Source: Salipaludibacillus daqingensis
GTDB taxonomy: Bacteria > Bacillota > Bacilli > Bacillales > Salisediminibacteriaceae
Length of the DNA stretch: 64,000 nucleotides
Assembly (NCBI RefSeq): GCF_029891575.1
Contig: NZ_JARZHF010000005.1
Coordinates: forward strand, 62,001-126,000
Direction of reading: 5' to 3'
The position numbers and the translations under genes are program-made. Below the pieces are notes generated by a model. The model was not told the origin of the DNA. It ran no database searches and worked only from the letters and a program-made list of their open reading frames with translations. This document shows positions 1 through 64,000 of the stretch, in pieces (positions within the stretch are counted from its first letter, which is position 1; the number at the start of each line of letters is the position of its first letter).

Positions 1-2
1 TA

Positions 3-2186
<2,184 letters not shown>

Positions 2187-2267
2187 TTACCCCTCCCTGT
2201 TCTTTTCAATGTAAGATGCCTTCGGCCAAAACAAACTTACAAACCGAATGCAATAATGACTCTCAAT

Positions 2268-2301
2268 GTATAATTATAATAAACTATCATTTAAATTGAA
2301 A
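2268..2301 (-). promoter_or_regulatory. katG promoter with PerR-like box
   Basis: The 15-mer at 2268-2282 (GTATAATTATAATAA) matches the Bacillus PerR consensus TTATAATNATTATAA at all but two fixed positions. It overlaps a minus-strand -10 (TATAAT, complement of 2273-2278) with a weak -35 (TTTCAA, complement of 2296-2301) 17 bp away. Peroxide derepression through PerR is the usual control of vegetative catalases in Bacillus. A 9-bp inverted repeat (AACTATCAT at 2282-2290, ATGATAGTT at 2324-2332) is also present. The rest of the 344-bp gap shows only AT-rich DNA before the next promoter. Confidence 0.5.
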
Positions 2302-2464
2302 GAAAATTGCTTATTCGAAAGATATGATAGTTATATAGTTTATTACTCTAATCTCATTAGTTAAAAAGAGGCTTAATTGTTGAATGAACTAAATTTAAAG
2401 GCTTTACATTTAAATTTTTCACGATATGGAAAACAAATAATTGTTACACTCCTCTTTTTTAAAA

Positions 2465-2493
2465 TTGACCGATCGAACAGTCAGTGTTAAAAT
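2465..2493 (+). promoter_or_regulatory. Promoter and operator of the TetR gene
   Basis: A -35 TTGACC (2465-2470), 17-bp spacer and -10 TAAAAT (2488-2493) precede the regulator. The imperfect palindrome TTGACCGATCGAACAGTCAG (2465-2484) covers the -35 and spacer. It recurs at 3138-3157, which points to autorepression. Confidence 0.65.
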
Positions 2494-2524
2494 GAACAAA
2501 TAAAGGTTACATGAGGAGGTCAAA

Positions 2525-3106
2525 ATGGATCACGATTTAAGAATTACAAAGGGCAACGAAACAAAGGGGCGTATTCTTACTGCTTCTATGAAAATCATTT
2601 CTGAAGAAGGCATTGAGGGATTAAGCGCCAAAAAAATAGCAGATCTTTTAGGCATTAGTAAGAGCAATATTTTCCACCACTTTGGATCCGTAGATGGCGT
2701 TTTAGATCTGGTTTTCGAGAATATACTAATTGATTTAGTTGAACCTGTTAAATCCCATCAAGGTCCTGATTTAGAAGAGTTTCTCCTTTTTCTCGGCGAA
2801 AGTATCTATTCACTAAGTGAAGAAGAGAAGTTATCCTATTCTGTTTTATTTAATTTCTACACTACTTGCTTGCATAATGAAAAATACAGAACATATTTAT
2901 TAAAGGCTAAGCAAGAGATGATTGATGCTATCGCCACCCAATTGTCATATTACAGTTCTCAAGAAAAAGAAAAGCTTTTAAAAGTATCAGAAATGATCAT
3001 TATGACCCTAGATGGGTTCGGTCTACATTCTTTACTAGAAGAAGAGTTGGTAACATTAAAAGAAATTTGGATTTTGCAAGTGAAAGCATGGAAGTCTTTA
3101 TTATAA
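2525..3106 (+). CDS. TetR/AcrR family transcriptional regulator
   Basis: A 193-residue one-component repressor. The N-terminal helix-turn-helix (about residues 15-60, GIEGLSAKKIADLLGISKSN and following HHFGSV) is typical of the family, and the C-terminal part should be the ligand and dimerisation domain. The start follows GAGGAGGT at 2513-2520. It is the first gene of a probable three-gene cassette with a membrane protein and a GNAT acetyltransferase. Matching operator-like sequences lie in front of this gene and in the 64-bp gap before the next one. The inducer cannot be deduced from sequence. Confidence 0.9.
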   Translation: MDHDLRITKGNETKGRILTASMKIISEEGIEGLSAKKIADLLGISKSNIFHHFGSVDGVLDLVFENILIDLVEPVKSHQGPDLEEFLLFLGESIYSLSEEEKLSYSVLFNFYTTCLHNEKYRTYLLKAKQEMIDAIATQLSYYSSQEKEKLLKVSEMIIMTLDGFGLHSLLEEELVTLKEIWILQVKAWKSLL

Positions 3107-3137
3107 TAACCGCTGTCCAGTTTTTATACATCTAAAA

Positions 3138-3157
3138 TTGACCGATCGGACGGACAG
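3138..3157 (+). promoter_or_regulatory. Second copy of the TetR operator
   Basis: TTGACCGATCGGACGGACAG repeats the operator seen at 2465-2484 with few changes and is closer to a perfect GACCGATCGGTC-type palindrome. It lies between the regulator and the membrane protein gene. The in-frame TTG at 3138 that would extend the next gene is part of this operator and has no ribosome binding site. A TAAAAT lies just before it (3133-3138). Confidence 0.6.
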
Positions 3158-3170
3158 AAAGAGGTGCTCA

Positions 3171-3731
3171 ATGATTAAAATCCCTAAGTTTTTCCATGAA
3201 ATATTAGGTGAATTCCAGACGAAATCATCGTTACTTGTCATTGCACTTTTTTTACTAATATCAGGGTTTACATTAGGTTTGCTAACGTATGAAGAATGGC
3301 GTGGCTTATCTTTACTCAAACAGATTGTGATTTGTCTTTTGTTTTTAGATATATCAGGAGGTGTTATCGCAAACTTAACCAGGGGTACTGATATTTTTTA
3401 TAAACAGCGTCCAAGGATGAGATGGATATTTATAGCCATTCATATTCAACCGATTATCCTTTCATGGGCAATGGAAATTTCCATTTACTACGGGCTTATC
3501 ATTTGTGGCTACACTTTAGTTAGCGCAACATTCTTAAATTTGATTAGATCATACTCCATTCAAAACCTCATAGCCGGTGGATTAACAGGGTTAGGACTAT
3601 TAATCGTGGCTTATTATAGTCATACAACGCCATTATTTGTTTCTACGTTATTCCTATTTTATATATTTAAGGTATTGTATAGCTTTTCCGTCTTCCACCA
3701 TAGGGGGTCTTCTAATGAACAAACAAATTAA
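3171..3731 (+). CDS. Hypothetical integral membrane protein
   Basis: A 186-residue protein with about four or five hydrophobic segments (roughly residues 18-42, 50-70, 88-125 and 135-170) and a polar C-terminus. I do not recognise the family. The ATG at 3171 is chosen because GAGGTG at 3161-3166 precedes it closely; the longer reading from TTG 3138 runs through the operator. The 3' end overlaps the next gene by 17 bp, which suggests translational coupling. Its place behind a TetR repressor suggests an inducible membrane function, such as export or envelope modification, but this is inference. Confidence 0.75.
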   Translation: MIKIPKFFHEILGEFQTKSSLLVIALFLLISGFTLGLLTYEEWRGLSLLKQIVICLLFLDISGGVIANLTRGTDIFYKQRPRMRWIFIAIHIQPIILSWAMEISIYYGLIICGYTLVSATFLNLIRSYSIQNLIAGGLTGLGLLIVAYYSHTTPLFVSTLFLFYIFKVLYSFSVFHHRGSSNEQTN

Positions 3732-4308
3732 TGAAGCCCATATATCCTTGCTTTATCGAGCATTTGAAAAAGACCCCTTGTTTGTCTTTTTGTTTCCAAA
3801 CAGAAAAAACAAGGAGCATACGAAAATATTAATTCGATTTATCATTAGACGAAATCGCTTATTAAATGGTCTGATTCTTACCGATGATGTTAAGAAACCT
3901 AGTTACGTGGCAATTGTCGATCGGCCTAGTAACCTTAGAAATATATCTATAAGAGCTAAGGTTAGATTAAATATTGACATGCTCTTATTGGTTTTTAAGC
4001 TACCCTTTCATGTACTTAGATATTTAACCAAGTATCAAGAAGTCACTTCTACTATTGCTCCAAATGAAGCCCATTATTATCTAACCATGATCGGTGTGGA
4101 ACCTTCCTGCCAAGGGAAGGGAACTGGTAAAAAGGTTCTACGAGAGATCCATGACATTGCTGAGTCTTCACAGCCACCCTATTCCATTGCACTTGATACA
4201 GAGAATCCACATAATGTTGCTTATTATAAACGATTTGGTTATGAGTTGACGGGGACTAAAATTATCAATCAACTAAACGTATATTGCATGAATAAGCCTG
4301 CGGAATAG
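3715..4308 (+). CDS. GNAT family N-acetyltransferase
   Basis: A 197-residue acyltransferase of the GNAT fold. The acetyl-CoA pyrophosphate-binding motif is visible as GVEPSCQGKGTGKKVL (Q-x-x-G-x-G/A type) in the second half, followed by LDTENPHNVAYYKRFGYE, the usual motif B region. The start ATG at 3715 follows AGGGGGT at 3702-3708 and lies inside the end of the upstream membrane protein gene. A longer reading from 3637 is possible but lacks a ribosome binding site. Substrate unknown. Part of the TetR-controlled cassette. Confidence 0.85.
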   Translation: MNKQINEAHISLLYRAFEKDPLFVFLFPNRKNKEHTKILIRFIIRRNRLLNGLILTDDVKKPSYVAIVDRPSNLRNISIRAKVRLNIDMLLLVFKLPFHVLRYLTKYQEVTSTIAPNEAHYYLTMIGVEPSCQGKGTGKKVLREIHDIAESSQPPYSIALDTENPHNVAYYKRFGYELTGTKIINQLNVYCMNKPAE

Positions 4309-4369
4309 AATAAGATATTCACAAAGTGCTTCTTTTCCATTCATTTTTCTAAATACTTTCTTAGTTTAA

Positions 4370-5776
4370 TCATGCATTCTTTTCTATTAACGCAACTGTC
4401 TCCACATGACTAGTCTGAGGAAACATATCTACTGGCTGCAAGCTTTTTAATTTGTAATCACCTTTCATTAGGTCGGCGACATTTTTAGCTAATGTGGAGG
4501 GATTACATGAAACATAAACGATTCGTTTCGGTTTCGTTCGAATCAACGTTTCAATAAGTGAGGGATCCAAACCCGTTCTTGGTGGATCCACCATCACCAC
4601 ATCTGCTTTCCAACCTTCTTTCTCCCATTTAGGTAACCAGTCTTCTGCTTTTCCAACTTCATAAGTGGCGTGATCGACGTGATGATTCTCTGCGTTTTTC
4701 TTCGCATCAGCAATCGATTCAGACACGACATCCATCCCCCGAAGTTCTTTCGCTTTATCGGCCACCCAAAGTCCGATCGTACCAACACCACAATAAGCAT
4801 CAACCACATTTTCTTCGCCAGTTAACCCTGCCGCTTCTTTCGCAACATTGTATAACTTCTCTGTTTGAATCGGATTTAGTTGAAAAAATGCCCGGGCTGA
4901 TAAATGAAACGTAAACTCTCCTAATTTTTCTTCCATCTTTTCTTTCCCATACAAAACAACAGTCTCATCGCCAAAAACGAGCGATGTTTTTCCTGGGTTT
5001 ATATTTTGGACAACGGAAGTAACGTCTGGTAACCGATTCTGTAATTCTTTCAAAAAAACTTGTTTCTGTGGAAATTCTTTTGTTGCAGTTACTAAAGCGA
5101 CTTGCCACTCATTTGTTTGAAACCCAACTCTTGTTACAATTGTCCTCAAGAAACCTTTATGCTTTTTCTCATTGTAAAGTGAAATACTTAAATCTTCTGC
5201 GATTTGCTTAACGACTTGTGTCACTTTGTTTGTCTGCGGATGTTGCACAATGCATTCGGAAATATCGATCAACTGATGACTATTTGAACTATAGAGACCA
5301 GCGATTACTTTTCCATCTCTTTTTCCTACTTGCATCTGACTTTTATTTCGATAGCCCCACGGCTCTTCCATCCCAATCGTATCGTTAAAGGTAATCTTAT
5401 TTAAGTCGATTTTCGTATATCGTTCAAATGCTTGGCGGACGATATCTTTTTTCTCCTGTAATTGCCCTTCATACGTCACATGTTGCAGTTGGCATCCACC
5501 ACATTCATTGTAAACAGGGCATGGTGGAGTCGTTCGATCTTTGGACTTTTTTCTTTGTTTGATTATTTTAGCCGTCGCAAATTTAAAAGACACTTTCGTC
5601 GCTTCGCACACTACTTCTTCTCCTGGAAGTGCTCCTGGTACAAATACAACTTGTCGTTTAAAGAAACCGACACCTTCCCCATCGATCCCCATTCGTTTAA
5701 TCGTTAATGGAAAACGCTGGCCTTTTTCTATTTTCAATTCTGTTTTTTGCCCTTTGCCCTTGTTTCGTTCTTTCAC
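4370..5776 (-). CDS. rlmCD: 23S rRNA (uracil-C5)-methyltransferase RlmCD
   Basis: SAM-dependent RNA m5U methyltransferase of the RumA/TrmA family. In Bacillus one enzyme (RlmCD, formerly YefA) modifies two 23S rRNA positions. The 468-residue protein has an N-terminal TRAM domain (about 18-75) and an iron-sulfur cysteine set ([14 protein letters not shown], about 85-100). It then shows SAM motif [13 protein letters not shown], the [10 protein letters not shown] motif and the catalytic-Cys motif [12 protein letters not shown]. The GTG start at 5776 has TTGAGGTG upstream. It lies 20 bp downstream of the glycosylase gene and may be cotranscribed with it. The Bacillus paralogue is the only serious alternative. 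Confidence 0.9.
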
Positions 5777-5796
5777 GATTTACACCTCAATTAAGT

Positions 5797-6669
5797 TCAA
5801 GTCTCTATACTTTCCCACAAATAAAGAGTGGCATATGTACGATATGGTTTCCAATTTGCTGATTTATCCAACATCGTTTCATACGTTGGTTTTGTATCCC
5901 AATTGTAAAACTTTTTCATCCCATTTTGAACACCAACATCTTGGATTGGAAATAAATCCATTCTCCCAAGACCGAACATCAAGAAATTTTCCGCCGTCCA
6001 AGGACCGATTCCCCGAACTTTCACGAGTGTTTTGATGACCTCCTCATCCGATTCCTTTGCTAACTGTTCCAAATCTAATTTTCCTTCAACAATACGTTTT
6101 GATGTATCAATCACATATTCTGCTTTACGTTGGCTAAATTGCAGTTTGCGAAGTTCGTCGACTTCGATTTCACATACTCTTTCAGGCTTAGGATAAAACC
6201 ATGCTCCTTCTTGTTCGAAACCAAACGTTTTCACAAAACGTTCTGATAATGTGTATGCGAAAGTCATATTTAACTGTTGATGGGTGATCCCCTTCATTAG
6301 AGATCCATACAATTGAAAATCACAAACAAAAGGCGTGCCTCTAAAATGCTCAAATAAAGGAGCCAATTCATTGTTTTGGAAAAAATCAGCTACCTTCTCT
6401 AAAGGAGTATTCCAATGAAATAAGTGTGAAAGTTGTTGAACTACTTTATCACTAGACACTGGAATGTCTTCTTTTGTTGTGATATGAAAAGAAGGGTTTT
6501 CAAATGTTCCAAGTTGTTTCATTTTAACGACTATCGGATATCCATCCACCCATGTTGGGATAGTTATTTCCTGTTCGTCCATATTGATGTTTAATAAAGG
6601 ATCAATTTGGAGGCGTTTTAATGCTTGGTGAAAATTGTAAGGTCCATTTATTTTCAACGTTTCATCCAT
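5797..6669 (-). CDS. AlkA-type DNA-3-methyladenine glycosylase
   Basis: Base-excision repair glycosylase that removes alkylated purines. The 290-residue protein has an N-terminal AlkA-like domain and a HhH-GPD domain. The hairpin-helix-hairpin VRGIGPWTAENFLMFGLGR is followed by the catalytic Asp244 in LFPIQDVGVQ. There is no iron-sulfur cysteine loop, as expected for AlkA rather than Nth. It precedes rlmCD on the same strand. In B. subtilis a related gene (yfjP) is near pdaA, and pdaA is also nearby here. Confidence 0.88.
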   Translation of the reverse strand: MDETLKINGPYNFHQALKRLQIDPLLNINMDEQEITIPTWVDGYPIVVKMKQLGTFENPSFHITTKEDIPVSSDKVVQQLSHLFHWNTPLEKVADFFQNNELAPLFEHFRGTPFVCDFQLYGSLMKGITHQQLNMTFAYTLSERFVKTFGFEQEGAWFYPKPERVCEIEVDELRKLQFSQRKAEYVIDTSKRIVEGKLDLEQLAKESDEEVIKTLVKVRGIGPWTAENFLMFGLGRMDLFPIQDVGVQNGMKKFYNWDTKPTYETMLDKSANWKPYRTYATLYLWESIET

Positions 6670-6795
6670 TGATACACCGCCTTTCTCCGTCTAAATCATA
6701 TCACATTTTAGCGATTTCCTTAACTTGGAACCCCCACTGATTCATCGTCTCTGTTAAAATAATCACTGAATCAAGCTATATAGAGGAGAGATTAT

Positions 6796-7161
6796 ATGTC
6801 CATTGCTACTGATATTGCATCGCTAAAAATTATGTCTGACGTTTATAAGAAAAAGGATCTACCTGATCTTTTACAAACAACAGCTAAGTCTTTGCAGAAA
6901 GAAGTTTCTTATATTGATTGGGTTGGGATCTATTACTTTGATAATCCAGAAAAAATGAGCCTTATAGCGGCCTCTGATATGGAAGAGGATTTAACCTGGG
7001 AAGCAAACGGAGAATTGAAATTCCCTTTGAAAAATTCATCTAATGAAGCCGTAGGTATTATGGTAGTTCGTAGCCGTGAAGCCATTGCTTTTGATGTTAC
7101 AGACGTAGCAACATTGGAGACGATTGCGCAATCATTAGGGGAAATGAGTTTAGCAAATTAA
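6796..7161 (+). CDS. Small GAF-domain protein
   Basis: A 121-residue single-domain protein. The segments IDWVGIYYFDNPEKMSLIAA and VGIMVVRSREAIAFDVTDV resemble the beta-sheet core of GAF domains, and the C-terminus (LETIAQSLGEMSLAN) the last helix. It resembles free-methionine-sulfoxide-reductase-like GAF proteins but has no cysteine at all, so that activity is excluded. The start follows GAGGAGAG at 6782-6789. It is monocistronic and ends at a strong terminator. Ligand unknown. Confidence 0.75.
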   Translation: MSIATDIASLKIMSDVYKKKDLPDLLQTTAKSLQKEVSYIDWVGIYYFDNPEKMSLIAASDMEEDLTWEANGELKFPLKNSSNEAVGIMVVRSREAIAFDVTDVATLETIAQSLGEMSLAN

Positions 7162-7174
7162 TAGGGATACTACT

Positions 7175-7218
7175 AGAGAGTCAATCCTCTGATGGACTGA
7201 CTCTCTTTGTTGTTTTTA
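7175..7218 (+). terminator. Terminator of the GAF gene
   Basis: Stem AGAGAGTCA (7175-7183) pairs with TGACTCTCT (7198-7206), followed by TTTGTTGTTTTT. It overlaps the 3' end of the convergent pdaA gene. Confidence 0.85.
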
Positions 7219-8010
7219 AGGTAATAATATTTCCTGCTTTATTCGCCATTCATCTAAGCTTTTAAATGTATATCCTTCTTGTTTTAAATCATCGATTACT
7301 TTAGGCAATGCTTCAGCGTTGTCACTCGATACTGCATGGAGCAGAAGAACTGCCCCAGGATGGATCCGTTCCATGATTTTTTCATACGCGTAGTCTTTCC
7401 CTTTTTGGTGATCGATCTCCCAATCCTTATAAGCGAGCGACCAAAATACATTCGTATAACCCATTTCCGCTGTTTTCCCTAAAGATCGTTCACTAAATGT
7501 TCCTTGTGGAGGACGTAAATATCTCATATCTGTAAGTCCCGTCACTTCTTCATATGCTTGTTCAAGTGACCGTAATTCTCTTTCAAGACGATCGTCTGAA
7601 ACTTTCGGAAGACTTGGATGGTGATAAGAGTGATTGCCGATAATATGACCTTCGTCAACCATACGCTGAATTAATTCTTTTTCTTGTGTTATAAAATGCC
7701 CTGTAACAAAAAACGTTGCAGGAACTTCTTTTTCCTTCAATAGATCTAAAATTATTTCTGTATAGCCATTCTCATAGCCATTATCGAATGTTAAGTATAA
7801 TTCTTTTTCAGATGTATCCCCAATGTAAAGTCCTCCGAATTTTTCAATTAATTCTTCATAATAAGGTTCCGTTGTCGCAGGTTGTCCATTTTTTGCCGGC
7901 TTAAAACTCCATTGATATTCTTTATTATCCCATGTTTCTGCAAACGCTGAATAGGGGGAATAAAAACTAACTGATAGTAATAGTATCATGACAAAACTGA
8001 ATACTTTCAT
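7216..8010 (-). CDS. pdaA: PdaA-type polysaccharide deacetylase (delta-lactam biosynthesis)
   Basis: N-deacetylase acting on muramic acid of spore cortex peptidoglycan; in B. subtilis PdaA is needed to make muramic delta-lactam for germination. The 264-residue protein has an N-terminal signal peptide (about 1-24, ending near AFA) and a NodB domain. That domain carries TFDNGYENG (the D-N form typical of PdaA), the metal histidines HSYHHPSL and RPPQGTFSE. Ribosome binding site GGGAGGAG precedes the ATG. Presence of this gene implies a spore former. Confidence 0.9.
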   Translation of the reverse strand: MKVFSFVMILLLSVSFYSPYSAFAETWDNKEYQWSFKPAKNGQPATTEPYYEELIEKFGGLYIGDTSEKELYLTFDNGYENGYTEIILDLLKEKEVPATFFVTGHFITQEKELIQRMVDEGHIIGNHSYHHPSLPKVSDDRLERELRSLEQAYEEVTGLTDMRYLRPPQGTFSERSLGKTAEMGYTNVFWSLAYKDWEIDHQKGKDYAYEKIMERIHPGAVLLLHAVSSDNAEALPKVIDDLKQEGYTFKSLDEWRIKQEILLP

Positions 8011-8116
8011 AAATGGAACTCCTCCCTTTCTTTCTTTTTTATTTCCTTTCAGTTATTTTCCTTCAAACAATCAATTTCATACATCAAATCGAATTCATCT
8101 TATGTTTTTCTCAACA

Positions 8117-8163
8117 AAAAAAAGGCTTTTCAAAAAGTATCACTTTTTGAAAAGCCTTTTTTA
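8117..8163 (-). terminator. Strong terminator hairpin
   Basis: A 19-bp near-perfect stem (AAAAGGCTTTTCAAAAAGT, 8120-8138, with 8142-8160) has T-runs on both sides, so it could act in both directions. It stands alone in the 300-bp pdaA-doxX gap. Confidence 0.8.
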
Positions 8164-8164
8164 T

Positions 8165-8243
8165 TATTTAGTTAGATATCGTAATTGGATGACGCTTTCA
8201 GCACCACCTTACGTTCTTTCAACCGATTGATGTAACAGTATAG
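8165..8243 (-). other. Possible gene remnant
   Basis: The minus strand reads as an open frame ending at a TAA near 8171 (NRLKERKVVLKASSNYDI at its end). No start codon or ribosome binding site is present, and it lies between two terminators. It looks like the 3' tail of a lost gene, but it is too short to assign and could be chance. Confidence 0.2.
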
Positions 8244-8279
8244 AAAACGAGTCGGGCGAATAAACCCTGACTCGTTTTT
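8244..8279 (-). terminator. Terminator downstream of doxX-like gene
   Basis: AAAACGAGTCGGG (8244-8256) pairs with CCCTGACTCGTTTT (8265-8278), with one bulge. It is placed directly after the DoxX-like gene. Confidence 0.75.
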
Positions 8280-8310
8280 CGGACAGTCTCTTTGATTATA
8301 TTTGTGTTTG

Positions 8311-8823
8311 TTATGCTGCGCGCTTATCTGTGTCCGGTGTAAACTTATCTTTGAAGATGATAGAGCGAATATATGGAATCACCCATCGGTCACCACCGAA
8401 TTTCCCTGCGTTGTAACCTGCTGCAAGAATAAAGATCGTTAACAATATCATCCAAGGATTTGATGAAACTGTGCCAGCAAACATAAATGCGAAGTTCATT
8501 GTAATTCCAAAGAACGCTGCTGCTGTTGTTAATACACCTAAGATTAATCCTAGTCCAACGAGCAACTCTCCCCATGCAACCATAAAGCTAAATAGATCTG
8601 CATTTGGTAAGGCGAAATTTTCTAGAAATGCATGATATGTTGGATATTGTTCAATCACTGCTTCGTTGTTGATCGCTCCATTTAAATAACCGCCTGCATT
8701 AAATGGCTCTGCTCCAAACACTTTCCCCCAACCTGCTGTTAACCATTGATACCCAAGATATACCCGTAAAAACGTTAATACTCCCGCTGCAATTTTGTTG
8801 TTTCGTAAGAAATCCATAAACAT
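8311..8823 (-). CDS. DoxX family membrane protein
   Basis: A 170-residue protein with four predicted membrane helices. It shows the DoxX-type start LRVYLGYQWLTAGWGKVFG, a central WGELLVGLGLILGVLTTAAAFFG and C-terminal NPWMILLTIFILAAGYNAG. Bacillus relatives (MhqP, CatD-like) belong to quinone or thiol stress regulons, but the function here is not shown. The start follows AGGAGG at good spacing. The gene is flanked by terminators and is monocistronic. Confidence 0.85.
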   Translation of the reverse strand: MFMDFLRNNKIAAGVLTFLRVYLGYQWLTAGWGKVFGAEPFNAGGYLNGAINNEAVIEQYPTYHAFLENFALPNADLFSFMVAWGELLVGLGLILGVLTTAAAFFGITMNFAFMFAGTVSSNPWMILLTIFILAAGYNAGKFGGDRWVIPYIRSIIFKDKFTPDTDKRAA

Positions 8824-9091
8824 GATTCATTCCTCCTAAATTAATTTTAGTTTTATGAAGGTAGTTGGCAATCACTATCTTATTAATAAATGATAAGTTC
8901 TTTTCTGTCTGAGTGATTGTGGGTGATCACTAACTATCTTTCTTGACTTAAGTATAATATGGATTTAATTACCGTGACCGTCCCACCTGTGAACAGTTCG
9001 TTGCAAATCAATGTCCAATTTGTGAAGTAAATGAAAATTTTAATAACTGCTAGCTGCCAAATATGATTTTCTCTGGGAGTTCTCAAAGCAC
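8824..9091 (-). promoter_or_regulatory. Upstream region of the DoxX-like gene
   Basis: This intergenic stretch holds the ribosome binding site, an inverted repeat AGTGAT/ATCACT at 8912-8931 that includes the palindrome GTGATCAC, and a minus-strand TATTAT (about 8952-8957) as a possible -10. The repeat is a candidate operator. No gene is visible in it. Confidence 0.3.
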
Positions 9092-9130
9092 AAAAAAAGG
9101 ATTCGCATCAATTAAATGATGCAAATCCTT
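9092..9130 (-). terminator. Terminator of the fumarase gene
   Basis: AAGGATTCGCATCA (9097-9110) pairs with TGATGCAAATCCTT (9117-9130). On the minus strand the stem is followed by seven T residues. Confidence 0.9.
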
Positions 9131-9150
9131 ATCGCATTTTCAATTATAAA

Positions 9151-10686
9151 TTATACAAACACTTTGTCTTTATATTGAGATAGTCTTTCTAAGGATGATT
9201 TATCCACATCTTCATGAAGACTGTTCCCGTGAGAATCCATCGTTACAATAGCCGTAAATCTTTCTACTTTTAAATGCCACATCGCTTCAGGAATACCGAA
9301 CTCCATCAAGTCAACACCTTCCACTTTTTTGATGCAGTCAGCATAATATTGGGCCGCTCCACCGATAGCATTTAGGTAAACACCACCATGTTCTTCTAAT
9401 GCTTTCAGCGTTTTGGGACCCATGCCTCCTTTTCCAATCACGGCACGAATTCCGAATTTCTTCATAATATCTCCTTGGTAAGGTTCTTCCCGTATACTTG
9501 TCGTTGGGCCTGCTGCTTTCACATGCCATTCTCCACTTGCATCCTTAAGCATGACAGGTCCACAATGGTAAATAATTTGTCCATCCAAATCAATTGGGGC
9601 ATCATTCTCCATTAAATGGTGATGAATCGCATCCCTGCCTGTATGCATCATCCCATTTATAACGACAACGTCACCAACTTTTAATTCTCTCATCTGTTCT
9701 TCTGTAATAGGGGCTTCCAACACGACTTCTTTCGGCTTTTCTTTTTCGGAGACCTTTTCACTTGGATCCGTTTCAAAAGTGACTTTGTCTCCTTCTTTAT
9801 AAAACCACGATTGAATGTCTCCCTTTTCTGAATCAAGTTTCACCCCTAAACGTCTAAACGCCCAACAATTATAGGCAACCGAAACGAAGAAACTAGCTGG
9901 TAACCTGTTGGCGGCACCAATTTTACAACCTAATAATGTTGCTTCTCCTCCGAAGCCCATCGTGCCGATCCCTAATGTATTCGCTTTGTCCATAATATAC
10001 GTTTCTAATTCTGCAAGCTTTTCATTTCCGTTAAGATCATTTACATCTCTGAAAAGTTGTTCTTTTGCAAGTTGGTAACTAGAGATGCGATCTCCACCGA
10101 TACCAACACCGAGAAAACCAGCGCTGCACCCTTGACCTTGCGCTTGGTATACAGAGTGAAGGATACATTTTCTTATTCCATCTAAATCTCGACCCGCTCG
10201 TCCTAACCCTTCAATTTCGGCCGGAAGACTATATTGAATATTTTTATTTTCACAGCCTCCACCTTTCAAAATTAAGCGTGCATCTATGTAATCATTTTCC
10301 CATTGTTCAAAATGAATAATCGGCGTTCCAGGACCAATATTGTCACCACTATTTTCTCCAGTTAAAGAGTCAACCGAGTTTGGACGCAGTTTCCCCTCTT
10401 TTGTTGCTAGCTTTACCGCTTCATAAATCTCTTGTTTCATCTTTATTTGATTGATTGTTACTGGAACTTTAATTTCAAACGTTAACATACCAGTATCTTG
10501 GCAAATAGGTGATACATTTGTATCAGCCATTTCAATGTTATCCGTGATCGTTGTTAATGACAGCGCAGCTCTTGTTCCTTCATTCTCTTTTTGTTTTGCC
10601 TGTTGAATAGCTTCTCTAACGTCATAAGGTAAATTAGTTGATGTTTCAACAATAAGATCATACATACTGTCTCTGAACTTTTCCAT
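9151..10686 (-). CDS. Class I fumarate hydratase (iron-sulfur)
   Basis: Iron-sulfur fumarase of the TCA cycle, converting fumarate and malate. The 511-residue protein fuses the alpha and beta parts, as in E. coli FumA/FumB. Candidate cluster ligands are Cys62 (SPICQDTGM), Cys187 (QGCSAGFLG) and Cys274 (AYNCWAFRR). The C-terminal beta part contains GKGGMGPKTL and HGGVYLNAIGGAAQ. The ATG at 10686 is preferred because GGAGTG lies 10 bases upstream; an in-frame TTG two codons earlier is too close. Oxygen-sensitive class I fumarase suits a facultative lifestyle. Confidence 0.92.
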   Translation of the reverse strand: MEKFRDSMYDLIVETSTNLPYDVREAIQQAKQKENEGTRAALSLTTITDNIEMADTNVSPICQDTGMLTFEIKVPVTINQIKMKQEIYEAVKLATKEGKLRPNSVDSLTGENSGDNIGPGTPIIHFEQWENDYIDARLILKGGGCENKNIQYSLPAEIEGLGRAGRDLDGIRKCILHSVYQAQGQGCSAGFLGVGIGGDRISSYQLAKEQLFRDVNDLNGNEKLAELETYIMDKANTLGIGTMGFGGEATLLGCKIGAANRLPASFFVSVAYNCWAFRRLGVKLDSEKGDIQSWFYKEGDKVTFETDPSEKVSEKEKPKEVVLEAPITEEQMRELKVGDVVVINGMMHTGRDAIHHHLMENDAPIDLDGQIIYHCGPVMLKDASGEWHVKAAGPTTSIREEPYQGDIMKKFGIRAVIGKGGMGPKTLKALEEHGGVYLNAIGGAAQYYADCIKKVEGVDLMEFGIPEAMWHLKVERFTAIVTMDSHGNSLHEDVDKSSLERLSQYKDKVFV

Positions 10687-10805
10687 TTGCAAAACACTCC
10701 TTTTTCTTCATACTTGTTTTCTATTATACTACGAAACCCCTTACATTTGATTCTGTCTATCAAAAATTCAACTTAGAATTTAATTTCTGCTGCACGATTA
10801 TTCCC

Positions 10806-10837
10806 AAACAAAAACAAGCCTTCACCATTAGGCTTGT
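10806..10837 (-). terminator. Terminator of the phosphatase gene
   Basis: ACAAGCC (10814-10820) pairs with GGCTTGT (10831-10837). The minus strand continues TTTTGTTTGGG. Confidence 0.75.
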
Positions 10838-10844
10838 CTATTGT

Positions 10845-11480
10845 TTAGTATAAAACTGCTGATGATTTAGAATCATCTCTCAGATGATCCATTCGATTTG
10901 TATAATGAAGCTTTGCATTACCTTCGTCATCCAATTCAACTTTAGTAATTCCCGTATTCCCTATCACAAAAGGCCTCTTTAACATATGCCATTCATCTCC
11001 ACCGATAAGGTACATCAACATAATACCAATAAATCCCCCATGGGAAATAACTGCAACTGTCTTATTATCATAATCAGTTGTTAACTGTTTTACTAAATAA
11101 GCGCAACGTGTCGTTACAGCATCAATTGATTCAGTTCCATTAATACCTGATGTTAATAGAGCATGAGGCTTTAATGTAGGAAACTCCTCATACATTTGTT
11201 TTCTTGTTTTTCCCTCTAACGGTCCTAAGCCTACTTCTCTCACTATATCCCATGGTTTTACTGATACAGATTGATATTGACCAATTTCTTCAGCTGTTAT
11301 CATCGCCCTTTGTAAGTCGCTAGAAAAGATTTCATCTAATTGGACGTTAGCCATCCATTGGCCTACTAATGAAGCTTGTTTTTTACCTAAATCAGATAAT
11401 GGGAACTCTGCATGTCCTTGAATAATTCCTTGTAAATTTGCTTCTGACTGACCATGACGTATAAAGTAAATTGTAACCAT
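10845..11480 (-). CDS. Histidine phosphatase family protein
   Basis: A 211-residue phosphatase or phosphoglycerate-mutase-like enzyme. The phospho-accepting His is in the RHG motif at residues 8-10 (YFIRHGQSEANLQG), and the second catalytic His is in AVISHGGFIG. Ribosome binding site GGAGGAG precedes the ATG. The length fits the cobalamin phosphatase, PhoE and YhfR group, and no cobalamin gene is nearby, so the substrate is left open. Monocistronic. Confidence 0.88.
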   Translation of the reverse strand: MVTIYFIRHGQSEANLQGIIQGHAEFPLSDLGKKQASLVGQWMANVQLDEIFSSDLQRAMITAEEIGQYQSVSVKPWDIVREVGLGPLEGKTRKQMYEEFPTLKPHALLTSGINGTESIDAVTTRCAYLVKQLTTDYDNKTVAVISHGGFIGIMLMYLIGGDEWHMLKRPFVIGNTGITKVELDDEGNAKLHYTNRMDHLRDDSKSSAVLY

Positions 11481-11621
11481 CTACGATAGCTCCTCCTATC
11501 CATCTCTGAAACATTGCATCGTTGAATCGTTTATTACTACATTATCTTCGTTTAACTAAATTTTTTCAAGAAAGACCATTGCCCATTTTAAAAAGTAGAC
11601 ATACTAGACGGCAAAATTCAC

Positions 11622-11651
11622 AAAAAAAAGAGTACTTCTCGAAAGAAGCAC
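11622..11651 (-). terminator. Terminator of the lipoprotein gene
   Basis: GTACTTCT (11632-11639) pairs with AGAAGCAC (11644-11651) around a CGAA tetraloop. The minus strand then runs into T8. Confidence 0.8.
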
Positions 11652-11664
11652 CCTCCCATACTAC

Positions 11665-12552
11665 TTATTCTTCATCTGCGCCTTCTTCTTCTTCAACAAC
11701 TTCTTCCTCATCAAACTCTGCTGTTGTCCCTTCTGGACCATATGATAAGGCCATTGCTAAAGCTGTTGCTTCGAATTCTTCATCAACGTCAGCCGGGAAT
11801 TGCAAGATTACGACATAACGCCCTTCTTCAACAACTTCGAAAAACGTATATTGCTTATAATCGTTCCCTCTAACTGCTTCATTCCATTGACCAGGCTTAC
11901 TCGCATCGCCTTCTATTTCAAAGTAAAATTGGTAAGGAACTGCATCATCTTCTATCAAAAAGCTATCAAATTGTTCTACATGACCTGCATTTTCTACTAA
12001 AGATGTCTCCATTGTCATGGAGCGATCCACATCCACGTCTGAGACAACAACACTGTCACCTTCATAAGTGAATGCTTCATGTACTGTAAATGTCAAACCG
12101 TACATGTCATGGTCTTCATCTTCAACAGTAAAATGAGCTTTTGTTTGATTTCCTAACTCTTCATATTCTACTTCCATACCTTCTAGGATCTTTACTTCTT
12201 TCCCGAACTCTGTTTCATACAGTTCAGCATCATGCGCATATTCTTCTCCATCCATTTCAAAAACAAGTTCATTATCATCTGCATCATGGTCAATCGTTAT
12301 TGGAAGTTCAGCAGCATCTGCTTCTACATCTTCCTCATTAGCATTGTTACCCATTTCATTTGCTTCATTGTTTTCATTAATTTCGTTGTTCACTTCTTCA
12401 TTCTCATCATTGTTTTCGCTATCTTCTAAATTAGCACCTGTTTCATTATTACCTGTTACATTATTATTATTTTCGTTTTCCTCTGCATCTCCACACGCCA
12501 TTAATACGAGTGACATTACACCGAAAATAAGTGTCTTTGACCATACTTTCAT
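11665..12552 (-). CDS. Acidic lipoprotein of unknown function
   Basis: A 295-residue surface lipoprotein. The signal peptide ends in the lipobox LVLMAC, with the lipidated Cys at about residue 20. It is followed by about 60 residues almost entirely of Asn, Glu and Asp, then a folded domain (about 85-270) rich in beta-type sequence, and an acidic tail of Glu and Asp. Ribosome binding site GAAAGGGG. The strongly acidic linker would remain extended outside the membrane and fits a salt-tolerant cell surface. No family is recognised. A small adhesin or stress-sensing domain is possible but unsupported. Confidence 0.8.
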   Translation of the reverse strand: MKVWSKTLIFGVMSLVLMACGDAEENENNNNVTGNNETGANLEDSENNDENEEVNNEINENNEANEMGNNANEEDVEADAAELPITIDHDADDNELVFEMDGEEYAHDAELYETEFGKEVKILEGMEVEYEELGNQTKAHFTVEDEDHDMYGLTFTVHEAFTYEGDSVVVSDVDVDRSMTMETSLVENAGHVEQFDSFLIEDDAVPYQFYFEIEGDASKPGQWNEAVRGNDYKQYTFFEVVEEGRYVVILQFPADVDEEFEATALAMALSYGPEGTTAEFDEEEVVEEEEGADEE

Positions 12553-12736
12553 GTGACTACCCCTTTCAAAACTAAAGAATAATTTCCTATTGGATTATAA
12601 CAATAAGTCTATAAAAAGGTAACCCCAATCGAAGCAAGAGTATATTTTAAATTATCTTGAAATAACGGAATCGTTGGTATATCAATGTTTCGAGCCACTA
12701 AATAAAAATATAGGAAAATGTGTAAAATTGTAAAAT

Positions 12737-12766
12737 AAAAAAACCGAAAGACAAGCTTTCAGTTTT
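12737..12766 (-). terminator. Terminator of the SE1561-like gene
   Basis: AAACCGAAAG (12741-12750) pairs imperfectly with CTTTCAGTTT (12756-12765). The minus strand continues with seven T. Confidence 0.7.
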
Positions 12767-12800
12767 CGCGATTCAAAATAATTTTCCATTGGTCGTTCAT

Positions 12801-12977
12801 TTATTCGCCTTCTTGGCGATGCTTAATACATTGTTTTTCCAAATCATCTAACATATCAATGATTCGGTCAATGTCGTCAATACCTGTTTTCTCAGGGTCT
12901 AATGAATCTAATATCTCTACAAGGTTTTCCATTCGATCATGTAGAGCATCTAATTTCGTTTGTTTTCCAGATTTCAT
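12801..12977 (-). CDS. Small SE1561-like protein
   Basis: A 58-residue, charged, probably helical cytoplasmic protein. The stretch LDSLDPEKTGIDDIDRIIDM recalls the conserved core of the SE1561 family of Bacillales, whose function is unknown. The ATG at 12977 is chosen because GAGAGGAG lies 11 bases upstream. A GTG 12 codons earlier has no ribosome binding site and would put the GGAG inside the gene. Confidence 0.65.
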   Translation of the reverse strand: MKSGKQTKLDALHDRMENLVEILDSLDPEKTGIDDIDRIIDMLDDLEKQCIKHRQEGE

Positions 12978-13153
12978 GTTTAGCGTAACTCCTCTCTCGT
13001 TGAATCCTTTCACATTTCATAGCATATTGTATCAGATTGTTTGTGAAGATCAAAATTGAAATCACTTTTTTATGAAAAGTTATTCCTTTTCATTGATTCA
13101 TGCCTTATAATATACCATTGGTCCTTGGTGACTAGGTTGAAGGAGTGAATAAA

Positions 13154-14275
13154 ATGAATGATTACAAACAAATAATTAGTCCTTCCTATGATCCATGGGA
13201 AGCATATCTTAATATAAAAGAGTTTGGAGTTCCACAATTAACAAATATAGAGTTCACAACAACGAATCTTTGTAACATGCGCTGTGAACACTGCGCAGTT
13301 GGTTATTCATTGTTAACAAAAGATCCAAAAGCACTTCCGCTTCAACTATTTATCGACAAGTTAGACGAAATACCTAACCTTAGGGCATTTAGTATTACGG
13401 GTGGAGAGCCAATGATGTCCATGAAATCGGTAAAAGAGTATGTCGTTCCCCTGTTACAATACGCCCATAACCGAGGCGCAAGGACACAAATAAACTCAAA
13501 CTTAACGATGCCATTAGAACGATATAAACTTATATTACCTTACTTAGATGTTTTACATATTTCACACAATTACGGTAGCATCGATGACTTTGCTGATATT
13601 GGCTTTGCCGTTATGGATAAAAAACCAACTCAAGAACAACGTGCGGCTTATTTTCAACGCATGGTAAAAAATAGTCAGATTCTTTCTAAAGAAGGAGTCA
13701 TCATATCTGCAGAAACGATGCTTAACAAAAGAACATTACCTCATCTCGAGAAAATACATGATCAAATTGTGCAAATGGGTTGTCAGCGTCACGAGGTGCA
13801 CCCTATGTACCCAAGCAATTTCGCAAGCGATATGTCGATTGCCAGCCTAGATCAAATAAGAGAAGGGATTCATCGTTTGCTTGATCATCGTGACGTTAAA
13901 ACGTGGATGTTGTTCGGCACCCTTCCTTTTTATGCTTGTAATGAAACAAAGGAAGACCAAGAGTTGCTTGCCCGATTATTCAATACAGAAAACGTCACTG
14001 TTCGCAATGACCCAGACGGACGCTCAAGGCTAAATGTCAATATTTTCGATGGAACAGTCCACGTGACAGACTTCACTTCCGAAGGAGCTTTAGGTTCTAT
14101 TCACGATCAATCCTTGCCTGAAGCTTTCGAGAAATGGCAACAAACGGATTTAGCCAAGACGATTGATTGTCACTGCTCTGAAGCGGAATGTTTAGGACCA
14201 AATCTCTTAGTAAAAGATGCCTATTATCAAAACATTGACTTTAAAAGTAGATCAGCTAATGTTAAAAAAATATAG
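13154..14275 (+). CDS. yfkAB: Radical SAM/CxCxxxxC motif protein YfkAB
   Basis: A 373-residue radical SAM enzyme. The cluster-binding motif CNMRCEHC is at Cys40, Cys44 and Cys47. A C-terminal CHCSEAEC (C-x-C-x4-C, about residue 345) defines the YfkAB family. GGEP of the radical SAM core is present (SITGGEPMMS). The start at ATG 13154 follows GAAGGAG. In B. subtilis yfkA/yfkB and yfkD are neighbours, and here yfkD follows convergently. The reaction is unknown. Confidence 0.92.
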   Translation: MNDYKQIISPSYDPWEAYLNIKEFGVPQLTNIEFTTTNLCNMRCEHCAVGYSLLTKDPKALPLQLFIDKLDEIPNLRAFSITGGEPMMSMKSVKEYVVPLLQYAHNRGARTQINSNLTMPLERYKLILPYLDVLHISHNYGSIDDFADIGFAVMDKKPTQEQRAAYFQRMVKNSQILSKEGVIISAETMLNKRTLPHLEKIHDQIVQMGCQRHEVHPMYPSNFASDMSIASLDQIREGIHRLLDHRDVKTWMLFGTLPFYACNETKEDQELLARLFNTENVTVRNDPDGRSRLNVNIFDGTVHVTDFTSEGALGSIHDQSLPEAFEKWQQTDLAKTIDCHCSEAECLGPNLLVKDAYYQNIDFKSRSANVKKI

Positions 14276-14290
14276 TTCAAAGAAATAAAT

Positions 14291-14316
14291 GGTCACCTTA
14301 CTAATTGTAGGGTGAC
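14291..14316 (+). terminator. Weak hairpin after yfkAB
   Basis: GTCACC (14292-14297) pairs with GGTGAC (about 14310-14315). No clear T-run follows. Confidence 0.35.
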
Positions 14317-14336
14317 TATTGACTTATTATTGAAAG

Positions 14337-14372
14337 TAAAAAACCCCTGAAAAAATATCTTACCTCCAGGGG
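14337..14372 (-). terminator. Terminator of yfkD
   Basis: CCCCTG (14344-14349) pairs with CAGGGG (14367-14372). The minus strand then reads TTTTTTA. Confidence 0.75.
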
Positions 14373-14387
14373 GAAATATTGAAATCT

Positions 14388-15203
14388 TTATCTCGGTTCT
14401 TCCGTTGTATCCATTTTGAAATTCACATAGTCTTGAACCGGAATCCAAGCTCCAATGCCTTGCTGAGTTAAATTTTTAACTTCCAACGATGGTTTATCCC
14501 CTCTAATTTCCAAAAAGACTTCTCCATAAGTTAGCTTTCCTTTTTCATTAACAGCTGGTACGAATGTATTTAAATACCCCATTTTGTTTGGTGCAACAGA
14601 AAAAGTCCGCTCTGGTTGTGTTCCAAAACCAATCATTGTTGAAAAACTTAGTGGTAAATTCGTTTGTTCTGATGCAGCAACTAACATCATTTGTCTTACC
14701 ATTTCTTTTTCAGGTACTTCTGCTGTTAGTCCACCTTTTACTTGTTTTTGTTGTTGTTGATTGTACTGAATTTTTTTATTCCCTTGACCACTTCGATTAT
14801 CTACCATATTCGTATTTATCTTTTCATAATCCCAATTCATCACTGTTTCCTCTGATTCATACGATAAAGGCCAATGCCCCAAGTAGATCGAAGCATGCAT
14901 TCCAATCGCTAATTTAGACCCTCTCATTGTCGACTCATTCATCATCTTTAGTAAATCATGATTATCAATAGTGACTTCGGTGGATTGAAGAAGTTTTTCA
15001 GCTAAAGGACTTGGTTGTAACTTTGGCAAATCTTGAGAAGGGTTGGGATACGTGTTTTCTTTTGCTATTCTCATTGCCGATTCTGGTATTTCAATTTTTT
15101 GATATTCGTTTTTTTCTTTGTCATTGTCTTCAGCAAAGATAGTACTTGGTATAAAAAAGACACAAAAACAAAGAATCAATATTGAATAAAGACATTTCTT
15201 CAC
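14388..15203 (-). CDS. yfkD: YfkD-like secreted protein
   Basis: A 271-residue exported protein with a signal peptide (about 1-24, cleavage near IFAED). The middle (MHASIYLGHWPLSYES) and the region GFGTQPERTFSVAPNKMGY match my recollection of the YfkD family of Bacillus, and the neighbouring yfkAB supports this. The GTG start at 15203 follows AAAGGAGGA. Glutamine-rich stretch near residue 150 (YNQQQQKQ). Function unknown. Confidence 0.78.
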   Translation of the reverse strand: MKKCLYSILILCFCVFFIPSTIFAEDNDKEKNEYQKIEIPESAMRIAKENTYPNPSQDLPKLQPSPLAEKLLQSTEVTIDNHDLLKMMNESTMRGSKLAIGMHASIYLGHWPLSYESEETVMNWDYEKINTNMVDNRSGQGNKKIQYNQQQQKQVKGGLTAEVPEKEMVRQMMLVAASEQTNLPLSFSTMIGFGTQPERTFSVAPNKMGYLNTFVPAVNEKGKLTYGEVFLEIRGDKPSLEVKNLTQQGIGAWIPVQDYVNFKMDTTEEPR

Positions 15204-15263
15204 ATTAAACCATCCTCCTTTTCTCCATATAGTTTCTCAATGATGATATTAGTTTTGCTTAAA

Positions 15264-15298
15264 AACAAAAAAATATCCCTGCAATATATGCAGGGATA
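15264..15298 (-). terminator. Terminator of the TPR/dynamin-like gene
   Basis: Perfect stem TATCCCTGCA (15274-15283) with TGCAGGGATA (15289-15298). The minus strand continues with seven T. Confidence 0.9.
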
Positions 15299-15364
15299 GC
15301 ATTCTTTTCTTTACTATGATTGTTAATTATTATTTATTAGCTTCTATTTTTAAGATTGAACTAC

Positions 15365-18031
15365 TTAAGCAGTAGGTGTTGTTACACTCATTTCATCAAT
15401 CATTTCACATTGAAGCAGTCTAACTTCAAAGATTTTTAGTGGATCATAGAAAGAATCAGGATGTTTCTTCATTGTTTCTAATTTTTCTTTAGCCTGAGTA
15501 ATCTCCAATTCTGCTTCTTCTATGCGCTCTTTCACTTCTACCAGTGGTTCTTCAAATGACATACGGATATCTGATTTTAACGCTTTCTCGAATAAATCGA
15601 ATTCCATGAAAAACTGATCAATAATTTCCGTTGATACATGTTCAAAATGACTATTTTTAATGTACCTTTGATATTGACTATATAAAACCTGTTTGTTTTT
15701 CTGCATATTTCCTAACAATTTACCAGCACTTTTCAATAACAACTGTGATGGTATGAGACGATTCATCACATTGATTCGTTGCACTTCCGACCTGTTCATC
15801 ATTCGATTTAAATCCCGTTTCCAGTCTTTCAATACTTGGAAGTCACATGTTAAGTTCATACGATCTTCCTCATACATCTTATTAAACGCGACGCTCATCT
15901 CATTTAAATAATTTTGTGTTTTTGTTAATTCGGCACGTGATTCTTGCATCCATCTATTCACACCTGATTCAAATGCAGGAACTAGATCGCGATTGATATA
16001 GTGTGTAATTTTTTGATTCATTGATTTTTCTAGCTCTTCATGCACTTGTCTATAATCAGCCTCTTCATCCAAATCATCCGCTACTGTTCGAAGTAGGGGA
16101 GGAATATCTTCCCATACTTTTCTTTTCATTTCTTCTTTAAGATCAATATAAGTTTGCAGCAAGTCTTGGCTCTTTTCCGTTTTCGAATCTTCCAGGTGAT
16201 TTACTAAACCTTTTAACTTGTTTCGCACTTGATCATTAAACGTCACTTTTTCTTTGAATATCGTTTCTTTCGTCATTCGCTGATCCAGTAAATGAGAAAT
16301 CATTGATCGAGCCACATAGAGCAACCTACTTGCTTTATCTGGATTCACTTGCGCAACTGATGACTGAAACTGCGTTTGGATGAAAGGTTGTAAAGATGCT
16401 AAATCGCTTTTAGAAGTGACGCTAAACTGTCTAGAAGAAGGATACTTTTCCGAAAGGATTTCTTTCACCTTTTCAGACCCACTGTCATTTTCCAGGTTAT
16501 TTATGACGAAATGAATTGGGGCACCAGGGTATTTTTCAGACCAATGATTTAATAAAGGATCTTCCCCATCAATCAATAATTGCTTGTTTCCAATGACATA
16601 TAACATTCCACTAGCGATTTTCGCATATTCTTGTTTTTCTTTTATCTTTGAAGAGGCATAAACAAGAGTCCCTTCCAACTTAGTTAAAAACAACGATGGC
16701 CATGTTAATTCGATCAAGTCTCCATTATCCAGTTCATTCATATCTATAACAGACCGAGTTTCCTCATCAGTAATCTTTTTCATGTCAGGATGTTCACCAG
16801 GGCCAACAAATGCCGTAATCGGATCATCCGTCAATAAATCTTCTTCAAAAATAGTATTTAATAACGAAGAAGCTCCGTTACCCGTTACAAAGATATAATG
16901 ATGATTATATTTTTCTAATTGCGATAAAAGCCATTTTTGTTTATTCCCAACATTTACATCATTCTCATTAGCCCAAGTCATGATTGTTTGCAAAAGAAGA
17001 GTTATTTCATTTTCTTTCATTAACGAGTCGGGACGCGTTAATACATACCTCTCTGCCTCTTTGATCATTTCTGAATCCAATGTTTGTGGAAAGATATCAT
17101 CCCATGCTAAAACGGCTGTTGCAGGAAATAACGACGTTCTTTCCTTTGTTAATTTTAGCCAAGTGGAAAGAAGGTCTGGAATAATACCTTTTAGCGAATG
17201 GATTAAATATTGTCCGTTCATCAATTGTAAATAACTCTTATAGTAAATGGTAGTAATCTCTTGCCAAGGTTCGTCCTGAGTAACATCTATTTTTGCAAAA
17301 ATATCATTCATCGTTTTCAACCAGGCTAAACTTGAAGGACCATTTTCGAAATTAGCTGATAAAGACGTTACTAATTTACAAAACTTTTGTTGATCTATTT
17401 CGTATAATGGAAGTAACACTTGCTCAAAGTAAACTGGTGAAAAGTCATTTATATAGTCGTTTTCAATATAGCCATTTAATGTCGTAAACCAATGCAAAGA
17501 CTTCGTTCGCGCCGCTTCATGAACAGCTAACTCTACTGCTTTCTTCCATTCCTGTCGATCTTCATAAAATGCTCGTGCAATATCCGTTACATTTGGATAG
17601 TCCGGGTTAATTGTTAACGCTTTTTCCATGTACTTTTTAGCTTTATCAGGTTGGTCTTTTTCTGAATATAACGTCAGTAATTGCAAGCAAACTTCAATAG
17701 AGAGTGTCGTACTATCGGTTTGAATCCCAATATACGTTTTTTCTGCTTCATTTAACCATCCTAAGTTATAATAAGCATCCCCAATGTTTTTACTCGCCCA
17801 CGGTTGCAATTCACCTTTCACGTTTGCCCATTTATACACAGCTGCTTCCATGTCTTTATGGTGATAATAAACTTCACCTTGAGCAAAACGAATCAGAGAT
17901 AACTCCGATCCTTCATTTAATTGCTCTTGAAAAAAAGCAGTACCTAGCGCTTTAACCGGATACTTCTTACTATCTTCTTCTACGATTGTATGAAAATATG
18001 TTTTATTAATCAGGTGTTCTTCTTTGTTCAT
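15365..18031 (-). CDS. TPR protein with degenerate dynamin-like GTPase domain
   Basis: An 888-residue cytoplasmic protein of uncertain role. Residues about 40-180 look like tetratricopeptide repeats (e.g. WASKNIGDAYYNLGWLNEAE). Residues about 375-600 resemble a dynamin-family GTPase that has lost its key residues. The P-loop position reads GNGASSLLN (384-392) with no lysine, and the NKxD position reads INNLEND (510-516). The rest is long helical, coiled-coil-like sequence. The ATG at 18031 follows AGGAGGGA; an upstream extension lacks a ribosome binding site. If the resemblance is right it is a pseudo-GTPase scaffold. Confidence 0.7.
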   Translation of the reverse strand: MNKEEHLINKTYFHTIVEEDSKKYPVKALGTAFFQEQLNEGSELSLIRFAQGEVYYHHKDMEAAVYKWANVKGELQPWASKNIGDAYYNLGWLNEAEKTYIGIQTDSTTLSIEVCLQLLTLYSEKDQPDKAKKYMEKALTINPDYPNVTDIARAFYEDRQEWKKAVELAVHEAARTKSLHWFTTLNGYIENDYINDFSPVYFEQVLLPLYEIDQQKFCKLVTSLSANFENGPSSLAWLKTMNDIFAKIDVTQDEPWQEITTIYYKSYLQLMNGQYLIHSLKGIIPDLLSTWLKLTKERTSLFPATAVLAWDDIFPQTLDSEMIKEAERYVLTRPDSLMKENEITLLLQTIMTWANENDVNVGNKQKWLLSQLEKYNHHYIFVTGNGASSLLNTIFEEDLLTDDPITAFVGPGEHPDMKKITDEETRSVIDMNELDNGDLIELTWPSLFLTKLEGTLVYASSKIKEKQEYAKIASGMLYVIGNKQLLIDGEDPLLNHWSEKYPGAPIHFVINNLENDSGSEKVKEILSEKYPSSRQFSVTSKSDLASLQPFIQTQFQSSVAQVNPDKASRLLYVARSMISHLLDQRMTKETIFKEKVTFNDQVRNKLKGLVNHLEDSKTEKSQDLLQTYIDLKEEMKRKVWEDIPPLLRTVADDLDEEADYRQVHEELEKSMNQKITHYINRDLVPAFESGVNRWMQESRAELTKTQNYLNEMSVAFNKMYEEDRMNLTCDFQVLKDWKRDLNRMMNRSEVQRINVMNRLIPSQLLLKSAGKLLGNMQKNKQVLYSQYQRYIKNSHFEHVSTEIIDQFFMEFDLFEKALKSDIRMSFEEPLVEVKERIEEAELEITQAKEKLETMKKHPDSFYDPLKIFEVRLLQCEMIDEMSVTTPTA

Positions 18032-18208
18032 ACTCGATCCCTCCTGTTTGCAACAATTGTAGATATTATAAGGAAATTGAAATTGATGGAAACAAGCCTT
18101 ATCCTTATATACTTCGTTGAAGAAGTATTTTTTTCGACGCTTATTACACATTTTTGACGAAATCAGACAAAATATTTACCTTTATTCTACCATGTATTCC
18201 CTATCATT

Positions 18209-19594
18209 CTATCGATTTGTTGATGCTTCGTTACTTTTATTTTTTGTTTGACCTTTATCTTCTAGGACATCAATCTCGTGCCAACGTCCAAAACGATAAT
18301 ATAATATCGCTAACAAGCTACTTATAACAAGACTTGCTGCCATACCAACCCCGATTCCTCTTTCCCCTAACCAGAGCGAAAACAAATACGTAAGTGGGAA
18401 ACGAAGGACCCAAAATGACAAAATATTCAAGATAAATACTTGAAACATCGCCCCTGCTGCACGAATAACCCCATTCAATACGAAATTGATTCCTAGAAAA
18501 GGATAGAAAAATGCAACCGTTTGAACATACATCGTCCCAAATGCTACAGTATCTGGTTCTTGAACAAACATAGAGATAGCGGATTCAGCACTGAAAAAAA
18601 CAATCGTACTTAAACTTAATGACACTATTGCAATAAGTATGAGACCATTTTTAGAAATATCACTTACACGGTCCCACTTACCTGCACCAATATTTTGTCC
18701 TGCCATGCTATTAATCGCTGAACCTAGCGTAAGTGCCGGTAACATAATTAAACTATCCAACCTTTGAGCTGCTCCAAACCCTGCAACCACATCTTCACCA
18801 AATCCAGTCACAACCGTCATGATGGCTAATACCCCTCCAGAAATCACCATCATGGATAACCCTGAAGGTAGCCCTAATTTGAAAATCCGTTTCATTTGAT
18901 CCATCGCAGGTAAAAATGGAATTGAAAATGGAACGCCTGCTTTATAAATAGAATAGATTAATCCGTATACAAAAGCAGTTCCTTGAGAAACAATCGTTGC
19001 ATAAGCTGCTCCTGCAATTCCTAAATCAAATACCGATATGAAAACTGGATCTAATATCGTATTAAGAATAACTGCTAAGAGAACAAACCTTATAGGGGTT
19101 TTACTATCTCCTAGAGCTCTCAACACGGTAGCTATAAAATTATAACCAAATAAAAACAAAATCCCGATAAAGTTAATTCGTAAATACAGTGTCGCAAGAG
19201 GAAGAATATCATCAGGAGTCCCCATCCACTGTAAAATTGATCCAGATATAAAATACCCGAGCACTCCAAGTAAAAACGTCAATGCCCCTAATATAACAAC
19301 AAATCCATTTAAAGATTTCTTTAATCCCTCCTCATCCTTTGCCCCTTTATGCTGTGAGAGGATTGTTAATGTTGCTGTATTAATACCAATAATAAATGCG
19401 AGAATCGTAAAGACTACCGTTCCAGAAATTGCAATGGCTCCTAGGGCATTCGCCCCCAGTAAATTTCCAACCCATATAGAGTCAATCACTTGGTACGAAG
19501 TCTGCAAGATATTCGTCAAGAAAATTGGTGAAGAGTATAGGATCATCTTTTTTAAAATGCTACCTTCCGTGAAATCGTATTGTTGATTACTCAT
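18209..19594 (-). CDS. MATE family efflux transporter
   Basis: A 461-residue multidrug and toxin extrusion antiporter with about 12 membrane helices in two repeats. MATE-typical sequences include QTSYQVIDSIWVGNLLGANA near the N-terminus and AAQRLDSLIMLPALTLGSAI in the middle. It ends in a short polar tail. Start near GAAGGAAT. It probably exports cationic compounds in exchange for Na+ or H+. Its 3' end lies 177 bp from the TPR gene start on the same strand, with no terminator seen between. Confidence 0.93.
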   Translation of the reverse strand: MSNQQYDFTEGSILKKMILYSSPIFLTNILQTSYQVIDSIWVGNLLGANALGAIAISGTVVFTILAFIIGINTATLTILSQHKGAKDEEGLKKSLNGFVVILGALTFLLGVLGYFISGSILQWMGTPDDILPLATLYLRINFIGILFLFGYNFIATVLRALGDSKTPIRFVLLAVILNTILDPVFISVFDLGIAGAAYATIVSQGTAFVYGLIYSIYKAGVPFSIPFLPAMDQMKRIFKLGLPSGLSMMVISGGVLAIMTVVTGFGEDVVAGFGAAQRLDSLIMLPALTLGSAINSMAGQNIGAGKWDRVSDISKNGLILIAIVSLSLSTIVFFSAESAISMFVQEPDTVAFGTMYVQTVAFFYPFLGINFVLNGVIRAAGAMFQVFILNILSFWVLRFPLTYLFSLWLGERGIGVGMAASLVISSLLAILYYRFGRWHEIDVLEDKGQTKNKSNEASTNR

Positions 19595-19659
19595 CGCCTT
19601 ATTCCTTCCCGTTAATCTTCGTATATTACAAAATTAGTTATTTTGAAACTAAAATGATC

Positions 19660-19685
19660 AAAAAAGGAAGGGGATTCCCTTCCTT
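19660..19685 (-). terminator. Terminator of the OsmC gene
   Basis: Perfect stem AAGGAAGGG (19664-19672) with CCCTTCCTT (19677-19685). The minus strand continues TTTTGATC. Confidence 0.85.
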
Positions 19686-19693
19686 CACAATAA

Positions 19694-20074
19694 TTAATGA
19701 ATTTCAAATGTTTCGCTTATTTCAACAGAATCAACGACTGTTTGAGCCATCGGACAATTTTTGCTTGCTAAATCTACCGCTTTCTCTACTTTTTTCTCTG
19801 ATAATCCTTCCCCTTTAATAATATAATGAAGTTTAATGTGTGTTAAACGATTCGCTCGTTTTGGATCACGAGTCACATCCGCTTCTACTTGTATATCATT
19901 CACAGTCATTCGTTGTTTCTCCATGACCTTCCTTAAGACGGAACCACTGCATACAGCTATAGAACTTACCATCAATTGAAAAGGACGAAATCCTTTTTGT
20001 TCGTTTCCAGAAACGACGAGTTTCCCAAAATCAAACTCGGTTTCAAAAGCATCTTCCGTATAATGAAATTTCAT
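19694..20074 (-). CDS. OsmC family protein
   Basis: A 126-residue protein of the OsmC/Ohr fold. The two expected cysteines are present in SSIAVCSGSVLRK (about 55-67) and KNCPMAQTV (about 107-115), so thiol peroxidase activity towards organic hydroperoxides is plausible. The length fits the short YhfA-like subgroup rather than Ohr. Ribosome binding site GGAAGGAAG. Single gene with its own terminator. Confidence 0.88.
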   Translation of the reverse strand: MKFHYTEDAFETEFDFGKLVVSGNEQKGFRPFQLMVSSIAVCSGSVLRKVMEKQRMTVNDIQVEADVTRDPKRANRLTHIKLHYIIKGEGLSEKKVEKAVDLASKNCPMAQTVVDSVEISETFEIH

Positions 20075-20238
20075 AAAATATCTTCCTTTCCATTCGTTTT
20101 TCGTTCTTTCATTCTAATCATCTTTCATTCGTTCGTCACGCAAAAAGACTTCATCAGCTTGCAAAGATAAAAAAACCGATTACAATTGAGATTGGTGAGT
20201 TTTATACCTAATTCCCCTATTTAAGGAGCGTATAACAA

Positions 20239-21453
20239 ATGACCGATTCAATGAATGAATATTCACAAAATAATCCAGTTTATCGCTATTGGGTTTTAGT
20301 TGGGATGGTTCTCATCGCCGGTTTCTCCCAAGGAATGCTTCTTCCTGTATTAGCTGTCATGCTTGAAGGATCAGGGGTGTCATCATCAGCAAACGGATTA
20401 AATGCAGCAGCGTTATACATAGGAATCATATTAATATCTCCATTTATTGAAAAACCAGTGAGAAAGTATGGTTATAAACCCATCATCATCATCGGTCTCG
20501 TTATGGTCTGTGTTTCACTGATGCTTTTCCCATTATGGCAAGCATTTTGGTTTTGGTTTGCCCTTAGGCTCGTTGTTGGAATTGCCGATAACTTAATTCA
20601 CTTCTCCACTCAAGTTTGGATTAGTACAACGAGCACTCCAGAAAAACGAGGACGCCAGCTATCACTTTATGGCTTGGCTTTTGGCATGGGGTTTGGACTT
20701 GGTCCCATGATGACAAGACTTCTAGAAATCAATGATTATTTACCTTTTGTTGTTGCTTCATCAGCAAGTGTTGTCGCATGGGTTTTCATGCTATTTTTAA
20801 AAAATGAATGGCCTGCTAGCGACTTTGAGACTGCTTCCCAAATGAATACTTTCACCCGATACAAAAAAGTGCTAAAACTAGCATGGTTTGCATTATTACC
20901 TGGGTTTTGCTTTGGATATTTAGAAGCATCTCTCCATGGAAACTTCCCAGTTTATGCACTTAGAATGGGGATTGACATTCAATTTGTCACTATGCTTCTG
21001 TTACCTAGCTTTGTTTTTGGCAGTCTCATCACTCAGTTACCACTTGGCATTTTAAGCGATAAATTAGGAAGAAGTCGTGTACTTTTAGGAATCATTTCAT
21101 TAGGACTTGTCGCCTTTTTAAGCATGTCCTTTATCGAACATATTTCGTGGTTACTTCTAACGTTATTTATTCTATCAGGAATGTTATTAGGTTCTCTCTT
21201 TTCTCTCGGTATTGCCTATTTGGCCGACCTCGTTCCAGCCAATCTATTACCCACTGGAAACGTCATGACAGCCGTGCTATTTGCAGTTGGAAGTATGACT
21301 GGACCAATTGTAGGTGGTTTTCTTATTGAAATCATCGGCCAAGGTGCCATCTATTACTCTATTAGTGCCATGCTGACTGTCATGCTTGCTGCTGGTATCA
21401 TATTTCAAATCCAGCTTAAAAAACAAGGCAGAGAAGAATACCAGGCTGCTTAA
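20239..21453 (+). CDS. MFS transporter
   Basis: A 404-residue major facilitator with about 12 membrane helices. The loop between helices 8 and 9 reads LGILSDKLGRSRVLL, the usual MFS motif A copy. FALRLVVGIADNLIHFS and FGMGFGLGP match helices 4 and 5. Substrate unknown; a drug or sugar efflux role is possible. Start follows AAGGAG. It ends at a bidirectional terminator. Confidence 0.9.
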   Translation: MTDSMNEYSQNNPVYRYWVLVGMVLIAGFSQGMLLPVLAVMLEGSGVSSSANGLNAAALYIGIILISPFIEKPVRKYGYKPIIIIGLVMVCVSLMLFPLWQAFWFWFALRLVVGIADNLIHFSTQVWISTTSTPEKRGRQLSLYGLAFGMGFGLGPMMTRLLEINDYLPFVVASSASVVAWVFMLFLKNEWPASDFETASQMNTFTRYKKVLKLAWFALLPGFCFGYLEASLHGNFPVYALRMGIDIQFVTMLLLPSFVFGSLITQLPLGILSDKLGRSRVLLGIISLGLVAFLSMSFIEHISWLLLTLFILSGMLLGSLFSLGIAYLADLVPANLLPTGNVMTAVLFAVGSMTGPIVGGFLIEIIGQGAIYYSISAMLTVMLAAGIIFQIQLKKQGREEYQAA

Positions 21454-21481
21454 TCGCTCCGAGTTTTCACTCAATACGTGA

Positions 21482-21519
21482 AATAACCCATGATGGCTGT
21501 TTTGTCATCATGGGTTATT
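21482..21519. terminator. Bidirectional terminator between convergent genes
   Basis: A 14-bp perfect stem AATAACCCATGATG (21482-21495) with CATCATGGGTTATT (21506-21519) lies between the MFS gene and the aeRF1-like gene. Confidence 0.8.
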
Positions 21520-21550
21520 ATCATCTGTTCATCCATTATGTCCTGACGAT

Positions 21551-22348
21551 CTATGAGTGAAACACTTCTTCAAGAACTTTTGTCGTTGCAGCATTATTTA
21601 AATTCTTATTTACTGATCCAGCTGGTTTTGTACGAAGACTCGTTTCAAACGAACGAATCATTTCTGCTTCCCCAACTAAATAAACTTCTTTCCAACCACG
21701 GTCTTTTTTCAATTGCTCAACATTTCCTGCCATTTTTTTATAAAACCGATGTCGATTTTCTTCAAAACGCTGTTGAAGTTTATCGACATGACTAGCACCT
21801 GAAGCTGTCCGGTCAGAAGATGCAAGGCCCTCTTTAAACGACCAATCTTCGCTACCAGGATCAAACTGGTATGTTCTTTCATCATTCACTTCACCAAGAG
21901 AAGTATCGATTACTTTCACCTCGTCTTGATTCGGTAAAATAACTCCTGCACGAGGGTATTTTTCATGAAGTTCATTTAATTGATCTAGGACTGGACTTGC
22001 CTCCCAATGAAAGCTTGTCTCAACAGGAACTTGTAAATAGTGAACAGACCAAAGATCTTCATGTTCAGATGCGAATATAATAACACCTTTTTGTAATGCT
22101 GTTCTATTTTGTTGAATTTCATTATCTACTTTCTTTTTCAACTTTTTATAACTTTTCAGCTCTGACTCATCACTTGAGGCATCTAAATATTCTTGAATGC
22201 GATTTAAACCATTTTTCAAGCGAATTTTCCACTCCCCTTTTTGCTGATCTTGATCAGCAGGGTCCGTATTTAAATAAATAGATAAAACACATTTACTTTC
22301 TGCACATGTGAAATCCTTTAAATTTTGTAGTTCATTTTCTAATGCCAT
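21551..22348 (-). CDS. aeRF1-type release-factor-like protein (VLRF1/baeRF group)
   Basis: A 265-residue soluble protein resembling bacterial relatives of archaeo-eukaryotic release factor 1. It begins with a CVLSIYLNT strand and has a helical insertion with charged coiled coil (about 45-80). LQKGVIIFAS and YPRAGVILPNQDEVKVIDT follow, and the end HRFYKKMAGNVEQLKK and EVYLVGEAEMI is like the L7Ae-type segment. Such proteins may act on stalled ribosomes or peptidyl-tRNA. The assignment is from overall pattern, not a catalytic motif. Ribosome binding site AAGGAGGAA. Confidence 0.6.
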   Translation of the reverse strand: MALENELQNLKDFTCAESKCVLSIYLNTDPADQDQQKGEWKIRLKNGLNRIQEYLDASSDESELKSYKKLKKKVDNEIQQNRTALQKGVIIFASEHEDLWSVHYLQVPVETSFHWEASPVLDQLNELHEKYPRAGVILPNQDEVKVIDTSLGEVNDERTYQFDPGSEDWSFKEGLASSDRTASGASHVDKLQQRFEENRHRFYKKMAGNVEQLKKDRGWKEVYLVGEAEMIRSFETSLRTKPAGSVNKNLNNAATTKVLEEVFHS

Positions 22349-22432
22349 ACGTTGTCATTCCTCCTTGAAAATTGCCTTATAAAACTGTAACCGATTTTCC
22401 TTTTACTAAAACATATGTTTTTATATCTGGCC

Positions 22433-22467
22433 AAAAAAAACACCTACCATGTGAAAAAAGGTAGGTG
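22433..22467 (-). terminator. Terminator of the YtxH-like gene
   Basis: CACCTACC (22441-22448) pairs with GGTAGGTG (22460-22467). The minus strand then has T8. Confidence 0.88.
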
Positions 22468-22478
22468 TCATTTTAGTT

Positions 22479-22892
22479 TTATTCGATTCGCTCTGGCTCA
22501 TTCTCCACTGAAGATGAGTCAACCTCTAGTACGTTTTCCGACTGAAGCTTATTTTTCAATCCTTTTAATTCTTCCGTTGAGTCCTGAAGAGCGTCTAATA
22601 AGTCAAATACATGTGTTTTCATGTTCTGAGACGTTGCCATCAATTTCTCAATATCCTCTGAAGCAGATTCCACGACGGATGATATCTTATCACTTGATTG
22701 ACGGATTTGATCCACCACTGTATCGCGGTTTTCATTAATTACTCTAACCCAATGCTTCGTTTGATTGGACGTATTGTTGACAAATCCAACAACTTGATCT
22801 CTTTTTTCTTTGTTAGATGCTACATAAATGGAGCCGGCAATAATACTTAAAATAGACCCACCTATAACCCATTGCTTTGTTCGTTTTTCCAT
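22479..22892 (-). CDS. Membrane-anchored coiled-coil protein (YtxH/YhaH-like)
   Basis: A 137-residue protein with one N-terminal membrane segment (WVIGGSILSIIAGSIYVAS, about residues 8-26). A long polar, helical region follows, with repeated hydrophobic spacing typical of YtxH-like general stress proteins. Start ATG 22892 follows GGAGG; an ATG five codons upstream overlaps that site. Function unknown. Confidence 0.65.
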   Translation of the reverse strand: MEKRTKQWVIGGSILSIIAGSIYVASNKEKRDQVVGFVNNTSNQTKHWVRVINENRDTVVDQIRQSSDKISSVVESASEDIEKLMATSQNMKTHVFDLLDALQDSTEELKGLKNKLQSENVLEVDSSSVENEPERIE

Positions 22893-23029
22893 AATCCGTT
22901 CCTCCATTCGAAAGATGATTTCGATACTCTTAGTTACATCTTACCAATAAAGTGAAATCGCAAACAAATATTTTTCGAAAATAAAGTGAAATTAACCGAT
23001 AAATTGACATTTCACCCTCATTTTCGACA

Positions 23030-24001
23030 CTAGGTTTTTTGATAATATACAGCATTTCCTTCTTTGTAACTACTGACTTCTCCCTGTTCTTCTAACATAT
23101 CTATATGTCCAAGTGTTTCTGAAAAAGTTAGCGCAGTTTGTTTTTCATATATCTTCGGATATAGCTGTTTACTCAATTGAAAAACTTGAAAAGGGTCATT
23201 GCCCATTTTCCTTTTAAATACTTGCGCTTTTTCTTCCATTGCCCGTAATCGCTTTTCAATTAATTCTTTTGGTTTGTCGATCGCATCTCCATGACCTGAA
23301 TAAATCATCCTAGCACCTTTACACTTCTCGAGTGCATCTCTGTATTGAAGTAACGTTTTAGGGCGTTTTTGTTCATTCCAATAAGGGGCTTCAACAATCG
23401 CGTTCGATGAGATATGGGCAATCAAGTGATCCCCAGCAATCATCGTACTATTTTTTTCGTGTAACAGAGAAATATGACTTTGCGCATGTCCTGGGGTCTC
23501 CAGAACCGTCCAGCCAGGTATGCCTTCTATAGAGTCATTTTCTATTAATTCCGTATCCAACGATGCTCTCTCTGTATAAGCCATATAATAACGATTTATA
23601 CGATCCATTTCTTCTATCCATTGTTCTGGAACTCCATTTTCTTTATAAAAGCGTCGAAAATATGCACGTGTATTTGTTAGAAATTTTTCATCCTTTTCTA
23701 GCCATGGTTTTAATTTCGGATGACCAACAACTTTAGCATTCGGGAGGAACTTTTGGACAAGGCCAATATGATCAGGATGATGATGTGTCAAAACAACAAG
23801 TTCAATATCATTCAATGAAAGATTAAGTTCTGCCAACTGTCGTTTCATTTGGTAAAGTGCTTCATCGGTTAATGGGCCTGTATCCACTAGAGTCAGGGCG
23901 TCACCAAATATTAAATACGTATTAATAGGACCAACTAAAAAAGGTGTAGGTAATGTAATTTGGTATATTTCTTTTGAGCGTTTTTTCAACGATGTAGTCA
24001 T
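23030..24001 (-). CDS. MBL fold metallo-hydrolase
   Basis: A 323-residue metallo-beta-lactamase-fold hydrolase. The metal-binding motif is THHHPDHIG (about residues 70-78), with later ligands in ETPGHAQSHISL and MIAGDHLIAH. The C-terminus (about 245-323) resembles the extra helical/winged domain found in LACTB2-like members. It most likely acts on a thioester or RNA-like substrate, but the substrate cannot be told. Ribosome binding site GGAGGAG. The DnaA-box cluster lies upstream. Confidence 0.88.
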   Translation of the reverse strand: MTTSLKKRSKEIYQITLPTPFLVGPINTYLIFGDALTLVDTGPLTDEALYQMKRQLAELNLSLNDIELVVLTHHHPDHIGLVQKFLPNAKVVGHPKLKPWLEKDEKFLTNTRAYFRRFYKENGVPEQWIEEMDRINRYYMAYTERASLDTELIENDSIEGIPGWTVLETPGHAQSHISLLHEKNSTMIAGDHLIAHISSNAIVEAPYWNEQKRPKTLLQYRDALEKCKGARMIYSGHGDAIDKPKELIEKRLRAMEEKAQVFKRKMGNDPFQVFQLSKQLYPKIYEKQTALTFSETLGHIDMLEEQGEVSSYKEGNAVYYQKT

Positions 24002-24041
24002 TTTCTCTTATTCTCCTCCTTTAATTAAAAGTAATTTTAAG

Positions 24042-24157
24042 TTATCAACATTGGTGTGGATAAATTTCAAACTGGACGTTTACCCACAGTGAACTTATCC
24101 ACACTTTGTAGATAACTTGTTTATAACCCTGCTTAATAGAAATACACCTGTGGAAAA
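24042..24157. promoter_or_regulatory. DnaA-box cluster outside oriC
   Basis: Six 9-mers match the DnaA box TTATCCACA with no or one mismatch within 116 bp. Exact copies are 24055-24063 (minus) and 24095-24103 (plus). One-mismatch copies are 24042-24050 and 24080-24088 (plus), and 24107-24115 and 24149-24157 (minus). It lies between two divergent genes with no dnaA or dnaN nearby. Such clusters bind DnaA in B. subtilis and affect replication timing or nearby transcription. Confidence 0.72.
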
Positions 24158-24303
24158 ACCTGTTAGTATTGTTGAAAACTTTTTCTTTGTAATCTTTCTT
24201 GTTAGTAAAGTTCGCAAAATTGTAACACGTTTCACATGCGTAACATACGTAAATCATTTAAGATGAAGTTGTAAGAAAATTTAGATTAAAAGGATGATCA
24301 CAT

Positions 24304-24444
24304 ATGAGAAAACGTTTCCATAAAAGTTTTGAAGAATTAGTGAAAGAAAATAAACAAGCAATCATGCAAGATCAAAAAGCAATTATTCAAATCGAGAAAA
24401 AGATCGATCAAAAACATGAAAACAATAATCTTCAAAAAGCTTAA
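24304..24444 (+). CDS. FbpB family small basic protein
   Basis: A 46-codon gene with ribosome binding site AAAGGATG and ATG at 24304. The protein starts MRKRFHKSFEELVKENKQAI, continues with a helix rich in Lys and Asp, and ends NNNLQKA. It matches the FbpB pattern (basic N-terminus, SFEELVxENK, then xIEKKID). In B. subtilis FbpB helps the small RNA FsrA in the Fur iron-sparing response. No Fur box is evident upstream, so iron control is unproven here. It lies next to the DnaA-box cluster and ends at its own terminator. Confidence 0.78.
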   Translation: MRKRFHKSFEELVKENKQAIMQDQKAIIQIEKKIDQKHENNNLQKA

Positions 24445-24505
24445 ATTGAAAGCGCTATAGAAAGTTGATTGTCACTTATACTAACATTAACCGTATTAGA
24501 TGAAT

Positions 24506-24547
24506 AAAAGCTGAACCTAACTTATAGACAACAGGTCCAGCTTTTTT
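24506..24547 (+). terminator. Terminator of the fbpB-like gene
   Basis: AAAAGCTGAACCT (24506-24518) pairs with AGGTCCAGCTTTT (about 24533-24545), followed by T-rich DNA. It may also serve the convergent SCP2 gene. Confidence 0.8.
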
Positions 24548-24559
24548 TACGTTTTGCTT

Positions 24560-24892
24560 CTACTGGTACTTTTTAATCAGTGCTTGTAATTTCAAAGCAT
24601 GGCCTAAATCTCCGTGAACCTTTAACTTCCCGCTCATGTATGCCATAGTAGGATTTAAATCATCATGTGCTAGTTTCTCAAAATTTTTATCACTCATCTC
24701 TAGTTTTAAACGGGAATCCCACTCCGTGCCAATGCTATATAAGGCCTGATTATTTTCTACTTTTAATTGATAAGTCCCCTCGTCTTCTCCAGACAAATGA
24801 AACTCATAGACATAGCTGATTCCCTCTAAGTGACTTGGATCTTCATTCATTTTCGTTGTTAATTCTTCAAACGTATTTTTTATCGACATCAT
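24560..24892 (-). CDS. SCP2 sterol-carrier domain protein
   Basis: A 110-residue stand-alone SCP-2 domain. The lipid-binding fold is suggested by YQLKVENNQALYSIGTEWDS and by NPTMAYMSGKLKVHGDLGHALKLQAL, the most conserved part of the family. It probably binds a hydrophobic ligand. Two adjacent ATGs follow AGGAG; the first is used. Single gene. The physiological ligand is unknown. Confidence 0.85.
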   Translation of the reverse strand: MMSIKNTFEELTTKMNEDPSHLEGISYVYEFHLSGEDEGTYQLKVENNQALYSIGTEWDSRLKLEMSDKNFEKLAHDDLNPTMAYMSGKLKVHGDLGHALKLQALIKKYQ

Positions 24893-25055
24893 CTACACTC
24901 CTCTTAAAATGATTGAATGTTCATTCATTTTTTATTATACAATAAATACTCAACTTTTGTCTTCCTTTCATCCAGCATAAATCTGATCAGTCGTACTATA
25001 TCTCCTGTTGCATTCTCTTCGTCCTCGACACTACAAAGCGAACTGCACGAAACAC

Positions 25056-25089
25056 AAAAAATGCCTCATTTCATGTAGAGGCATTTTTT
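25056..25089 (-). terminator. Terminator overlapping the plsC end
   Basis: AAAAAATGCCTC (25056-25067) pairs with GAGGCATTTTTT (25078-25089). The upstream arm is inside the last codons of the acyltransferase gene. Confidence 0.88.
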
Positions 25090-25820
25090 AATTCACTAGT
25101 TTCTTGAGTCATCTGATTTACAATTTGTATCCTACATACTTCAGCAAGCTGAGAGCTATCCATATCCTCCTGTTGATGAACACGAATCGGTTCTGAAATT
25201 GTTACGTGTACATCTCCTGGAGTAATTTTATTTTTATTAGCTTCCATCATTTGATAAGAGCCTTGAATTGTCACAGGGAGAATAGTCACATTCGACTTTG
25301 TAGCTAATTTGAAACTTCCGGTTTTAAAATCAGCGACTGGACCTCCTTTGCTTCTCGTACCTTCTGGAAAAATGACTAAGTTTGTTCCATTTTTTAAAGC
25401 CTTTGCGCCTAAAATAATCGATTTTACGGCTTGCCTACGATCTTGGCGATCCATAAAAATACATCCCATATGTTCCATCCACGTACCAATCATCGGTATT
25501 TTTTTCACTTCAATTTTGGAAATAAATCCAATTTTAAGATCGAGAAATCCTAAAAGAATCGGAATATCAAAATTCCCCTGATGATTACTCACAATAAGTA
25601 CTGGCTCATCTTTTGGAATGTGCTCTTCGCCTTTAATATGGATTTTCCCTCCGGCTAACTTCACCAATCTTCTTGCCCAATTTTGAGAAACTTTTTGTAT
25701 ATACTGATCAAATTCCTCTGTCTTCCCGCTATTTTTCAACCTTTTTGCTTTTAATAATCCAGGAGATATAACAAGCAAATAAACAGAAAAATAAATAAAC
25801 CAAATTACTGTTCTAATCAT
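25071..25820 (-). CDS. 1-acyl-sn-glycerol-3-phosphate acyltransferase (PlsC-like)
   Basis: A 249-residue membrane-associated acyltransferase of phospholipid synthesis that converts lysophosphatidate to phosphatidate. The catalytic motif is VSNHQGNFD (NHx4D) and the glycerophosphate motif is FPEGTRSKGG. The N-terminus is a hydrophobic anchor (about 1-22). Start codon preceded by only a weak GGATGATG. The transcription terminator begins inside its coding end. It lies downstream of the arsB terminator. Confidence 0.9.
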   Translation of the reverse strand: MIRTVIWFIYFSVYLLVISPGLLKAKRLKNSGKTEEFDQYIQKVSQNWARRLVKLAGGKIHIKGEEHIPKDEPVLIVSNHQGNFDIPILLGFLDLKIGFISKIEVKKIPMIGTWMEHMGCIFMDRQDRRQAVKSIILGAKALKNGTNLVIFPEGTRSKGGPVADFKTGSFKLATKSNVTILPVTIQGSYQMMEANKNKITPGDVHVTISEPIRVHQQEDMDSSQLAEVCRIQIVNQMTQETSELKNAST

Positions 25821-25900
25821 TATTCATCATCCAATCTTATTTAGAAATCCTATCGATTTAAGCTTATTCTATTATAGCAAACTAAAGGAATTTTTAGGGC

Positions 25901-25939
25901 AAAAAAATAGCAGCGACACGCTAATGTCGATACTATTTT
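25901..25939 (-). terminator. Terminator of the ars operon
   Basis: AAAATAG with CGACA (25904-25918) pairs with TGTCG and CTATTTT (25925-25939). The minus strand continues with T7. Confidence 0.8.
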
Positions 25940-25971
25940 CAGAGAAAAGCATGAAATTATCATCTCTTTAT

Positions 25972-27303
25972 TTATACGATGATCAACATCCATAAATAAA
26001 GTCCTGTTAGCGTGATAAATAAAACAGGAATCGTTATGACAATACCTACCTTGAAGTAATATCCCCACGAAATTCTAACGCCTTTTAATGCTAATACGTG
26101 TAACCATAATAATGTTGCTAAAGAACCAATTGGCGTAATTTTTGGTCCTAAGTCAGAACCAATCACGTTGGCATAAATAAATGCGTCTTTCATCGGTCCA
26201 ACCAAATTTGCATCATTAATTGCAAGAGCGTTGATCATAACTGTTGGCATATTGTTCATAAGGGAAGACAAAATAGCTGCAATGAAGCCCATAGAAAGTG
26301 TTCCAACAAACATTCCACCGTTTGCTGATTTCTCCAATACGCCAACTAAGACATCTGTTAACCCCACGTTTCTTAACCCAAAAACAACGACGTACATTCC
26401 GATAGAAAATACAACAATTGCCCAAGGAGCACCTTTCATGACTTGCCCCGTATTTACTGCTGGACTCCTTCGAGCCATTAACAAAAAGAAAATTGCGATG
26501 GTCATCGCTACAAACGAAACAGGAAACGTCATTTGCTCACCTGAAATTGGTCCAGTAATATATATAAATTCACTAACAAAGTATCCAATGAGCAACAAAC
26601 TTAAGACGAACCATGACATACGGAACATTTTATGATCCTTGATCGCTTCTTTCGGAACTCTTAACATAGACATATCATACGTTTTAGGAATATCTTTTCT
26701 AAAATAAAAATAGAGAACAAAAATACTAGCAGCTAAAGAAAACATATTAGGTACGATCATGTACGTTGCGTATTCAATAAATCCAATTCCAAAAAAGTCG
26801 GCTGATACGATGTTCACTAAGTTACTGACAATCAAAGGTAACGAGGTAGAATCAGCAATAAATCCACTTGCCATAATAAAAGGTAAAATCATCGCATCTT
26901 TGAATTTCAGTGCACGTACCATTGCTAAAACAATTGGAGTAAGAATAAGCGCTGCCCCGTCATTTGCAAATAAGGCTGCTACAACAGCTCCTAATAACGA
27001 AACGAAAACAAACATTTTCACTCCGTTCCCTTTGGCAACTTTCGCCATATGTAAAGCCGCCCATTCAAAAAATCCTATTTCATCGAGAATTAAGGAAATA
27101 ATTATGATACCAATGAATGTTAAAGTAGCATTCCAAACAATACCCGTTACTTCCCCAACATCTTGAAAATTAACAACTCCAACTGTTAATGCTAACACTG
27201 CCCCTATTGTCGCTGACCACCCAATCGATAAGCCCTTCGGTTGCCAAATGACTAATACTAATGTAAATATAAAAATTGCTGAGGCTAATAAAACAGACGT
27301 CAT
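25972..27303 (-). CDS. arsB: Arsenite efflux permease ArsB
   Basis: A 443-residue integral membrane protein with about 12 helices that exports arsenite (and antimonite), alone or driven by ArsA. The family-typical stretch [20 protein letters not shown] is present, as are [14 protein letters not shown] and [19 protein letters not shown]. The ATG at 27303 follows AGGAGGA; an upstream extension has no ribosome binding site. It is the last gene of HesB-like-arsD-arsA-arsB and is separated from arsA by 132 bp with a hairpin. NhaD-type Na+/H+ antiporters are related, but the arsDA context decides. Confidence 0.93.
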
Positions 27304-27366
27304 GATATTCCTCCTGTGTACTTTTGTTATAAAATCGTGATGACTTTCTATTTTCACAAAAATATA

Positions 27367-27397
27367 AAACGCCTCATGCCTATCTCTAGAGGCGTTT
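27367..27397 (-). terminator. Hairpin between arsA and arsB
   Basis: AAACGCCTC (27367-27375) pairs with GAGGCGTTT (27389-27397). The minus strand continues TATATTTTTG, so it may act as a partial terminator or as an RNA processing/stability element inside the operon. Confidence 0.6.
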
Positions 27398-27435
27398 CAG
27401 ATGTCTTACAATGATAAGTAAATAGAAGACTCTGC

Positions 27436-29199
27436 TTAATATACCATCATTTTTAATTTTTCCAAGCCGATGACTTGATCTGCTTGCCAAGGGACAATAA
27501 CTGTTTGTGGTGATAATTCATCTTTTACTTTTTCAATCCACTGCTGCTCTGAAAATGATCTACCTTTCAAAACTGGATCCCTCGTTTCTGTTGCTTGGAA
27601 ACTTTGATTTATAATCCACCATGCTGGTTCGATACCAGCTCGACGAAGGTCATCTTGCAGACGACTTGCTTCAAATACTGGCGTTGCTTCTGGCAATGTA
27701 ACTAATGACACAAACGTTTGATTTGGATCCCTCAACCTCGGAAGAAGCTTTCTGACTGACTCAGGCATATCTCCAGCTGTTCTCTCTACTTCACGGTGAT
27801 AAGACTCAGCTGCATCTAGTAGTAATAGTGTGTGACCTGTAGGAGCCGTGTCAATAACTACAAAAGCTCCTTCTGCTTTTTCTACAACTTCTGCAAATGC
27901 ACGAAAAACAGCAATCTCTTCTGTACAAGGGGACTCTAAATCTTCTTTAATAAAGGCTAATTCATCTTCGGTTAAATCATTGCTTACATTTTCAAGTACT
28001 TGTTTTTTATAATTTTCGACCTCTGTTTTTGGGTCCACTTTACTAACATTTAATGTTCCCTCAAAAGACTCATTATTCAAAACGTGAGTTAAATGGGCAG
28101 CAGGATCAGTTGTTGTCAAATGAACATCATGACCTCGCTCAGCCAATCCAACAGCAACTGCAGCTGCCATTGTTGTTTTTCCGACGCCTCCTTTGCCCAT
28201 TGTCATAAACACACCATGTCCTCTCGGTTCAAGGTCATCAACAATCGCTTTAATGGAAGGAAGGTCATTGGCTGCTTTAGTTGTTTCTAACTCCTCTACG
28301 AATTCTACTTTTTCTTGAAAGAACTTTCTTAATGCATCAAGTCCAGTTAAGTTAAACGGAACTAACGGTAGAAAGTAAGTATCTGTATCTTTCATTCCCA
28401 TTGGAATAGAATCTAGTGCTTGTTGTTGTTTTTCCTCTAATTTAACCGCTACTTCATCATCTGATTGACGATCAAATACACCATTTATAATTAACGCTTG
28501 ATTTTTTATACCAATATCCGCTAATTCTTTCCCTGCTCGGTCTGCTTCTTCAAGGGAAGAAGAGTCTGGTCTTGACACTAACACAAGCACAGTTTCATCA
28601 CCGTTCGATAATGCCTCAACTGTTTTTGCATACAAACCTTTCTTTTCTTCTAATCCAGCTAGAGGTCCTAAACAAGATGCCCCATTTTCATTATCATCTA
28701 AGAAGTCGCTCCATGCTGTTGGTAGCTGTAATAGTCGCAACGTATGACCTGTAGGGGCTGTATCAAATATAATATGATCAAATTGATCCGTTGCTTCTCT
28801 ATTAGCTAATAAGTTTGTAAATTCATCAAAGGCAGCAATCTCAACCGTACAAGCACCAGATAGCTGTTCTTCCATGTTTCTCAACGCTGATTCTGGTAAT
28901 TTCCCGCGGTATGGCCCGATCATTTTTTCACGATATTGGTAAGCTGCTTCTTCTGGATCTAAATTTGCTGCATATAGATTAGGGACAGCGTCAATTTTAG
29001 ACGGTTCATTTTTTAATTCCATCCCAAATACGTCTTGCAAATTGGAAGCTGGGTCCGTACTGACAATCAGTACTTTTTTCCCTTGATCAGCTAATGCAAC
29101 AGCTGTAGCACACGCTGTTGACGTTTTCCCTACGCCACCTTTGCCTGTAAAAAATAAATGTCTCGTAGTTGAAATATCGTTTGGTTGCAATCTTTTCAT
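27436..29199 (-). CDS. arsA: Arsenical pump-driving ATPase ArsA
   Basis: A 587-residue ATPase that energises ArsB. It has two homologous halves, each with a P-loop: GKGGVGKT at residues 19-26 and again near 333-340. Each half also has a signature DTAPTGHTLRLL or DTAPTGHTLLLL. Three cysteines near 115 (GACTVEI), 175 (ASCLGPL) and 424 (SPCTEEI) occupy the positions of the metalloid-binding cysteines of E. coli ArsA (113, 172, 422). Start follows AAGGAG. It is 26 bp downstream of arsD. Confidence 0.97.
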   Translation of the reverse strand: MKRLQPNDISTTRHLFFTGKGGVGKTSTACATAVALADQGKKVLIVSTDPASNLQDVFGMELKNEPSKIDAVPNLYAANLDPEEAAYQYREKMIGPYRGKLPESALRNMEEQLSGACTVEIAAFDEFTNLLANREATDQFDHIIFDTAPTGHTLRLLQLPTAWSDFLDDNENGASCLGPLAGLEEKKGLYAKTVEALSNGDETVLVLVSRPDSSSLEEADRAGKELADIGIKNQALIINGVFDRQSDDEVAVKLEEKQQQALDSIPMGMKDTDTYFLPLVPFNLTGLDALRKFFQEKVEFVEELETTKAANDLPSIKAIVDDLEPRGHGVFMTMGKGGVGKTTMAAAVAVGLAERGHDVHLTTTDPAAHLTHVLNNESFEGTLNVSKVDPKTEVENYKKQVLENVSNDLTEDELAFIKEDLESPCTEEIAVFRAFAEVVEKAEGAFVVIDTAPTGHTLLLLDAAESYHREVERTAGDMPESVRKLLPRLRDPNQTFVSLVTLPEATPVFEASRLQDDLRRAGIEPAWWIINQSFQATETRDPVLKGRSFSEQQWIEKVKDELSPQTVIVPWQADQVIGLEKLKMMVY

Positions 29200-29225
29200 A
29201 AGAAGCGCTCCTTTTCTAAGACCTT

Positions 29226-29588
29226 TTATTTTGATGTTAAACCTATTGTCTTTTTAGGAAGATTAACTGTCAAATCTTCTTCATTAAATCTCAGCCATTC
29301 AGCAAATTCACTTAACGTTGGATATCGTCCGTTTAAAATTAATCGCCCATCAACTACAATAGCTGGCAATCCTTCTGGGCCTTCTTTTTCTAATAGTTCA
29401 GTCACACCTTTATGCTCTGTAAAGTATTCTGCTTCTTGAGCTAGATTGTACCTTGAAACATCATATCCTTCATTCACCAACTTCATAATGGTTCTGGAGA
29501 TTCTTGTTAACTCAGGATCGACACTAGGTCCACATACCCCTGTGGCGCAGCATAATGCCGGATCAAATATTTCTATTTTTGTACTCAT
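29226..29588 (-). CDS. arsD: Arsenite metallochaperone/regulator ArsD
   Basis: A 120-residue cytoplasmic chaperone that passes arsenite to ArsA. The start IFDPALCCATGVCGPSVDP carries the Cys13-Cys14-Cys19 triad equivalent to Cys12, Cys13 and Cys18 of E. coli ArsD, with thioredoxin-like sequence after it (LPAIVVDGRLILNGRYP). The C-terminal vicinal cysteine pairs of plasmid ArsD are absent, as in many chromosomal homologues. Starts at 29588, 29591 or 29597 are all possible; GGATG supports the first two. Confidence 0.95.
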   Translation of the reverse strand: MSTKIEIFDPALCCATGVCGPSVDPELTRISRTIMKLVNEGYDVSRYNLAQEAEYFTEHKGVTELLEKEGPEGLPAIVVDGRLILNGRYPTLSEFAEWLRFNEEDLTVNLPKKTIGLTSK

Positions 29589-29720
29589 CATTAACATCCT
29601 TTCGTCCCTTTATATTTTCGTTATGTTATTGTTACGTGTTGATGTTGAATAATCTCTTTGGCCGTACTAAAGTCTCACTGTTTTAAAATCAATAATTAGT
29701 TTTCATTTAGCTATATTTTA

Positions 29721-30002
29721 TTAACAGCCTTGATTTAATCCCTCTAAGACAAGACTTTCTCCTTGGGGTGTTTGCTGGTAATCAATTGTAACGTTTTCTA
29801 AATCCTTATAAATGGACTTTTCAAATGCCACTTTGATTTGATTTATATCTTCAACTATATCTTCTTCATTAGGGTCATCCATCGCTAATCCAACACTGGG
29901 ACCGCAGCATCCTCCTCCATTACTAAATATTTTAATATTCTCCGCATCATTTTCTTTTAACATTACTAACAAAAAATTCTTTGCTTCATCTGTTATAAAC
30001 AT
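29721..30002 (-). CDS. HesB/IscA-like protein of the ars operon
   Basis: A 93-residue protein of the HesB/IscA fold family. It has vicinal cysteines Cys32-Cys33 in NGGGCCGPSVGLAMDD and a last residue Cys93. Canonical IscA has three spaced cysteines, so this is a divergent branch. It resembles HesB-related proteins in which some members carry selenocysteine at the second position; here it is Cys. As the first gene after the ars promoter it may bind arsenite or protect an iron-sulfur cluster, but no function has been shown. Ribosome binding site AAGGAG. Confidence 0.7.
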   Translation of the reverse strand: MFITDEAKNFLLVMLKENDAENIKIFSNGGGCCGPSVGLAMDDPNEEDIVEDINQIKVAFEKSIYKDLENVTIDYQQTPQGESLVLEGLNQGC

Positions 30003-30028
30003 TATTCACACTCTCCTTAATCGATTCT

Positions 30029-30084
30029 CTATATAATAAATCAATTATATAACAGGAACTTTATATAATCAATGCGTTATATAA
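30029..30084 (-). promoter_or_regulatory. ars promoter inside a 16-bp-periodic TTATATAA array
   Basis: The minus strand has -35 TTGATT (complement of 30067-30072), a 17-bp spacer and -10 TATAAT (complement of 30044-30049). The palindrome TTATATAA occurs at 30045, 30061 and 30077, with CTATATAA at 30029, a spacing of exactly 16 bp. The array spans -35, -10 and the expected start site, as a repressor operator would. The regulator is not encoded in this window. Confidence 0.7.
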
Positions 30085-30111
30085 GTTTTATTTAACTACT
30101 TTGTGAAGGTC

Positions 30112-30262
30112 TTGACACATGTTTGCTTTTATTAGTTAATGATAATCGAATAAATATCTTAATTCTTACATAAAACGATCCTACAAATAAGAACTAAGTT
30201 TCTGTAGTATTCCTTGTCAGTATGAAACACAAATAAAGCCGACTTTTCAAAGTCGGCTTTAT
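30112..30262 (+). ncRNA. Candidate small RNA between ars and arr operons
   Basis: A plus-strand -35 TTGACA (30112-30117) with a 17-bp spacer and weak -10 GTTAAT (30135-30140) would start a transcript near 30147. It would end at the hairpin 30233-30262, giving roughly 115 nt with no open reading frame. The promoter match is partial, so this is a candidate only. Confidence 0.25.
30233..30262. terminator. Terminator of the arr operon
   Basis: A 14-bp perfect stem ATAAAGCCGACTTT (30233-30246) with AAAGTCGGCTTTAT (30249-30262), with T-rich flanks on both strands. Confidence 0.85.
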
Positions 30263-30268
30263 CTTTTA

Positions 30269-31420
30269 TTATACTGCGCTTGGTTGAATTTTCTTTTTTG
30301 TAGGTTTTTTGTCCTTCTCCTCATGAGTTGACTCACTGAGATTAAATATTTTTGTGCCTACCATATAAATAACAACAGTGGCTGCCATCGCTCCAACAAA
30401 GATCAACCATTCTGTAACCGTTGTTGAGTAAGTAGTCACTTCTCCATAAGGTTGAGATAATTGACCACCGATGACCGTGACGTATTTGTCGAAATACATG
30501 CCAAACAATACTAGGAAACTAACAGCTACTGCTACAACACTTGTTCGTTTACCAATAATCATCAGTAGTGGAATGATGAGCCCTAATGCTAATGCTCCGC
30601 CCCAATACATCAATGCATATTCACCGTTAAATATCAGCGCGAAATCAGGTGTTCCAGTATAGAACATTGTTATAAGACGCCATGCGTTAAACCCGAGAGC
30701 TACTGCAATCAAAATACCCATCAATTTAGATAACCCTATTAATGCTGCATCGACTTTCTCAGGTAACTTCTTGTTACTTAGTTTGTACGTGAAATAAGTA
30801 AAGATAGTTAAACAAGCAATTCCTGTCAACAATGCAGATAATACGAAAAATACACTTGTTGCTCCGCCAAACCATAATGGTCTCTGAACAACTACTGCAA
30901 AGATTCCACCAAGAATACTTGTAGCTGCAACCGCTCCAGCAAGTGTCATATATGATGCATAATGCATCACTTTCTCATTTTTCGTGTGCATTGCTATAAA
31001 TTCAACTAATAGTAAAACAACGTAAACACCATACGTTGCTCCCATCCACCACATTGGAGCTTGTAAATTTGGTGATGTAATAAATAGGTATGCTCGATCT
31101 AAACGCCCTAAATCCATTGCTAATACTAATAGTCCTGGAATAAGGACTGCTAAAGCCAGATAGATTGCTCTTTTCCCAAGAAAGTCAAACTTTTTAAATC
31201 CTAACACGTGGGAAGCAGATGCAATCATACACATTCCACTTGCCATTAAAGCTAGAAATACGTAGGCAACAATTAATAAGTTCCATGGGACTTGATCAGT
31301 TGACCCAAACACTACTTGCCCTTGCACAAGAGTATTCCCCATTCCAAAAATACCTGCTGCTACAATTGCTAGCAAAATGACCATTGCAATTAAACTTTTC
31401 CCTTGCCATTTCATAGCCAT
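30269..31420 (-). CDS. arrC: NrfD-type membrane subunit (ArrC-like quinol anchor)
   Basis: A 383-residue integral membrane protein with about ten helices of the NrfD/PsrC family, which oxidise menaquinol and pass electrons to a partner ferredoxin subunit. Recognisable parts are the N-terminal LVQGQVVFGSTDQVPWNLLI and MYWGGALALGLIIPLLM. The ATG at 31420 has AAAGGAGGG at good spacing. It is the last gene of the arr operon, 26 bp after the polyferredoxin gene. The name rests on operon context. It would link the menaquinone pool to ArrB. Confidence 0.8.
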   Translation of the reverse strand: MAMKWQGKSLIAMVILLAIVAAGIFGMGNTLVQGQVVFGSTDQVPWNLLIVAYVFLALMASGMCMIASASHVLGFKKFDFLGKRAIYLALAVLIPGLLVLAMDLGRLDRAYLFITSPNLQAPMWWMGATYGVYVVLLLVEFIAMHTKNEKVMHYASYMTLAGAVAATSILGGIFAVVVQRPLWFGGATSVFFVLSALLTGIACLTIFTYFTYKLSNKKLPEKVDAALIGLSKLMGILIAVALGFNAWRLITMFYTGTPDFALIFNGEYALMYWGGALALGLIIPLLMIIGKRTSVVAVAVSFLVLFGMYFDKYVTVIGGQLSQPYGEVTTYSTTVTEWLIFVGAMAATVVIYMVGTKIFNLSESTHEEKDKKPTKKKIQPSAV

Positions 31421-31446
31421 GTAAACTCCCTCCTTTGAATCATCCC

Positions 31447-32547
31447 TTACCAATCGGACAGTAACGAACGTCTTCTCGATTCTTTTATTTCACAGTCTTC
31501 ACATAAATTATTCTTTACATTTTTTTTATCTCCACATGTTGGACATTTATCTTGTTCAACAATTTGTAAAGTATGGTTTTCCAGTATCTCCGCTAAATGT
31601 TTAATTGGTTTCTTTTCAATAAAGTCGCATACCTTTTCGCAAATATCACAGTCGACACACTGTTCCGTGTAAAATTGCAACGATGACGTATTTTCAGCTT
31701 CTACGACTTGCAAAGCACCTGTCGGACATATACTCGAACATTTTTGGCAAACGGTGCACTCCTTACTCACTTTAAGTTTTGCTACTTGAAGTTTGGTTGA
31801 TAATAGCTCACTTTTATCTAGATGAAGGCTTTCTTTGTTTTTTTGAAGATAGGTCATTAAATATTTCCGTTTCTCTGTCTGACCAATTTTTTCTTTTAAA
31901 TTTGACACTTCTTTATATGAATCCAAGAACAAATCGGCTATTTGCCCTTTCGTTTCATTGGAAGACATTTTAAATAATTCTCTTCGATTGTAAGTGCGAG
32001 TTCTACCTGTCTTTTGTTCTAGTTGATTTATGACAGGAACCTTATCTTTCAAGATAGACTGGCGATTCCAATCTTCGAGCCATTTCAATCCTGTATTTGG
32101 ACTCCAGTTAACTTCACATGTTTTACAAACTTGAGAATCACAAAATACTTCACTTCGTTTATCATATAGTTCACTAGTCATTAGATACTCAGGTGTTAAA
32201 GCACTTAAGCAAGGAAATGCTACGTCATGACCTTGTTTTGATTTTTGCTTTTCACATGTGAATGTTACTGCATCTTTCTGTGAAATTCGGCTTTCATATT
32301 TGTTCATCATTTCAGACTCATAGTATAGTGCATCTGTCGGGCAGGCGTGTGTGCACTGGCCACAGCTTGTGCAAAGATCTTTATCTAAGTGAATCTTTCC
32401 ATCTTTCATTGACAAAGCTTCACTTTGACAAGCAACCACACATTTATCACAGTTACTATGTTTATATCTTTCTCTTAAACACTTTTTTTCATTAAATCTT
32501 AACGATGCTCTTTCCTTAACCCTTTGAAATAAAAACCTTTGCCACAC
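31447..32547 (-). CDS. Polyferredoxin with C-terminal zinc-ribbon-like motif
   Basis: A 366-residue iron-sulfur protein. The N-terminal part has CDKCVVAC and CTSCGQCTHACP, and a middle part has CDSQVCKTC. The second half has CTVCQKCSSICP and CVDCDICEKVC, and the end has CPTCG and CEDC. That gives up to four 4Fe-4S sites plus a rubredoxin or zinc-ribbon-like knuckle. The GTG start at 32547 follows AAAGGGGGTG. It lies between torD and nrfD in the arr operon. It is not a standard ArrB and may be an extra electron carrier or an assembly factor. Confidence 0.7.
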   Translation of the reverse strand: MWQRFLFQRVKERASLRFNEKKCLRERYKHSNCDKCVVACQSEALSMKDGKIHLDKDLCTSCGQCTHACPTDALYYESEMMNKYESRISQKDAVTFTCEKQKSKQGHDVAFPCLSALTPEYLMTSELYDKRSEVFCDSQVCKTCEVNWSPNTGLKWLEDWNRQSILKDKVPVINQLEQKTGRTRTYNRRELFKMSSNETKGQIADLFLDSYKEVSNLKEKIGQTEKRKYLMTYLQKNKESLHLDKSELLSTKLQVAKLKVSKECTVCQKCSSICPTGALQVVEAENTSSLQFYTEQCVDCDICEKVCDFIEKKPIKHLAEILENHTLQIVEQDKCPTCGDKKNVKNNLCEDCEIKESRRRSLLSDW

Positions 32548-32595
32548 ACGCTCACCCCCTTTGAATAATAAAATTATAATCTTAACATCAACATG

Positions 32596-33231
32596 TTACT
32601 GCATTGATTCTACTTTTAAATTTTCCATTTCTAGTTTGAATATTTCTCTCGTAAGAATCGAAAGTTTCTTGTAATAATTATGGGTTGCATGCTCTTCTAA
32701 ACGATCTGTAAACTGGAAAATCCAACGTCCTAAATGATTATTAATAAATTCTTTAATTAAAACTAAATAATTCAATTCATTCGTATCAATATACATGTAG
32801 TACAAATAATAGATAAATTCCAGCTCGACAGCTATATGATCTGCTGGTTCATGAAAATCAGCAGTCTTTTCGATCCCTGCTTTTTCATACAACCTTTCAA
32901 CCTGCCTTGTCGACTGACCTTGAATTTGTCTAGCTTCTTCTAAATAAACAGACCCGTAAGGCGGTGCTAACACATCAAATGGTCCAACAAATAGTTTTGA
33001 ATAATCGATCAATATGGATTGATTTTTTTTCAAATCTTCTTTTCCAAAGATTTTTTTGACTTTCTCTCCTTCTTTATGAAGCTCTGGAAAAATTGCTTCA
33101 ATTGCTTCTAAAAATGGCGGGAAAAGATCTTCATGATCTTGCTCTGGTTTCTTGTATAACTCACTTAAGACTTTAAAAATATTTGCTTTATAATGAAATT
33201 CCCCTAAAGTATGTTGTTCCAATGTTGTCAC
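32596..33231 (-). CDS. arrD: TorD-family molybdoenzyme chaperone (ArrD-like)
   Basis: A 211-residue cytoplasmic redox enzyme maturation protein. TorD-like proteins bind the Tat signal of a molybdoenzyme until the cofactor is inserted. Family-typical parts are YSKLFVGPFDVLAPPYGSVY and HEPADHIAVELEFIYYLYY. The start is uncertain: the GTG at 33231 is almost on top of AAGGGG, and a TTG at 33222 has better spacing. It follows arrB by 24 bp, consistent with serving ArrA. Confidence 0.82.
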   Translation of the reverse strand: MTTLEQHTLGEFHYKANIFKVLSELYKKPEQDHEDLFPPFLEAIEAIFPELHKEGEKVKKIFGKEDLKKNQSILIDYSKLFVGPFDVLAPPYGSVYLEEARQIQGQSTRQVERLYEKAGIEKTADFHEPADHIAVELEFIYYLYYMYIDTNELNYLVLIKEFINNHLGRWIFQFTDRLEEHATHNYYKKLSILTREIFKLEMENLKVESMQ

Positions 33232-33255
33232 ACCCCTTGATCATCGTGTATTTAT

Positions 33256-33942
33256 TTAAAAGCTTCGAGTATAAAATACTTTTGGTTTTGTGCCTAATTC
33301 ATCTTTTAATGTTTTATGTTCTAGTTGAAGAAATTGATGAATTTTATCATCTGGATCATTTAAATCTCCCACATACATTGCTTCTGATGGACAACGCTCT
33401 ACACAATAAGGTTGCTCATCTCTTGCTAGGCGGTGATCACAAAGTTGGCACTTTTCGACAATACCACGATAACGAATCGCTTCGTAATTATAATCACGCT
33501 CAGGATTATAATAAGGAACTTCTGTACCAACCTTATCTTTAATCTCTTTTGGTGTAGCTGATAATTCACTCCATGCTTCTTGCTGATTCCAATATTCATG
33601 TGGATTGTTTTTGTTATAAGAGATCACCCCGTAAGGGCATGATGCCATACATGCTTTACAACCAATACACTTATCAGCATCGTGTAAAGTCAATCCGTTT
33701 TCGTCTTTATACATAGCCGTCACCGGACACGCTTTGATACATGGAGCGTTGTCACAGTGATTACATAACGTTGGCATAAACTCGTATTTCACATTTGGAA
33801 ATGTTCCTGTTTCATTTGAGATAAAGTGCATCCAGTTCATGCCTGTATCTGTATTATTCTCATTTTTGCATGTAACTGAACAACCGGCACAACCAATACA
33901 TTTTTGTAAGTCAATTGTCATTGCATAATTTTTTTTAGCCAT
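33256..33942 (-). CDS. arrB: Four-cluster ferredoxin subunit ArrB
   Basis: A 228-residue electron-transfer subunit of a complex iron-sulfur molybdoenzyme. The four cysteine groups are CIGCAGCSVTC, CNHCDNAPCIKAC, CIGCKACMASC and CQLCDHRLARDEQPYC with CPSEAM. This is the layout of DmsB/PhsB/ArrB proteins. It would relay electrons from the membrane NrfD-type subunit to ArrA. Start follows GGAGGTGA. It sits 26 bp downstream of arrA. ArrB lacks its own Tat signal here, so it is probably co-exported with ArrA. Confidence 0.9.
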   Translation of the reverse strand: MAKKNYAMTIDLQKCIGCAGCSVTCKNENNTDTGMNWMHFISNETGTFPNVKYEFMPTLCNHCDNAPCIKACPVTAMYKDENGLTLHDADKCIGCKACMASCPYGVISYNKNNPHEYWNQQEAWSELSATPKEIKDKVGTEVPYYNPERDYNYEAIRYRGIVEKCQLCDHRLARDEQPYCVERCPSEAMYVGDLNDPDDKIHQFLQLEHKTLKDELGTKPKVFYTRSF

Positions 33943-33968
33943 GATACGTCACCTCCGCACTTCTATTT

Positions 33969-36521
33969 TTATACTTTCTCTACTCTAACTCTCGTTTGTC
34001 CACCATGCCTTGCTCCGCTTCCACTCATCGCTTCATGCACAGGTGCTAAGATCGTATTATTATTTCCACCTCGTGCTATTTGTTTTTTCTTATCAAGTGA
34101 TGCAATATGACCGTATGCCCAGTGACCTTGACCGAAACATTTCGTCACAACTCCTGGTCGGGTTCCTTCCCAGAGCTTCGCTTTCACCGTAATACTCCCC
34201 GTTGGTGTTGTTAATTTCACTTCATCGCCATTTTTGATACCTAATTCTTTTGCATCAATTGGATTTAATTTTGCTACATCATCCCAAGCTTCATCTCCAG
34301 GATCAACATTTTTGAATTCTTGATACCAAGTGCCGTTTGCTGAACGTCCTTCTCGATTTAATTTGGAACGATGTTCTGAAAAAATGAGAGGATATTCGTT
34401 CTCATCACCAACACGATAAGCTGGCTCATAGTGTGGTACAAAAGCAAGTTCGCCTCGCTCTGTTTGCAGAGCTGCTTCCATGACATCATCAATCGATGCA
34501 TCATGTTTATCAGCGTGTTCTTGCAATGCGACCTTCAAAGTTTCACTGTAAAACTCAAATTGACCTGTTTCTGTTCCCCAATTTCCATCCCATTTTTGAC
34601 GGAAACGATAAGGAATCGAGTTCCACGTTCCAATTCTTTTTAATTCTTCCCATCCATCTATCGTATCTCCTTCTTTTTCAACGGAAGGGTCCCAAAGTGG
34701 CTGAGTGTACATTTTTGTTGCTATTTCATTAAATTCCTCCCCATTTTCAGGATGTTTACCTGTTTCTGGATCGGCGAATTCATTTCTAAAATAATCAATT
34801 AAGTTAGAGAAGCCTTTCTTTTCCAACGCTTCTCCTAGCATCCAAGGAATTTCGGTTTCATCAATTTTAATATCAAATGGCGAATCTATAATTTTATTTT
34901 GCATATGAAGATGTGTATGCAAGTTACCGTTACTTCCTCGAACAGGACTAAGTCTCTCAAACTGTGAATGTGGAACCGGAAGGACAATGTCTGCAAAATG
35001 AGTCTGTTCGGCTGAATTCACTGTCAAATGAACCATAAACGGTAATTTAGCCAATGCCTCATCCCATCGATCTGTTCCTTGATTACTGAAATTAAAGTTG
35101 TTCCAATAGCTAATAACAACTTTCAAATCATATGGATCACTATTATTAATTGCATCTGCTACCGTGTTTGTCGGCTTCACCCCGCCTGACTTGCTATCTT
35201 TTAGTGCGGGTAATTCAAGTCTTCCACCGTGGTCCACTCGTTCCATACTGTTACCTTGTTCAGCAATTTCATCTATATAATTCTCGATATCAGGAAAATC
35301 ATTTATTGGAACACTCTCTCCACCACAAATGACGCCACCTTCATTATCTGCTGATCCAACCAATCCGTTTAGCGCTGCTTGAGCCATTGCTGTATATCCA
35401 CCACGAACTGCCATACTTGAACCTGGTGAGGAAAAAGAAATAGCTTTCGGCGCTGCACGACCAAAATCTCTAGCAACTCGGTAAATTTGCTCTTCTGGAA
35501 TTCCAGATCTCTCTGCTGCCCAAGCTGGTGTTTTATCTTTCAAAGCTAAGTTCCACCACTTTACTACTCCGTGCGTTTGAATTTCTTCAAATTCTTCTTC
35601 ATCAACCGTTTCGCCTTCTACGAAACGATTCACACCATCTTTAAAGTCACCTACAAAAGGCTTATACCAAAGTTCTTCAGTAAGCAAAACATGTGCAATC
35701 GCTACTGCTAATGCGCCATCTTCTCCTGGAATTACTGGCAACCATTCATCAGATTTGGCTGCAGTAGTGGAGAGTCTAGGATCAATACAAGCTAATTTCG
35801 CTCGACCTTTTAAGTCACCCCAAATACTTGCTGTATGTGGAACTTGTCGATTAGATGCAATTGGATCGCCACCCCAGAAAATTTCATAAAAGGTATTCGC
35901 ATGGTCGTAATCGGCATAACCCCAATACCTTTCTGTGTAATAACGTCCAAATTTCTCTGATTCAGCACAAATTGAGCTGTGTGACACATTATTTGGAGTT
36001 CCGATAATTTTTGGTAAATTGCCATAAAGAATACCATTTAGTGCAGTGTAACGCCCACGCCACACTGAAAACTTATGTGTTTCATTGTTATCTCGTAACT
36101 CCATAATTTTATCAGCAATCGTATCCATTGCTTCTTCCCAAGAGATCGGAACAAACTGTGGATCTTCATCTCTGCCTTTATTCGGATTCGTTCTTTTCAT
36201 AGGCTGTTTAACTCGATCAGGATCATATACTTGCTGTAAACCTAGATGAGATCGAACACATGAATGACCATGGTTCGCTTTTGCGTTAGGGTTACCTCTA
36301 ACTTTCGTCGCTCTCCCATCAATACGATAAATCTGCACGGCGCACCATGCTGTACACCCTTGACAGACACTTGCAATCCATTCTCCCTGTTCTTTGTTTT
36401 CATTACTTGCACTTGTTTTTGTTGAGAACGCATTCAATACTGGTTTCGTCTGCGTTGCTCCAGCTGCAAATAATCCCGTTACTGCAGATGCCTTAAGAAA
36501 ATTCCTTCTGTTCAGTTTCAC
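33969..36521 (-). CDS. arrA: Dissimilatory arsenate reductase catalytic subunit ArrA
   Basis: Molybdopterin guanine dinucleotide enzyme reducing arsenate to arsenite as terminal electron acceptor. The 850-residue protein is close to the 854 of Shewanella ArrA. It has a Tat signal (RRNFLKA, about 5-11) and cluster cysteines Cys53, Cys56, Cys60 and Cys88. Cys185 in HSSICAESEKFG is the expected molybdenum ligand. Arg157 (RGRY), His181, Lys190 and Tyr202 keep exactly the spacing of the substrate residues reported for Shewanella ArrA (165, 189, 198, 210). The GTG at 36521 after GGAGGTG is preferred. Arsenite oxidase ArxA or a polysulfide-type enzyme are the alternatives. Confidence 0.88.
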   Translation of the reverse strand: MKLNRRNFLKASAVTGLFAAGATQTKPVLNAFSTKTSASNENKEQGEWIASVCQGCTAWCAVQIYRIDGRATKVRGNPNAKANHGHSCVRSHLGLQQVYDPDRVKQPMKRTNPNKGRDEDPQFVPISWEEAMDTIADKIMELRDNNETHKFSVWRGRYTALNGILYGNLPKIIGTPNNVSHSSICAESEKFGRYYTERYWGYADYDHANTFYEIFWGGDPIASNRQVPHTASIWGDLKGRAKLACIDPRLSTTAAKSDEWLPVIPGEDGALAVAIAHVLLTEELWYKPFVGDFKDGVNRFVEGETVDEEEFEEIQTHGVVKWWNLALKDKTPAWAAERSGIPEEQIYRVARDFGRAAPKAISFSSPGSSMAVRGGYTAMAQAALNGLVGSADNEGGVICGGESVPINDFPDIENYIDEIAEQGNSMERVDHGGRLELPALKDSKSGGVKPTNTVADAINNSDPYDLKVVISYWNNFNFSNQGTDRWDEALAKLPFMVHLTVNSAEQTHFADIVLPVPHSQFERLSPVRGSNGNLHTHLHMQNKIIDSPFDIKIDETEIPWMLGEALEKKGFSNLIDYFRNEFADPETGKHPENGEEFNEIATKMYTQPLWDPSVEKEGDTIDGWEELKRIGTWNSIPYRFRQKWDGNWGTETGQFEFYSETLKVALQEHADKHDASIDDVMEAALQTERGELAFVPHYEPAYRVGDENEYPLIFSEHRSKLNREGRSANGTWYQEFKNVDPGDEAWDDVAKLNPIDAKELGIKNGDEVKLTTPTGSITVKAKLWEGTRPGVVTKCFGQGHWAYGHIASLDKKKQIARGGNNNTILAPVHEAMSGSGARHGGQTRVRVEKV

Positions 36522-36553
36522 TACATCCACCTCCAATTAATTTCCCTACAAAC

Positions 36554-36757
36554 TTAATGTCTTTCTGTTGTGTCACTTTCTAAAGATGATTTAGTTTCAT
36601 TATCATCATCTGATGCGAGATCCTTTGTTGATTTCTTAAATTCCTTCAACGTGTCTCCAACCGCTTTTCCCATTTGAGGCAATTTCTTTGGTCCAAAAAT
36701 AATAAGTGCAATGATCAAAATCAAAATCAATCCTGGAATTCCAATATTTGCTGGCAT
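36554..36757 (-). CDS. tatA: Twin-arginine translocase subunit TatA/E
   Basis: A 67-residue protein with one membrane helix ([15 protein letters not shown]), the conserved FGPKKLP hinge, an amphipathic helix and a polar acidic tail. TatA forms the protein-conducting part of the Tat system for folded, cofactor-containing proteins. It lies 32 bp upstream of arrA and is the first gene of the operon, so it is a dedicated copy for ArrA export. Ribosome binding site GGGGGTGGGG. Confidence 0.93.
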
Positions 36758-36824
36758 TTTTCCCCACCCCCTATGCTTTTCAAATAGCCATTTTATTTGT
36801 TTTTCATCTGATAACGTTTCTCAC

Positions 36825-36870
36825 TTGTGATCTATATCACTTTCTACAGTTTTATTATATATTTATATAA
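36825..36870 (-). promoter_or_regulatory. Fnr/Crp-like site upstream of tatA-arrA
   Basis: TTGTGATCTATATCACTT (36825-36842) fits the Bacillus Fnr consensus TGTGA-N6-TCACA except for the last base. TTATATAT-TTATATAA follows at 36855-36870, sharing the palindrome found in the ars promoter. The gap to 37054 otherwise holds only the acylphosphatase upstream region. Confidence 0.55.
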
Positions 36871-37054
36871 AAACTAGATGGGGGCGAAGTTGTGAATAAA
36901 CTCAAAAGATACTGTGTCTTATTTGTGAATTAATGAACATAATAATATCCAGATAGTATTATCTATCAAAACGTTATTAATATTTTTCTTAAGTGTAAAT
37001 TTTACTAACATTGGGAAAAGACATAAAAAACACTCTTTATAAAGGGGGATTTAC

Positions 37055-37327
37055 ATGAAACGGTTTCACGTCATCGTTGATGGAAAAGTGCAAGGGGTAG
37101 GCTTTCGTTATCATACACAAATTACCGCTAGTCAACGAGACCTTACTGGTTGGGTTCGTAACAAATTGGACGGAACAGTGGAGTTAGAAGTGCAAGGAGA
37201 TCCAGATCAAATTGTCACTTTCTTATCTTCCTTAGAAAAAGCAAGGTTCCCAGCAAAAGTAGCAGATATTAAAAGCACCGAAATAAGTATCCAGGAAAAC
37301 GAGGGGATGTTTTCCGTTCGAGGTTAA
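37055..37327 (+). CDS. acyP: Acylphosphatase
   Basis: A 90-residue acylphosphatase that hydrolyses carboxyl phosphates such as acetyl or carbamoyl phosphate. The signature GKVQGVGFRYHTQ holds the catalytic arginine, and GWVRNKLDGTVELEVQGDPD holds the conserved asparagine. Ribosome binding site AAAGGGGGA. It is monocistronic and divergent from the arr operon. The length and both motifs are normal for the family. Confidence 0.95.
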   Translation: MKRFHVIVDGKVQGVGFRYHTQITASQRDLTGWVRNKLDGTVELEVQGDPDQIVTFLSSLEKARFPAKVADIKSTEISIQENEGMFSVRG

Positions 37328-37337
37328 TTAAAAAGTT

Positions 37338-37372
37338 AAAAGCTTTGACATATACAGTGTCAAAGCTTTTTT
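37338..37372 (+). terminator. Terminator of acyP
   Basis: Perfect stem AAAAGCTTTGACA (37338-37350) with TGTCAAAGCTTTT (37358-37370), then TT. Confidence 0.9.
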
Positions 37373-37395
37373 GGTGAAATTTGTTCGTCATGTTC

Positions 37396-38715
37396 TTATT
37401 TAGCTTCTTCATCTTTCTTTAGACCAAATTGCTGAAAAACTCCCCCCTGTTGCTCTGGGTAAAGTTCATGTCCGACGATTCGGTTAATTATGGTGATATT
37501 TCTTAGCACTGAAAGAGCTAAATTTGTTGCTCCAGGTCCGTGACTATGTTCTAAGTTCGACAACGTATAAATTTGATGAGAGCGGTGTTTTTTAAACACC
37601 AGTTGATAATCTCGTGTCACTGCAAAACGATTGGTATCTTCCCATTCGATTAGCTCTCGAAATTTCTCAAACCAATCAGGAATGTGGGGTTTGTATCCAG
37701 TTGCTAATACCACCTTATCTACAGTTAGATCAAATGACTTATCTTGCTGTCGTTGGAAACAATAGACTTTATACTGCTTGTCTATTTTTTCAATATCAAC
37801 CACTTCTGTATTCGCTTGAATATGAACAGATAACTCTTGCGGATGAACAGATCGATGATAAAGCAGATCATAAATTTGATGAAGTGTTGATTCTTCCACA
37901 CCATTACGGAGCTGGGACAGGTTTGGTAACTCATTCTTTCTTTTTTCAAAAGGTAACTCGTGAAAGTAATCAATATAATCAGGAGAAAATACTTCTTGCC
38001 CTAACTTACCTGCTTCTAGCTGAAAGAAACCAGAAGAGCGGGTTAGCCAATGAAGGAAAGGTTTACTTCGCTGGTTTTGAAGTTGATCAAGAAATATTTC
38101 TGCAGCACTTTGACCAGAGCCTGCAATTAATATGGAGTCTGATTCCTCTAGTTCATCAACGACATATTGGTATTGACTTGAATGAAAAACACCATCTCCT
38201 AGATGTTTTTCAAGATCTTTTGGAACCATTGGTTTAGTCCCTGTTCCTACAACAACGTTTTTAGTGTGAAAATGTTGTTGTTTTTTCGTCTCACGATCTT
38301 CTATCACGACTTCATAACATGGGGGGCGATCATCTGGTCGATCAATGATATCAATGACTGATTTACCAAAGTGACAGTTCGATAATTGACCGGCAACCCA
38401 TTGTGCATAATTATTGTATTCACGGCGAGGAATATCAAAGCGATTAAAAAAGTAAAAGGAGAATAATCGTTTCTGTGTATGTAAATAATTCAAAAAACTA
38501 AAACGACTCGTTGGATCAGCAAACGTAACGAGGTCTGCAAGAAAAGGAACTTGCAAATCTGATCCCTCAATAAGCATGCCAGGATGCCAATTAAAAGACG
38601 GAGACTCATCAAAAAATAACGCATCAATATTCTGTTCTTCTAATAAAGCAGCCATTCCTAAATTAAATGGTCCGATACCTATACCAATTACTTCATGTAT
38701 GTTCAATTTATTCAT
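37396..38715 (-). CDS. Lysine/ornithine N-monooxygenase (siderophore type)
   Basis: A 439-residue flavin- and NADPH-dependent hydroxylase of the IucD/PvdA/SidA family, which makes N-hydroxylysine or N-hydroxyornithine for hydroxamate siderophores. The FAD motif is GIGIGPFNLGMA (about residues 10-21), with the substrate-region sequence FNWHPGM and the NADP motif IAGSGQSAAEIF. LATGYKPHIP is the late family motif. The ATG at 38715 follows GAGGAG. No siderophore synthetase or transporter is adjacent, so it is an orphan in this window. Confidence 0.88.
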   Translation of the reverse strand: MNKLNIHEVIGIGIGPFNLGMAALLEEQNIDALFFDESPSFNWHPGMLIEGSDLQVPFLADLVTFADPTSRFSFLNYLHTQKRLFSFYFFNRFDIPRREYNNYAQWVAGQLSNCHFGKSVIDIIDRPDDRPPCYEVVIEDRETKKQQHFHTKNVVVGTGTKPMVPKDLEKHLGDGVFHSSQYQYVVDELEESDSILIAGSGQSAAEIFLDQLQNQRSKPFLHWLTRSSGFFQLEAGKLGQEVFSPDYIDYFHELPFEKRKNELPNLSQLRNGVEESTLHQIYDLLYHRSVHPQELSVHIQANTEVVDIEKIDKQYKVYCFQRQQDKSFDLTVDKVVLATGYKPHIPDWFEKFRELIEWEDTNRFAVTRDYQLVFKKHRSHQIYTLSNLEHSHGPGATNLALSVLRNITIINRIVGHELYPEQQGGVFQQFGLKKDEEAK

Positions 38716-38791
38716 CTTATCTACTCCTCTACCCAATTCCAACTATTCTCTCTTTATTCCCTAAATGGATCATCTTCTAAACTAAGTCATA

Positions 38792-38823
38792 AAAAAAGAG
38801 AAAAGGGGGGAGAGCCCTTTTCT
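38792..38823 (-). terminator. Terminator of the small gene at 38.9-39.2 kb
   Basis: AGAAAAGGG (38799-38807) pairs with CCCTTTTCT (38815-38823). The minus strand continues CTTTTTTT. A second inverted repeat, GGAGGT/ACCTCC, follows (about 38830-38854). Confidence 0.75.
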
Positions 38824-38940
38824 ATAAGTGGGAGGTATCCATAGTAATAACCTCCATCTATAAAAAGATAGGAGATACGATCATAAATGTTGCTTAGTAA
38901 TAGAAACTTTCATTTAAACAATTCGTATTTATTTGTTATA

Positions 38941-39189
38941 TTATTCGCAAGCTGGATTACGCGGAATTTTCGTCACAGATATATCGTTAATCATTCTAGT
39001 ACTTCTTTTGATAATACAAACAAAATTTGTTGTCCATATATACGATGGAATCTCTTGATCTTCTTTCTCAAACATCATTGCTTCAAACTCATCACCGACA
39101 AGATCCTCAAATGTTTCTTGTGTATACGTTTCTGTATCCGTTGAAAAAGAACGCCATTCACAAAATAATTTTCTTGTAATAGTTTTCAT
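38941..39189 (-). CDS. Hypothetical 82-residue protein
   Basis: A small cytoplasmic protein, Glu/Asp-rich in the middle. The C-terminal half (EIPSYIWTTNFVCIIKRSTR and MINDISVTKIPRNP) looks like a compact beta domain and resembles, from memory, uncharacterised Bacillus proteins. The ATG at 39189 with AAGGGG about 12 bases upstream is the likely start. A long extension to 39378 overlaps the photolyase start on the other strand and is not believed. Function unknown. Confidence 0.55.
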   Translation of the reverse strand: MKTITRKLFCEWRSFSTDTETYTQETFEDLVGDEFEAMMFEKEDQEIPSYIWTTNFVCIIKRSTRMINDISVTKIPRNPACE

Positions 39190-39365
39190 ATATACCACAA
39201 CCCCTTTCGATAATTTCATTCTACCATGCATAAAATAACAAATGTTTGTGAAACATTGAACATATTTTGACTGTTTATAAAGCGTTTGCAAAAACAGAAA
39301 GATATAGGCATCTAAAAATGTGAAATCTTCTTCAATTTGATATGATAGTTCTAGAGGTGAGAGCA

Positions 39366-40802
39366 ATGAAGCCAACATTTGCAGTATGGTTACGAAATGA
39401 TTTCCGATTACATGATCAACCGTCTATTCAAAAAGCTCTTGAAGCAGCCAGTGCGTATGATGGACAGGTTATTCTATTTTTCCATTTACATCCTAACTTT
39501 ATTCAAGAGATCGACTTACACCACGATTATTTTTTTCAAACCCTTCAACAATTCCGTCATCAATGTGCAAAGTCTTCCTTACATGTACATATCATTTATG
39601 GTGATAATGAAACAGCTTTTACGACATTAACAAGACAATTATCAGAGTTAAAGACAGTGTTTTACGGAAAGGATTACACCCCTTTTGGTCTAAAAAGAGA
39701 TCAAGAAGTGTCAACGTTTCTTTCGAATAAAGGAATCGATACTGTTCCTTTAGATGGTAGTCATCTTTTACAACCAGATGAAGTTCTAAAAGAGGATGGA
39801 ACTCCTTATAAAGTATTTACTCCATATTATCGTCAATGGGCAAGACAGACAAAGCCCTCTTTAATTAACACGAACATAAATGAATTGAGATCGCAATATA
39901 AGAATAGAGATTCAATCGATTTACAAGGAGAAAATTTCTTTGAAACGGAAATATTAGCTATGTGCCGATCAGAGTGGCAAGGTCTTGGAGAAAATACAGC
40001 ATTAAAAAGATTAGAACAATTTTTAGATGAACGTATCTCGCATTACGATGAGTCACGTAATCTACCTTCCATTGCTGGTACAAGTCGCCTTTCTCCTTAT
40101 ATAAAAACGGGATCACTGTCGGTTCAGAAGATCTTCCATGCTGTTTCTGATCAGCTAGATACATCAGGAAAAGGAGCTGATACTTACTTAAAAGAGCTTG
40201 CTTGGCGCGATTTTTATGCGATGATTTATTATCACTATCCAAATACAAAAAATCAGGAATACCAAGAAAAATACCGAAGCATACGTTGGAGTTCTGATAA
40301 ACAACTTCTTGAAAAATGGAAGGCTGGTAAAACGGGATTTCCTATTGTTGATGCTGGAATGAGGCAATTAAATGAAATAGGATGGATGCACAACCGATTG
40401 CGAATGGTTACCGCTTCTTTTTTATCAAAAGATTATTTAATCGATTGGCGTCTAGGAGAAGAATATTTCTCCAAGAAACTAATCGATTATGATGAAGCAT
40501 CCAACGTTGGTGGTTGGCAGTGGGCAGCTTCAGTTGGAACAGATGCAGTGCCATATTTCCGCGTCTTTAATCCTACTAGACAAGCGGAGAGATTTGATCC
40601 AGATGGGAAATTCATAAAAAAATATGTCCCTGAACTCGTTGATGTTCCAGAATCAATGATTCATAAATTAAGTAAAATGACGGATGAGATGCAAGTTAAA
40701 GCAAACTGTCAATTAGGCAAGGATTACCCTCATCCAACTGTCGACCATTCCCTTCAGCGAAAAAAAGCAATCTCACTATTTAAAGGAGAGGACGATGAGT
40801 GA
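39366..40802 (+). CDS. phr: Deoxyribodipyrimidine photo-lyase
   Basis: A 478-residue DNA photolyase that uses FAD and light to split cyclobutane pyrimidine dimers. The N-terminal alpha/beta domain binds an antenna chromophore (VWLRNDFRLHDQPS). The C-terminal FAD domain shows TSRLSPYIKTGSLS, ELAWRDFYAMIYYHYP, VDAGMRQLNEIGWMHNRLRM and EASNVGGWQWAASVGTDA. The start at 39366 follows GAGGTGAGA. The stop codon overlaps the start of the Eis-type gene (ATGA type), so they are cotranscribed. Confidence 0.95.
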   Translation: MKPTFAVWLRNDFRLHDQPSIQKALEAASAYDGQVILFFHLHPNFIQEIDLHHDYFFQTLQQFRHQCAKSSLHVHIIYGDNETAFTTLTRQLSELKTVFYGKDYTPFGLKRDQEVSTFLSNKGIDTVPLDGSHLLQPDEVLKEDGTPYKVFTPYYRQWARQTKPSLINTNINELRSQYKNRDSIDLQGENFFETEILAMCRSEWQGLGENTALKRLEQFLDERISHYDESRNLPSIAGTSRLSPYIKTGSLSVQKIFHAVSDQLDTSGKGADTYLKELAWRDFYAMIYYHYPNTKNQEYQEKYRSIRWSSDKQLLEKWKAGKTGFPIVDAGMRQLNEIGWMHNRLRMVTASFLSKDYLIDWRLGEEYFSKKLIDYDEASNVGGWQWAASVGTDAVPYFRVFNPTRQAERFDPDGKFIKKYVPELVDVPESMIHKLSKMTDEMQVKANCQLGKDYPHPTVDHSLQRKKAISLFKGEDDE

Positions 40803-42013
40803 TGACGATTCGAAAATTGTATCGTTCAGAAATAGAATCTAGTATCCGTATGTCAGAATTTGCTTTTCAATATGAAATGACCGACGAAGAGCGAAACGAA
40901 AGAATTAAATCTATGGATCCGAATGAAACGTGGGTGATTGAAGAAAATAGTGACATTCTTTCTAAAGCAACAGTATTACCACTTCACGTTTACTTAGACG
41001 GGAAAAGCATCCCCATGGGTGGTGTTTCAGGTGTTGTTACATGGCCTGAAAAACGTCGGGGTGGCCTTGTTTCCCAGTTACTACATCATTCTTTAAAGCA
41101 AATGAAGCAAGATGGACAAGTTATATCTTTCCTTTATCCTTTTTCGATTCCTTTTTATAGAAAATACGGTTGGGAGCTCTTTGCGGATGCAGAGACAATC
41201 ACTTTGACAAGGGAACAATTACCACCACGAGAAGACCATAAAGGCAAAGTGAAACGAGTCGATAAAGATTTCACAATAATTGATGATGTCTACCATCAAT
41301 GGGCAAAAAAATATACTGGAACTATTGTTAGAAATGAAAAGTGGTGGAATCAATCCGTTTTTAAACGAAAAAAAGGAATGTTAGTTGCTTATTATAATCA
41401 TGAACAAAATGTCACTGGTTATATGATTTATGAAGTTAAAAATCAAAAAATGACTGTTCATGAACTTATTTGGTTAGATGTCGATGCTAGGCGTGGATTA
41501 TGGAGTTTCATTTCCAATCACGATTCGATGATTGAAACGGCAACAATTAAAACTGTCGCTCATGACCGGCTACCTTTTTTATTACCAGACCCAAAAGTGA
41601 AACGAGAAGTTAGTTCCTATTTCATGGCTCGAATCGTTGATGTAGAAGGATTCCTTAACATATATCCATTCCACCTAAGGGAAGATTCACCTCCGATTAT
41701 TCTACATATATACGATGCATTCTGTCCTTGGAATGACGGGATTTATATGATTAATAACAAAAATGGAGCAAATAATATAACTTTTTTCCCACCAAATCAA
41801 CAAGCGGACGACAATCAAATAGGAGTTAACTGCCAGCATCCACCTAAAAAAGGATTACGCCTTTCGGTACAAGCATTAGCTTCACTTCTCCTCCAATCAC
41901 AGACACTTAATGTATTAGTGGAAGAAGAGTGGGTAAAAGGCGATGCTCATACGATGACTGCTCTAAATGATAGCCTACCTAAACTGAAACCATTTTTATA
42001 TGACTTCTTCTAA
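40802..42013 (+). CDS. Eis-family GNAT N-acetyltransferase
   Basis: A 403-residue acetyltransferase with Eis-type architecture: two GNAT-like halves and a C-terminal SCP2-like domain. The first half has VLPLHVYLDGKSIPMGGVSG and WPEKRRGGLVSQLLHHSL (acetyl-CoA motif). FLYPFSIPFYRKYGWE follows. Eis proteins acetylate amines on peptides or aminoglycosides; no substrate is known here. Start overlaps the photolyase stop. Confidence 0.87.
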   Translation: MTIRKLYRSEIESSIRMSEFAFQYEMTDEERNERIKSMDPNETWVIEENSDILSKATVLPLHVYLDGKSIPMGGVSGVVTWPEKRRGGLVSQLLHHSLKQMKQDGQVISFLYPFSIPFYRKYGWELFADAETITLTREQLPPREDHKGKVKRVDKDFTIIDDVYHQWAKKYTGTIVRNEKWWNQSVFKRKKGMLVAYYNHEQNVTGYMIYEVKNQKMTVHELIWLDVDARRGLWSFISNHDSMIETATIKTVAHDRLPFLLPDPKVKREVSSYFMARIVDVEGFLNIYPFHLREDSPPIILHIYDAFCPWNDGIYMINNKNGANNITFFPPNQQADDNQIGVNCQHPPKKGLRLSVQALASLLLQSQTLNVLVEEEWVKGDAHTMTALNDSLPKLKPFLYDFF

Positions 42014-42110
42014 CTTTAGGTATTGGTAAATAACCCTGATTTCTGGGGGGATCATGCAACGTTTATTCTTTCTATATGTTTATAGGCTTATGAAAATGAA
42101 ACCTCATAAG

Positions 42111-42140
42111 AAAAGGAGTCCCATTATAAGGACTCCTTTT
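42111..42140. terminator. Bidirectional terminator
   Basis: Perfect stem AAAAGGAGTCC (42111-42121) with GGACTCCTTTT (42130-42140) between convergent genes, T-rich downstream on the plus strand. Confidence 0.85.
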
Positions 42141-42151
42141 CTTTATTTATA

Positions 42152-43525
42152 TTACTCCCACATTTTTCGTAACGTTTTCAACGATGTGTCTGACTGGCTA
42201 TATCGGATTGGTAGATCAAAAGAAGTTGTTTGCTTTAATACACTTTTTTCATGAGTGAATGTATCAAAACTAAATTTCCCATGATAAGCACCCATGCCAC
42301 TTTCACCAACGCCACCGAATGGTAAATATGGCGTCGCTAAATGCATAATTGTATCATTCACACAGCCGCCACCAAAGGATAGGTTACTTAAAATCAACTT
42401 CTCATTCTCTTTATTTTCTGTAAATAAATAAAGAGCAAGCGGGTTTGGTCTTTGTCTAACGATATCAATGATTTCATAATCATATTTAAAAAATAAAATC
42501 GGTAAAATTGGTCCGAAAATTTCCTCAGCCATTACTTCATCATCCATGTTTACATCTATCATAATCGTTGGTTCAACAAAACGGCGTTCTCGATTGTATC
42601 CTCCTCCGTAAAACACCTTCTCATCATCAATCATTGATGCAAGACGATCAACATGCTTTTCATGAACAATTGTTGGAAATGTTCTTTTCTTTAAAGCCTC
42701 TTCTCCAAACCATTTTTTCGTATAATGTAACAGTAATTTCAAAAATTTTCTTCTTCTCTTTTCATGAACAAGAATATAGTCTGGAGCGACACATGTTTGC
42801 CCCGCGTTAATAAACTTTCCCCAAACAATTCGCTTTGCTGCGATTTTTAGGTTGGCATCCTCCATAATAATGGCCGGACTTTTCCCACCTAACTCCAATG
42901 TTACCGGAGTTAAATGTTTCGATGCTGCTTCCATGACTTTCTGTCCTACTTGAGTACTTCCGGTGAAAAAGATATAATCTACTTTCTCCTCTAACAATGC
43001 TTTCGATACTTCGGCATCTCCTTCAACGACAGCAACATATTTTTCTGGAAACGTGGATGCTATCAAATCTCTGATAACCATACTCGTATTAGGTGTAAAT
43101 TCTGATGGTTTGATAATTGCCGTATTTCCCGCGCCAAGTGCGCCAATTAATGGAGCGATTGCTAATTGAAATGGGTAGTTCCATGGGGCAACAATTAACG
43201 TTACACCATAAGGTTCTTTGTATACATAACTTTTTCCTCCAAAATGAGTAAAAGGTGTCTTTTCTTTTCGAGGAGTAGCCCAGTAGTCAATGTTCTTCAA
43301 CATATCTTTAATTTCATTTAATAAAAAGCCGATTTCCGTTAAATAAGCTTCATATTCACTTTTGTTTAAATCTTTCTTTAAAGCATCTAATATATCACTT
43401 TCTCGATGCTTAATCGCTTCCTTTAACTTTGTTAATTGTTCCTTTCGAAATGAAATTTCTTTCGTTTCACCGGAATAATAGTATTGTTTTTGCTTATGAA
43501 TAAGCGAATGTATCGCATCTTTCAT
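42152..43525 (-). CDS. Aldehyde dehydrogenase (class 3 type)
   Basis: A 457-residue NAD(P)-dependent aldehyde dehydrogenase. The length and start without an N-terminal extension fit the class 3/YwdH-like group that oxidises fatty or aromatic aldehydes. Catalytic Glu is in VTLELGGKSPAI, catalytic Cys in NAGQTCVAPDY, and the cofactor motif is FTGSTQVGQKV. The C-terminus is somewhat long, as in membrane-associated members. Ribosome binding site AAAGGGGG. Monocistronic. Confidence 0.92.
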   Translation of the reverse strand: MKDAIHSLIHKQKQYYYSGETKEISFRKEQLTKLKEAIKHRESDILDALKKDLNKSEYEAYLTEIGFLLNEIKDMLKNIDYWATPRKEKTPFTHFGGKSYVYKEPYGVTLIVAPWNYPFQLAIAPLIGALGAGNTAIIKPSEFTPNTSMVIRDLIASTFPEKYVAVVEGDAEVSKALLEEKVDYIFFTGSTQVGQKVMEAASKHLTPVTLELGGKSPAIIMEDANLKIAAKRIVWGKFINAGQTCVAPDYILVHEKRRRKFLKLLLHYTKKWFGEEALKKRTFPTIVHEKHVDRLASMIDDEKVFYGGGYNRERRFVEPTIMIDVNMDDEVMAEEIFGPILPILFFKYDYEIIDIVRQRPNPLALYLFTENKENEKLILSNLSFGGGCVNDTIMHLATPYLPFGGVGESGMGAYHGKFSFDTFTHEKSVLKQTTSFDLPIRYSQSDTSLKTLRKMWE

Positions 43526-43650
43526 GTTCCTTTTCCCCCTTTTAGTTCTCTATTGAATAACCCTTCCCTATTTTTACAGTAATTAAGCAATCACTATTCT
43601 TTCTTCTCCTCTATTTTTAAACAGCAATTTTCCACAGTTGAGAACTAACT

Positions 43651-43776
43651 TCATTTTCCAACAAATAAATAAGTTGTTACAAAACTTCTTAACTCATTTA
43701 TAGAAAAGACAAATGGTAGTATTATCAATAAAGATACAACAGAAGTTGGAATACCTGCCCCTGACCACCCAAACAT
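43651..43776 (-). CDS. Possible 41-residue membrane peptide
   Basis: An ATG at 43776 is preceded by CGGAGG at good distance. The frame encodes a Gly-rich start (MFGWSGAGIPTS), a hydrophobic stretch (VVSLLIILPFVF) and a short polar end. No family is recognised. It could be a small membrane protein or a chance reading frame in the 573-bp gap, which otherwise shows only AT-rich DNA and the promoter of the TetR gene. Confidence 0.35.
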   Translation of the reverse strand: MFGWSGAGIPTSVVSLLIILPFVFSINELRSFVTTYLFVGK

Positions 43777-44004
43777 AAAAATCCTCCGGTAATTCTTGAC
43801 TCTCTTCTATTTAAATTCCACTTGTACAGTCATTTAAACTAACTTTGCATTTTTTTATAAAAACATCGCTAGGCTTAACTAAATAACGCATCATCTTAAA
43901 AAAGATATGCTTCTTTCCTTCGTTTGTCAATATACGATTTCTTCCTTAAGGAAATAAGTAAACTAAACCTAAACTAAACCTTGTTTATCAATTATAAGTC
44001 AACC

Positions 44005-44059
44005 TTGCTTTTTTGATAAAAAATTGCTAAAATATTAAACGAACTAACGGTCGTTAGTT
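44005..44059 (+). promoter_or_regulatory. Promoter and TetR operator
   Basis: -35 TTGCTT (44005-44010), 17-bp spacer and -10 TAAAAT (44028-44033) are followed by the palindrome AACTAACGGTCGTTAGTT (44042-44059), which has 8-bp perfect arms. It fits the repressor of the next gene. Confidence 0.65.
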
Positions 44060-44098
44060 TAGTGAACTTTTTCTGTCATTAACGAGGAGGTCGAAAAT

Positions 44099-44689
44099 AT
44101 GACTCGCTCTGAACAAATTTTGAATGCTGCATTAGAGCAGTTTGCAGATAAAAGCTATGAAGGTGCAAGTTTATCAGCGATTGCTTCGAAAGTAGGTATT
44201 AAAAAAGCCTCTATTTATAATCACTTCAGTCACAAAGAGGAGTTATTTTTATCTGTAGCTAAATATGTTTATAACCAATATATCATTGAGATAGAACGTG
44301 TATTATCTCATCGATCAAACAGACATGCCGAGGAGTTGATTTTAGAAGTAATTGAAACAATGACAAATTTTTTGAGTGATAAAAAAGCAGGGAAGTTTTA
44401 TATGCACTTTCTATTATTTCCTCCTATCCCTTTAAAAGAGAAAGTGTATGATCATTTTCTAAACTTTGAAGATGAATGTGATAGACTCTTATCACCAATT
44501 TTTGAAGATATAATAGAAACCTTTCACATCGATACTATGTCCCTTAGAGATCTTTTAGACGCTTTTTATTGTTTATTGGACGGCATCACCACTCAAATGT
44601 TTTATTATGATGAAAAAACAAGAAACAGAAAAAGACTCGCAGCCTGGAACTTATTTTGGTCAGGAATTAAAAATTACGCGAAAAAATAG
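44099..44689 (+). CDS. TetR/AcrR family transcriptional regulator
   Basis: A 196-residue repressor. The helix-turn-helix (about residues 5-50) shows YEGASLSAIASKVGIKKASI and YNHFSHKEELF, close to AcrR-type proteins. The C-terminal effector domain is divergent. Start follows GAGGAGGTCG. A perfect palindrome 40 bp upstream suggests autoregulation. The small-export protein gene follows 230 bp downstream on the same strand and is a candidate target. Confidence 0.9.
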   Translation: MTRSEQILNAALEQFADKSYEGASLSAIASKVGIKKASIYNHFSHKEELFLSVAKYVYNQYIIEIERVLSHRSNRHAEELILEVIETMTNFLSDKKAGKFYMHFLLFPPIPLKEKVYDHFLNFEDECDRLLSPIFEDIIETFHIDTMSLRDLLDAFYCLLDGITTQMFYYDEKTRNRKRLAAWNLFWSGIKNYAKK

Positions 44690-44919
44690 TCTGACCTTAC
44701 CTCTGTATACTTTCATTCAATAAATATAAAAGCTCTGCTAAAGCCTGTTGTTGATTTTTCAAACCAACACTTCCTTGCAGTGGGCATCTCCTCAACTTCC
44801 TAGGAAAAATCACAATTCGAGACCTTCAGACGATGAATTTACAAGAGGCGCCTCATAGATTTTTCGATATGAACTTTGAATAATACCAGAGGCACTATGA
44901 AAAAGGAGCATGATCCAAC

Positions 44920-45444
44920 ATGATTGAACTTCTATGGCAATACTTATTAATTTTTATAATGGCCGCCACTCCATGGCTTGAAATTCTCGTCGTCATCCCC
45001 ATTGGAATTGGAATGGGTCTTCATCCATTTTGGGTCGGTTTCATTTCATTTATCGGGAATTTCTTACCAATCATTTTGATTGTATATTCCCTTAAGAAAT
45101 TCCAGCAGACTGCATGGTATAAAACATGGAAAGAGAAAAGAGCACATAAAAAATATTTGAAAGAAATGGACAATGAAACCGATGATTCAGATAAACAGCT
45201 TCAAAAGAATAAAAAACCAAAAAACAAACGAGCGATTGCAATATTTAACAAATATGGATTACCTGGTTTAGCACTTTTAGGGCCTGCTATTACCGGTATC
45301 CATTTAGCTGCCGTTATTGCCTTGTCCTTAAAAGCTAATAAACACCAGACAACATGTTGGATGGGTGGTAGCTTGTTGGGTTGGACAATATTTTTGACGA
45401 TAGCAAGTTATTATAGTATAGATTGGGTCACTGGATTGTTCTAA
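44920..45444 (+). CDS. Small multidrug export family membrane protein
   Basis: A 174-residue protein with about four membrane helices and a central Lys-rich cytoplasmic loop (about 75-110, QLQKNKKPKNKR). The start (WLEILVVIPIGIGMG) and the helix LPGLALLGPAITGIHLAA fit the small multidrug export family. The gene follows a TetR regulator and AAAGGAG. The exported compound is unknown. Confidence 0.75.
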   Translation: MIELLWQYLLIFIMAATPWLEILVVIPIGIGMGLHPFWVGFISFIGNFLPIILIVYSLKKFQQTAWYKTWKEKRAHKKYLKEMDNETDDSDKQLQKNKKPKNKRAIAIFNKYGLPGLALLGPAITGIHLAAVIALSLKANKHQTTCWMGGSLLGWTIFLTIASYYSIDWVTGLF

Positions 45445-45475
45445 AAAGCTTGGAACTTAAGAGCTAGATTGTTGG

Positions 45476-45590
45476 ATAGTGCCTTTCGGCGAGTACTTTC
45501 ACTTGCTTCGGGCTCTATACGTGCGCGATAGTTGATTTCACCCAGAATTTGCACCACACAAAGGCACTATGCGTATTGAATAGTGCCCTT
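45476..45590. repeat. Dispersed GGCACTAT repeat
   Basis: ATAGTGCC occurs at 45476-45483 and 45580-45587, and GGCACTAT at 45563-45570, forming an inverted repeat (AAGGCACTAT and ATAGTGCCCTT). Related copies are at 44891-44898 and near 50.6 kb. It lies in an intergenic spacer before a D-threonine-aldolase-like gene. Confidence 0.5.
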
Positions 45591-45616
45591 CGTTGTCCAT
45601 AAATAAATACTTTATA

Positions 45617-46729
45617 TTATTGAGATTTCCCTCGTCCATCAATCGATACCTGTACAACCTTCCCATCTGTTCGTAACATGTGATATTGATCGAATAAGTT
45701 CACTGCTGTACAAGCATGGTTCGGAATAAAGTTACGTTTTTCACCTAACTCAATTTTATCAAGCAAGGAAAGATTCTCTTCCACAAGATCGATGATGCCA
45801 TGCTCTTCTGACAATCGAGATAAGATCAATGCGCTGTCCTTCTGTGCTTCTCCAAAACCCGATACCCCTTCATTTCCATGAGCCCCTTTTTCTGTAGTAA
45901 AAGCTTTGCTCCCTCCATCAAAAACAAGTCTGTTTTTCTGTTTGGATATGAGTTGTGTTAAAACGGTTAACACAACTTCTTCTCGTTTCGCTATTCCAAG
46001 ATTCATTTGCATTCGATCAAAAAATACAGCATTTCCCGGTCTAACTTCTGTGACCCCTTCATAAGTTGCTGCTCTTTCAAAGGTTGGTGTTGATCCTACA
46101 CTTCGATGAGTGATCGGAATCCCATTGTTTTCACAAAGACTTGCCGTGTCAACTATACTAGTTACTTCCTGCATGGCCACTTGGTTAAGCTGCTCTTCTG
46201 TTTTTGAAGCATAGGAGTGACCAGCATGAGTAAATAATCCAGTTAATTTAAGACCTTTGAGACTTGCGACATATTTTGCTAGTTCTAGTGCCTCTTCTCC
46301 TGGCTCTACTCCACAACGATTTAATCCTGAGTTTATTTTTATCCACACTTCAAATTCATCATCATCAATGAGTGAAGTAATCATCTGTTTAGCTTGTTCT
46401 TTACTATCAACAGTAAAAATGATTCTTACGTCTCTCCTATATGGAGATAATAATTGAACCTTCTCTTGATCAATTAATGGGTTGGCAATCAAAATATCTT
46501 TGATTCCCTTTTTAATTAATAATTCTGCCTCAGATACTTTAGCTACCGTTAGCCCACAAGCACCTGCATCTATCTGCGCATGTGCAATATAAGATGATTT
46601 GTGTGTCTTAAAATGAGGTCTTACCTGTACTCCATTTTTGTCTTTTACGGAAATCATTCTCTTAATGTTGTTTTTCATTTTCTTTTCATCAATCACAATT
46701 GCCGGTGTAGAAATGGATTCGATCATCAT
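45617..46729 (-). CDS. D-threonine aldolase/D-serine dehydratase-like PLP enzyme
   Basis: A 370-residue fold-type III (alanine-racemase-like) PLP enzyme. The PLP lysine is in RPHFKTHK (about 37-44). Metal ligands of the D-TA/DSD1 family are present as SEEHGI and FIPNHACTAVN. ATP-independent enzymes of this kind cleave D-threonine or dehydrate D-serine. Start ATG follows AAAGGAG. The exact substrate cannot be told. Confidence 0.85.
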   Translation of the reverse strand: MMIESISTPAIVIDEKKMKNNIKRMISVKDKNGVQVRPHFKTHKSSYIAHAQIDAGACGLTVAKVSEAELLIKKGIKDILIANPLIDQEKVQLLSPYRRDVRIIFTVDSKEQAKQMITSLIDDDEFEVWIKINSGLNRCGVEPGEEALELAKYVASLKGLKLTGLFTHAGHSYASKTEEQLNQVAMQEVTSIVDTASLCENNGIPITHRSVGSTPTFERAATYEGVTEVRPGNAVFFDRMQMNLGIAKREEVVLTVLTQLISKQKNRLVFDGGSKAFTTEKGAHGNEGVSGFGEAQKDSALILSRLSEEHGIIDLVEENLSLLDKIELGEKRNFIPNHACTAVNLFDQYHMLRTDGKVVQVSIDGRGKSQ

Positions 46730-46907
46730 TGACAGTCTCCTTTCGTTAAATGGAAAGTCACATTCATATATTTCTTTGAAATATAATAAACGGAACTTCC
46801 TCTTCCATTATTCTAACTATTGCTAAAAAATCCTGATTCTTATTACCTATTATCTGTTATACTATTAACAAAACAAAAAAATAAACTAGCCTTTTAGGAG
46901 TGGTATA

Positions 46908-47882
46908 TTGTTATATTATATCTTATTTCTTATATCAGGTTTTCTTATAGGAACAATCCTTACCTCGTTATATAAAAAGGGCGAGCTAACAAGAAAGAAT
47001 GATGCGATTGAGAGTGTAGAACGATCAAAGCATGAGATCATAGACTTGGTTGAACATACAGAAGATATTATTTATTTTTTTCGAACCACTCCAAAGTTTC
47101 AATATGTTTACATGAGTCCTTCTGTAAATAAAGTTCTTGGGTGGGATATTAATCAACACTATGAAAATCCAGATGAAATATATTCTCTTATTCACCCTGA
47201 CGATTATTTAACATTGAAAAATAAAATATATGGAAAAACAGATTTTACTAAACCACTTCTGCAACGTTGGCGAAGTACAAAAGGCGATTATATTTGGTTT
47301 GAGGAATCTGCACGACCAGTATATGAGAATGGTCAATTCGTTGGTGTTCAAGGTATTTTAAGGAATATTACAGAGAAAATTGCTATGCAAAGAAAGTTAG
47401 AATACCAATCCACCCACGACGAATTAACTCAATTATTAAACCGAAATGCTTTTAGAGATAAAATAAATCATTTAAATATTCTTGCTGATAAAAGTGTCGG
47501 ATTAATAATTTGTGATATTAATGACTTGAAAATTATTAATGATACGAATGGACACCTTGCTGGTGATCAATTAATTCAATATACGGCTGATTTTTTAAAG
47601 AAGTATTTTTATGGAGAAGGCCATGAGATTTACCGAATAGGGGGAGACGAATTTGCCGTCATAACAACTGGTTTGATGAGTACAACATTTGTTTCACTCC
47701 ATCATCAACTGGTCAATGAGTCATTAAATCAACCAGCAGAAAAACAAGGTTGGTTATCCAGCGGATGTGCCTATATAGACTCTTCCAAAGGTAACATGGA
47801 CAAACTTTTTAAATTAGCTGATTCAGAAATGTACAAACATAAAAAGCATATAAAATCACATTCGAATGTCATAAGCATATGA
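46908..47882 (+). CDS. PAS-GGDEF signalling protein (putative diguanylate cyclase)
   Basis: A 324-residue membrane-attached protein. A short N-terminal helix (LYYILFLISGFLIGTIL), then a PAS domain with PAC-like end (about 45-165, ending GVQGILRNITEKIAMQ) and a GGDEF domain. The active-site motif is intact as RIGGDEFAVI, and the helix STHDELTQLLNRNAF begins the domain. No RxxD inhibitory site precedes it. The TTG start at 46908 follows AGGAG at seven bases. Confidence 0.9.
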   Translation: MLYYILFLISGFLIGTILTSLYKKGELTRKNDAIESVERSKHEIIDLVEHTEDIIYFFRTTPKFQYVYMSPSVNKVLGWDINQHYENPDEIYSLIHPDDYLTLKNKIYGKTDFTKPLLQRWRSTKGDYIWFEESARPVYENGQFVGVQGILRNITEKIAMQRKLEYQSTHDELTQLLNRNAFRDKINHLNILADKSVGLIICDINDLKIINDTNGHLAGDQLIQYTADFLKKYFYGEGHEIYRIGGDEFAVITTGLMSTTFVSLHHQLVNESLNQPAEKQGWLSSGCAYIDSSKGNMDKLFKLADSEMYKHKKHIKSHSNVISI

Positions 47883-47917
47883 AAAAGAAAGCCCGCACTA
47901 AGCGGACTTTCTTTTTC
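47881..47917 (+). terminator. Terminator of the GGDEF gene
   Basis: GAAAAAGAAAGCCCGC (47881-47896) pairs with GCGGACTTTCTTTTTC (47902-47917) with one mismatch; T-rich flank. Confidence 0.85.
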
Positions 47918-48024
47918 ATTTATGGATTTACCCCTTATTATATAATGAAAGTCATCATTTTTTAGAGAAAAATAATTTTTTAAGTTGTTATATCCTTTCT
48001 CCGTAAATCATGTCGGAGAATTAT

Positions 48025-48351
48025 TTACTCTTCTCCGACGGTTTCTAAAAACCAACCTTCTTGAAAGGAACCACGCCTTTCTGACTTTTCTAATCTAATT
48101 GCTTCTAGTTCTGATTTAGAATATCCGTGCTTTTCTGCTAAACAATAGATTAACTCAACTAAATCTGCCAGTTCTTCCACTGCTTGTTCTGAATTTTGGG
48201 CTTCAAGGTATTCTTTCATTTCTTCATTTAATTTCTTCTTTGCTTCACGTATGAATTCATCCCCATTTATCCGACGATATTCAAGTTTTTGACCATTCAT
48301 TCTAATAATATCCGGAATTCTGTCTCTTACAAGTTTATAATAAGTCGGCAT
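48025..48351 (-). CDS. MazG/phosphoribosyl-ATP pyrophosphohydrolase-like NTPase
   Basis: A 108-residue all-alpha NTP pyrophosphohydrolase. The start YYKLVRDRIPDII is characteristic. EEMKEYLEAQ and VEELADLVELIYCLAEKHG carry the E-x-x-E and E-x-x-D acidic motif that binds magnesium. It probably removes noncanonical nucleotides. Start ATG 48351 follows AAAGGAG. Not a histidine-biosynthesis HisE by context. Confidence 0.85.
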   Translation of the reverse strand: MPTYYKLVRDRIPDIIRMNGQKLEYRRINGDEFIREAKKKLNEEMKEYLEAQNSEQAVEELADLVELIYCLAEKHGYSKSELEAIRLEKSERRGSFQEGWFLETVGEE

Positions 48352-48450
48352 CACATTTCTCCTTTCTCTCTTATACGAATATTTCTATCGATACTTTTCT
48401 AGATATTAAAAGATTCATGATGATATCGGGAAAATCCTGCCAACTTTTAA

Positions 48451-48496
48451 AATAAAAAACTAGCCAGTCAAACTTTTTCAGTTTGCCAACTAGTTA
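48451..48496 (-). terminator. Terminator of the MOSC gene
   Basis: CTAG and CAAAC on the left pair with GTTTG and CTAG on the right around a TTTTTCA loop. The minus strand continues CTAGTTTTTTATTTT. Confidence 0.8.
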
Positions 48497-48514
48497 ATGG
48501 TAGCCGATATTACT

Positions 48515-49144
48515 TTACTCTTTATTCATCATTTGTTTCCAAGAAGCTGCTAATTCTGGGGTATTTATTATTATTTTGTTAGCAATAGCTCCTTGCTTTT
48601 TATAAAAACCATCATTAACATCGGTAACAGAAACCGAGGAATACCTTTTAATGAATTTCATAGGCATATTCGAAGAAACTGTCCCTTCATTTAATACTCG
48701 AAAGTAAAATCCAGTAAAACCTGTTTTAATTACATGCTTAGGCATGGATTCTAATTGAAATCGACTAGCCAATTTGTGGCAAGGAATTCTCGGCTGGGAA
48801 ACTTGTACTCGTGCATTTCCCCATTGGAACAAATCTCCCACATGGACATCTCGTTCGATTAACCCTTTTACAGTTAAATTTTCACCGAAAGCTCCCAGCT
48901 CTAATTTCTTACCTAACTCCCTTTCCCAAAAGGTATAATGCTCGAAAGGATAAACGCAAATCGCTTTATCTAGGCCCCCGTGGTTTACTTTATCTGCTTG
49001 ATCGTCTCCATCAATTTGTTCCTTTGATAAAAAGAGGGGCTTACTCGTTGCTTTCTTCTTTATAGAAGATAAAACTTCTCTCCCTTCGCTCAGTAGAGGT
49101 TCGGGTTTACCAATATTTAATGATATAATTTCCGGGTTCAGCAT
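48515..49144 (-). CDS. MOSC domain protein (YiiM-like)
   Basis: A 209-residue soluble MOSC protein, related to molybdenum cofactor sulfurase domains. VNHGGLDKAICVYPFEHYTFWE and GAFGENLTVKGL are the typical core, with the conserved Cys in PRIPCHKLASRFQL. The C-terminus (about 170-209) is a short helical 3-alpha region. The ATG at 49144 follows AGGAG. It probably handles sulfur or N-hydroxylated compounds via molybdenum cofactor. It does not form part of the arr operon. Confidence 0.88.
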   Translation of the reverse strand: MLNPEIISLNIGKPEPLLSEGREVLSSIKKKATSKPLFLSKEQIDGDDQADKVNHGGLDKAICVYPFEHYTFWERELGKKLELGAFGENLTVKGLIERDVHVGDLFQWGNARVQVSQPRIPCHKLASRFQLESMPKHVIKTGFTGFYFRVLNEGTVSSNMPMKFIKRYSSVSVTDVNDGFYKKQGAIANKIIINTPELAASWKQMMNKE

Positions 49145-49207
49145 CACATTCCACTCCTGAATTTCAGTCATACGCTATCATAATCATCCATTCGTAAAAA
49201 TTAACGT

Positions 49208-50374
49208 TTATTTTCCAAATGCACGTTTAGCCAAGATCATCAAAGTAATGTCATCAGATGGTGGATTGTGAAGTCCGGCTCTCACATCACGATAATACTG
49301 TTCAAATGGAAGTGACTTATCAAGGCTTTGTCCCCCTACAATTCTCATACTAATATCCACAACATGAACAGCTGCATTAGTTGCTATTGTTTTAACAGCA
49401 GCCAATTCAGCTCCTAGCTGAGGTCGAAGCTCAGGTTGTTGATCCCACAATTCAGCAATGCGATACATGAAATGTCTCGCCTTCATCAACTCTAAATCTA
49501 ACTCTGCCACTTTTCGTCGAACTTCAGGAACGTCACTAATGGGATGATTTAAACTGTTAGGTTTATATTTTTTGGCAAAATCAATAGCTTCATTTCTAGC
49601 TGCTATTGCAACACCTAAATAACAAGCTGGTATGTGAAGTAGCCACCCTTGCGGACTGGTGCCATGTCCTGGTTCTTTCGTTGCCACAAGCGCATCTTCA
49701 GGGACAATCACATTTTTTAATATGAGGTCATCACTTCTCGTTCCTCGCATACCTAAAGAGTTCCAAGTCTGTTCAAATCCAATCCCTAGCGTGGATCGTG
49801 GTAACAAAAATTCACCAAGATGATCTTCCCCGTCAATGGAAGCAGTAATAATGATATAGTCAAGTACTGGTGCTAATGAAGTAAATGTTTTTCTACCAGA
49901 TATCACCCAGCTATTTCCCTTTCGAGTAGCTGTTGTTTCAGGTTTTCCTCCTCTTGCAGGACTCCCAGTTGCTCGCTCTGTAGCAGCCGTGTTAATCAAA
50001 ATATGATTAGAAACTGATTCACGTGATATTTGTTCGAAAACAGATTGTTCCCATTTTTTTGTATCTCGAAGCTGCATCATAGTTCCATTATGCCACCCAA
50101 CAGATAAAGCAGTTGCCGCATCACCTTGAGCAATCGTTTCTTGTATCAGAAGAAATTGATAAAGGGATACTTCTTGTCCACCATAACGTGTTGGAATGGT
50201 GATATTCGTCAATCCACTCTGTTTAAGATCATTCATGTTTTCAACAGGGAATATGGCATTTTCGTCATAGTTAGCTGACCTTGTCTTAAATTTTTCTACG
50301 AGAGCGAATGCATGATGATAGAGATTTTTATCCGTTTCATTTCTTAAAAATGGCGTCATTATTGGTCCATGCAT
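49208..50374 (-). CDS. Acyl-CoA dehydrogenase-like flavoprotein
   Basis: A 388-residue flavoenzyme of the acyl-CoA dehydrogenase fold. Visible are the N-terminal helices (LTNITIPTRYGGQEVS), the FAD-loop region TAATERATGSPARG, WVISGRKTFTSLAP and LGMRGTRSDD. It looks closer to the DszC/SfnC monooxygenase-like branch than to a short-chain dehydrogenase, because the usual catalytic Glu region is not obvious. Start follows AAAGGAG. Substrate unknown. Confidence 0.82.
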   Translation of the reverse strand: MHGPIMTPFLRNETDKNLYHHAFALVEKFKTRSANYDENAIFPVENMNDLKQSGLTNITIPTRYGGQEVSLYQFLLIQETIAQGDAATALSVGWHNGTMMQLRDTKKWEQSVFEQISRESVSNHILINTAATERATGSPARGGKPETTATRKGNSWVISGRKTFTSLAPVLDYIIITASIDGEDHLGEFLLPRSTLGIGFEQTWNSLGMRGTRSDDLILKNVIVPEDALVATKEPGHGTSPQGWLLHIPACYLGVAIAARNEAIDFAKKYKPNSLNHPISDVPEVRRKVAELDLELMKARHFMYRIAELWDQQPELRPQLGAELAAVKTIATNAAVHVVDISMRIVGGQSLDKSLPFEQYYRDVRAGLHNPPSDDITLMILAKRAFGK

Positions 50375-50807
50375 GAAGTATACTCCTTTAATAGTTCATT
50401 TACATTTTATTTTATACAAAAACGATTTGAGAAGAAAGGAAGAAACCTTATCCACAAAAAAACTGTATTCCCCATCCAAGCAAAGCTTTTACAACAGAAA
50501 AGGGTGCTCATGTTGTTCATGGAAATGAAGGGGTGTCGGGTTTTGGATAATTAGAGAAGGATGTAAGATTCACCTTATCTCGTTTTTAAAAAGAGTATGG
50601 GATCATCGAAGGGCACTATCGCACCTGTATAGTGCCCGAAACGAGAGAAATTCCTCACCGAAGGGAACTATCTATCTAAATCGTATAAAGAAATACTCTT
50701 ATTACATAATTTTTCATCATTCGACTTAATTTTGACCCCTATAAAAAATTAGAATGAGTAGAATGATTATAATAAGACAACATTAGAAAAACTGGAGGAA
50801 TTATTTT
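50375..50807. repeat. 433-bp gap with GGCACTAT repeat and a DnaA box
   Basis: The gap holds an exact DnaA box (TTATCCACA, 50448-50456). It also holds a perfect 9-bp hairpin GGGCACTAT (50611-50619)/ATAGTGCCC (50629-50637) and a third related copy, AAGGGAACTAT (50661-50671). It ends with the mreBH promoter region. No gene is visible. Confidence 0.5.
50732..50773 (+). promoter_or_regulatory. mreBH upstream promoter region
   Basis: A -10-like TATAAT lies at 50768-50773 without a good -35. TTTGACCCC (50731-50739) recalls the ACCCC -35 of SigI, which drives mreBH in B. subtilis, but I see no matching SigI -10 at the right distance. Confidence 0.3.
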
Positions 50808-51812
50808 ATGTTTTCATCTATCCAAATAGGTATTGATTTAGGGACAGCAAATATACTCGTTTACACGAAAAATAAAGGTATGATTATTAATGAACCCTCT
50901 GTGGTTGCTATAGATATCCATACAAACCAAGTTTTGGCCGTCGGAGAAGAAGCCAAACTGATGGTAGGAAAAACCCCGGAAAATATCGTCGCCATTCGAC
51001 CTTTAAAAGATGGTGTGATCGCTGATTATCAAGTTACAACAGACATGCTCAAACATATTATGAAAAAAGCATCAAAAAAATTAGGCACACCATTAAGAAA
51101 ACCAAGTGTTGTCGTTTGTACTCCTTCCGGCTCCACTTCTGTTGAAAGAAGAGCGATTTCTGATGCAGTTAAGCAATGTGGTGCAAAAGATGTTCAATTA
51201 ATTGAAGAACCTGTAGCTGCTGCTATTGGTGCAGATTTGCCTGTAGAAGAACCAATTGCTAACGTTATCGTGGATATTGGTGGAGGTACGACCGAAGTTG
51301 CAATCATTTCCTTCGGTGGAGTTGTTTCATGCCATTCTATTAGAGTCGGTGGAGATCAGTTAGACGATGATATTACACAATTTGTTCGCAAAAAATATAA
51401 TTTACTCATCGGTTATCGTACAGCAGAGAACATTAAAATGGAAATTGGACATGCATTAGTTGACCATCCAGAGGTATTCATGGATATTCGCGGACGAGAC
51501 TTAGTTACCGGTTTACCTAAGACCATTGAAATATCGTCGTATGAGATTCAGGGTGCAGTTAAAGATTCTCTTTTATCAATTATTGAAGCTATTAGAGCAA
51601 CGCTTGAAGACTGTCCTCCTGAGTTAAGTGGTGATATTGTTGATCGGGGTGTGATTTTAACTGGTGGTGGCGCACTGCTTCATGGTATAGAAGAATGGAT
51701 ATCTAACGAAATTTCTGTTCCAGTGCATCTTGCTCCAAGTCCGCTTGAATCCGTTGCTATCGGAACTGGACGATCATTAGCCATGATGAAGAAATTACAA
51801 AAATCAAAATAA
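50808..51812 (+). CDS. mreBH: Rod-shape protein MreBH
   Basis: A 334-residue bacterial actin. The ATP-binding motifs are [18 protein letters not shown] (phosphate 1), [17 protein letters not shown] (phosphate 2) and [14 protein letters not shown] (adenosine). The closest pattern I know is B. subtilis MreBH (same length; [14 protein letters not shown]; ends in LQKSK). It directs lateral cell-wall synthesis and LytE. Ribosome binding site GGAGG. It is not followed by mreCD, as expected for the MreBH paralogue. Confidence 0.88.
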
Positions 51813-52011
51813 TACTTTTCTTCTACAATGAAAATGCCTGCTTCTTGACAAAAGAGAGTGAAGCTTTGCCCCGACACACCTCGGAAATATCATTAGCGTT
51901 TCTTTCATGAGGTGTTGATTTCGAGGATATTTAATCATTGTCCTACAGATAATGGCATCATTAGTGAAGAAGATGTTATTAAAGGCAGATTTTAATATTA
52001 TTGATTCAAAT

Positions 52012-52051
52012 AAAACAGACCATCTCTTATTATAAGCGATGGTCTGTTTTT
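52012..52051. terminator. Bidirectional terminator
   Basis: AAAACAGACCATC (52012-52024) pairs with GATGGTCTGTTTT (52038-52050). It separates mreBH from the convergent methyltransferase. The 199 bp before it show no gene. Confidence 0.9.
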
Positions 52052-52060
52052 CAATTCCAT

Positions 52061-52633
52061 TTATTTTTCCGTAGAAAAATATATCGTGTAAATGTCTTTT
52101 GTTTCAACTAATTCATCTAAAATCAGCCCTGTTTTTTTCATTTCTTCCATAAGTACGTGAGGGTCTAATCTCTCATGAAGCGGGGGACCTACTTCCCCTT
52201 CCACTTGAGCCCATTCTACAATAGCCCCTTTCGATCCCGACTTCATAATTCTGTTCATCTCTCTAAAAGCATTTTTGCGATTTGCTACTTCATGAACGAC
52301 GAAAGCTGCTACAGAAGCTTCTACTGCATTATCACTTAATGGAATTTCTTCAAGGTCCGATTCAATTAAACCGATATGATCAAACCCTCTTTCTTGTGCC
52401 CTCACTCCTAGTAATCCCAGCATTTCAGGCTCCACATCAACAGCGTAAACATCCCCTGATGTTCGCATAGCTAATGGCATCGTAAAATAACCATTCCCTG
52501 CACCTAAATCCATGACATTTGCTCCGTCACTTATATTTAGTTTCATTGCGACCAAATCGGAATCAACAAGGTCCTGACGTTTAGGATCTAACAATTTATC
52601 AGCCTTAGCCGGATCAAAACGGTGTCCTGCCAT
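52061..52633 (-). CDS. Class I SAM-dependent methyltransferase
   Basis: A 190-residue Rossmann-type methyltransferase. SAM motif I is VMDLGAGNGYFTMPLA (about residues 39-54), with the acidic end of strand 2 in VYAVDVEPEML and motif IV in EASVAAFVVHEV. It is close to UbiE/YrrT-like small-molecule methyltransferases; arsenite methyltransferase ArsM would need conserved cysteines that are absent here. Last gene after the carbonic anhydrase on the same strand. Confidence 0.85.
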   Translation of the reverse strand: MAGHRFDPAKADKLLDPKRQDLVDSDLVAMKLNISDGANVMDLGAGNGYFTMPLAMRTSGDVYAVDVEPEMLGLLGVRAQERGFDHIGLIESDLEEIPLSDNAVEASVAAFVVHEVANRKNAFREMNRIMKSGSKGAIVEWAQVEGEVGPPLHERLDPHVLMEEMKKTGLILDELVETKDIYTIYFSTEK

Positions 52634-52647
52634 ATATATCCCCTACC

Positions 52648-53223
52648 TTACGTTGTTTTTTCTGCAATTTCATTCACTCTTTTTAGTTCCCCCGATTCTA
52701 CATCAAATAGTAATCCAATAATCGGTATACCCTCTCCTATTCGTTGATAGACGGGGTGATTTTTTAGATTTATTACTTGCTGTCGAACATTATGCTCTTC
52801 TAACTCACGCGCTTCAGGATGATCATGTGTAGACACGTAAGTTTCAATACTTTTCTCAATCTTCTTAATCCAACCTTTCATTCCTTCATTATAATCACCT
52901 GTTCTTGCTGCTGTCACGCCTCCACACTTTGTATGACCAAGAACAATAATATATTTCACTTTCAATACATCAAGTGAAAACTCCAAACTGGCTTGGAAAC
53001 TTTGATCGTCTAGAGAAACTTGATTACCAATGTTACGGTGGCTGAACATTTCGCCTAACGGCATTCCAGTTATGACTGAAGGACATGTTCTTGAATCTCC
53101 ACATGAAATCACAAAGAAAGAAGGTTCCTGACCTTCTCCTAATTTCTTAAAAAAATGAGGGTCCTGTTGTTTCATTTTTTCAATAAATTGATGGTGAGAT
53201 ATTTCAATATTTTGTATGTCCAA
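52648..53223 (-). CDS. Beta-carbonic anhydrase
   Basis: A 191-residue zinc enzyme that interconverts CO2 and bicarbonate. Zinc ligands are Cys41 in SCGDSRTCPS (with Asp43 and Arg45), and His and Cys in LGHTKCGGV (about 98-101). The TTG at 53223 has GGGAGGG six bases upstream; an ATG at 53238 lies before that site. The start region overlaps the end of the SulP gene, so the two are probably translated together. Confidence 0.93.
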   Translation of the reverse strand: MDIQNIEISHHQFIEKMKQQDPHFFKKLGEGQEPSFFVISCGDSRTCPSVITGMPLGEMFSHRNIGNQVSLDDQSFQASLEFSLDVLKVKYIIVLGHTKCGGVTAARTGDYNEGMKGWIKKIEKSIETYVSTHDHPEARELEEHNVRQQVINLKNHPVYQRIGEGIPIIGLLFDVESGELKRVNEIAEKTT

Positions 53224-54898
53224 AATGATCCCTCCCATTTTTTATTTGATGCAAAGCGGACTCTATTGTCGGTTGTTCCATTTCTTCTCCGTATTTCTTA
53301 ATCCAACCTGCTTTTTTCAAGATATCTCTAACTGGTCCTTTCGTTTGAGCAAGATAAACATAGATATGATCATCTTTTAAACGATCGATCCAACTACTTA
53401 AATCATCCATCGCTACTGCGTCAATATCATTTACACCTGAAAAATCAAGGATAACTGCTTGTAATCCAGTTTTCTTATACATTAACTCATTTAATCGTTC
53501 TTCGATATATGAGATATTTGCAAAATAGATCGATGCATCAATTCTCACCATAAGCACATCGTCTCTTGTTTCAGCTTCAGGGTATCGGGAGACATTCCGA
53601 AATGTTTTCGTTTTATTAATATACCCTAATTCTGCCATATGTGGTTTCGCACTACGATAGACAAAAACAAGGATAGAGAAAACGACACCAGTAGCAATTC
53701 CCGCTTCAATACCGATAGCAAGTGTGGTTGCAAACGTTACTAGTAACGAAACAGCGTCCATCCTCTTAATGTGCCATAAATGAAACGCTTCTTTTACATC
53801 TATTAACCCGTAAACGGCTACAATGATAATCGCTGCAAGCACCGCTTGAGGTAAGTAATAGAACCATGATGTGAAGAAAAGAAGGGTAAGTAAAATGAAT
53901 ACGGCCGTAATAATCGAAGCAATTCCACTACGGGCACCAGCGTCGTAGTTAACTGCTGAACGAGAAAAACCACCTGTTACTGGAAACCCTGATAGAAAAC
54001 TTGTTCCAATATTTGCAATTCCTAGTCCATTTAATTCTTTATTCGCATTAATTGGATATTTTTCTTTTGAAGCTATTACTTTTGCCATCGCATAAGATTC
54101 CACAAATCCAATAATTGCGATCGTAAATGCAATCGGTAAAAGCGAGTTTATTGCAGTTAGATCAAATGCTGGTAGCGACAAAGCAGGTAACCCATCTGGA
54201 ACTACCTCCACAATATTCACACCAATTTCATTCAACTGAAAGGCTCCTGCGAGACTAATCATTGAAACGACAACTACTAATGCCCCTGGAATTTTCTTTA
54301 CTTTTTTCTTGAAAAAGATGAGAATGAGTACACTTGATAAGCCAATAATTAACGTCGGTAAATGAATTTCATTGATACGTACGGCTACTTCAGCCAAAAT
54401 CAAAAAAATATTTTCTGAGGCTTCAATATCCACACCTATTAAATGCTTCACTTGACTCATTCCAATTATAATTGCTGCGGCAGAAGTAAATCCACTTATG
54501 ACTGCATGGGAAATAAACTTACTAATTGCTCCTAGTTTAAAAACACCCATTAACAGTTGAATAATTCCGACCATGAAGGCAAGCAACAATACAAGAGAGA
54601 TATATTCTTCCGTCCCAGGTTCTGCCAGACTAGAAACTCCTGTAAATATGAGTAATGAAACCATTGCCACTGGCCCAACAGATAGTTGCCGCGATGTTCC
54701 AAATAATGCGTATAGAATTAGCGGGACAGTTGATGCATATAGTCCCATTACAGGTGGGAGACCAGCAAGCATAGCGTATGCCATCCCTTGAGGAATCAAC
54801 ATTATTGCCACAATTAATCCCGCTGTAATATCTCCTTTAAAGTCTTCTTTTAAATCATATTGCTTGATCCAATCAAGAAAAGGAAACCAGCGATTCAT
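53204..54898 (-). CDS. SulP family anion transporter with STAS domain
   Basis: A 564-residue SLC26/SulP permease with 10-14 membrane helices and a C-terminal STAS domain (about 435-550, VILDFSGVNDIDAVAMDDL). The sequence PQGMAYAMLAGLPPVMGLYAS is the family signature. Coupling to a carbonic anhydrase, as in BicA-like pairs, suggests bicarbonate, but sulfate, sulfite or thiosulfate transport is also possible because reactive-sulfur genes lie upstream. Start follows GGAGAGGG. Confidence 0.92.
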   Translation of the reverse strand: MNRWFPFLDWIKQYDLKEDFKGDITAGLIVAIMLIPQGMAYAMLAGLPPVMGLYASTVPLILYALFGTSRQLSVGPVAMVSLLIFTGVSSLAEPGTEEYISLVLLLAFMVGIIQLLMGVFKLGAISKFISHAVISGFTSAAAIIIGMSQVKHLIGVDIEASENIFLILAEVAVRINEIHLPTLIIGLSSVLILIFFKKKVKKIPGALVVVVSMISLAGAFQLNEIGVNIVEVVPDGLPALSLPAFDLTAINSLLPIAFTIAIIGFVESYAMAKVIASKEKYPINANKELNGLGIANIGTSFLSGFPVTGGFSRSAVNYDAGARSGIASIITAVFILLTLLFFTSWFYYLPQAVLAAIIIVAVYGLIDVKEAFHLWHIKRMDAVSLLVTFATTLAIGIEAGIATGVVFSILVFVYRSAKPHMAELGYINKTKTFRNVSRYPEAETRDDVLMVRIDASIYFANISYIEERLNELMYKKTGLQAVILDFSGVNDIDAVAMDDLSSWIDRLKDDHIYVYLAQTKGPVRDILKKAGWIKKYGEEMEQPTIESALHQIKNGRDHFGHTKY

Positions 54899-54971
54899 GA
54901 CTTTTCCCTCTCCTTTCTTCTATCTATTTCATTCGCTATGGTAAAGCTTAATGTTGATAACTTGATCAAAA

Positions 54972-55006
54972 TAAAGACCTGTCACCTGAGTGAGGTGCAG
55001 GCCTAT
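54972..55006 (-). terminator. Terminator between tusA and sulP
   Basis: CCTGTCACCT (54978-54987) pairs with AGGTGCAGG (54993-55001). The minus strand continues TCTTTATTTTG. Confidence 0.7.
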
Positions 55007-55023
55007 TTCTCTTTATTGACAAG

Positions 55024-55251
55024 TTACGCTTTTTTAATCCAAAATTTCAAAACGTCTGCTTCTTGGTCTTGTTTAACAATTTCATTTCCACTAGATTTCG
55101 CCCATGCAGGAATATCTGATTTTGCTCCTTTATCTGTAGCATGTAATTCTAGTATATCTCCTGATTCAAGTTTATCCATTTCCTTTTTCGCTTTTACTAC
55201 TGGCATTGGACATGCTAACCCTTTTGCGTCAAATACTTTTGTACTTTCCAT
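55024..55251 (-). CDS. TusA family sulfurtransferase
   Basis: A 75-residue sulfur carrier. The active Cys14 lies in the CPMP motif (AKGLACPMPVVKAKK). It relays persulfide sulfur between partner proteins. It is the third gene of the reactive-sulfur cluster, after the rhodanese-persulfide dioxygenase-like gene, and ends at a terminator. Ribosome binding site AAAGGGG. Full length for the family. Confidence 0.92.
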   Translation of the reverse strand: MESTKVFDAKGLACPMPVVKAKKEMDKLESGDILELHATDKGAKSDIPAWAKSSGNEIVKQDQEADVLKFWIKKA

Positions 55252-55313
55252 TTATATTAACCCCTTTATCATTTAAGTTAGTTATCATTTCTTAATCATT
55301 GATGCTTGATGCT

Positions 55314-56444
55314 TTATGATACGGCACAACGGTTTGGACCAATTTCCATTTCTGTTTCTTCTTCTGAGTCTGGATTTACTTTACCCATGTTTGTTTGACG
55401 AATTTCTTTGTAAGAATTCGGTTGTGGTGGTAGATTTTCTGTTACCATGCGACGGAATTCATCTTCATCTTCTACTTGTAAACCTGTGTTCTCTTCATAC
55501 AAATCACCTAAACGTGCTACAACTCTACCTGTGTCGTCTAGTTCCTTTAATTTCGCAAAATGTGCAGGCAGAACTTGGAGATCTTGGTTCATGTTTTTGT
55601 ATCGAACATATAACGATTCTCTCAAGTCTCCTACCCAGTCTTCAGCTAGACCTGCTAAGTCAGGACGACCAATAGAATCAATGAACAAAATATCTCCCGT
55701 AAACAAGTACGTGTCATTTACAATATATGACGTACTCCCAATCGTATGGCCTGGTGTGTACGCGGCTTTCACTGTTACATTATCTGGTCCAAAAGTAATT
55801 TCTTTTCCATCTTCTGCTGGCTCATACTTAAATGTTACTTCTTCTGCATCTTTAGGTGGTAAATAATACGTACCTCCTGTTTTTTCTGCTAATCGGCGTC
55901 CTCCAGAAATATGATCAGCATGTAAATGTGTGTCAAACATGTGCAACACTTTAATACCTAGTTTTTCTGCGAATGCTTCATATTGGTCGGTTAAACGAAG
56001 AGGATCAATCATCGCACCTTCATCACCAGAAACGATCATATAAGAGAGACAACCTTTACCTAAGCGAACAAATTGATAAACAGATCCACCACCGTCTAGG
56101 TCCCCTAGTTTAACTGGCTCTAAGTGTTCACTCCACGTTTTCATCCCACCTTCAAGATAGTAGAAATCTTTTCCGGTGGCTTCGGATAGTTCTTCAGCTA
56201 TAAACTTTGAGGACCCTTCTTTCGCACAGACAACAAGGACTTCTTGGTTTTCTGGAAGTTCTTTCACTACGTCATCAACACTATCTAATAGATCAAAGTA
56301 TGGATGATTGATGGAAGTAATGTTTTCACCTTCAATTTTCCAATCTTCATAGGCATCGTTATTTCTTACATCAACGATAAATAATTCCTTTTTTTCAATT
56401 ACTTTCTTTGCTACTGCTCCTGCTTTCATCGCTTTAACACTCAT
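55314..56444 (-). CDS. Rhodanese-MBL fusion (persulfide dioxygenase-like)
   Basis: A 376-residue two-domain enzyme. An N-terminal rhodanese domain (about 1-112) has the Cys loop [11 protein letters not shown]-terminal metallo-beta-lactamase domain (about 113-376) has [13 protein letters not shown] and GHTIGSTSY. Such fusions oxidise glutathione- or bacillithiol-persulfide to sulfite, as CstB does, though CstB has its domains in another order. Start follows AAGGAGGA. It lies 34 bp after the TusA-rhodanese gene. Confidence 0.88.
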
Positions 56445-56478
56445 TTATAATTCCTCCTTCAATTTTCTTGTTAATTAT

Positions 56479-57045
56479 CTATTGATCTTCCGTCGGGCCA
56501 TCCCATTCAGTCATGCCTGGTTTCACATTAAATACTTTTTCATATCCTTTATCCGTTAATTGCTGCGCTGCCATGTTACTTCTATTCCCTGTTCGACATA
56601 CAACATAAATTTCTTTATCTTTGTTAATTTCATCCATTCTATCTTCCAATTCACCTAATGGAATGGAAACGGAACCAGGTATATGAGAGAAAACATATTC
56701 TGCCGGCTCTCGAACATCTAAAATTGTGATATCATCACCATTAATTTTCCCTTTTAATTCGTCATTTTGAACAATGTTAGGGAATTCTTTTTCTTCTTTT
56801 GTTTCACTAGGATCTGACTTACGAAGATAATGGTAAAGAACATCTCCATCTTCTTTAGAACCTAAATATTGATTACCAGTGTTTTTAGCCCATCCTTTCA
56901 TATCTGCTAAAGAACCTCGGTCTGTTGCTTCTACTAGTAATACCTGCCCTGGTTCGATCTGATCCATCGTTTTTTTCGTTTTAACAACTGGCATTGGGCA
57001 AGCTAAACCTTTTGCGTCTAAGACTTTGTCTACTTTAATACTCAT
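56479..57045 (-). CDS. TusA-rhodanese fusion (CstA-like)
   Basis: A 188-residue sulfurtransferase. The N-terminal TusA domain has Cys16 in CPMPVVKTKK, and the C-terminal rhodanese domain has the active loop CRTGNRS. It resembles two of the three domains of staphylococcal CstA. It would pass persulfide sulfur to the downstream dioxygenase. Start ATG 57045 follows AAGGAGGAA. First gene of the cluster; two CstR-like sites lie upstream. Confidence 0.88.
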   Translation of the reverse strand: MSIKVDKVLDAKGLACPMPVVKTKKTMDQIEPGQVLLVEATDRGSLADMKGWAKNTGNQYLGSKEDGDVLYHYLRKSDPSETKEEKEFPNIVQNDELKGKINGDDITILDVREPAEYVFSHIPGSVSIPLGELEDRMDEINKDKEIYVVCRTGNRSNMAAQQLTDKGYEKVFNVKPGMTEWDGPTEDQ

Positions 57046-57364
57046 TAAATATTTCCTCCTTATATAATAAATTAATTGTCGACTTATACCTTGCGGGGTA
57101 TTAAAATGATTAAAAAAATATAGCAACATAAAATTGCTGTTAATCTTTATATCTAACTATTACCCCTACAGGTATAGTAATAAACATTGAGATAAATGTC
57201 AAGGGGAAAAACTATTTTTCTTAATTAATCTTATTGACCAATGAATTTACGCTTTTGCACGTTCATTTATTTCACTCAAAAAAATAATAATTATTCTAAT
57301 CTATTTTTATAATAACACCCTCAAAGTAAACAAATGCTCACTTTGAGGGCTTTATATTACCTAG
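57046..57364. promoter_or_regulatory. Two CsoR/CstR-like operators upstream of the sulfur operon
   Basis: TATACCTTGCGGGGTATT (57085-57102) and TTACCCCTACAGGTAT (57160-57175, inside the larger palindrome ACTAT...ATAGT, 57156-57178) are related to CsoR/CstR operators (TACCCC...GGTA). A minus-strand -35 TTGCTA and -10 TAATAC lie around 57100-57125, so the nearer site overlaps the promoter. The remaining part holds the terminator of the next small gene. Confidence 0.6.
57318..57349 (-). terminator. Terminator of the lmo0937-like gene
   Basis: Perfect stem CCCTCAAAGT (57318-57327) with ACTTTGAGGG (57340-57349). The T-run after it is short. Confidence 0.75.
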
Positions 57365-57502
57365 CTAACGTCCTCTAATCATGTTCACGATGAATACAAT
57401 TAATGCTATAACTAGAATAAGGTGAATAAGCCCACCAGCAATTTCTAAAGCAAATCCTACTATCCAAAATAGAAGTAATATCGAAATTATTGTCCAAATC
57501 AT
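57365..57502 (-). CDS. Lmo0937 family small membrane protein
   Basis: A 45-residue protein with ribosome binding site GGAGGC and ATG at 57502. It starts MIWTIISILLLFWIVGFALE, continues with GGLIHLILVIALIVFIVNMI and ends RGR. This is the pattern of lmo0937 family membrane proteins: two helices with a conserved GGLIHLLLV centre. Function unknown; relatives are stress-induced in some Bacillales. Confidence 0.82.
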   Translation of the reverse strand: MIWTIISILLLFWIVGFALEIAGGLIHLILVIALIVFIVNMIRGR

Positions 57503-57609
57503 AAGTAATGCCTCCTAAACCAATTCATTTTTTACAATCCACTAAAATAGGATTATAGTTAGCTATTACCTGTATAGTCAATTTGTAAACAATGATTATT
57601 AGAAAGCTG

Positions 57610-57924
57610 TCACTTATAGAACTTATCGATCGTTCGATTTAATTCTTCATATGAAATAAACCTTGAACCTCTCCAGTACTCTTTTCCTTTAATAAATAAC
57701 AAAATAGTTGGTGCTGTGAATACTAGATACTGTCCTGAAATTTCCGGAACATCTTCTAGGCGCACTTTAACTATTGGAACTTTTATATTATGAATCGCTC
57801 CATGCTCCATTTGTTGTTCGACTGCATCACAAACGGAACAAGCATCCGTTTTAACGAGTAAAATGGCTATCTCTTGTGTAGTTATAAAATCAGTAAATTC
57901 CTTTATTGATTTTGGCGAATCCAA
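57610..57924 (-). CDS. Thioredoxin family protein
   Basis: A 104-residue thioredoxin-fold protein. The active site reads TDACSVCDAV (CxxC as CSVC, about residues 29-32), and the cis-proline region reads FTAPTILLF. The TTG start at 57924 follows AAGGGGGGG. A palindrome matching the CstR-like sites lies just upstream, so it may belong to the same persulfide response. Confidence 0.85.
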   Translation of the reverse strand: MDSPKSIKEFTDFITTQEIAILLVKTDACSVCDAVEQQMEHGAIHNIKVPIVKVRLEDVPEISGQYLVFTAPTILLFIKGKEYWRGSRFISYEELNRTIDKFYK

Positions 57925-57943
57925 ATTTATTCCCCCCCTTTTA

Positions 57944-57961
57944 AATACCTATGTAGGTATT
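57944..57961. promoter_or_regulatory. CstR-like palindrome upstream of the thioredoxin gene
   Basis: AATACCTATGTAGGTATT has 8-bp perfect arms and shares ATACC/GGTAT with the two operators near 57.1 kb. Confidence 0.5.
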
Positions 57962-58013
57962 ATATGTGTTTTAATATGGAATAGATAGTATATTGCTCAC
58001 TGAGTTTATAGCA

Positions 58014-58901
58014 TCATAAATCAGTTATAAAAGTTAGCGGTTTAGAACTTACACCTATATTTAAAGGAGTCTTCAAATAGATCTCTCCATCCGTATCAAC
58101 CAACATTTTATCGTCTGTTTGAATTTTTAATGTACTTGTTTTCATCATTACAATATTTTCATTTTCTACTTCTTGAATAAATGGGTTTTTTCGCTGAAGC
58201 CACTCTAGAAAAATAGACATACCTCCTTCCTTCACTATAAAAACATTTAACTTACCGTCATCAAGGTACATGTCTTCAAATGGCAGCTCTGTTGTTCCAA
58301 TATAATGACCATTCATAGCAACAATCATCACTGCTTCTCCTTCAAGGTGCTCCGATGCTGTCTTGAGATTATATTGAAAAGGATCGGCTTCTTTCGCTGA
58401 TTTTAAAGCGCTCAACAGATAGCTCAATGATCCGGTTACTTCTTTCATTCCTTCATCTATATTTTCTGACACTTTTGTGATAAGGCCAATTCCTACGAAG
58501 TTTGTAAAAACACGTCCATTTACAAATCCAATATCTACGATTTTCTTATTTCGCCTTAACGCTACGACACATGCTTCAGCAACAGTTAAAGGAAGTTGTA
58601 ATGACCTAGCGAAATCATTGCACGTACCATTGGGAAGAATGGCCACTAAAGGGGAATTAGTCAATCTCGCCAAACCGTTTACACACTCATGGACCGTTCC
58701 ATCTCCGCCCATTACAAATAAGATGTCTACCTCTTCTCCACGTTCATAACTAATTCGTTCTAAATCACCTGGTTTACTCCCCTTAACAATAGTCAGTTCT
58801 TCTATTTTTTCAGAAAGAATTCCTACTGCAACTCCAATATCATGTTGAATGTCATTTTGACCAGCTTTGCTGTTGTATAAAATCATACCTTTTGCATACA
58901 T
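58014..58901 (-). CDS. YegS/DagK-type lipid kinase
   Basis: A 295-residue diacylglycerol-kinase-fold enzyme. The N-terminal NSKAGQND and the ATP motif MGGDGTVHECVNGL are intact, with the later PNGTCNDFARSLQLP. It phosphorylates a lipid such as diacylglycerol. Start ATG 58901 follows GGGAG. Two-domain length is normal. Monocistronic. Confidence 0.88.
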   Translation of the reverse strand: MYAKGMILYNSKAGQNDIQHDIGVAVGILSEKIEELTIVKGSKPGDLERISYERGEEVDILFVMGGDGTVHECVNGLARLTNSPLVAILPNGTCNDFARSLQLPLTVAEACVVALRRNKKIVDIGFVNGRVFTNFVGIGLITKVSENIDEGMKEVTGSLSYLLSALKSAKEADPFQYNLKTASEHLEGEAVMIVAMNGHYIGTTELPFEDMYLDDGKLNVFIVKEGGMSIFLEWLQRKNPFIQEVENENIVMMKTSTLKIQTDDKMLVDTDGEIYLKTPLNIGVSSKPLTFITDL

Positions 58902-59103
58902 GTTTCCAACTCCCATCCTTGTCATCCTTTTGAAACTATACCCGTTTTAAAAGGAAGTCATTCTCGTCGCTATCTTTTTCATAATGATGGTAAAATAAGT
59001 ATTCACTCATTTCTTTTATTTTCATTAAACAAAAACGCAATTTTTCATATTTAATTTAATACCAGGCTAATTCTAATAAATTATTACTATAGTTAAGACA
59101 ATG

Positions 59104-59145
59104 CTCGAATTTAATGCAGATAAAAATTTCCGCATTAAATTCGAG
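59104..59145. repeat. 14-bp perfect inverted repeat
   Basis: CTCGAATTTAATGC (59104-59117) and GCATTAAATTCGAG (59132-59145) form a stem with a 14-nt loop. It lies between divergent genes, where no terminator is expected. It could be a regulatory hairpin in the leader of the glycosyltransferase gene or a mobile-element remnant. Confidence 0.55.
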
Positions 59146-59208
59146 TTTATCAAAAAGTATTATTAGATTGTCTAAAAATTCAACTCTCATTTAGGAGGTT
59201 TCACTTGG

Positions 59209-60345
59209 ATGTTAATGATATTGTCTATTTTCGTATTCTTAGGAGCCCTTTTCATTTTTTTCCAGTGGTATTATGGTACTAAAAACCTTGCAATACTTGA
59301 TAATTACCCACGCCATTTACCAAGTAGCACGCCATTTATTAGTGTCATAGTTGCCGCAAAAAATGAAGAGAAAGAAATCTATAAAAGTATTCACTCTCTA
59401 TTAGATCAGCATTATCCATCGTATGAAGTCATTGTTACAAATGACCGCTCTACAGATGAGACCTTAACGTTTCTAAAACAATTAAAAGAAACACATCGTA
59501 ATCGAAAGAAACTAACTATCACAACCATTCATTCTCTCCCACATGGTTGGCTCGGCAAAAATCACGCTTTATATGAAGGAACTAAACTTGCTAAAGGTGA
59601 ATGGTTACTATTTGCGGATGGAGACGTAATATTTTCAAAAGAGACGCTGACTAAATCAGTTCATTGCGTCACCAAAAATAAGCTTGATCATTTGACTATC
59701 ATTCCTGAAAATATCGGTGGCTCTTTGGCCTATAGGGCATTTCATAGCTATTGGAGTATCTTAGGTGTGTGGAATTTTATACAGTTAAAACACGCTGGGG
59801 TAGGAGCTTATAACATGCTTCGATCAAGTGTTTATGAAAAAATTGGGACACATCGTTCTTTAGCTATGGTTCCGGATGATGATTTAAAATTAGGGAAAAG
59901 GGTTGTCCAAACAGGTTATCGCCAACAGCTAGGTTTTGGGAAAAACTTAATTCGGATTCAATGGTATAAGAACATCCCTCAAGTGATAACTGGATTGGAA
60001 AAAAATTTATTTGCCTTTATGCGATACAGCGTATTTTTAGTTATGCTCTTTTCAATACTTCTTTTCATGTTTCATGTATTACCTTTCATCGGAATTACTT
60101 CTTCCGATTTGTTAACGAGAGTGTTCTTTTTAGCTACTATATTCATTTATGCAACAATGTACTGGTATAATAAGAAATTTGTAAAAGATTCTCCGTGGTT
60201 TTTCTTATTCATGCCTTTAAATGGTTTATTATTTATCTTATGTCTTTGTCGATCCGCATTCGTCACAATAAAAAATGGTCGGATAGAATGGCGAGGAACC
60301 CATTACTCTCTTAAAGAATTACGTCAACAGATGAAAAATCAATAA
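59209..60345 (+). CDS. Membrane glycosyltransferase family 2
   Basis: A 378-residue membrane-bound GT2 enzyme. An N-terminal helix (LSIFVFLGALFIFFQW) is followed by the catalytic domain with SVIVAAKNEEKEI, the DxD-type LFADGDVIFS and the acceptor motif MVPDDDLKLGKRVV. Three or four C-terminal helices follow (about 275-345). It resembles carotenoid/hopanoid glycosyltransferases such as CrtQ or HpnB, but no carotenoid genes are nearby. Start after AGGAGGT. Confidence 0.85.
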   Translation: MLMILSIFVFLGALFIFFQWYYGTKNLAILDNYPRHLPSSTPFISVIVAAKNEEKEIYKSIHSLLDQHYPSYEVIVTNDRSTDETLTFLKQLKETHRNRKKLTITTIHSLPHGWLGKNHALYEGTKLAKGEWLLFADGDVIFSKETLTKSVHCVTKNKLDHLTIIPENIGGSLAYRAFHSYWSILGVWNFIQLKHAGVGAYNMLRSSVYEKIGTHRSLAMVPDDDLKLGKRVVQTGYRQQLGFGKNLIRIQWYKNIPQVITGLEKNLFAFMRYSVFLVMLFSILLFMFHVLPFIGITSSDLLTRVFFLATIFIYATMYWYNKKFVKDSPWFFLFMPLNGLLFILCLCRSAFVTIKNGRIEWRGTHYSLKELRQQMKNQ

Positions 60346-60541
60346 ACTAATATTTATCTATGTTTATATGGCAGTCTGATTGCTACAAATGAAGTAAACT
60401 ATATTTCTTTACGGAGGATGTATTATAATGGAATAATCTGCTATGATTAAATATATGTGTAAAGAGGATTAATATTGGAATAATAAACCATAGGTATCGA
60501 TTTCACCTTACATGTCAAAAGAAAGAATGGAGTGCTGGTCC

Positions 60542-61693
60542 ATGACTAAAAAACATGCATGGATATTTACCAGACTATTATTAGTCATCGTTGTCATTCT
60601 CTCATTAATATGGATTATCGGATGGCTATTCACAGTCTCTTACCCTTTTTGGATCGCAGCGCTGCTTGTTTGGATGTTTTATCCACTTATCCGATTTTTC
60701 AAAAATAAAGCTCACCTTCCAAATTCGTTAGCGGTTCTTGTAACGCTTCTTCTCGGAATCAGTACTTTAGTAGGAGCGATTACAGGAATTGTTTTTTTAA
60801 TCATGTTTGGTGTACGTAGAATTTCTGATTTTGTCCCTCAATGGATTCAAACGACGGCATTTCAAATGCAACATTTTTTTAATGAATCAATCTTCCCTAT
60901 TTGGCAAAAAGTTACAGGTGCAATGGACTCCCTTACACCAGAACAGCAAGCAACCCTACAAGATGGAATTGCTACACTAGGAAGTAGGCTAGCTGAAAAC
61001 CTCACAGATATTGGACAAGGTCTTGCAGATGGACTGGCCCATGTCCTTATTATCGTTCCAACTTTTTTAATCGTGTTTTTGTTTGTTTTTATTGCTTTTT
61101 ATTTTATTGGAAAAGATTGGGAACGAATATTTAAAAGAATTTATCTCACTACTCCAGCTCCCGTGTTAAAAAAAGCTAAAGCTTTTAAAACAATGTTTCA
61201 ATTTCGAGTGATTGGATTTGTTCAAGCACAGCTTATATTAATGTTTGTTGCATCTATCGTGGTTTTGATCGGATTAGCCATTCTACGTGTCGAGTATGCC
61301 TTAACGATTGCAATGATTATAGGAATTGCAGAAATTTTGCCTTATTTAGGTTCTGGAACGATTCTTATTCCATGGTTTATATATATGTTCTTCACAGGAA
61401 ATATTAGTATGGGGATTGGGTTAGCAATCGTTTATGGAGTCACTGTTGGCATTCGTCAATCCATTGAGCCGAAAATATTGTCTTCAAGCATGAATTTAAA
61501 TGCATTAGCTGTGTTATTATCTTTATTTATTGGTTTTCAAATTTTTGGAATCGTTGGGGTTTTCCTTGGACCTCTTATTCTAGTTGTATTAGTAATTTTT
61601 AAAGATATTGGCGTCGGTCATGAACTATTTGTATTTATTCGAGATGGATTTAAGCATGATGATCCACCGAATAAAATTTACTATAAAAAGTAG
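60542..61693 (+). CDS. AI-2E/YtvI family permease
   Basis: A 383-residue membrane protein with about eight helices of the AI-2 exporter-like superfamily. IAFYFIGKDWERIFKRI and AEILPYLGSGTILIPW are typical, and EPKILSSSMNLNALAVLLSL is a conserved part. It is closest to the YtvI sporulation proteins. The ATG at 60542 follows GGAG; a longer start at 60512 lacks one. Function unknown. Confidence 0.8.
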   Translation: MTKKHAWIFTRLLLVIVVILSLIWIIGWLFTVSYPFWIAALLVWMFYPLIRFFKNKAHLPNSLAVLVTLLLGISTLVGAITGIVFLIMFGVRRISDFVPQWIQTTAFQMQHFFNESIFPIWQKVTGAMDSLTPEQQATLQDGIATLGSRLAENLTDIGQGLADGLAHVLIIVPTFLIVFLFVFIAFYFIGKDWERIFKRIYLTTPAPVLKKAKAFKTMFQFRVIGFVQAQLILMFVASIVVLIGLAILRVEYALTIAMIIGIAEILPYLGSGTILIPWFIYMFFTGNISMGIGLAIVYGVTVGIRQSIEPKILSSSMNLNALAVLLSLFIGFQIFGIVGVFLGPLILVVLVIFKDIGVGHELFVFIRDGFKHDDPPNKIYYKK

Positions 61694-61721
61694 TTTTCCA
61701 AAGAAATAGGACAATAAAAAG

Positions 61722-61750
61722 GCGCACACTTCTTATTAAGAAGTGTGCGC
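61722..61750. terminator. Bidirectional terminator
   Basis: GCGCACACTTCTTA and TAAGAAGTGTGCGC form a stem of about 14 bp with a one-base centre (61722-61750) between convergent genes. Confidence 0.85.
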
Positions 61751-61772
61751 TTATAAAATGAAAACATCTGTT

Positions 61773-61928
61773 TTATTTATCTTGAAAAAGCTCATGATCA
61801 AAATGAGCTTGGGAATTTCTTTCTGCTTCAGCAATTCGAAACTCCTCAATAAATGTATAAATGATTCTAAGCTCTGTTTCGGATAACTCATCAATTTGTC
61901 GAAGGACATCTTCTTTTGTGATATTCAT
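61773..61928 (-). CDS. Hypothetical 51-residue protein
   Basis: A small gene with an excellent ribosome binding site (GAGGAGGG) before the ATG at 61928. The protein is helical and acidic: MNITKEDVLRQIDELSETEL, then a hydrophobic-charged helix ending FDHELFQDK. No family is recognised. It lies downstream of the TspO-like gene on the same strand, 52 bp away. Confidence 0.65.
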   Translation of the reverse strand: MNITKEDVLRQIDELSETELRIIYTFIEEFRIAEAERNSQAHFDHELFQDK

Positions 61929-61980
61929 TGATGCACCCTCCTCTTAGCTAAATTCTGTACTACTATAACTTTACCCATTC

Positions 61981-62760
61981 TTAAGATTCTTCAACCATTA
62001 ATTTAAAGTATCCTTTGTTTAGAAAGAAATTAATCACTGTAAAAGCTGTTAGTATCCCAGCTACAACAAATGCACTTAAACCTAAAGCTGGATATTCACT
62101 ATATCTTTCTAATCCAATTCCGATAAAAGCCCAAATAAATACGAGTGGGAATATGACATCCTTTTGAGAAATGGTAAACCAAGCACCTAATAATAGTGCG
62201 ATAATTAACAAGGCAATCGACCACGCTTCAGGTGATAATACGAAACCTTGCTCAAAACCAATTGTGTTAAAAAAGATACCTACATTTACGATTGTTGCTA
62301 CTGATATCCAACCAATGTAGATGGAGAAAGGCAACCTCATCCAAACACTCGTTCCATCCACAGAGTGTATCCTCCGATAAATGACAATTAAATTTATTAA
62401 GAGAGCTACCATGACAAACAATGTAGTCACAAAAAATTCATAATGAAACAAAAGAAGCCAACCAATATTTAAAATAGCATTCACTAGAAAAGCATACCCT
62501 ACGTTTAAATATGCTTGTTGATCCTTCTTATGTTTCGTAAAGAACGGTCTTACAACCCAAAAAACGAGAAATAGATAAATAACACTCCAAATGCTAAATA
62601 CATACCCCGCTGGTGTGAATAAAACATTCAATTGATCTGATATGTCACCTGTTGTTAAATTATTAAAAGGTAATATATTCGCAAGTGCATTGATGACAAT
62701 AACTGCAACTAAAGATGCAACATTAATCCAATATATGAGTTTATGTTTGAATTGTTTCAT
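61981..62760 (-). CDS. TspO/MBR-like tryptophan-rich sensory protein
   Basis: A 259-residue membrane protein with about eight helices. The motif LFTPAGYVFSIWSVIYLFLV is the TspO/MBR signature, but the protein is longer than the usual five-helix TspO (about 160), with three extra C-terminal helices (about 170-250). Bacterial TspO proteins bind tetrapyrroles; the ligand here is unknown. Start ATG 62760 follows GGGGAG. Confidence 0.75.
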   Translation of the reverse strand: MKQFKHKLIYWINVASLVAVIVINALANILPFNNLTTGDISDQLNVLFTPAGYVFSIWSVIYLFLVFWVVRPFFTKHKKDQQAYLNVGYAFLVNAILNIGWLLLFHYEFFVTTLFVMVALLINLIVIYRRIHSVDGTSVWMRLPFSIYIGWISVATIVNVGIFFNTIGFEQGFVLSPEAWSIALLIIALLLGAWFTISQKDVIFPLVFIWAFIGIGLERYSEYPALGLSAFVVAGILTAFTVINFFLNKGYFKLMVEES

Positions 62761-62895
62761 AATGACAAGTCTCCCCGTTAAAATCAATTACTATACTTTT
62801 ACCCATACTGGGCAAGTTTTAACCATTAGTCTATCCTGAAAAGTTTAGAGCGTGATACACTAAGTTAACTGAATAAATTTACCTAGGAGGTCACG

Positions 62896-64000
62896 ATGAA
62901 TTTATTACAAAAAAAAGCAAGTAAGTTAGATAACGACGATTTCCTTTCGCAATATCGCGATGAATTTTATTATCCTGCTTCATCCCCAATATACTTAGAC
63001 GGAAATTCCTTAGGACTAATGTCAAAACGAGCAGAATCCAGTTTAATAAAAAGCATGAATGATTGGAAAACGTTCGCTATTGATGGCTGGACAGAAGGAA
63101 CGGACCCATGGTTATATTACTCTGAAACATTATCAAAACTTACAGCACCTCTGATTGGTGCTAGAGAATCTGAGGTGACGGTGACAGGATCGATTACGAC
63201 AAACCTTCATCAACTTGTTGCTTCTTTATATCAACCAAAAGGGAAGCGAAAGAAAATATTAACAGATGAACTAGCGTTTCCTACAGACGTTTACGTTTTA
63301 GAAAGTCAGTTGATTTTGCATGGGGAAGACCCTATGGAATCCTTAATAAAAGTGAAAAGTACTGATGGACATACGTTAAATGAAGAAGATATCATTGATC
63401 AAATGAATGATGATGTTTGTTTAATCTTGCTTCCAACAGTATTTTATCGAAGTGGCCAACTCCTTAATATAAACAAATTGACGAAAGCAGCCCATGATCG
63501 CGGAATAATCATTGGCTTTGACTTAGCACACTCCATCGGTGTCGTCCCTCATGATTTAAATCATTCCGAATGTGATTTTGCTGTTTGGTGTACATATAAA
63601 TATTTAAATAGTGGTCCAGGTGGAGTTGCAGGTTTATTTATTCACGAGAGACACCACGGTCGAGTACCCGGCTTAACTGGGTGGTTTGGATCAGATAAAA
63701 CAAAACAATTTGATATGGCGCATACATTTACACCAGCAAATAATGCAAGTGCTTATCAGTTAGGAACGCCTCATATCTTCAGCATGGCTCCTCTCTTAGG
63801 TTCCCTAGAGATGTTTGAAGAAATAGGAATGAAGTGTGTTAGAGAAAAGTCTCTGACACTAACAAGTTACTTAAGAGAAGCATTTGAAGACCTTAACAAA
63901 TTGGATAATAAGTTCATCGTCATAACACCTTACGAAGACGTTCGTAGAGGGGGGCATATTGCCGTCACTCATCCAGATGCAGCACGTATTTGCAAAGATT
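62896..64000 (+). CDS. kynU: Kynureninase, 5' part (runs off the window)
   Basis: PLP enzyme that cleaves kynurenine to anthranilate and alanine in tryptophan breakdown. The 368 visible residues start with MNLLQKKASKLDNDDFLSQY after AGGAGG. YLDGNSLGLM near residue 35 is the family start motif. The PLP lysine is in WCTYKYLNSGPGG (about 235), with the Asp of FDLAHSIGV. LTGWFGSDKTKQFDMAHTF is conserved. The gene is open to the last base, so it is cut by the window end. Divergent from the TspO-like gene. Confidence 0.93.
   Translation, partial: MNLLQKKASKLDNDDFLSQYRDEFYYPASSPIYLDGNSLGLMSKRAESSLIKSMNDWKTFAIDGWTEGTDPWLYYSETLSKLTAPLIGARESEVTVTGSITTNLHQLVASLYQPKGKRKKILTDELAFPTDVYVLESQLILHGEDPMESLIKVKSTDGHTLNEEDIIDQMNDDVCLILLPTVFYRSGQLLNINKLTKAAHDRGIIIGFDLAHSIGVVPHDLNHSECDFAVWCTYKYLNSGPGGVAGLFIHERHHGRVPGLTGWFGSDKTKQFDMAHTFTPANNASAYQLGTPHIFSMAPLLGSLEMFEEIGMKCVREKSLTLTSYLREAFEDLNKLDNKFIVITPYEDVRRGGHIAVTHPDAARICKD

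Follow-up and report, generated by a model that had tools for sequence, protein, structure and literature searches.

An arsenate-respiration operon adjoining an arsenite-efflux operon in Salipaludibacillus daqingensis, with predicted separate control of the two units

In Salipaludibacillus daqingensis, a set of genes predicted to serve arsenate respiration (arr) is directly followed by a set for arsenite efflux (ars), and the two very probably constitute separately controlled units, the arr unit answering to anoxia via Fnr and the ars unit to an ArsR acting in trans. Both halves are of known kinds, and the sensor genes that often lie beside arr are missing here. The analysed DNA (hereafter the window) is a stretch of 64,000 nt, positions 62,001 to 126,000 of contig NZ_JARZHF010000005.1 in assembly GCF_029891575.1, and the island occupies 25972-36757 of it.

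Organization of the island

The ORF list and family profiles define ten ORFs in the island, all on the minus strand. The first-pass annotation had read the order on one strand as tatA-arrA-arrB-torD-polyferredoxin-nrfD, a terminator and HesB-like-arsD-arsA-arsB, and this order stands: the ORFs lie at those places, and their families score far above chance. The arr half starts with tatA (36554..36757; 67 aa; PF02416, 75.8 bits; NF011430, 100.7 bits), followed by arrA for the catalytic subunit (33969..36536; 855 aa, with an RR signal), arrB for the iron-sulphur subunit (33256..33942; 228 aa), arrD for a TorD-type chaperone (32596..33231; 211 aa; PF02613, 100 bits), a polyferredoxin gene of the ArxB2 (ArxB') family (31447..32547; 366 aa) and arrC for the NrfD-type membrane anchor (30269..31453; 394 aa; PF03916, 92.8 bits). 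A hairpin resembling an intrinsic terminator, with 15 pairs and a T-rich tail, marks the end of the arr unit (30231..30264, minus strand). The ars half encodes a HesB-like protein (29721..30002; 93 aa), ArsD (29226..29597; 123 aa), the two-domain ATPase ArsA (27436..29199; 587 aa) and the arsenite permease ArsB (25972..27357; 461 aa). No RNA element in the window matched at the Rfam gathering thresholds.

The proposal that the two halves form a respire-and-export island is supported, as ArrA falls inside the ArrA clade, but it needs correction in three respects, two of them taken up below with the polyferredoxin and the regulators. Given the terminator between them and a second promoter region with three ArsR-type operators, the arr and ars halves look like separate transcription units.

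Identity of the catalytic subunit

Judged by its position in the tree, its RGRY motif and 52% identity to ANA-3 ArrA, for which a structure has been solved, the catalytic subunit is a true respiratory arsenate reductase. In the phylogeny that had been suggested as a check, the window ArrA falls in a 23-row clade with ANA-3 ArrA (support 100/100), and the ArxA-type and PhsA sequences lie outside. TtrA had no row in this tree; on the window ArrA, its model reaches 79 bits, as compared to 1083 for the ArrA model. In the alignment, RGRY matches the (R/K)GRY of Arr, and a conserved Cys occupies the column taken as the Mo-Cys column of ANA-3 ArrA. According to the available part of PMC6549141, which gives a motif rule for Arr and Arx, the ArxA motif is XGRGWG. 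The window ArrA has RGRY instead and falls outside the Cereibacter/Sulfuricella pair, of which the Sulfuricella sequence is named ArxA in that source and the Cereibacter sequence was labelled ArxA-type here from its motif and gene order. A non-ArrA catalytic subunit was rejected on the motif alignment and the tree.

By far the best family for ArrA is NF041714 (1083 bits, below the cut-off of 1600), while ArrB best matches NF041715 (298 bits, below the cut-off of 450). The ArrA cut-off was passed by none of 397 genomes of the order and none of 398 of the phylum (two Bacillota samples), and it therefore looks set for other lineages. The N-terminus of ArrA bears the Tat signal RRNFLK (TAT_signal, E 4e-4, 20.6 bits, below the cut-off of 22.7); its listed start is TTG, with a GTG just downstream also possible. 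A four-cluster ArrB adjoins ArrA.

Substrate changes are frequent in the DMSO reductase family (PMC10100899, available in part), and ArrA has a sister group in the tree (loci L062 and L134), which leaves room for an Arr-like enzyme whose substrate is a different oxyanion (antimonate, selenite, polysulphide or thioarsenate) or that oxidizes arsenite like ArxA. This reading is highly improbable, as the window ArrA is 81-90% identical to the others of its own eight-row clade, groups with ANA-3, carries RGRY and has arsenite efflux genes next door. No placement of AnrA relative to ArrA was found in those portions of the literature that were available.

The ArxB2-type polyferredoxin and other arr operons

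The first-pass annotation had presented the dedicated tatA and the polyferredoxin as additions to the operon. Both genes are present, but they are nothing special: tatA occurs at 15 and the polyferredoxin at 18 of 23 Bacillota ArrA-clade loci, a count that rules them out as unique additions. Left out of this count are G210, whose contig spans 4.3 kb, L059, which comes from the genome that also has L024, and two loci of the sister clade, L062 and L134. It includes L127 (G483, with a broken arrA on a 9.7-kb contig), which is absent from the tree.

Profile alignment shows the polyferredoxin to be homologous to ArxB2 (hhalign, 99.9%, E 1.6e-31, 346 columns), and the Sulfuricella ArxB2 matches HMM positions 12-358 of 362. 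The extra cysteines C98, C113, C141 and C144 and the C-terminal four (CxxC-CxxC) are common to the polyferredoxin and the ArxB2 proteins of both Sulfuricella and Cereibacter. Of the eight middle cysteines, four are missing from the Cereibacter ArxB2, whose match is in two pieces, and one from that of Sulfuricella. A 2019 paper considered ArxB2 specific to arx and known only from arsenite-oxidizing systems, and the available parts of the Fusibacter and Desulfitobacterium papers contain no arr-linked ferredoxin that we could find. Because arr operons carry the ferredoxin at 18 of the 23 loci, the ArxB2 type is not tied to arsenite oxidation. Like the window, the arx cluster arxB2ABCD combines an ArxB2-family polyferredoxin with B, C and D subunits (PMC6549141, same part). 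However, clade and motif identify the catalytic subunit of the window as ArrA, and the window's ferredoxin gene follows arrD, whereas that of arx precedes A.

Genome G297, which we take to be Bacillus (Salisediminibacterium) selenitireducens strain MLS10, has an ArrA 83% identical to that of the window and the arr order ABDC at locus L058. In the accessible text of PMC12607644, the arr operon of B. selenitireducens consists of arrA, arrB, arrD and arrC, an account that the gene content of L058 fits. If G297 is that strain, its operon resembles the window in arrA, arrB, the TorD-type arrD and the NrfD-type arrC. The window differs in its extra tatA and ArxB2-type ferredoxin and in the ars genes directly downstream, and it lacks the adjacent ArrXSR and 39-bp repeat of L058. 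An ACR3 match of 21% in that locus was disregarded.

Regulators and promoter of the arr unit

The absence of arrSKP from the island had been recognized correctly; a distant ArrXSR-like set sits on contig C4. ArrXSR is absent within about 12 kb on each side of the window arrA, and it adjoins arr, with two or all three of its genes, in 18 of the 23 loci. As far as the available text of PMC5908839 goes, arrXSR is absent from Gammaproteobacteria, and work on the sensor protein has used that of Chrysiogenes.

A 39-bp inverted repeat of the form GTAGGGA-N25-TCCCTAC lies upstream in seven of seven ArrXSR-bearing loci (the window's ArrA subgroup and one sister-clade locus). It is missing upstream of arr in the three loci without ArrXSR, namely the window, S. 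keqinensis and S. halotolerans; L055 was covered by only 128 bp in this upstream comparison. Since the repeat is also missing from 12 other ArrXSR loci, of which four belong to the same order, it can be assigned as an ArrR site in one subgroup at most. ArrXSR was apparently lost together with this predicted operator. Such a loss, with an arsR elsewhere in the genome, may partly explain the missing regulators.

The arr promoter region contains an Fnr/Crp-type box, AGTGATATAGATCACA (36826..36841), which lies 84 bp before tatA begins and has one mismatch to TGTGA-N6-TCACA; the same site and flanks occur in S. keqinensis. Fnr-type boxes are not above chance in the window (four versus 2.46 expected). 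Within 450 bp, a box with at most one mismatch is found at 9 of the 10 loci that make up the window's subgroup together with L062, and at none of 14 others. Further upstream, a block with TTCACAAATAAGACAC and ATTCACA (36891..36940), which holds a second one-mismatch Fnr-like match, is conserved in the promoters of the window, S. keqinensis and S. halotolerans. We presume this block to be ResD-like. The genome also encodes a regulator of the Crp/Fnr family whose C-terminus has a Cys cluster. These features suggest that arr is under anaerobic control.

Alternatively, arr could still be arsenate-controlled if the C4 set acts in trans and the operator has changed, as that contig has a binding protein (34% identity), a full-length kinase (about 34-35%, residues 3-624) and a response regulator (48%). 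We consider this unlikely: the set is accompanied by a protein of the ethylbenzene-dehydrogenase type and by ABC-type genes, nothing in the genome matches the 39-bp repeat, and S. keqinensis has the arr promoter blocks, yet among the matches listed none there is a full-length match to the C4 kinase.

The efflux unit and its predicted operators

ArsD, ArsA and ArsB all exceed their curated cut-offs (NF033727, 121 bits against 90; TIGR04291, 890 against 650; TIGR00935, 760 against 415). The HesB-like ORF, of the Cys form (CCGP, Cys93), has no Pfam match and scores 54 bits with TIGR01911, under the cut-off of 66; it belongs to an ars-linked family, as counted with 20+20 extra stretches picked by hand from a longer list, not strictly in order. 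In Bacillus sp. CDB3, the ars1 operon arsRYCDATorf7orf8 likewise unites a HesB-like gene with arsD and arsA (PMC4562236, in its available part). Unlike ars1, the window island lacks arsR, arsC and an orf8-type gene, and it uses ArsB.

The HesB-ars promoter contains three tandem TATATAA-N8-TTATATA sites with a 16-bp period (30030..30083), which are predicted ArsR operators. These three exact copies compare with 0.05 expected, and no other occurs in the window. An arsR is absent from the island, as had been noted, but contig C9 of this genome carries an arsR-arsD pair, and the same site lies ~30 bp before this arsR. We infer that ars efflux is under ArsR control.

Linkage of the arr and ars units

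Across the genus, the site between acylphosphatase and plsC contains both arr and ars, only ars, ars accompanied by a solitary ferredoxin, or is empty, and arr shares an analysed stretch with an efflux gene at only 6 of the 23 loci (G152 also has ars genes just outside its stretch). This pattern would fit a mobile arr operon that dropped by chance into a site where ars already resided, without any function shared by the two. We nevertheless think such chance adjacency improbable, because two species retain the pairing, with synonymous sites near saturation and conserved amino acids in both halves, and because it is reported to be common in arsenate respirers (PMC6429310, available in part). 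On plasmid pSheB of Shewanella sp. O23S, described in the same text, arrAB likewise adjoins ars genes (arsDABC). As compared to pSheB, the window has ArrC, ArrD and a HesB-like gene, and its island is without arsC or arsR.

Phage and plasmid homes for the arr-type operon were both rejected. Eight viral-contig stretches matched a pattern, and none encodes a relative; the one plasmid record at E<=1e-60 is an ArxA-type gene, and the 128 at E<=1e-15 are all under 60% identity. In ANA-3, arr also adjoins ars.

Proposed mechanism

In the model of two separately controlled units, the products of tatA-arrA-arrB-arrD-ferredoxin-arrC would yield a Tat-exported molybdenum enzyme. Electrons would pass from menaquinol through the NrfD-type ArrC and ArrB to ArrA, which would reduce arsenate outside the membrane and so may permit growth on arsenate. 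ArrD may help enzyme maturation before export, as probably does the cytoplasmic ArxB2-type ferredoxin. The second unit, HesB-like-arsD-arsA-arsB, would clear cytoplasmic arsenite by the ArsA-driven ArsB pump. Lack of oxygen would switch on the first unit via Fnr, perhaps ResD, in place of the usual arsenate-sensing ArrXSR, and arsenite would release the second from an ArsR predicted to bind the triple operator, whose gene lies at another place in the genome.

Taken together, a broader reading is conceivable, which we put forward tentatively: arsenate respiration has become uncoupled from arsenate sensing in this lineage, ArrXSR and the predicted 39-bp operator having been co-lost, probably twice (in Salipaludibacillus and in S. 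halotolerans), to leave an oxygen-controlled arr operon. Arsenic sensing would then lie with ArsR, acting in trans at the triple operator of the adjoining efflux unit, and the ArxB2-family ferredoxin would be a general component of Bacillota Arr systems that has mostly gone unnoticed, able to persist under selection after arr loss.

Arsenate respiration frees arsenic into water and brines. If arr answers to anoxia alone, production of the enzyme would precede arsenate sensing. The 39-bp repeat provides a concrete candidate DNA target for the ArrXSR system, and the occurrence of an ArxB2-type ferredoxin in arr operons changes what is to be expected of this protein's role.

Identity of the arsenate reductase

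All ten genes claimed for the arsenate-respiration and arsenite-efflux island in the first-pass annotation, namely tatA-arrA-arrB-torD (arrD)-polyferredoxin-nrfD (arrC) and, beyond a terminator, HesB-like-arsD-arsA-arsB, were found on the minus strand at 25972-36757, with their families assigned by Pfam and NCBIfam. The source assembly is a 4.58-Mb draft, of which the window covers C5:62001-126000, and the G+C content of the window is ~36%. ArsB, ArsA, ArsD and TatA exceeded the curated cut-offs (NCBIfam/Pfam). The Arr models were the best matches for ArrA and ArrB, yet remained under cut-off (1083 versus 1600 bits and 298 versus 450, respectively). Since the NCBIfam cut-off for ArrA was reached by none of the 397 genomes of the order and none of the 398 of the phylum, the low score was not counted against the ArrA identity.

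In a phmmer search of solved structures, ArrA matched the ANA-3 ArrA best (6CZ7, E 1.9e-287), and the second-best chain was thiosulphate reductase (E 6.8e-39). The identity is 52% with ANA-3, 90% with S. keqinensis and 83% with both S. halotolerans and genome G297. The phylogenetic placement proposed by the first-pass annotation as a check puts the protein within a 23-row ArrA clade that includes ANA-3 (100/100; maximum-likelihood tree, 33 rows). An ArrA-like pair is sister to this clade, followed by an ArxA-type pair and then by PhsA and others; TtrA was left out, and some outgroup branches are long, so that their joins are possibly false according to the program warning. The window ArrA bears RGRY and the ArxA-type rows YGRGWG, a published motif difference between ArrA and ArxA (PMC6549141).

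The two sister-clade loci, L062 (G132:C2, 2948-19901) and L134 (G475), encode proteins 39-40% identical to that of the window, with the RGRY motif, and carry genes of the ArrXSR type (arsenate-sensing binding protein, kinase and regulator). L062 further carries arsR, ACR3 (two ORFs), arsC, arsD, arsA, the 39-bp repeat described below and Fnr-type boxes. The proteins of this clade may reduce a different oxyanion, of arsenic or of antimony. Separately, an in-frame TGA interrupts arrA far downstream of the Mo ligand in locus L127 (G483:C357, 2705-5248), where either the gene is broken or the sequence is in error.

Operon composition and control of arr

In the literature, arr clusters are described as arrCAB or arrAB (PMC2500031), with arrD and arrC added in the B. 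selenitireducens operon (PMC12607644). We surveyed 25 loci, 23 of the ArrA clade and two of the sister clade, and counted the former. The polyferredoxin occurs in 18 of the 23 (missing from L024, L058, L126, L127 and L128), tatA in 15, and an arsenite efflux gene within the fetched stretch in six (window, L087, L053, L054, L127 and L130); in G152, ars genes lie immediately beyond the fetched arr stretch, as seen in L164. A downstream NrfD-type ArrC is common to the window, L087, L022, L024, L057, L058, L060 and L061, which together constitute the 8-row ArrA clade around the window (100/100), and a different, upstream-placed ArrC is present in nine other loci. Adjacent ArrXSR genes (at least two of three) accompany 18/23 loci, and are missing from the window, L087, L024, L127 and L131.

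The regulatory regions were compared in ten loci: the 9-row ArrA subgroup (window, L087, L022, L024, L056, L057, L058, L060 and L061) and sister-clade L062. The 39-bp repeat GTAGGGA-N25-TCCCTAC, a predicted ArrR site, lies within 450 bp upstream in all seven ArrXSR-bearing loci (six exact; one mismatch in L061) and in none of the three ArrXSR-less ones. Twelve other ArrXSR loci scanned (L052-L055, from the same order, and L124, L125, L126, L128, L129, L130, L132 and L133) lack it, and the repeat is therefore a feature of the window's subgroup only. Exact copies occur in 12 of 211 loci, all arr or arr-like stretches, from seven genomes. No match was found anywhere in the window genome or in that of S. 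keqinensis, and a scan of the eight genus genomes (source genome counted) gave one match in each of two, with spacings other than N25. G297, the sister of S. halotolerans, retains both ArrXSR and the repeat, so that the joint loss of these two elements has probably occurred twice.

A box upstream of arr, which we take to be Fnr-type, is present (at most one mismatch) in 9/10 of these loci versus 0/14 others. Genome-wide, this pattern occurs 150 times on a strand versus 80 for the reversed control; the four found within the window, versus 2.46 expected, are not above chance. A protein of the Crp/Fnr family, with clustered Cys residues at its C-terminus, is encoded on contig C2. The sequence TTCACAAA is presumably ResD-like. 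Elsewhere in the genome, an ArrXSR-like binding protein, kinase and regulator surround an ethylbenzene-dehydrogenase-type protein and ABC-type genes (L123, contig C4, 2756-10461).

Control of the ars unit

Between the terminator and the HesB-like gene, TATATAA-N8-TTATATA occurs as three exact sites, at 30030, 30046 and 30062, the sole matches in the 64 kb with up to one mismatch (0.05 expected). The same site precedes arsR of the arsR-arsD pair on contig C9 (L122:9633-9654) and the ars genes of genus relatives, such as L087, L084, L085, L086 and L089, which points to an ArsR that would act in trans on the three predicted operators of the HesB-ars unit. The pattern matches 22 loci, several of them overlapping, and the ars context is known for the named ones.

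The HesB-like gene

The window HesB-like gene is of the Cys form; the other form of the family has an in-frame TGA and is a probable selenoprotein, with one example in this genome, on contig C1. Ars genes lie near 11/11 Cys-form rows (window counted; ~1.5 kb each side) and 19/20 (~4 kb each side), versus 1/19 and 6/20 TGA-form rows in the same sets. The totals are 30 of 31 stretches (window counted) versus 7 of 39, taken from the first 30 loci and 40 picked from a list matching 145 of 397 genomes, in which related rows are not independent. Cys32, Cys33 and Cys93 are invariant among 11 aligned sequences and, judging from sequence, would suit arsenite or iron-sulphur binding. A HesB-like gene within an ars operon has already been published as CDB3 orf7 (PMC4562236).

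Two molybdopterin oxidoreductase genes of this genome (C13:53262 and C1:127091) contain one in-frame TGA apiece, and the organism therefore probably makes selenocysteine. We assume both enzymes to be FDH-like.

An ArxB2-type ferredoxin and the history of the site

The 366-aa polyferredoxin has 20 Cys residues invariant across 22 aligned sequences, its own included. Its profile matches ArxB2, the ferredoxin of arx (arsenite-oxidising) clusters, along the entire length (hhalign 99.9%, E 1.6e-31; blastp 4.9e-21 and 3.8e-18), covering Cys98, 113, 141 and 144 and the C-terminal CxxC-CxxC, and the four-cluster B subunits tested matched only in short pieces. Among the eight middle Cys residues, four are missing in Cereibacter ArxB2 and one in Sulfuricella ArxB2. 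A 2019 paper called ArxB2 specific to arx, and it alone uses the term arxB2 among the papers listed by a literature search. A paralogue on contig C10 (L136:11268-12203), lacking only the C-terminal CxxC-CxxC, adjoins two other molybdoenzymes; the family thus extends beyond arx and arr.

The interval between the acylphosphatase gene and plsC was compared among genus members, with ACR3 and arsC assigned by visual inspection of the sequences and by comparison. It holds arr with HesB-arsD-arsA-arsB in the window, arr with arsA-arsB in S. keqinensis, HesB-arsD-arsA-ACR3 in G399, HesB-ACR3 in G338 and G400, and neither ars nor arr genes in G398. In G377 and G276, an ArxB2-type ferredoxin occupies this site together with arsA, ACR3 and arsC; G276 also has a TGA-form HesB-like gene between ACR3 and arsC (L084:9137-9415), outside the HesB-like counts. 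No ArrA match reached E<=1e-50 in either genome. Their ferredoxin genes (L083:5344-6447 and L084:4137-5240) are intact and under purifying selection (dN/dS 0.10, dS 0.11) without ArrA, and may therefore serve a different partner. Arsenic genes at this site are modular, and arr was gained or lost there as a block.

The original observation of a respire-and-export island is correct, and its biology is mostly known already. The novel elements are a predicted loss of arsenate sensing along with its operator, predicted trans-acting control by ArsR at a triple operator, and the identification of the ferredoxin as ArxB2.
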